Virus record (IMG/VR): IMGVR_UViG_3300042391_000824
Span: 1 to 20,166 of that record
Reading direction: 5' to 3' (one strand)
Length of the DNA stretch: 20,166 nucleotides
Origin: a virus
The notes under the pieces were generated by a model. It had not been told where the DNA came from. It made no database searches and saw nothing but the letters and a program-made list of their open reading frames with translations. The translations under genes and the position numbers were made by a program. Shown here piece after piece: positions 1-20,166 of this stretch; within the stretch, counting starts at the first letter, position 1; each line of letters opens with the position of its first letter.

Positions 1-74
1 GATTTAGATTTGTCCAAAGTTCCTACATTTTTGGGGTTTTGGTAGTGGTCAATTACCTTTTCTGAATATGCCAT
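1..74 (-). CDS. iscU: IscU-type Fe-S cluster scaffold protein, N-terminal fragment cut by window edge
   Basis: Reading the minus strand from ATG at 74 gives 24 codons, beginning MAYSEKVIDHYQNPKNVGTL, which runs off the window. This matches the highly conserved N-terminus of IscU/NifU-N scaffold proteins (E. coli IscU starts MAYSEKVIDHYENPRNVGS). IscU assembles 2Fe-2S clusters in the cytoplasm on three cysteines, all of which would lie outside this window, so activity cannot be judged. The start follows the stop of the membrane coiled-coil gene by 10 bases, so it is probably cotranscribed with it. A Fe-S scaffold beside phage-type genes suggests an auxiliary gene that supports host iron-sulfur metabolism or phage Fe-S enzymes. 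The identity rests on about 20 diagnostic residues. Confidence 0.8.
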   Translation of the reverse strand, partial: MAYSEKVIDHYQNPKNVGTLDKSK

Positions 75-84
75 TGTTTATTTT

Positions 85-1179
85 TTAATATGTTTTTGTT
101 AAATTAGTATTATCTAATTCATCCAAGTGTTGTTTATATAATTTTTTGAAATTATTGATAGAATTACCACTATTCATCCAATATTTTACTGCAGATGGGT
201 TATTTATCCATAAATTTTTGTTTTCCCAATCAAAATTAGGTTCTTCATAATATGGTAGTGATGTGGTTTCTATGGGTTCATTTTGAGGAATATTTTCCAC
301 TATAACCTCATTTTTTGGTGAATTTTTTCCATTATCACCATAAACTTCATAATTTTTATAATTTTCTTCCATTAAATCATCTAAATTATCATATAAACCC
401 AATTTTTCGTCATTTTCCATTATTTCGGTTAAAATTTCTCTTTGCTTTTTCTTTTTATCATCAATCAAACCATTGAAAGCGATAATTAGAGCTACTGCAA
501 GTGGATCAAACACAATTACAATCAAAAATATGAAGAATTTTACAACATTTTTCAATTCCATACCAAATGCTTCAGCAACAAAACGAAATCCACCTACTTC
601 TTTTTCTAAATCTAAGTTTGTCACTTTGATTTTATTGATTTCATCATTGTTTTTAGCATTTTCAGTTTGTAAATCACTAATTTTCTTATTAATTTGTGAA
701 ACTTGCCTATCTTTACTATCAATTGAACGTAAAAGACGAGAATTTACCTTACCCTTATCTAATATTTGGGATTGAGTAGCCGACAATTGTCCTAATTGTG
801 CCGACAATTGTCCGATTTGGGTTTCATTGGTAGTAATCTTTGTAGAATATACTGCAATCTCTCGATCTACTTGTTGTAATTTAAGATTTTGTTGTTGGAA
901 TGCATTTGAAAGGTAACCAAATATACCAGCAGATGTAATTAGCATCAATAGTGCCACTGCTGACACTAAATACCACTTATTAAATCCACCAATATCATTC
1001 CATTTTTGTTTTAGATAAGTTGCTGCTACCAGTTTGGCAAATTCCAATGAACCTGCCATTACCATAACAGATACAGCTGCTCCACTAAATAGAACACCCA
1101 ATCCAGTTATAGAAAAAAATGCAGCACAACCGGCTATGATTAATGCTGATATTCCTACTAACCATTTTAACCAATTCAT
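85..1179 (-). CDS. Membrane protein with periplasmic or cytoplasmic coiled coil, function unknown
   Basis: The 364-residue protein has hydrophobic segments at about 5-27, 29-47 and 70-90, a long heptad-rich coiled coil at about 92-198 (many Gln, Leu, Ile, Lys), and a fourth membrane segment at 212-235 that contains FDPLAVALIIAF. The C-terminal 125 residues are hydrophilic, acidic and Asn-rich. I recall similar 'FDPLAV' membrane coiled-coil proteins from marine tailed phages, but no function is assigned. The start codon shares one base with the stop of the upstream 60-residue gene (TAATG), which implies translational coupling. Possible roles are modifying the host envelope or acting in lysis timing; nothing in the sequence proves either. 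Confidence 0.85.
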   Translation of the reverse strand: MNWLKWLVGISALIIAGCAAFFSITGLGVLFSGAAVSVMVMAGSLEFAKLVAATYLKQKWNDIGGFNKWYLVSAVALLMLITSAGIFGYLSNAFQQQNLKLQQVDREIAVYSTKITTNETQIGQLSAQLGQLSATQSQILDKGKVNSRLLRSIDSKDRQVSQINKKISDLQTENAKNNDEINKIKVTNLDLEKEVGGFRFVAEAFGMELKNVVKFFIFLIVIVFDPLAVALIIAFNGLIDDKKKKQREILTEIMENDEKLGLYDNLDDLMEENYKNYEVYGDNGKNSPKNEVIVENIPQNEPIETTSLPYYEEPNFDWENKNLWINNPSAVKYWMNSGNSINNFKKLYKQHLDELDNTNLTKTY

Positions 1180-1361
1180 TATCCCTCTCTTTCTAGGTCA
1201 ATTAAATCATTAACTTTACCTAATGCAAATAATACTTCATCAAACATCCTTACTGCATCTGCATTAGAAAGTTGTTTACTACCTTCTGCTGCTTGCTTTA
1301 AGAAGTTTGTTCTTATTTCAATTGCTTCTAAGTTTTTTCTGATTTGTTCTTTGTATCTCAT
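1179..1361 (-). CDS. Small helical protein of unknown function
   Basis: This 60-residue protein is charged and predicted helical, with no Cys and no membrane segment. Its stop overlaps the next start by one base (TAATG), and it begins 12 bases after the SGNH-like gene ends. The position inside a tightly packed operon and the coupled stop/start support it being real. I do not recognise the family. The N-terminal half is basic (MRYKEQIRKN) and the C-terminal half is acidic and amphipathic, so a partner-binding role with the downstream membrane coiled-coil protein is conceivable but unproven. Confidence 0.75.
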   Translation of the reverse strand: MRYKEQIRKNLEAIEIRTNFLKQAAEGSKQLSNADAVRMFDEVLFALGKVNDLIDLEREG

Positions 1362-1373
1362 ATACTTTATTTT

Positions 1374-2231
1374 TTATAATAATTTGTTATTTTTATATAA
1401 ATATTTGTTATTTAAAAATGTAACTATGCCATCCGCCCATAGTTGGTGGGCTTGAAATCCAGGGTGTCCATCATTTATTATATCAACCCCAATTTCATCA
1501 AATATTCTTGTTTTAGTTTTTTCACTTAATGTAACAATATTATTTTCAAATTGACCATTAATTTCTAATTTTAAAATTCTATTATTACGAAAATTTGGAA
1601 TAAATTTATTAAAATCAATTTGGTTAATAAAGTAAGTATAATTGCCGGATATATAATATTCTATATTATGTAATTCAAAAAATGAACATAATCCTAAATA
1701 TTTTTTAGCAGTTTCTAACTCCCATTGGATTGGATTTATAAAACTATTTGAATATTGTTTAATTACAGGAGTAATAGTATCTTTATATAATTCATCTTTT
1801 ATATAACCCTCATTAATCCAATTGAATGTTGTGTGTACACTTTCTACTTTTCCATTACTATCATAATTAGTATTTGCTACCAAATATTTGTTATACTTGT
1901 TTGAAAATACATCTAATCTATTTATCGCATCAGGTAATTCTAATATGAATAGGGTTTTTTTAACTTCATCTAATGTATTTTTTAGAATGTAATCATATAC
2001 TTTTCTAATAATTCTATCCGTACCACTACCACTCTTTGCATCATTTATTATTTTAATCACCAATTGCTTTCCAACTAATGTAGGATAACAAACATCTACT
2101 TGTGATTCATATTCGAATCCGTATTGTTCTTTATATGCTGCTCTAACGTGTTCTTTCTTTGCTTCAAATCCACCACCTTCGGTAAACGAGCAACCATTAA
2201 AATATATTTGATTAAATTTATCTTGTATCAT
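1374..2231 (-). CDS. SGNH/GDSL-like hydrolase
   Basis: The 285-residue protein carries an N-terminal block I motif FNGCSFTEG (nucleophile Ser15), a Gly/Ser-rich block SGSGTDRI at about 67-74, and a C-terminal DGHP motif (Asp254, His256) followed by an amphipathic helix. That order, Ser then D-x-H near the C-terminus, is the SGNH esterase/acetylhydrolase plan. The usual block III Asn is not obvious: the equivalent spot reads GTDRI where many phage relatives have an Asn. Such phage proteins may deacetylate or otherwise trim glycans, but the substrate is unknown. The start overlaps the methyltransferase stop by one base (TAATG), placing both in one transcript. Confidence 0.75.
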   Translation of the reverse strand: MIQDKFNQIYFNGCSFTEGGGFEAKKEHVRAAYKEQYGFEYESQVDVCYPTLVGKQLVIKIINDAKSGSGTDRIIRKVYDYILKNTLDEVKKTLFILELPDAINRLDVFSNKYNKYLVANTNYDSNGKVESVHTTFNWINEGYIKDELYKDTITPVIKQYSNSFINPIQWELETAKKYLGLCSFFELHNIEYYISGNYTYFINQIDFNKFIPNFRNNRILKLEINGQFENNIVTLSEKTKTRIFDEIGVDIINDGHPGFQAHQLWADGIVTFLNNKYLYKNNKLL

Positions 2232-3121
2232 TACTTAAAAAATTCTGCTAATTTGTTTTCTTGTTCTAATTCATCAGGAGAACAATATTTGGGTACTTCG
2301 TAATCTCCTGGCTTTCTAAAAACCAATAAGTATTCATGTACCTTTGATGTATATCGCTTAGCTGCTGTTTTACCAATTTGTAATGCTGCGAATGGTGAAA
2401 TGTTTTCTAGTATAACTATATCGTGCTGATTAAATCCATGCTTCTTAAATGAATTGATAACATCACCATGAAAGTTTTGAAATCCACCACCAGTCCTTAA
2501 ATCACCAACAACCCAACATGCAAATGCTCCACTTTTTAGAACTCTATAACAATTTGAAATACAAACATCAATCTTACTCATAAATGATTCGTATCTATTC
2601 TCATCACTCAATTGACCAGGAACCGATTCGTATCTTTCTAAATTAAAGTAAGGTGGACAGGTAAAAACTAAATCTGCACTCTTATCTGAAATTTCCTCCA
2701 TTAAAGTTCCATCACTATTAATTACATGTGGCTTAACACCGTGTCCTTCAAAGTGTGTTTGTATTCTTTCATATGTTTTAGGGGAAATCTCAAATCCAGT
2801 ATAATCTCTACCCAACTTGGTTGCAACAAATCCTCTCGTAACTCTACCTGCAAAAGGGTCTACTACTTTACTACCCTTCATACTCCAAAACTTATATATT
2901 TGTTCTGCTAATCCTGCGTGAAATTCTGAGAAAGTATAACCAGGTAAATACTCGGATGTGTCACTTCTCCTTTGTTCATCTAAACCATCATTTAAATAGG
3001 CATCGTGCCACTTTAGCTTCGATTCTTTGGTAGGTCTATTAATTGATAAAGGTAAGAATCCAAATTGGTCTACAACCTTTATATCGGTTCTAAGTGGTAA
3101 TATTTGTGAGTATTCTGCCAT
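2231..3121 (-). CDS. Orphan DNA methyltransferase (N4-cytosine/N6-adenine type)
   Basis: In this 296-residue enzyme, the SAM-binding motif I DPFAGRVTRG lies at 88-97 with an acidic residue after the next strand (GFEIS, Glu111). The catalytic motif IV TCPPYF is at 154-159, and there is a motif X-like segment FSEFHAGLAEQI at 64-75. Motif order X-I-IV and the PPY signature place it with amino-methyltransferases of N4C/N6A type. No restriction endonuclease gene is adjacent, so it probably protects or marks phage DNA. There is no obvious target-recognition insert, so specificity is unreadable. A predicted promoter and the Hsp20 terminator lie directly in front of its ATG, leaving almost no conventional leader. 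It starts the transcript that runs to the IscU gene. Confidence 0.88.
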   Translation of the reverse strand: MAEYSQILPLRTDIKVVDQFGFLPLSINRPTKESKLKWHDAYLNDGLDEQRRSDTSEYLPGYTFSEFHAGLAEQIYKFWSMKGSKVVDPFAGRVTRGFVATKLGRDYTGFEISPKTYERIQTHFEGHGVKPHVINSDGTLMEEISDKSADLVFTCPPYFNLERYESVPGQLSDENRYESFMSKIDVCISNCYRVLKSGAFACWVVGDLRTGGGFQNFHGDVINSFKKHGFNQHDIVILENISPFAALQIGKTAAKRYTSKVHEYLLVFRKPGDYEVPKYCSPDELEQENKLAEFFK

Positions 3122-3123
3122 AA

Positions 3124-3155
3124 TAAAAAAAGGGTAGTCGTTTGTGACTACCCTT
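3124..3155 (-). terminator. Rho-independent terminator after the Hsp20 gene
   Basis: On the minus strand, AAGGGTAGTC and GACTACCCTT form a perfect 10-bp stem with a 6-base loop (ACAAAC), followed by seven T residues. It lies 22 bases past the Hsp20 stop and ends 2 bases before the methyltransferase ATG. It should end the Hsp20 transcript. It overlaps the promoter at 3155-3185. Confidence 0.9.
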
Positions 3156-3185
3156 AAAGATACTAAATATAACTGAACTATCCAA
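3155..3185 (-). promoter_or_regulatory. Bacteroidota-type promoter for methyltransferase operon
   Basis: On the minus strand, TTG (3185-3183), exactly 20 bases, then TATCTTTA (3162-3155). This resembles the Bacteroidota -33 TTG / -7 TAnnTTTG promoter. The same box with N19-20 spacing recurs upstream of the genes at 5265, 19184 and 19850. The start of transcription should fall near 3151, inside the 5' arm of the terminator hairpin. Confidence 0.65.
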
Positions 3186-3558
3186 CTTTAATGGATACTT
3201 TTTTTGGTTTCTTTTCTTCTATCTTTGGTAAAGAGATATACAATATACCATCCTTTACCGATGCCAATGTAGCACTAATATCCCAATTAGTTCCAATGTT
3301 TAGAGATTCATCAACGGGAAGTGCAATAGCATTCCAAATTGCATCATCTGTTTCTTTTTCTATTGATTTTACTTTAATAAAGTTTTCCTCAATAGTAATT
3401 TCTAATGTTTCTTTTGTTTGACCAGGAACTGCCAATCCGATTCGTAAGATATCATCGTTTATATCAACTACTACTTGTTTGTGAGTAGATGTAGCTGTTT
3501 TTGTTTTCGGTGTTTCAAAGAAATCTTCAAATAATTTGTTGTAATCAATTAAATACAT
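3178..3558 (-). CDS. Small heat-shock protein, Hsp20/alpha-crystallin family
   Basis: At 126 residues it is typical for bacterial and phage sHSPs. The alpha-crystallin domain begins around residue 28. The segment VPGQTKETLEI (44-54) matches the family LPGvkkEdI pattern, and ASVKDGILYISLPK (99-112) is the diagnostic A-x-x-x-G-x-L C-terminal strand, followed by a short basic tail. sHSPs are ATP-independent holdases. Marine T4-like phages commonly carry one, perhaps to help capsid or tail assembly or to buffer host protein stress. It is a single-gene unit with its own promoter (3599-3630) and terminator (3124-3155). Its stop is TAG. Confidence 0.93.
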   Translation of the reverse strand: MYLIDYNKLFEDFFETPKTKTATSTHKQVVVDINDDILRIGLAVPGQTKETLEITIEENFIKVKSIEKETDDAIWNAIALPVDESLNIGTNWDISATLASVKDGILYISLPKIEEKKPKKVSIKVG

Positions 3559-3598
3559 AATTTTAATTTTTGTTTTGTTAATAATATTCTATATAGTT

Positions 3599-3630
3599 CA
3601 AATACTATACCACTAAGGTTAATCTGACAA
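3599..3630 (-). promoter_or_regulatory. Candidate promoter for the Hsp20 gene
   Basis: On the minus strand, TTG (3630-3628), 20 bases, then TAGTATTTG (3607-3599). The -7 box has one extra base compared with TAnnTTTG. It sits immediately after the HD gene stop, giving a leader of about 35 bases that is A/T-rich and has no Shine-Dalgarno site. Confidence 0.5.
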
Positions 3631-3634
3631 TTTG

Positions 3635-4318
3635 TTAGAATTGTCCAACATTTAATGAAAATTTGTCATTTTTTTGTGACTTATTATGTGATTGTTCTAT
3701 AACCGTACTCATATGGTCTGCCCAATGCATTATTCTTGCAATTGCTGATTTTTGAACATTATCTTTATTGAATGTTTTAAGATATTTTTGGTTATCTTCA
3801 TCATACATACCGTCTGTCAATTTAATACCAAAATATTCATTCTCATTTATCTTAATACCATAATCCTGCAAAGTAAAGAATGTTCTATCCGTAAGTGTCA
3901 TATATTGATTAGATGGATTTTTCATAAACACATCACCTCTATTCTTTATATGCCAGTCTGAATCATTTGGAATGTAATGTAAATGCTGCTTAGTTCCTAA
4001 TTTACCTAAATCATGATGTAACGCACAAAATATTAATTCTTCATCGGTAAAATCTTGTGTTCCACCTTGTGCAATAAATAAATCTTTCATTTTTAAAGCA
4101 TTCTTGCAAACATTAAAGATATGGTCAATATACCCACCCTCATATGCATTGTGATAACCTACATTACCACTTGCCGGTGATACCATTAAGTTTCCACCTA
4201 ATTCATCATCGGAATACATAAATAATACTTTATCTAACCTATCTCCTGTAATGTATTTCTTTACAATAGCAATAAACTTTTCGTAGTTTGCTTTTAATTC
4301 TGCATCTGTTTTTTTCAT
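3635..4318 (-). CDS. HD-domain metal-dependent phosphohydrolase
   Basis: The 227-residue protein has the HD ligand set: His56 (YHNAYEGGYIDH), His66, the HHDLGKLG motif with His102-Asp103, and a late Asp201 (HWADHMS). The YHNA..GGYIDHI pattern followed by ALHHDLGKLG is closest to the YhaM-like HD subgroup, which includes 3'-5' exoribonucleases, but the OB-fold domain of YhaM is absent. A nucleotide phosphohydrolase or nuclease role is therefore plausible and the substrate is unknown. The start overlaps the upstream acidic gene's TGA by four bases (ATGA), so the pair is translationally coupled and probably driven by the promoter at 4622-4651. Confidence 0.85.
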   Translation of the reverse strand: MKKTDAELKANYEKFIAIVKKYITGDRLDKVLFMYSDDELGGNLMVSPASGNVGYHNAYEGGYIDHIFNVCKNALKMKDLFIAQGGTQDFTDEELIFCALHHDLGKLGTKQHLHYIPNDSDWHIKNRGDVFMKNPSNQYMTLTDRTFFTLQDYGIKINENEYFGIKLTDGMYDEDNQKYLKTFNKDNVQKSAIARIMHWADHMSTVIEQSHNKSQKNDKFSLNVGQF

Positions 4319-4617
4319 TTTGTTAAGTTTTCTTTTGTTAAGATTTTATATAATAGTTCAATTTCTTCTTCGGTTTCTAACATAGGTAGATTATCAAATA
4401 ATGTTACTAAATACTCACCTTCATTTAACTCCATATTTTTCCACTCATCATTTGCTATTGATATAAGTGTAGGTCTTTCACTAACATCATCATCTTCTTT
4501 TGGTAAAGGTAATATCCAATAATAGAAATCAGTTTCACCATCACTTTCTTCTATTCGTATCGCTCCCCATCTTTTAAAGGAATGGTCGGTAATCGGTGTT
4601 TGTGGCATTGTTATCAT
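4315..4617 (-). CDS. Small acidic protein of unknown function, coupled to HD hydrolase
   Basis: The product is about 100 residues, rich in Glu and Asp in its second half (for example METEEEIELL-like helix), with several aromatic residues around FYYWILPLP. It has no recognised family, no membrane segment and no Cys. It overlaps the HD gene by ATGA, so the two proteins are likely made together. The start is uncertain. The ATG at 4617 lies only 5 bases past the -7 box and would be leaderless, while the ATG at 4608 (MPQTP) would leave a leader of roughly 10 bases; both fit the promoter. The stop is TGA. Confidence 0.75.
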   Translation of the reverse strand: MITMPQTPITDHSFKRWGAIRIEESDGETDFYYWILPLPKEDDDVSERPTLISIANDEWKNMELNEGEYLVTLFDNLPMLETEEEIELLYKILTKENLTK

Positions 4618-4621
4618 AACT

Positions 4622-4651
4622 CAAATATACAACTTTTTTTCCTAATCACAA
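4622..4651 (-). promoter_or_regulatory. Canonical Bacteroidota promoter for acidic protein and HD hydrolase
   Basis: On the minus strand, TTG (4651-4649), 19 bases, then TATATTTG (4629-4622), an exact match to the -7 consensus TAnnTTTG. It overlaps the last codons of the lipoprotein gene. Its closeness to the next ATG suggests a leaderless or very short-leader mRNA. Confidence 0.65.
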
Positions 4652-5265
4652 ATAATTCTAATAGATTTTTGTATTGAATCTACTTTAGTCTTTGAAAACA
4701 AGTTATCTACGGGTATCTCAATTGTGTATCTTGCTTTAGCTACAATCGTAAGTGTATCACCTCGCATCGGGTATACAGGTGCAGCCATAGTATTAATATT
4801 ACCATCATCATATCCTAATCCGGATGTTCCATTTACAATAGGAATAACCTGGTCTTGTTGTGAAATTAAATTGGGTAATTGTGAAATTTGTAATTGACCT
4901 GTAAATGGATTGAAATATGTTTTAACAATTGCCGTAGCCGATTCACCTGCTCTTAATAACCAATAATGTGAACCTACCCATTCTATATTTCCATGAACGG
5001 GTGATGGTATTTTATTAGGTTTACCATCAACTAAAAATGTACCTGTTATTCTTGTAAGAGTTTGGGTTCTTGTTGTAGATAATACTAAATGATAAAATCC
5101 ATTATTATCTTTTGGTAGACTTCGTTTACCATCTGAACTTAATGCTGAATCAATTGTAAATGTAATTGTGTGTTGTGGTGGAATTGGATTAGTAACTTCT
5201 TTTTTACATGCGGTTACTAATAAAATCAATCCTATAACATATAGAATTTTGTAAATAATCTTCAT
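4642..5265 (-). CDS. Signal-peptidase II lipoprotein, function unknown
   Basis: In this 207-residue protein, the N-terminus MKIIYK, a hydrophobic stretch at about 7-16 and the lipobox LVTAC (Cys20) form a classic lipoprotein signal, followed by KKE. The mature part looks beta-rich, with many Thr, Gly and Pro residues (PPQHTITFTID, SPVHGNIEW, GDTLTIVAKARYTIEI), and has a single further Cys near the C-terminus. The family is not recognised. It has its own promoter (5290-5320) and is followed by another, so it behaves like a stand-alone moron gene. A phage lipoprotein in the host envelope could block superinfection or alter receptors; this is inference only. Confidence 0.85.
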   Translation of the reverse strand: MKIIYKILYVIGLILLVTACKKEVTNPIPPQHTITFTIDSALSSDGKRSLPKDNNGFYHLVLSTTRTQTLTRITGTFLVDGKPNKIPSPVHGNIEWVGSHYWLLRAGESATAIVKTYFNPFTGQLQISQLPNLISQQDQVIPIVNGTSGLGYDDGNINTMAAPVYPMRGDTLTIVAKARYTIEIPVDNLFSKTKVDSIQKSIRIICD

Positions 5266-5289
5266 ATCTTAGGGTTTAATGTTTATACT

Positions 5290-5320
5290 TAAAGATACGA
5301 AATTATTATGACGTTACCAA
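5290..5320 (-). promoter_or_regulatory. Promoter for the lipoprotein gene
   Basis: On the minus strand, TTG (5320-5318), 20 bases, then TATCTTTA (5297-5290). It shares GTTGG at the -33 side and CGTATCTTTA or AGTATCTTTA at the -7 side with the methyltransferase promoter. The leader to ATG at 5265 is about 20 bases, with no Shine-Dalgarno site. Confidence 0.65.
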
Positions 5321-5338
5321 CTATTTTAAGGTATTTGT

Positions 5339-5367
5339 TATAACGTGTTGATTATCAATCAGTTATA
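5339..5367. repeat. Imperfect 29-base palindrome at the end of the decoration operon
   Basis: The outer arms TATAAC/GTTATA and inner arms TTGAT/ATCAA are separated by short mismatches, giving an imperfect dyad centred on 5353. It overlaps the stop codon of the last oxygenase gene. No T-run follows on the minus strand, so it is a poor classical terminator. It may be an mRNA 3'-end stabiliser or an operator next to the lipoprotein promoter. Confidence 0.4.
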
Positions 5368-5863
5368 TTAATCTATTTGTTTCTATTTTTATGTGTTCGT
5401 TTTCTAAAAACCACAATAAAGAAAAGCGTTCACCTTCTAAAATTGGTGTTATTTCATGTTCAATTTTTACATCAAATAAATATGTATTCCCAACTACTTT
5501 ATTTAATATAATTTCATTTGGATTGTGTAATTTAAAGTCACCACCTTCAAACGTATCATTTAATAAAACACCAATGGCATATAATCTATTTTCTCTAATA
5601 TCGTTGTGTTTTCCAAACCAATCACCTTCTTTAAATGTATGAAAATGTATTTGTTTTTTAATTGCTCTAATTTGAATATTGGTTTCCGTTTCAAAAAATG
5701 TTTTTAATTTATCAAATAACCAACTTGTTTGAGAAGAATATTTGATGGAATTAGAAATAAAATTCCTATCACTAAAATTCCAGTTTTGTGGAATATCGTT
5801 ATATAAATTTAAAATTATATCACATTCTTCTTTACTAAATAACTGTGTTTGTTTTATTAACAT
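5363..5863 (-). CDS. 2OG-Fe(II) oxygenase (prolyl-4-hydroxylase-like)
   Basis: This 166-residue enzyme shows the complete double-stranded beta-helix facial triad: H86-N-D88 in GDWFGKHNDIR, distal His136 in KIEHEITPI, and the 2-oxoglutarate-binding Arg146 in GERFSLLWF. Such enzymes couple oxidative decarboxylation of 2-oxoglutarate to hydroxylation of a target, often protein Pro or Lys, or a nucleic acid base. It is the last gene of the cassette and overlaps the sulfotransferase-like gene upstream by 29 bases, a long overlap that implies coupled translation. It is one of three divergent oxygenases here. The substrate is unknown. Confidence 0.85.
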   Translation of the reverse strand: MLIKQTQLFSKEECDIILNLYNDIPQNWNFSDRNFISNSIKYSSQTSWLFDKLKTFFETETNIQIRAIKKQIHFHTFKEGDWFGKHNDIRENRLYAIGVLLNDTFEGGDFKLHNPNEIILNKVVGNTYLFDVKIEHEITPILEGERFSLLWFLENEHIKIETNRLI

Positions 5864-6386
5864 AGATTCTATATTTCGTTCCGTAAGGAAAGTTTTTATT
5901 TTTTAATTCATCCATATTTAAATAATCTAATATTTTTTGAAAACCATCATTGTGATATAGTTCTTCATATGATATTTTAAAATAGTTTTTATCTAAATAT
6001 TCTTTTTTAAATCTATTTTTTAATTCTTTAAAAAAAATAGTTTCATTATTATTTTTTATATTTTTTGAAACCCATTGTTTTTCCCAATTATTAGTTAATT
6101 TTGCATTTGTCCAAGAATCTATTTGCTCTTCTATGTTTTCTCTATATAACAAAATTACTTTATCAGAAATACTGATTAATTCATCAAAATTTTTATAATG
6201 ATAATAATCTTCTTTTATTAATAAATGTTCGGTATTATATGTATATTCTTTGGGAGATACAGCTTTATACCACTTTGATTTGGGGTCACTTGGTATAAAT
6301 AAAGTAGTAAAATTTTTATTAAAATAAAACCAATTAGCTAAATTTGTTGAACCACTTCTTGGTTCTGCTAAAATTGTTATAATCAT
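5835..6386 (-). CDS. Sulfotransferase-like protein (PAPS-binding fold)
   Basis: The 183-residue protein starts with a strand and P-loop-like 5'-phosphosulfate loop, AEPRSGSTNLANWF (7-20). The second signature, VILLYRENIEEQIDSW (77-92, Arg82 and Ser91), matches the 3'-phosphate-binding segment of PAPS-dependent sulfotransferases. It is shorter than typical cellular sulfotransferases of about 250-300 residues. The reaction would move sulfate from PAPS onto a hydroxyl of a sugar, tyrosine or lipid. It begins 1 base after the glycosyltransferase-like gene ends and overlaps the next oxygenase, so it works in the same transcript. Confidence 0.75.
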   Translation of the reverse strand: MIITILAEPRSGSTNLANWFYFNKNFTTLFIPSDPKSKWYKAVSPKEYTYNTEHLLIKEDYYHYKNFDELISISDKVILLYRENIEEQIDSWTNAKLTNNWEKQWVSKNIKNNNETIFFKELKNRFKKEYLDKNYFKISYEELYHNDGFQKILDYLNMDELKNKNFPYGTKYRIYVNKTNTVI

Positions 6387-6387
6387 A

Positions 6388-7554
6388 TTAAATTAAACTT
6401 TTATGTACTATTGGATTTTTAATATCATATAATTTATCTAAAAAAACTTCTTTACATATTTTCTTACGATGTTCTAAATTAAAATATAGTTGTTGATTAA
6501 ACTTACATATTTCTAATACTTCTTTGCTATCATATATATTGGATAATTCTATTGCACTATCTATGATTTGTTTTATTTTATCTTTACCATACATGTCATC
6601 ATAATCCTCATTGATTACTGAATTGAATGTTTTAAATCCCATATTCCGTAATGTTTTAAGATGTCCATTTGATGCGGATATAACAAATGGAACACCTAAA
6701 TAAATTGCCTTCCAAGTCTTTTCGGTTATGTGAATTTCTGTTTCATTAAAGTTTGTTTCCGTTATGATATTAACTTTACTTTTGTAATACCAGTTAACAT
6801 TTATTGTGTAAAGATATTCTTCATGTGTAGATAATTCAGTACCATACATTACATCACCTTCTAATTGAATTGCTTTAAAATTATTTACATCTATGTTTAA
6901 ATGTGAAACCAATTTTTTATTTAGAAAATTTTTTGTATTCTTATTATCTACCCAACTAAATCTAGTATCATCTAATATCCCTCTATTAAACAATTCTTCA
7001 ATAATTTGATATTTGTGGTGATACATTCTACGATTTAAACATAAAAATTTCTTATCGGTAGTTATAGTATTATTTATACCAATATTTCCAATTTGATTTT
7101 TTAATGCATCGTATGTGTGTAAATAAAAATAAGGAAAGTAAATAGTATTTAATATAAAATTATCATATTTTGCACATTGTAATCCAACCTTATCTGAATT
7201 ATTATTTGCCACAATTAAACGATTTATATCAATACCATTAACTTTTAATTTATTTAAAAAAGATAAACTTAAATCATCCGGCCGGGTATGTGCCTCCGGT
7301 GTGTAATCTGCAATAAAATAAAAGTTTTTGGTTTGTAGCTTTTTTAGTAATTCTATAAACTTATCCGAATGAGTATATGAAGTATTTGGAAATCCCCAAC
7401 TAGTTTCCAATTTAAAAACTAAAAAATTTAATTTTGTAGAATCCACTGCGTCAGTATCTACATTTTTAAATAAAATATTATCAAATAAATTTTCACTTAC
7501 AAATTGAATACCAGGTGTTGGTATTATATCACTATACCAAAAAACCATTTTCAT
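6388..7554 (-). CDS. Glycosyltransferase-like protein (exostosin/fucosyltransferase-type C-terminal motif)
   Basis: In this 388-residue protein, the C-terminal half has FLCLNRRMYHHKYQIIEEL (170-188) and the signature ITEKTWKAIYLGVPFVI (276-292), followed by a Gly-containing turn, LRNMGFKTF (302-310). This TEK-x-GxPF pattern is seen in fucosyltransferase/exostosin-like GT-B enzymes and in many marine phage proteins. The same pattern recurs in the two genes at 14273-16710. The N-terminal domain is more divergent. It probably transfers a sugar from a nucleotide donor in the cytoplasm. It is flanked on both sides, within 1-2 bases, by sulfotransferase-like genes, suggesting a joint glycan or glycoprotein product. 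Confidence 0.65.
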   Translation of the reverse strand: MKMVFWYSDIIPTPGIQFVSENLFDNILFKNVDTDAVDSTKLNFLVFKLETSWGFPNTSYTHSDKFIELLKKLQTKNFYFIADYTPEAHTRPDDLSLSFLNKLKVNGIDINRLIVANNNSDKVGLQCAKYDNFILNTIYFPYFYLHTYDALKNQIGNIGINNTITTDKKFLCLNRRMYHHKYQIIEELFNRGILDDTRFSWVDNKNTKNFLNKKLVSHLNIDVNNFKAIQLEGDVMYGTELSTHEEYLYTINVNWYYKSKVNIITETNFNETEIHITEKTWKAIYLGVPFVISASNGHLKTLRNMGFKTFNSVINEDYDDMYGKDKIKQIIDSAIELSNIYDSKEVLEICKFNQQLYFNLEHRKKICKEVFLDKLYDIKNPIVHKSLI

Positions 7555-8235
7555 TTAAATTAAATGATTGTTTTTTTCAAATCTTTTTTCAAAATTTTCC
7601 CAAATAAACGATTTTAATTTATCATCAATAACAATTTTATTTGCTCTTTTTGTGGATTTGTTGGTTATTTCTAGAATCAATCTTTCACCAAACCTTTCTT
7701 CAATAAAATCTGTAAATTTATCTATGTCTTTAATATCAAATTCATAGGTGCAATTTTTATTAGATTTGTAATATCTCTGCGATATTAATGTTGACATTCC
7801 ATTTGTATTACGTGCTAATGGTTCATCTTTTTCTTTAACTACTTTTAAAAAACATGTTTTATATCCATATCCACTTTCGTCTTGTAAATGTAAATGATTT
7901 AAAAAGTCGGTATCAAATGTTTTATATATAAACTCATTATCAATATCTTCCCATTTGCAAATAGGTGTGTGATTGCTGTAATATTCTATTGTATCCCAAA
8001 CGTAGTTTAGAGCACTTAACCATCTAGATAACCAATCTCTGGTTATACAAATTGTTTCTTTTTTTCCCCACATTTCCAAACACGCATTTAATGGGACATG
8101 ATAGTGGCCTTCAATAGTATTTGGGTCATACATTTCTAATTTTAGTTTTGAATTTCTAAGTGCCTTTTCTATCGAATAGCTCGCACACTTTGGGTTGGAA
8201 ATCCAAATAAGTTGATTGTTAATTAAATGAGACAA
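7555..8235 (-). CDS. Sulfotransferase-like protein (Sulfotransfer_2-like)
   Basis: This 226-residue protein contains WISNPKCASYSIEKAL (11-26), where PKCASYS corresponds to the 5'-phosphosulfate loop (PKxxSTS in carbohydrate sulfotransferases), and ICITRDWLSRWLSALN (62-77, Arg66 and Ser74), which matches the RDPxxRxxSxY 3'-phosphate motif. It differs clearly from the other sulfotransferase-like protein at 5835, so the two are not a recent duplication. A GHYHVP segment (43-48) may supply a catalytic His. It lies between the zinc-ribbon and glycosyltransferase-like genes with gaps of 0-2 bases. The acceptor is unknown. Confidence 0.72.
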   Translation of the reverse strand: MSHLINNQLIWISNPKCASYSIEKALRNSKLKLEMYDPNTIEGHYHVPLNACLEMWGKKETICITRDWLSRWLSALNYVWDTIEYYSNHTPICKWEDIDNEFIYKTFDTDFLNHLHLQDESGYGYKTCFLKVVKEKDEPLARNTNGMSTLISQRYYKSNKNCTYEFDIKDIDKFTDFIEERFGERLILEITNKSTKRANKIVIDDKLKSFIWENFEKRFEKNNHLI

Positions 8236-8237
8236 GT

Positions 8238-8543
8238 TTATATAATTGTTTTAGTTGTTTTAACGAATTTCAAATATTCATCTTCCACTTCTTTCCATTT
8301 ACCCAACGGACACGAACCGTTTGGGTGAATGTGTGTATTTGGACTATAAACTTTTCCTTTTAATGGACAACCACACTCACCACATTTCAAAGCCCACTCA
8401 GTTCCTTTAATATTTAGTATTTCTTGTTTAGATGGACATTGTAAACATATATCAAATCGTTTATCTGCTAAATCTTTTAATTCGGCTGAATGTCTAATTT
8501 TATTATACCACGCTCTTGAAATTTCTTTAAAATCTATTTTCAT
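8238..8543 (-). CDS. Zinc-ribbon-like protein, six conserved-looking cysteines
   Basis: The 101-residue protein has Cys33-x2-Cys36 (RFDICLQCP), then Cys54-x2-Cys57-x-Cys59 (LKCGECGCPLKGK) and a late Cys78 in GSCPLGKW. The spacing suggests one zinc ribbon with an extra pair. I recall similar C-x2-C, CGxCGCPL, CPxGKW proteins next to phage and surface-polysaccharide enzymes, but know no assigned function. It sits inside the modification cassette, 1 base from the preceding oxygenase gene and 2 bases from the sulfotransferase-like gene. An adaptor or substrate-handling role is a guess. Confidence 0.72.
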   Translation of the reverse strand: MKIDFKEISRAWYNKIRHSAELKDLADKRFDICLQCPSKQEILNIKGTEWALKCGECGCPLKGKVYSPNTHIHPNGSCPLGKWKEVEDEYLKFVKTTKTII

Positions 8544-8544
8544 A

Positions 8545-9117
8545 TTATAATAATGTTTTTTTGTAATTATTTTTTTCTGTTATACCAACCCAATTTACTA
8601 ATGTATATCTAACACCCGTTTTAACTCCAGTTACTCTATGTTCAATATTTGATAAAAAAACAATAGTATTGCCTATCCCCTTCTCTACTTTCATTATTGA
8701 ACCATCGGATAATTTTAATTCTAAATCACCATCTTCATATCCATCATTTAATTGTATAACCAAAGAGCAGTATCTCTTATCTTGTTTAATATCTTCTCCA
8801 TCTGAATCTACGTGCCAACCATAATATTCACCAACTTTATATTCTGTAAATTGAAAATTACTATTTTTATAATCTAAATCAAAGCCTTTTATACTAATAT
8901 TTTCTTGTAGTAATTTAGTTATTTTTTCAAGTATGAATGGAAATTTTTCATAGTATGGATAAAATGCAACATTAGATTTTCTTTTATCCAAAATGAGTTT
9001 ATCTTCTCCTACGATACCCGCGGGTTTTAGTGTTAAATTTTCTAATGAAAAATTTAGTATTAAATCACATTCTTCTTTTGTTAATAAATTTGGTATTGAT
9101 ATGTATTTAAATGACAT
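8545..9117 (-). CDS. 2OG-Fe(II) oxygenase (PiuC/P4H-like)
   Basis: In this 190-residue enzyme the motif set is textbook: YYGWHVDSD gives H102-x-D104, RYCSLVIQLND and YEDGDLEL form the core strands, IEHRV supplies His160, and GVRYTLVNWVG supplies Arg170 for 2-oxoglutarate. The overall plan follows the PKHD/prolyl-hydroxylase group, which acts on proteins. The N-terminal NLLTKEECDLIL helix is shared with the other two oxygenases here (all contain KEEC-D/E), evidence for a common family despite low identity elsewhere. It lies 6 bases after the preceding oxygenase gene. Confidence 0.92.
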   Translation of the reverse strand: MSFKYISIPNLLTKEECDLILNFSLENLTLKPAGIVGEDKLILDKRKSNVAFYPYYEKFPFILEKITKLLQENISIKGFDLDYKNSNFQFTEYKVGEYYGWHVDSDGEDIKQDKRYCSLVIQLNDGYEDGDLELKLSDGSIMKVEKGIGNTIVFLSNIEHRVTGVKTGVRYTLVNWVGITEKNNYKKTLL

Positions 9118-9123
9118 AATTTT

Positions 9124-9654
9124 TTATGTTAGTGATTTTGTATTTTTTATAAAAAAATTAGAAGGTGACCAATGTAAAAAAAATTGTAATACTCTTTGAT
9201 TTTCTTTACAAGATAAAGTATTTCTCCAATGTACGTTTTTATCTGCACCAAATAATAATATTCCATCTCCTACATTTGCATTAAACGAATATTCTTTTCC
9301 ATCTATTTTAGCAAATAGTGGCCATTCTGTATTTATTGTTGATTCTAAACATATAGACATTGTTACACTTATATCTTTTCTATCTATATGCTTTACTAAA
9401 AATGCAGCATTATAGTATTCTCTAACATATGTGTTTACATTTTCAACATGTGTTATTTGACTATCAAATTCAAATATTTTTGGTTTTAGGATTTCCAAGT
9501 ATTTGTTAAAATTATGCGAAGGTCTAAAACCAAACGATTCATTTGTATCCGCCTTAATATCTGAGGAAAAATTATTTACCTTTTCGATATCAAATTGTTT
9601 AGATAAAAATTCACACTCTTCCTTTGTTAATATACCTTTTATAAGGTGTATCAT
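9124..9654 (-). CDS. 2OG-Fe(II) oxygenase-like protein (divergent)
   Basis: The 176-residue protein is more divergent than its two neighbours of the family, but the triad is visible: FLVKHIDRKD gives H89-x-D91, KNVHWRN gives His142, and NQRVLQFFLHW gives Arg154. The N-terminus ILTKEECEFLSKQ matches the start helix of the other oxygenases. The strand SICLEST...TEWPLFAKIDGK resembles cupin-fold oxygenases that form the double-stranded beta-helix. It directly follows the small 29-residue gene and the Cys-rich Hint protein, making these the nearest candidate protein substrates in the operon. The substrate is unproven. Confidence 0.78.
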   Translation of the reverse strand: MIHLIKGILTKEECEFLSKQFDIEKVNNFSSDIKADTNESFGFRPSHNFNKYLEILKPKIFEFDSQITHVENVNTYVREYYNAAFLVKHIDRKDISVTMSICLESTINTEWPLFAKIDGKEYSFNANVGDGILLFGADKNVHWRNTLSCKENQRVLQFFLHWSPSNFFIKNTKSLT

Positions 9655-9672
9655 GTAACTTATTTTTTATGA

Positions 9673-9762
9673 TTAAGAATTTGCTGCCACTATTAAATTA
9701 CCAATAGTTGTTAAGGTGGTATTTAATGTGTTAATTTCGGTATTTGTTATTATATTTGCCAT
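9673..9762 (-). CDS. Candidate 29-residue Thr/Asn-rich peptide
   Basis: From ATG at 9762 to TAA at 9673-9675, a 29-residue product begins MANIITNTEINTLNTTL and ends with GNLIVAANS. It fills the 138-base gap between the Hint protein gene and the first oxygenase gene and has an A-rich leader (AAACCAAATAAA before ATG) like other genes here. It is rich in Thr and Asn, amphipathic, with no Cys or charge clusters. It could be a small virion component or peptide substrate, or a chance reading frame. Its length is below usual cut-offs. Confidence 0.5.
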   Translation of the reverse strand: MANIITNTEINTLNTTLTTIGNLIVAANS

Positions 9763-9792
9763 TTTATTTGGTTTTATTTTTTTATTTAAATA

Positions 9793-11292
9793 TTACAGAC
9801 AGAATCCAGAGTATCCATTTGCTCTACAATATGGACCCGGCCATGCACAATATGGTTCACCTTTTGGACAAGATGAACAAGTACCTGGACACGGGCAAGC
9901 GTATGGTGGACAGGCTGGACCATTGTGTTCAATGGAAACAAATGATTCATTATTTGTGGATGATGTTTTAGTTAAAAACAAATGTGCATTTTCTACTGAA
10001 ATGAACCATCCAGAAAATACTTTTTTAATTTGAATGTTTGAAGTAACTGTTTTTCTAACAAAATCAACCAGTCCTTCTGTTGTATTTAATAATAAAACAA
10101 CATCTCCAATTTGAACATCAAATAAGTTTTCAAATTGAATCTCATTATTTCTTTCAATTAAATAAGAAGAAACTCCCGTATCTTCCCAAGTACTATTATC
10201 ATCAAACGTTAATTCATGAATATATGTTAATAAATTTATCTTTTTTAAATTAGTAATTTTGTTTGTTGAATAAGTTGTACCACTTACTAATGTTTCGTAT
10301 GTTATAGCAAAATTTGTAGTATAAGATGAATTATCCGTACCATTTGGATTTGGGATATCAATTGTTTTAATTAAATCATTTACCTGTAATTCTACTGCGG
10401 TTTTAAATGTACCGTCTGCCATTTCAACTAAATCAGTGTCTAATAATTTTGGTAACCATCTATTGTTTATGGTTGTCACATAACTATCTCTATATTCAGA
10501 AGCTACCTCATATGTTTCACTATCATATATTACTTCGTTGAAAAATATATTTTGATTCAATTTAGTATATTGTCCAATTTGAATTGATTCTAATGTTGGT
10601 GGATACAATATATTTAAACTTCTTATTACTTTTATATGTCCTTCGAAATTATTAGTAGTGTTACAATAATTTTCCATTAAGAAGTAATCTGATGTGACAT
10701 TTTGTAAAATTGTATCTAATTCCAATTGAGTTGATACTTTATAAAACTTAGGAAATAATTCCTTATCATATTCAGGATATCTTGATTTTAAAATAAAATT
10801 AGGGTGCTCACCATTATCTGGTATTATTGTTATGTTTGATACTAATTGATTTGCTTCATCTAAATATGCAAATTGAGAACCAAATGATTCGGATTGAATC
10901 AGTTTTAAAAATTCTACCTTATCTCTACAATAGGTATCATCTACTAATGCGGTTGTATCATATGCACTTCTGATAATTAATGTTTCGGCATTATCCTCTA
11001 TAAATGGTATTGTGATGGAATTTTTTCCTACTCCGTGAAATTCATATACAATTGAACTACCACTATATTGAGCTTCTAACGCTTTGTTTAGCATTCCCAA
11101 ATCTCCAACATAATGTATTGATGTAAATCCATTGGTTTCAACAAATGCATATAATGATGTTAAATCTAAACAATCTATATCCGCTTCTATTTTTTCAGGA
11201 CCATCCCAGCCTAGTGCTGTATTGATTTCAATTGGTTTTAAATTACCATCTTTGTCGTACATAAAGTCCGAACCTATTAATACTGTTCTCAT
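9793..11292 (-). CDS. Large protein with degenerate Hint (intein-like) domain and Cys/Pro/Tyr-rich C-terminal tail
   Basis: This 499-residue protein has three parts. Residues 1-280 are not firmly recognised; YDKDGNLKPIEINTALGW (12-29) resembles the metal-binding strand of ATP-grasp enzymes. Residues about 282-457 look like a Hint fold: DLVEMADGTFKTAVEL (287-302, block A side), a second VQIGDVVLLL (393-402), GWFISVENAHLFLT (428-441, block F-like) and terminal IEHN (454-457). The expected block A Cys and block B TxxH His are not present, so splicing looks disabled. After HN comes a 42-residue tail with eight Cys, nine or so Pro and four Tyr, encoded by visibly GC-richer DNA. It is the first gene of the modification cassette. 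A virion or surface protein is plausible. Confidence 0.75.
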   Translation of the reverse strand: MRTVLIGSDFMYDKDGNLKPIEINTALGWDGPEKIEADIDCLDLTSLYAFVETNGFTSIHYVGDLGMLNKALEAQYSGSSIVYEFHGVGKNSITIPFIEDNAETLIIRSAYDTTALVDDTYCRDKVEFLKLIQSESFGSQFAYLDEANQLVSNITIIPDNGEHPNFILKSRYPEYDKELFPKFYKVSTQLELDTILQNVTSDYFLMENYCNTTNNFEGHIKVIRSLNILYPPTLESIQIGQYTKLNQNIFFNEVIYDSETYEVASEYRDSYVTTINNRWLPKLLDTDLVEMADGTFKTAVELQVNDLIKTIDIPNPNGTDNSSYTTNFAITYETLVSGTTYSTNKITNLKKINLLTYIHELTFDDNSTWEDTGVSSYLIERNNEIQFENLFDVQIGDVVLLLNTTEGLVDFVRKTVTSNIQIKKVFSGWFISVENAHLFLTKTSSTNNESFVSIEHNGPACPPYACPCPGTCSSCPKGEPYCAWPGPYCRANGYSGFCL

Positions 11293-11328
11293 AAATTTAT
11301 TTTTTCCTTATTATTTCTTATAAATATA

Positions 11329-11721
11329 CTAACTTTGTAATTTAGTAGTTCTTTTGGTATATTTTCTTTTTGGTTTTGGTGATGGTGGATTATCGATTGA
11401 TAGGATTAAATCCCTTATTGCACCACATTGTTCGTATTGTTCTTTTTGTACAAAGTAATCCATCATTTTATTTAGAAGGTCTTTATACTCACTCCTATCG
11501 ATTGTAGCGAACATTTTACTATCGGTGAACTTAATGATAGCAACCTCTTCTAAATTTTCTTCAATTGCTCCTTTTAATATTTGTAGAATCCAGGGATATA
11601 ATGTATCACCATTCATAGAAATATAGTTAGAAACAGCGGGAGAAGCATCTTCATCAAAATACTTTCTCCAATTGGTTTTTGCGTACATATTGGTAATCTT
11701 TAATAGTTTATTAATATCCAT
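11329..11721 (-). CDS. Small protein with UVR-like helix pair and basic tail
   Basis: In this 130-residue protein, residues 82-108 (LLNKMMDYFVQKEQYEQCGAIRDLI region) resemble the UVR motif of UvrB/UvrC and ClpC-type proteins, an antiparallel helical hairpin for protein contact. The C-terminus is proline- and lysine-rich (PSPKPKRKYTKRTTK), similar to a DNA-binding or nucleic-acid tail. The N-terminal 80 residues are unrecognised. It lies 13 bases after the gene at 11735 and 36 bases before the Hint protein gene. A structural or DNA-associated phage role would fit; no function is assigned. Confidence 0.7.
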   Translation of the reverse strand: MDINKLLKITNMYAKTNWRKYFDEDASPAVSNYISMNGDTLYPWILQILKGAIEENLEEVAIIKFTDSKMFATIDRSEYKDLLNKMMDYFVQKEQYEQCGAIRDLILSIDNPPSPKPKRKYTKRTTKLQS

Positions 11722-11734
11722 ATATAACTATTTA

Positions 11735-12478
11735 TTATTCTCTTACTACATCTTTTAAATAATCATCCATACTTGTAACTCTCGTTGTTACCGGCTTTAC
11801 TACATCGGTTGAAGCTGGTAAGTTTGCTATGATAACACTTTCATCTGCGTTCTGATACAATACATTTTTATAAGTACCACTAATTCTTATATTAGTTTCT
11901 TCAAATATAAATAAAATATGTTTAATTATATTTTCTTCGTTTAGTATATCGGGATCATTATCTTTATAAAATTGAAATCCTAATTGTGTTACACCTGCTA
12001 ATTCTAATCTACTACTCGTCTCTTTTCTAGGATTAGCAGTTACGGTTGTAGTTGAACTTGTAATTGATGTAGTAGTATCACCATCTACTACTGAACTAGA
12101 AAATGCTGATGTACTACCTATATATGTGATTGTGTTTGTTTCTACCTCACCACCATATTTGTTTTCTATAAATGAAATTATTTTAGTTAACTCCATTTCT
12201 AATATAACTAAATCGTTTATAGTGTAGTATGGATTATTTTCTTTATAGGCTGTTACTAACCTATCAAATAAATGTTGGGGAATATATGTACTACTCCCCA
12301 ACTTTACTGCGAAATTAATAGATTGAGAAGGACAATTAAATACTTTGTACGTTGCCGTATTGGGGTCAATCGTTTTTAGTTCTCTAAAGTTTTTATCAAA
12401 TACTCCTTTAAATAAAATTGTACTATCATTTACTCTACTATAAGAACCATAATCATTTGTTACTTCTCTACTAAACAT
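11735..12478 (-). CDS. Unrecognised protein with Ser/Thr-rich central linker
   Basis: I start this at ATG 12478 (MFSREVTNDYG), one base after the stop of the small basic gene, rather than at the upstream GTG at 12496 that would overlap it. The product is 247 residues. The N-terminal 115 residues and C-terminal 85 look folded, joined by a Ser/Thr-rich stretch (GDTTTSITSSTTTVTANP). The first half has a long mixed helix NDLVILEMELTKIISFI. There is no membrane segment and no Cys pair. The linker and its place among probable late genes suggest a structural protein, but I do not recognise the family. Confidence 0.78.
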   Translation of the reverse strand: MFSREVTNDYGSYSRVNDSTILFKGVFDKNFRELKTIDPNTATYKVFNCPSQSINFAVKLGSSTYIPQHLFDRLVTAYKENNPYYTINDLVILEMELTKIISFIENKYGGEVETNTITYIGSTSAFSSSVVDGDTTTSITSSTTTVTANPRKETSSRLELAGVTQLGFQFYKDNDPDILNEENIIKHILFIFEETNIRISGTYKNVLYQNADESVIIANLPASTDVVKPVTTRVTSMDDYLKDVVRE

Positions 12479-12479
12479 T

Positions 12480-12608
12480 TTATCTTCCTTGTCCACGATA
12501 ATCTTTTGGACGGGGTGTGTGTTTGTTATAAGCTTTCTTTGCTGAACCTCTTTTACGAGAGCCGAATGAAACCTTAGTTGATGTTAATGAACCTTTTGCT
12601 TTTGCCAT
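12480..12608 (-). CDS. Small highly basic protein, 42 residues
   Basis: From ATG 12608 to TAA 12480-12482 the product is MAKAKGSLTSTK... ending PKDYRGQGR. About a third of residues are Lys, Arg or His. Tiny basic proteins ending in YRGQGR occur, to my recollection, among Bacteroidota and crAss-like phage genes of unknown role. It has the clearest Shine-Dalgarno in the window (AAAGGAG, 9 bases before ATG), unusual here, suggesting strong expression. Its stop is one base from the next ATG. Nucleic-acid or capsid-interior binding would fit its charge; this is inference. Confidence 0.8.
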   Translation of the reverse strand: MAKAKGSLTSTKVSFGSRKRGSAKKAYNKHTPRPKDYRGQGR

Positions 12609-12650
12609 AAATTGTTACTCCTTTGTTTAGGAATAAATATATGGAAAAAA

Positions 12651-12890
12651 TTAATTAGTAGTATAAGCTACATCATCTTTAAGGTATTTCTTTAGGGTAT
12701 CGAATTCTTCTGCTTTTTCTGATACTGTCATTCTCAAACTTTTAAAGATAACTTTTAAATCATCTATTGTTTGAATTTTGTTATCCCAATCAAACTCATA
12801 CCAGTTAATAGGTTGAGGGGTTGGTTGTGGTTCTTGTACTTGTGTTTCTTCTTGTGGAAACAACTCTAATTGTTCTGCTTTCTTTGCCAT
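12651..12890 (-). CDS. Small acidic protein, unknown
   Basis: The 79-residue protein has an N-terminal Gln/Pro/Glu-rich stretch (LELFPQEETQVQEPQPTPQP), then a folded-looking acidic domain with WYEFDWDNKIQTIDDLKVIF and a helical end. It follows the upstream 90-residue gene by 2 bases. The motif FDWDNKI/FDWDDNI is shared with the 324-residue protein at 13236 (YGFDWDDNIKSYE), hinting at a common short binding motif in neighbouring proteins. I do not recognise the family. Confidence 0.72.
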   Translation of the reverse strand: MAKKAEQLELFPQEETQVQEPQPTPQPINWYEFDWDNKIQTIDDLKVIFKSLRMTVSEKAEEFDTLKKYLKDDVAYTTN

Positions 12891-12892
12891 TT

Positions 12893-13165
12893 TTATTTTA
12901 TTTTATTAATGATTGTATTAAATTCTTGTCTATCTATCTTATCCGCGTTATACATTTCAAATTCATCCTTATCCTTATCGTTTCTTAAACAAATGATATG
13001 ATATTCATTATTCATATCCGATTTGTATATTACATCTTTAACATATCCAAATTCAGCATCATCCATTGAAGCTCTAAACCTCATAACAAATATTGGTTTA
13101 GGTTTATGGATGATATTAGGATTCGAACTCATTGGTGGCGGGATTGGTATTGAATTTCCGAACAT
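12893..13165 (-). CDS. Small protein of unknown function
   Basis: This 90-residue protein has a Pro-rich N-terminus (MFGNSIPIPPPMSSNPN) before a compact alpha/beta-looking domain (PIFVMRFRASMDDAEFGYVKD and NEYHIICLRNDKDKDEFEMYNADK). It may start instead at the internal Met12. The mRNA just ahead of the ATG is an unusual C-rich polypyrimidine tract (complement of 13171-13194). The domain resembles small SH3-like or beta-barrel proteins that control translation or DNA access, but this is only an impression. The gene ends 2 bases before the next. Confidence 0.7.
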   Translation of the reverse strand: MFGNSIPIPPPMSSNPNIIHKPKPIFVMRFRASMDDAEFGYVKDVIYKSDMNNEYHIICLRNDKDKDEFEMYNADKIDRQEFNTIINKIK

Positions 13166-13170
13166 AGGAT

Positions 13171-13194
13171 GAGAGAGGGGGTTGGGGGTGAGAG
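13171..13194. repeat. Purine-rich mirror repeat in the leader of the 90-residue protein gene
   Basis: On the plus strand, GAGAG-A-GGGGG-TT-GGGGG-T-GAGAG reads as a mirror repeat, with purine on one strand except for three T. On the mRNA it becomes two C5 runs flanked by CUCUC, about 5 bases from the ATG. Mirror-symmetric purine tracts can form intramolecular triplex, and the plus strand offers two G5 tracts. It stands out in a genome of about 30% GC. Confidence 0.6.
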
Positions 13195-13235
13195 TAGTCG
13201 TTTTTAGCTTTTTTCGTAAATCGTATTTGTATATA

Positions 13236-14210
13236 TTATTTCTTTAGGTCTTTAATCTTTCCTTTACGGACTTTTGTTTTATCTAATTTAACTACCTCTT
13301 TGGTTTTATTATCAATTTGCCATTTACCCATTACCTTTTGGGTTACGGATTGATTAGGTACTTTCTTTACTTTTTTATATAGAGGAGAATTGAAACCACC
13401 ATCTTCATCATAACTTACCTCACCACTTTCCATATCTACATAATCGTTACGTCTTTCTTTATCTCTTTCACTTGCCTTAACCGCTCTATCATACAAATCT
13501 TTAGCTTTTAGGATATGTTCGTTTGGTGGTGGAAATGCAATACTCAATTCAATATTGGCTACATCGGCGTTTAAGATACCTAATTGCTCATCGATATTAT
13601 CCATTTTTAAATCAATATCTACCATTCGGTCTTTGATAAGTGTAATGGAATCGTTGATACTATTAAGGATTGTATTCGATTCGTATTCATAAGATTTAAT
13701 ATTATCATCCCAATCAAATCCATAGTGAGTACCTTCGTTACCATTTTGACCAATGATATCCATTCTTCGTTCCGCTTCCCTTTCCATTTCGTCTTCGGCA
13801 TACTTTCTCATTTCCTCCACAGCATCTATATTACTTTCATTTTCTTCTATTGGTGTTTCATTATCCCAATCTTTAAATTGACCATCGTAATCTTCATGTC
13901 CTTCACTATCCTTAGCCCAACTACCAAATGAATGTCGTAGGTCCTTATACTCATCCTCATCATCCGTTTTCCATTCGTTTAACTTTTCTTTTAAGTCTTC
14001 TCTTTCATAGTCGTGAATATCGGCGGAAAGTTGTTTGATTACATCATTCCAAGAACTCATTTCAAAGCCGGAAGCAATGGTGAGACCTTTAAAAATTTCC
14101 ATTAATTCACTTAAATCAAAATCGGAGTGGTCTAATTCAATAGTTACAGTTTTACCATACATAGAAGCGGTAAACTTAGCGGGTGGGTTGGGTGTGTTAG
14201 AATATATCAT
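13236..14210 (-). CDS. Acidic protein with coiled coil and basic C-terminus, unknown
   Basis: The 324-residue protein has an N-terminal domain of about 70 residues (TVTIELDHSDFDLSELMEIFKG) that looks folded. The middle (70-175) is strongly acidic with many Asp and Glu repeats, followed by a coiled coil at about 178-222 (TILNSINDSITLIKDRM and onward), and a Lys-rich tail (KTKVRKGKIKDLKK). No family is recognised. A start at 14210 is preferred because a hairpin (TATAGTA/TACTATA) and a TATCTTTA box lie just upstream. It probably begins a transcript of small genes that continues toward 11329. The acidic middle and basic end may interact with DNA-binding partners. Confidence 0.78.
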   Translation of the reverse strand: MIYSNTPNPPAKFTASMYGKTVTIELDHSDFDLSELMEIFKGLTIASGFEMSSWNDVIKQLSADIHDYEREDLKEKLNEWKTDDEDEYKDLRHSFGSWAKDSEGHEDYDGQFKDWDNETPIEENESNIDAVEEMRKYAEDEMEREAERRMDIIGQNGNEGTHYGFDWDDNIKSYEYESNTILNSINDSITLIKDRMVDIDLKMDNIDEQLGILNADVANIELSIAFPPPNEHILKAKDLYDRAVKASERDKERRNDYVDMESGEVSYDEDGGFNSPLYKKVKKVPNQSVTQKVMGKWQIDNKTKEVVKLDKTKVRKGKIKDLKK

Positions 14211-14231
14211 TATAGTATTTTTATGTTACTA

Positions 14232-14239
14232 TAAAGATA
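14232..14239 (-). promoter_or_regulatory. Possible -7 box (TATCTTTA) for the 13236-14210 transcript
   Basis: TATCTTTA on the minus strand at 14239-14232, as in the three stronger promoters, but the -33 position reads TTT rather than TTG and is T-rich. A 7-bp hairpin (14211-14217 with 14227-14233) overlaps the predicted transcript start. It is weak without a good -33. Confidence 0.4.
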
Positions 14240-14272
14240 GTGAAAAGAAATGGAATAAAAAAATAAAATACT

Positions 14273-15463
14273 CTAAAACTTTAAGTGTTCTCGTAAGTGT
14301 GTATCAAATATAAGCCCATTACAATACTCTCTATTCTCATCCGCGATACCCATAGCAACCTCAATACGTTCTTTCCACTCACTATCACTCATATCCCTTA
14401 GCCACTCTATATTACGGATTAAAGCGGGAATCCAACTACTATCATTTTGTTCAATTCGTTTTGAAATATCCCAATTAGAGTATATATCCCATAACTCATC
14501 CGTATAAAGAGAACGATAGGGAGTAAGCATATTCACTTCCATTAACTTATGTGCTAAGGGGTCCGTATGTATAAAGGGTTTACCTAAGTATAATAGTTTA
14601 GTAGTTTTCTCATTGAACTTAATAAGATGTAAGTAAGGCGATATAATAGTAAACGTTTCATACACTACTTCTATTTGTGAGTGTATAGTATGTTCTATAA
14701 ACTGATGTGTATAAGAATCCTTATGTATTCCATTGTTTTGACCTGAATTGGATAGGTATGGATTAAAATAGGGAGAAGTGTAGTTTAATAACGGCGAATA
14801 TCTTTGATTGTGTGTAGGAGATGTATTTGTCGTAAACTTTAATCCAATATTCTCATTCGTAAAGAAATGTTTAGCTAACCCCATCCTCACCCTATCCGTC
14901 AACTTATTAATATGTAGACCTACTCTATGTTGTTTAGGATATCCACTAAATACCTCACCCCCATAGAAAAACATCTCACCGGGAAAGACCTCATTGTTAT
15001 AATAGCTTTGTATCCCTACCTTATTAGAAAACTTAAAGTTATTGTACCCAATGAAAGGTATATCCCATACTACCTTTACACCCTTCATTTTCTCTATTCT
15101 TTCTAATAAAGTAGTTGATGTTCGTGTTTCATTCAACATAAAATAATCTTCGGTATGTTTTGCTACAACAATTAGGACCTTTGTACTTTCATCTAAACCC
15201 TCTAACCTATCTAATAGAGCGAGATAATCACTTTCCATTAGACCATGTTTGGTTATCAATAAAACATTAATCCATCCGGCTTTAAATGGAGTAGAAAGGA
15301 TTTGTTGTGGATTAGTAAACTCCCAATGGAAATTATACTCATCTAATTTAAAATGACGAGTATCGGATTTGATTGACCACTCTTTTGATATTTCATTTAT
15401 TTCATCCTTTGTCCAAAAGTAAGGTTCGATAGACATCCAATCTGCAATATAGTTTATATCCAT
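14273..15463 (-). CDS. Glycosyltransferase-like protein, paralogue A
   Basis: In this 396-residue protein, HRVGLHINKLTDRVRM (179-194) and NEKTTKLLYLGKPFIHTDP (284-302) align with the neighbouring gene's KRIGFHMG and TEKILKNILLGKPFINTDP. The TEK-x-LxGKPF pattern also occurs in the cassette protein at 6388. These belong to a GT-B-like family common in marine phages. An upstream VYETF segment precedes the motif in both paralogues. It overlaps the preceding paralogue's stop by 10 bases, pointing to coupled translation and possibly a heteromer. It is probably a sugar-transfer or sugar-binding enzyme; the donor and acceptor are unknown. Confidence 0.68.
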   Translation of the reverse strand: MDINYIADWMSIEPYFWTKDEINEISKEWSIKSDTRHFKLDEYNFHWEFTNPQQILSTPFKAGWINVLLITKHGLMESDYLALLDRLEGLDESTKVLIVVAKHTEDYFMLNETRTSTTLLERIEKMKGVKVVWDIPFIGYNNFKFSNKVGIQSYYNNEVFPGEMFFYGGEVFSGYPKQHRVGLHINKLTDRVRMGLAKHFFTNENIGLKFTTNTSPTHNQRYSPLLNYTSPYFNPYLSNSGQNNGIHKDSYTHQFIEHTIHSQIEVVYETFTIISPYLHLIKFNEKTTKLLYLGKPFIHTDPLAHKLMEVNMLTPYRSLYTDELWDIYSNWDISKRIEQNDSSWIPALIRNIEWLRDMSDSEWKERIEVAMGIADENREYCNGLIFDTHLREHLKF

Positions 15464-16710
15464 CCTAATTCTTTTATCCTATCAAAGATTGAAGTATTGT
15501 AATATACATCTTCGAAGTGTTTAATATTTTCTTGTGCGATAAGGTTTGCTTCATTTATCAAATCGTTATACTCCGTTTCATCCATATCTAACAATTGTTG
15601 AATTCTCTCAAATAATAAATCTAACCACATTGTGTTACCTACCTCTATGTAAGTATCTTTATTGCAATAACTAGCATTATACATTTGTAACAACTCTGGT
15701 CCTAATAAACAATCATATTGTTGAAACCCATACTCTTTTACTAAATGATACATAACAGGATCAGTATTAATAAAAGGTTTACCTAATAAAATATTCTTTA
15801 ATATTTTTTCAGTAGGTTTTCGATGTGCCTTAGATGGTTCTTTGGTATTAGTTTCATATACTATATCGATATCTGAATTGATAAATAGTTTAGCTAACCC
15901 TAAGAAATAATTTGGTGGGTGATACCCATGCTCTGCGTTTTTGTTTGGATTGTACCTTAGTGTACTATTTCGTTCTATAAAGTAAGAATCATGCTCCATA
16001 TACTTTTCTAATGGATAATTAGTTTCACTTAATAATCTATTATGATGTACGAACTGATGTTTATAGTTAATAGTTAAAAACATTTTAGGATGTGATATAT
16101 AATCCGTAGTAACAAATCGTTTAACCAGTCTATACCTTTCACCGATACCATTACCGATTGTGCCCATATGAAACCCAATTCGTTTATCTTTTTTTAATCT
16201 ACTGAATACATCTTTGTTATAATAGAAATTGGTAATACCATCTCCACTCAATTCTTTTTGTAAATTAATATAATCGTAGAAATATATTTTGGGTTCAAAC
16301 ACTGCCGTATCTGTATTAATCAATGGTGCGTTATGTATAACCTTTATATTATTACATTTAGAAATTTTATCAAACATTATATCCTCAATCTCACCTCTAA
16401 TACTAAATATGCTTTGTTCTAAATTACCACCAATGATTATAATCTTTACATCCGTATTGATATATTTGTTTACTATATCACATAACGGTTGGTAATCCTC
16501 AGCGAACATTCCTATCTTTATAATATGAATTATGTCACTACACAAATCCGTATCAGGTATAGTTGTACCTACAACGTGCTCAATGGTATATCCACCCCAG
16601 TCACATTTTTGTTCCGTAAAATTTTTGGTAAGGTCTTTGATTTCATCCAATTCTGCGTATGTGAAAAGTAACCCATTATCCTGCCGTTGATAGAAATTTA
16701 TTTTCTTCAT
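15454..16710 (-). CDS. Glycosyltransferase-like protein, paralogue B
   Basis: I start at ATG 16710 (MKKINFYQRQDNG), which gives 418 residues. The frame stays open to 16782, but the upstream 24 residues (MRLKFSRIGK onward) are encoded by AT-rich leader DNA and look non-coding. Motifs, in 418-residue numbering, are KRIGFHMG (about 176-183), a VYETNTKE segment and TEKILKNILLGKPFINTDP (about 300-318), all shared with the downstream paralogue in the same order. The two therefore arose by tandem duplication and then diverged substantially. This is the first gene after the palindrome and terminator at 16855-16924. Confidence 0.7.
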   Translation of the reverse strand: MKKINFYQRQDNGLLFTYAELDEIKDLTKNFTEQKCDWGGYTIEHVVGTTIPDTDLCSDIIHIIKIGMFAEDYQPLCDIVNKYINTDVKIIIIGGNLEQSIFSIRGEIEDIMFDKISKCNNIKVIHNAPLINTDTAVFEPKIYFYDYINLQKELSGDGITNFYYNKDVFSRLKKDKRIGFHMGTIGNGIGERYRLVKRFVTTDYISHPKMFLTINYKHQFVHHNRLLSETNYPLEKYMEHDSYFIERNSTLRYNPNKNAEHGYHPPNYFLGLAKLFINSDIDIVYETNTKEPSKAHRKPTEKILKNILLGKPFINTDPVMYHLVKEYGFQQYDCLLGPELLQMYNASYCNKDTYIEVGNTMWLDLLFERIQQLLDMDETEYNDLINEANLIAQENIKHFEDVYYNTSIFDRIKELGWI

Positions 16711-16854
16711 TATAACATATTTAGTTTGTGTACTACACATATAAGTATATGATTTTCCTATACGTGAAAATTTTAACCTCACAATATTTGTGTACCAGGT
16801 TCATATATAAAAAAAAATTAATTTGTCGCATTACAAGAAATGGAGAAGTCGTAT

Positions 16855-16883
16855 TTTTGATATCACATTTTGTGACATCAAAA
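16855..16883. repeat. Near-perfect 29-base palindrome, candidate operator
   Basis: The arms TTTTGATATCACA and TGTGACATCAAAA surround a 3-base centre, with a single mismatch. The element is between the terminator at 16895-16924 and the leader of the gene at 16710. Without a following T-run on either strand it is unlikely to be a terminator. The dimeric dyad suggests a regulator binding site or protein-bound structure. Confidence 0.55.
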
Positions 16884-16894
16884 TTTTGGACATG

Positions 16895-16924
16895 AAAAAA
16901 CCGGATAGATTTCTCTACCCGGCT
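16895..16924 (-). terminator. Rho-independent terminator after the histone-like gene
   Basis: On the minus strand, CCGGGTAGA pairs with TCTATCCGG around a GAAA tetraloop (one G-T wobble), extended by AG/TT at the base, and is followed by TTTTTT. It lies about 33 bases past the stop of the histone-like gene and should close the transcript coming from 19184. Confidence 0.9.
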
Positions 16925-16956
16925 CTTTACACTATGAAAAACTAACCAATTAAATT

Positions 16957-17337
16957 TTACTCGAACTCAGTCTCTAACTCCTTAGCTACTGCTCTGCTCT
17001 TTTTTGCTGTCTTAATACTATGCTCACTCATTCTGACTAGGACCTCTTGCTCTATGTACTTATTAGCTAGGTTAGTGTTTACAAATCTTTTTAGTGTCTT
17101 ACTTCTATATACTACACTATATACGTCTTGCATTAAGTTCTCTGAATAGTTAGTTACTATCTTATACATTTTTTGGTATTGTGCTTTGATTGCTTCCTTT
17201 TTTGTCACTTTCTTTGCTACTATCTTTTTAGCTACCGCCTTTGTTTGTTTCTTAGCTACTACCTTCTTTTTAGGTTGTGCTTTCTTTGTTACTGACTTAG
17301 TTACTTTCTTTGCTTTCATTGTTACTTTCTTACTCAT
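16957..17337 (-). CDS. Lys/Ala-rich histone H1-like protein
   Basis: In this 126-residue protein, residues 1-50 are a low-complexity basic arm of KK-A/V repeats (KKVVAKKQTKAVAKKIVAKK), as in bacterial histone H1-like proteins (Hc1/AlgP type tails). Residues 51-126 are a mixed helical domain with QYQKMYKIVTNYSENL and VLVRMSEHSIKTAKKS. The arm should bind DNA or RNA without specificity. The gene uses the AATAACATTATG leader type seen before the other small genes, and is followed by the strong terminator. A role in packing or shutting down DNA is plausible; the C-terminal domain is unrecognised. Confidence 0.82.
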   Translation of the reverse strand: MSKKVTMKAKKVTKSVTKKAQPKKKVVAKKQTKAVAKKIVAKKVTKKEAIKAQYQKMYKIVTNYSENLMQDVYSVVYRSKTLKRFVNTNLANKYIEQEVLVRMSEHSIKTAKKSRAVAKELETEFE

Positions 17338-17393
17338 AATGTTATTGTTTATATGTTATTGTTTTAAAGAATTTATTTTTGTTACCGGTCCTA

Positions 17394-17684
17394 TTAGTTA
17401 AGTCCGTATTGTGTTAATATGTTATTGCCTTCAGCTACCCGCTCTATTTTTTTGTTACGTTGCTTTACTACATCATTCATTGCCTCACCCATTGCCATAG
17501 TCATACCCATCATTTCGGGAGTCGATTGAAAGGGACCATTTTCATCATTGAATAATTTTTCAAGTGTTTGTATCGTAGCTTCGGCAGTATGTTTAGGTGT
17601 CCTGTCACTATGTACTATTGCTACTAATACTGAATACAATTGGCTTATTGCATTTTGTTCGTTTGTTAGTTCTCTTTTACTCAT
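17394..17684 (-). CDS. Small helical protein of unknown function
   Basis: The 96-residue protein is mostly helical, with hydrophobic heptads (NAISQLYSVLVAIVHSD and TIQTLEKLF), a Met-rich stretch (PEMMGMTMAMGEAMN) and a basic region RNKKIERVAEG. No family is recognised. It lies 56 bases ahead of the histone-like gene and 17 bases after the 56-residue gene. The leader (AAAATAATAACAATG) is A-rich without a Shine-Dalgarno site, consistent with Bacteroidota initiation. Confidence 0.75.
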   Translation of the reverse strand: MSKRELTNEQNAISQLYSVLVAIVHSDRTPKHTAEATIQTLEKLFNDENGPFQSTPEMMGMTMAMGEAMNDVVKQRNKKIERVAEGNNILTQYGLN

Positions 17685-17701
17685 TGTTATTATTTTAATG
17701 T

Positions 17702-17872
17702 TTATTTATTATAGTACCATAATTCTTGTTCCGCATTCCATTCATATCCTAAGTTCACCGCCGTTTCAGCAAATCCATCCTCGTCAAAATCGTCAGTATC
17801 GAACTCGCCAAAATCATAACCTAATTCATATAGGGCTTCATATAGTTCGTTGTCAGTTTGTCCTTTATTCAT
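17702..17872 (-). CDS. Small acidic protein, 56 residues
   Basis: From ATG 17872 to TAA 17702-17704 this encodes 56 residues, beginning MNKGQTDNELYEALYELGY and ending NAEQELWYYNK. It is strongly acidic, with a DFGEFDTDDFDEDGF core and repeated Tyr/Trp residues. It fits exactly in the gap between the 151-residue and 96-residue genes and has the same AATAACACAATG leader. The acidity resembles DNA-mimic anti-restriction or anti-nuclease proteins, but size alone is not proof. Confidence 0.78.
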   Translation of the reverse strand: MNKGQTDNELYEALYELGYDFGEFDTDDFDEDGFAETAVNLGYEWNAEQELWYYNK

Positions 17873-17884
17873 TGTGTTATTATT

Positions 17885-18340
17885 TTATTTGTTTTCAGTA
17901 ATTTCAGCTAAAATACTTTTGTATACTTCATACATAGCCTTTTTATTACCAATTAAATTATCACCACTATTAAGTGGTATATTTGGATTAAGGATATATG
18001 TACCATGTTTAGCATTATGTTGTTTGGCAATAGGTTTAATATAAATCGGTGTGCTACATTCTGCAATTACACGTGTAGGTACGGCGTAACCAAATGTTGC
18101 AGTTGAATTATGATTTTTAAAATTACTATCTTCATACGGACGACCTATTGTCATACGAATTGTATTGGTATACCATTCATCATTTCTATCTTGAAATAGT
18201 AATACTAATAATGAACCAGCTGGTATATCCTTTGATTTTAAATGATATGTTCCACCCACTACGTTGTTATTATATTTGCTATCATTAGCAGCCATAAAAT
18301 AAATGTTAGATTTTGTTTGTTTTGTTTTACTCTTGTTCAT
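17885..18340 (-). CDS. Unrecognised protein, 151 residues
   Basis: The protein has a basic N-terminus (MNKSKTKQTKSN) and a beta-rich body (GTYHLKSKDIPAGSLLVLLF, TIRMTIGRP, GYAVPTRVIAECSTPIYIKP). The GTYHLKSKDIPAGSLLVLL piece looks like a small beta-barrel. No catalytic motif is visible. It starts 14 bases after the GIY-YIG nuclease ends and precedes the 56-residue gene by 12 bases. The N-terminal charged stretch might bind nucleic acid. Confidence 0.75.
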   Translation of the reverse strand: MNKSKTKQTKSNIYFMAANDSKYNNNVVGGTYHLKSKDIPAGSLLVLLFQDRNDEWYTNTIRMTIGRPYEDSNFKNHNSTATFGYAVPTRVIAECSTPIYIKPIAKQHNAKHGTYILNPNIPLNSGDNLIGNKKAMYEVYKSILAEITENK

Positions 18341-18353
18341 ATTGTTTGTTTTA

Positions 18354-18671
18354 TTATTTATGTGTTGAATTTAATTTATAATGATAATTTTGTAAGTACA
18401 TTGTTTCTAACTTATGTGCCTCAGCCTTACCCCTTACTACGTCCTTAACAAATACATCATATACATTTGCTCCGTATTTTCTCATATCATTGTATAAGGC
18501 CCAGTCTTTACTTTCCATCTTTGCTCTACTACAATGTTTTTGAAACCTGCGTACTGCACTATAATTGAATGCTCTACCAATACACGCGGTAACTCCTATA
18601 TAACACTTGCCGTTAATAGTGTTTACAATTTCGTATATAATGTGATTTCTGTCACTTCGTTTTTTACGCAT
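18354..18671 (-). CDS. GIY-YIG family endonuclease
   Basis: In this 105-residue protein, IIYEIVNTINGKCYIGVT (11-28) is the GIY-YIG core (IY...YIG), with RRFQKH (41-46) and the acidic metal ligand Glu89 in KLETMYLQNY. The length equals the catalytic domain alone, with no DNA-binding extension, as in small free-standing phage GIY-YIG nucleases (Seg-like or homing-type). It could act in recombination, host DNA breakdown or as a mobile intron-less homing nuclease. The ATG follows the stop of a 34-residue membrane peptide gene by one base, so the two are translated together. Confidence 0.9.
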   Translation of the reverse strand: MRKKRSDRNHIIYEIVNTINGKCYIGVTACIGRAFNYSAVRRFQKHCSRAKMESKDWALYNDMRKYGANVYDVFVKDVVRGKAEAHKLETMYLQNYHYKLNSTHK

Positions 18672-18672
18672 A

Positions 18673-18777
18673 TTACTTACTTTTAATTGTTTGAATAATT
18701 GTTTTGATTAATACCGACCCGAATAAACAAAGTGCGGTGATAATGATAAACTCTAAAATTGTAATTGATTGACCCAT
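18673..18777 (-). CDS. 34-residue single-pass membrane peptide
   Basis: From ATG 18777 to TAA 18673-18675, encoding MGQSITILEF, then a hydrophobic stretch IIITALCLFGSVLIKTII, then a basic end QTIKSK. One membrane helix with positive C-terminus predicts N-out/C-in. The stop is one base from the GIY-YIG nuclease start (TAATATG), supporting that it is real. Small phage membrane peptides can modulate holin, toxin or immunity functions, and no specific assignment is possible. Confidence 0.7.
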   Translation of the reverse strand: MGQSITILEFIIITALCLFGSVLIKTIIQTIKSK

Positions 18778-18810
18778 AATTGATAAAATTGATTGATTAA
18801 AAAAATTGAT
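18763..18810. repeat. Four copies of AATTGAT around the start of the small membrane gene
   Basis: AATTGAT occurs at 18763, 18778, 18787 and 18804 on the plus strand. Three lie in the gap between the 18810 gene and the membrane peptide gene. The cluster may be a weak operator or just AT-rich drift. Confidence 0.35.
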
Positions 18811-19184
18811 TAAGCCCAATACATAATAAGGATATTTTGAATTTGCTTAGGTCCTAATCCTAATGCTTTTAACTCACGCTTAACATCAGGCATAAATTTC
18901 TTACTAACCTGTCCGTAGCTCATAGGGTATTGAGCAATGATACGATTAATTTGTACGCTCTCAGCTTTTAACATACTGAAAAACTCACACGCCTTTTTAA
19001 TTTCAGGCTTATTTCTACATACTACTTTGTGACTCTTACCTAAAAAATCTTTGAAAATTACAATTGAATTAGGTTTAACCGCGTTACTCATTTTAGTAGC
19101 CGCCATATTAATATAAACGGGTCTGGCATTACGGGCAGTATTATAAGCCACGTCTGAAAATTGATTTGTCATTTTGTTATTCAT
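18810..19184 (-). CDS. Small basic protein of unknown function
   Basis: The frame is open from 19232, but that ATG overlaps the -7 box TATCTTTA, so I start at ATG 19184 (MNNKMTNQFSD; MTNQ four codons later is an alternative). The product is 124 residues and basic, with PNSIVIFKDFLGKSHKVVCRN and a helical C-terminus with MSYGQVSKKFMPDVKRELKALGLGPKQI, a plausible helix-hairpin-helix-like GLGPKQI motif that would favour DNA or RNA contact. No family is recognised. It begins the run of small genes that ends at the terminator 16895-16924. Confidence 0.75.
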   Translation of the reverse strand: MNNKMTNQFSDVAYNTARNARPVYINMAATKMSNAVKPNSIVIFKDFLGKSHKVVCRNKPEIKKACEFFSMLKAESVQINRIIAQYPMSYGQVSKKFMPDVKRELKALGLGPKQIQNILIMYWA

Positions 19185-19231
19185 ATATAATTTTTTTTTA
19201 ATGTGAGGGGCTACTCGCGCTACCCAATACA

Positions 19232-19261
19232 TAAAGATAACACTATTTTTGAGACTAACAA
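19232..19261 (-). promoter_or_regulatory. Promoter for the small-gene operon (18810 to 16957)
   Basis: On the minus strand, TTG (19261-19259), 19 bases, then TATCTTTA (19239-19232). The leader to ATG 19184 is about 45 bases and contains a GC-rich patch (GGGTAGCGCGAGTAGCCCC). The upstream in-frame ATG at 19232 lies in the -7 box and cannot be transcribed. Confidence 0.65.
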
Positions 19262-19343
19262 TAGGTAAAAGGAACTATTTTAAAAATTCTTTATTGAGTA
19301 TCAACAAGTTATGAATATGTTTTATTGTAATATGGTAGGACCG

Positions 19344-19401
19344 GCATAAGTCATTGACATACAACTACTTACATAAGTCACTCAAAATCAATGACTTATG
19401 C
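19344..19401. repeat. 14-bp inverted repeat with an internal third copy
   Basis: GCATAAGTCATTGA (19344-19357) and its exact complement TCAATGACTTATGC (19388-19401) flank a 30-base spacer. CATAAGTCA occurs again at 19372-19380, nearer the right arm. The left or the middle copy could pair with the right arm, giving two exclusive hairpins. The 306-base gap 19185-19490 holds this element, the promoter at 19232 and the terminator at 19422, with no convincing gene. Confidence 0.7.
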
Positions 19402-19421
19402 TATTTTACCCTTCATATTAG

Positions 19422-19452
19422 AAAAAATCTAAATATATTCGATATTTTTAGA
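19422..19452 (-). terminator. AT-rich terminator after the metalloprotease gene
   Basis: On the minus strand TCTAAA and TTTAGA, then ATAT/ATAT inside one mismatch and a CGA-centred loop, form a stem, followed by TTTTTT. It lies about 40 bases past the TAG stop of the SprT-like gene. The stem lacks GC pairs, so it may be weaker than the other two. Confidence 0.6.
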
Positions 19453-19490
19453 TAATTTTCATTTCACACCGGGGGTAAATTAAATAATTT

Positions 19491-19850
19491 CTAACGAAAT
19501 AAATCTTTTCTACATTTCCATTTCATTTTATCCGCTAACTCATTGGCTTGAATTTCTAAGGGATTGTCGTAGTAATTGTAAATTGTATCGTATTCGTAGT
19601 ATTTTTTTGTGCTTTGTTTGTAGTGTACCCATTCATGTATAATAGTAGAAATGATTTCCACTACTGATGTATGCTTATTTTTATAAACTGAAATTATATT
19701 ATCTTCGAAATCATAATCACCACAATCATCGCCCGTACTATGCCACTCTAATTCGGGCAGGTACTTACGCCTGTAATTCAAGCCCACATTGCTTTTGCAC
19801 CAATTCATTACTCTTATGGCGTGATGTCTTTTAAATTGTTTTATATTCAT
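19491..19850 (-). CDS. SprT-like zinc metalloprotease
   Basis: This 119-residue protein carries HEWVH at 72-76 (HExxH zinc-protease motif with His72, Glu73 and His76) in helix IISTIIHEWVHYKQS, and a likely third ligand in NPLEIQANELADK (97-108). The N-terminus is a short helical domain with MNWCKSNVGLN. Small SprT-like peptidases occur in phages and act on unknown proteins. Some resemble SPRTN, which clears DNA-protein crosslinks. The stop is TAG. Its ATG is 12 bases after the structured RNA's T-run, so the RNA may act as its leader or attenuator. Confidence 0.82.
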   Translation of the reverse strand: MNIKQFKRHHAIRVMNWCKSNVGLNYRRKYLPELEWHSTGDDCGDYDFEDNIISVYKNKHTSVVEIISTIIHEWVHYKQSTKKYYEYDTIYNYYDNPLEIQANELADKMKWKCRKDLFR

Positions 19851-19861
19851 TCTATTAGTTT

Positions 19862-19969
19862 AAAAAAAGAACGGATTAGGTGGTCGCTTATTTTGATAAG
19901 GGGTAAATATAAAGGGAGTAACCAAGCAACCATTGTAGAATAGTGTTTATTCTGTCCTAATCCGTTATA
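19862..19969 (-). ncRNA. Candidate structured RNA: three-way junction closed by a terminator-like stem
   Basis: Just after a strong promoter (predicted start near 19969), the minus strand reads P1 5' arm AACGGATTAGG (19966-19956), then hairpin P2 AGAATA-AACAC-TATTCT (19953-19937), then P3 GGTTGCT (19931-19925) pairing with AGCGACC (19888-19882, one G-U), then the exact P1 3' arm CCTAATCCGTT (19880-19870), then CTTTTTTT. P1 is 11 perfect pairs closing about 75 bases. Promoter, closed fold and T-run suggest either a trans-acting small RNA of about 105 nt or a terminating leader controlling the protease gene 12 bases on. No known riboswitch or RNA family is recognised. Confidence 0.65.
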
Positions 19970-20165
19970 ACATAAAGATACGATTTATATTTTTATCAGC
20001 CAAATTATATTCAATCTTTTTATGTGAACTAAGTGTATAAAAATATCCTCTAAAAAATTTTGCGGTCCGACTGAATGGATGGATAAGGTCTATTCTCAGC
20101 TTTGATACCGATTGATTACACTCACACCTCTTTGTAACCCTTATGTGTGTTGAATTGTGGGGGTT
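19965..20165 (-). CDS. Possible 3' end of an upstream gene, cut by window edge
   Basis: A frame open from the window edge runs 66 codons to TAA at 19965-19967. The tail of the translation (for example KFFRGYFYTLSSHKKIEYN) has no recognised motif. The region is GC-richer than average, so an open frame by chance is possible, and the frame reads through the promoter at 19973-20003. Promoters overlapping preceding gene ends are common here, so it may be real. Only the neighbouring sequence can decide. Confidence 0.25.
   Translation of the reverse strand, partial: NPHNSTHIRVTKRCECNQSVSKLRIDLIHPFSRTAKFFRGYFYTLSSHKKIEYNLADKNINRIFML
19973..20003 (-). promoter_or_regulatory. Promoter for the structured RNA and metalloprotease gene
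   Basis: On the minus strand, TTG (20003-20001), 20 bases, then TATCTTTA (19980-19973). The predicted transcript start falls 3-6 bases from the first base of the P1 stem, so the RNA would begin almost exactly with its closing helix. Confidence 0.65.
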
Positions 20166-20166
20166 T

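Follow-up and report, generated by a model that had tools for sequence, protein, structure and literature searches.

A three-way-junction RNA of freshwater phages with a conserved loop complementary to ribosome-binding sites of several phage genes

Antisense RNAs directed against ribosome-binding sites (RBSs) are a known mode of control. The C4 antisense RNA of phages P1 and P7 and the SAR RNA of P22 pair with the RBS regions of phage mRNAs and lower their translation, while the RNAIII-type sRNAs of Staphylococcus use a C-rich loop, exposed on a stable fold, to cover the Shine-Dalgarno (SD) sequences of several mRNAs. To our knowledge, little is known of lytic-type phage sRNAs that act on several mRNAs of their own phage. 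The RNA described here is proposed, with a probability of roughly 0.64, to be a phage-encoded, trans-acting antisense sRNA of ~105 nt that would occlude the RBSs of several phage mRNAs. It would share with C4 and SAR that a phage-encoded RNA acts on phage RBS regions, but those RNAs belong to temperate phages, have a different fold and are encoded at or beside their target, whereas the present RNA is from phages that carry T4-like baseplate genes, and its several unlinked candidate targets lie 7–45 kb away. With the RNAIII-type sRNAs it has in common the stable fold and the open C-rich loop facing several SDs; there is no sequence relationship (no match in Rfam), and the RNA is phage-encoded, belongs to a Bacteroidota setting, is ~105 nt long and is built as a single three-way junction. 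If the proposal is correct, the new element would be a multi-target, self-directed antisense RNA in a Bacteroidota phage with T4-like baseplate genes, and a search of the open-access literature found no multi-target self-directed sRNA in Bacteroidota phages.

The DNA analysed, from here on the window, spans the whole of one 20,166-bp virus record in IMG/VR, and all the parts listed in the earlier note (a promoter, a perfect P1 of 11 bp, a P2 of 6 bp, a P3 of 7 bp and a T-run) are present on its minus strand. The promoter (19973–20004, minus strand) is of the Bacteroidota type, TTTG-N20-TATCTTTA (-33/-7), with TTTG at 20004–20001 followed by 20 nt and then TATCTTTA at 19980–19973. Alone such a pattern is no more frequent in the window than chance predicts (7 seen vs 4.5 expected) and it gains weight only because it is conserved, the boxes TTTGG and TCGTATCTT being invariant among the relatives (TTTGG in those contigs long enough to include the box). 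P1 starts 4–7 nt past the -7 box, which places the predicted transcript start at or just before P1, in agreement with the earlier suggestion that the transcript and the stem start together; the invariant boxes directly before P1 point to a promoter belonging to the RNA itself. A block of 22 nt, GTCGGACCGCAAAATTTTTTAG (20050–20071, minus strand), is situated ~45 nt upstream of the promoter and is kept invariant by every relative extending there. It is single-copy in the two records checked and is flanked in the relatives by noncoding DNA that is partly conserved over several hundred nt; a T-box-like look noticed by eye was dropped as an idea, and the block is not needed for the best explanation.

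The RNA together with its U-tract covers 19862–19967 (minus strand, as are all parts that follow), of which the covariance model R1 matches 19864–19967 with 103.7 bits. The 5' strand of P1, AACGGATTAGG (19956–19966), pairs with the 3' strand CCTAATCCGTT (19870–19880), and between them are found the P2 hairpin AGAATA/TATTCT (19937–19953) and the P3 stem GGTTGCT/AGCGACC together with the large loop that it closes (19882–19931), the latter containing the RBS-complementary seed GTTACTCCCTTTA (19910–19922). P1 is followed by the U-tract CTTTTTTT (19862–19869), a putative intrinsic terminator, which is U-rich across the relatives with a length varying from T4 to T7. The 11 bp of P1 enclose ~75 nt ahead of U4–U7 and do not form a compact hairpin, and the structure is absent from a simple terminator scan.

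The minimum free energy of the fold is -28.3 kcal/mol, compared with -12.5 ± 2.6 for shuffled sequences (z = -6.15). R1 was built from seven members with the two most divergent ones (L007 and L011) held out, and it recovered both of these, with E = 6e-13 and 3e-10 respectively. In a nine-row alignment 99.5% of the cells are paired and compensatory (double) changes are seen at 9/24 pairs, a number reached by 0/500 shuffles and followed at a distance by slid registers (at most 2). P1 has double changes in 4/11 pairs with 100% of the cells paired, P3 in 5/7 pairs; L011 alters four pairs of P1, and P3 is rebuilt in both L007 and L011. The nine-row alignment was fitted to the model and therefore favours the structure, but the double changes in P1 are plain as well in an unfitted MAFFT alignment. 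The P3 stem and the remaining loop vary while P2 and the junction bases are invariant in sequence, so that the compensatory changes looked for in all three stems were found in P1 and P3 and not in P2. With covarying stems and a fold far better than that of shuffles, the three-way-junction RNA is real, the earlier note having called it tidy enough for an RNA gene or an attenuator, and its family is absent from Rfam: the Rfam 15 covariance models gave 0 matches above the gathering threshold in the window, as anticipated by the remark that no known family fits. The opposite strand gave weak mirror matches only. Fold prediction gives a single fold, the check for alternatives being a shallow one, and the P1–P3 scaffold would hold the loop exposed and shield the RNA ends.

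When searching with the SprT-like protein encoded next to the RNA, 10 further contigs were found, each with the RNA directly before the SprT-like gene, and each of these 10 relative records has one clear copy of it. The RNA is carried by one family of freshwater phages. The exact P1 pattern was not found across IMG/VR, and a wider pattern of the RNA returned the same contigs plus chance matches in unrelated contexts only. Phage GenBank records contained no relative detectable by DNA or by two proteins, 246 genomes of the Chitinophagaceae family gave no copy of the RNA in a search run without a positive control, and five records reached via the cREC gene (see below) gave none either, as would be the case were the RNA located past the ends of these records. 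G012 matches G005 over 50.5 kb and G016 matches G010 over 40.8 kb, at 100% identity in both cases, and the two records therefore extend those phages. The members all belong to a single phage group, so that finding the RNA and the sites together represents few independent events. Five of the 11 contigs stop within ~900 bp upstream of the RNA (the window end at 20166 and the starts of L003, L004, L005 and L008), and consecutive paralogous genes with MLxIKN-type starts lie near those ends and may interrupt the assembly. The window also encodes a 499-aa protein (9793–11292, minus strand) with a cysteine-rich tail, for which no family match was found.

Directly downstream of the RNA, and its neighbour in 10/10 relatives, lies the SprT-like gene (19491–19850, minus strand), which has the motif HEWxHY and a weak match to PHROG 87 (E = 9e-5), and so looks like the metalloprotease gene named earlier. 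The RNA might accordingly be a cis-acting leader of this gene, an attenuator or riboswitch-like element in which binding of a ligand or a protein sets termination at P1 and the U-tract versus readthrough. The RNA keeps to one position, some tens of nt ahead of the SprT-like start, which fits such a leader. The U-tract ends a few to ~20 nt before the start codon, P1 with its U-run resembles a terminator, and the invariant junction bases could form a binding pocket. Against such a leader, the invariant unpaired loop is complementary to the RBSs of other genes, with matching changes; moreover, a shallow search showed no alternative antiterminator fold, and the top matches of the loop do not include the SprT-like start region. 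Because the RNA never leaves the side of the SprT-like gene, leader control of the protease is retained as a rather unlikely alternative.

The reading as an antisense sRNA starts from the loop of P3, where GUUACUCCYUUU is invariant and GTTACTCC-Y-TTT (RNA GUUACUCC-Y-UUU) is found in all members. The seed is conserved, single-stranded (mostly unpaired in the ensemble, weaker in L011) and, beyond what shuffled controls give, complementary to the start regions of mRNAs. Such an open, invariant loop carried by covarying stems suggests that it pairs or is bound in trans. Against this, complementarity of CUCCUUU is expected of any anti-SD-like sequence, specificity being added by GUUA alone.

In the window, the candidate target is the gene of a 42-aa basic protein (MAKAKGSLTSTKVSFG...; 12480–12608, minus strand), with the site AAAGGAGTAAC in its RBS region (12614–12624, minus strand). 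This site is situated 3–5 nt before the ATG of the 40–42-aa basic protein gene in the window and in the relatives covering the locus; in G003 and G006 it reads TAAAAGGAGTAAC, a perfect 13-nt complement to their own loops. The pairing comprises 8+3 bp in the window versus 11–13 bp in relatives: in the lineage of the window, which has a CCC loop, 8 bp form plus a further 3 beyond a C-A mismatch or a bulge (-12.7), and this site would pair better with the other loop type (-15.8 vs -12.7). In other phages, ~35 loci carrying the 42-aa gene's homologues were inspected; their starts are AT-rich and lack GGAGTAAC (GGAGTAA stands in L305), and the RNA was not found above chance in 77 loci holding such homologues. 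In the close relative L274, whose loop lies off the contig, AAAGGAGTAAC is replaced by AAAGGAATAAC before the 42-aa gene (upstream of 4338), from which an altered loop, or absence of the RNA, would be predicted in that phage. The 42-aa protein, ending in KxYxGQGR, is widespread in IMG/VR (at least 458 loci) and belongs to no functional family. A late-promoter-like block, CATATATTTATTC, precedes its gene, but a scan with it gave no clear regulon.

Further candidate targets are a gene encoding a cREC_REC domain (PF20274, E = 1e-21), a holin-like gene (a by-eye label for a protein with two TM segments, to which PHROG gives no function), the gene of a 216–217-aa protein starting MKAKLL and a gp25-like baseplate gene. 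The cREC site is GGGGGTAACC in G005 and G008 and GGAGTAAC in G010 and others, forming 11–12 bp with the loop, while the holin-like gene of G012 has the site AUAAAGGGAGUAAUU, in which 16 positions are paired with the CCC-type loop (-21.4). The gp25-like site is GGGGUAACC in G005 and GGGGUAAUG in G003. When comparing lineages, the loop GGUUACUCCC is matched by the targets GGGGGUAACC (cREC), GGGGUAACC (gp25) and AAAGGGAGUAAU (holin-like), and the loop AGUUACUCCUUU putatively by AAAGGAGUAAC, the site of the holin-like relatives in G013 and G014, records which themselves give no loop. Partners swapped between lineages pair worse for cREC, gp25 and the holin-like gene of G012, the own lineage being best, but the holin-like site of G010/G016 pairs slightly better with the loop of another lineage. 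Loop and targets appear, from these comparisons, mostly to change together, with this last site and the 42-aa site of the CCC lineage as exceptions.

Duplex energies calculated for 151 ortholog groups (mean -5.4, sd 2.2) put cREC at the top, its mean being -18.9 kcal/mol, with the 42-aa gene second at -14.6. When the loop columns were permuted the energy of cREC was reached in 0/300 cases and the mean of the 42-aa gene, among groups of eight or more, in 8/300 (p ~0.03). By a contiguous-helix score the same two groups stand out, scoring 11.67 and 10.6 bp where the group after them has 7.0; 0/200 permutations match the second rank and 2/200 the first. In single genomes, scored with G-U pairs counted half, the holin-like gene of G005/G012 reaches 15.0 and the 42-aa gene of G003 reaches 13 (0/100 shuffles each), and four starts in G010/G016 score at least 11 (shuffles 1/100 at rank 1, 0/100 at ranks 2–4); matches past rank 2 in G005/G012 and past rank 1 in G003 are not above chance. 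These figures bear on the idea that the fold serves as a structural RNA or as a site bound by protein, its RBS complementarity being due to chance and SD-like composition, as might be read from the sequence invariance of P2 and the junction, expected at a protein site, and from the p of ~0.03 by energy for the 42-aa match alone. Since two groups come out on top together, several targets show matching changes and rank 1 is reached by 0–1/100 shuffles in the single-genome tests, this is considered highly improbable.

The host is probably a freshwater Chitinophagaceae-like member of the Bacteroidota, as judged by an IscU-like gene of G005, a phage which carries T4-like baseplate genes, that is 79–85% identical to proteins of Chitinophagaceae and related Bacteroidota. 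Ribosomes of Bacteroidia reportedly ignore SD sequences, the 16S tail being hidden by bS21, bS18 and bS6, and SD use is confined to rpsU-like mRNAs (PMC9976891). No bS21 gene was detected in the 16 phage records (fragments), unlike the lake phages of PMC9723584, which carry bS21. Strong SD-like RBSs are uncommon in the present phages, and GGAG sites are followed by TAAC in 5/78 RBS groups (binomial p = 0.006, an enrichment that is mild by this measure since the background includes the sites themselves). As ribosomes of the host class mostly ignore SDs, the sites may be docking sites for the sRNA more than classical SDs. It is tentatively suggested, as a somewhat doubtful extension, that SD-like motifs on the genes of phages with SD-ignoring hosts do not bind ribosomes but dock a phage sRNA that times a regulon comprising holin-like, baseplate, small basic and membrane proteins. 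The extended-SD autoregulation of rpsU in Bacteroidia likewise rests on rare strong SDs but acts via bS21-free ribosomes and 16S rRNA (PMC9976891), whereas an sRNA is proposed here.

The rpsU genes of the host family carry strong SDs (AAAGGAGGU), and these, together with CUCC-UUU in the loop and ribosomes that ignore SDs except on rpsU-like mRNAs (PMC9976891), are what a general anti-SD decoy mimicking the 16S 3' tail and binding any strong SD, host rpsU mRNA included, would have in its favour. The loop lacks the CCUCC core, however, its conserved GUUA reaches past the SD complement, and host-family rpsU mostly pairs with it at -9 to -12 versus mostly -13 to -16 with the 16S tail (rpsU of L262 reaches -16.6 with the CCC loop), so that such a decoy seems very unlikely. 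Host rpsU as the main target was rejected, its pairing with the loop being mostly weaker than that of the phage sites. The earlier note had left open whether a stable RNA would act on host or phage mRNA; the latter branch is the better supported because the P3 loop complements phage RBSs.

Under the antisense reading, the RNA would be transcribed from the conserved host-type promoter and would end at P1 and the U-tract, and its P3 loop would pair in trans with the RBSs of the 42-aa, cREC_REC, holin-like, MKAKLL and gp25-like mRNAs. Pairing would block ribosome loading and thereby repress these genes, possibly with a role in timing, and the SprT-like protein may be made by readthrough or from another transcript. 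With an exposed loop that fits the RBSs of several of the phage's own genes, the RNA is probably a phage-made switch that holds them off. The named seed, the named targets and the natural co-changes of loop and target make the proposal testable, and it suggests another way to read SD-like motifs in phages whose hosts do not use SDs. A strong hairpin resembling an intrinsic terminator, GGGGATAAGAAATTATCCCCTTTTTT, precedes the start of the cREC gene (G005 oriented 25189; L073 14812, minus strand) by ~25 nt, a layout similar to that of the RNA and the protease gene.
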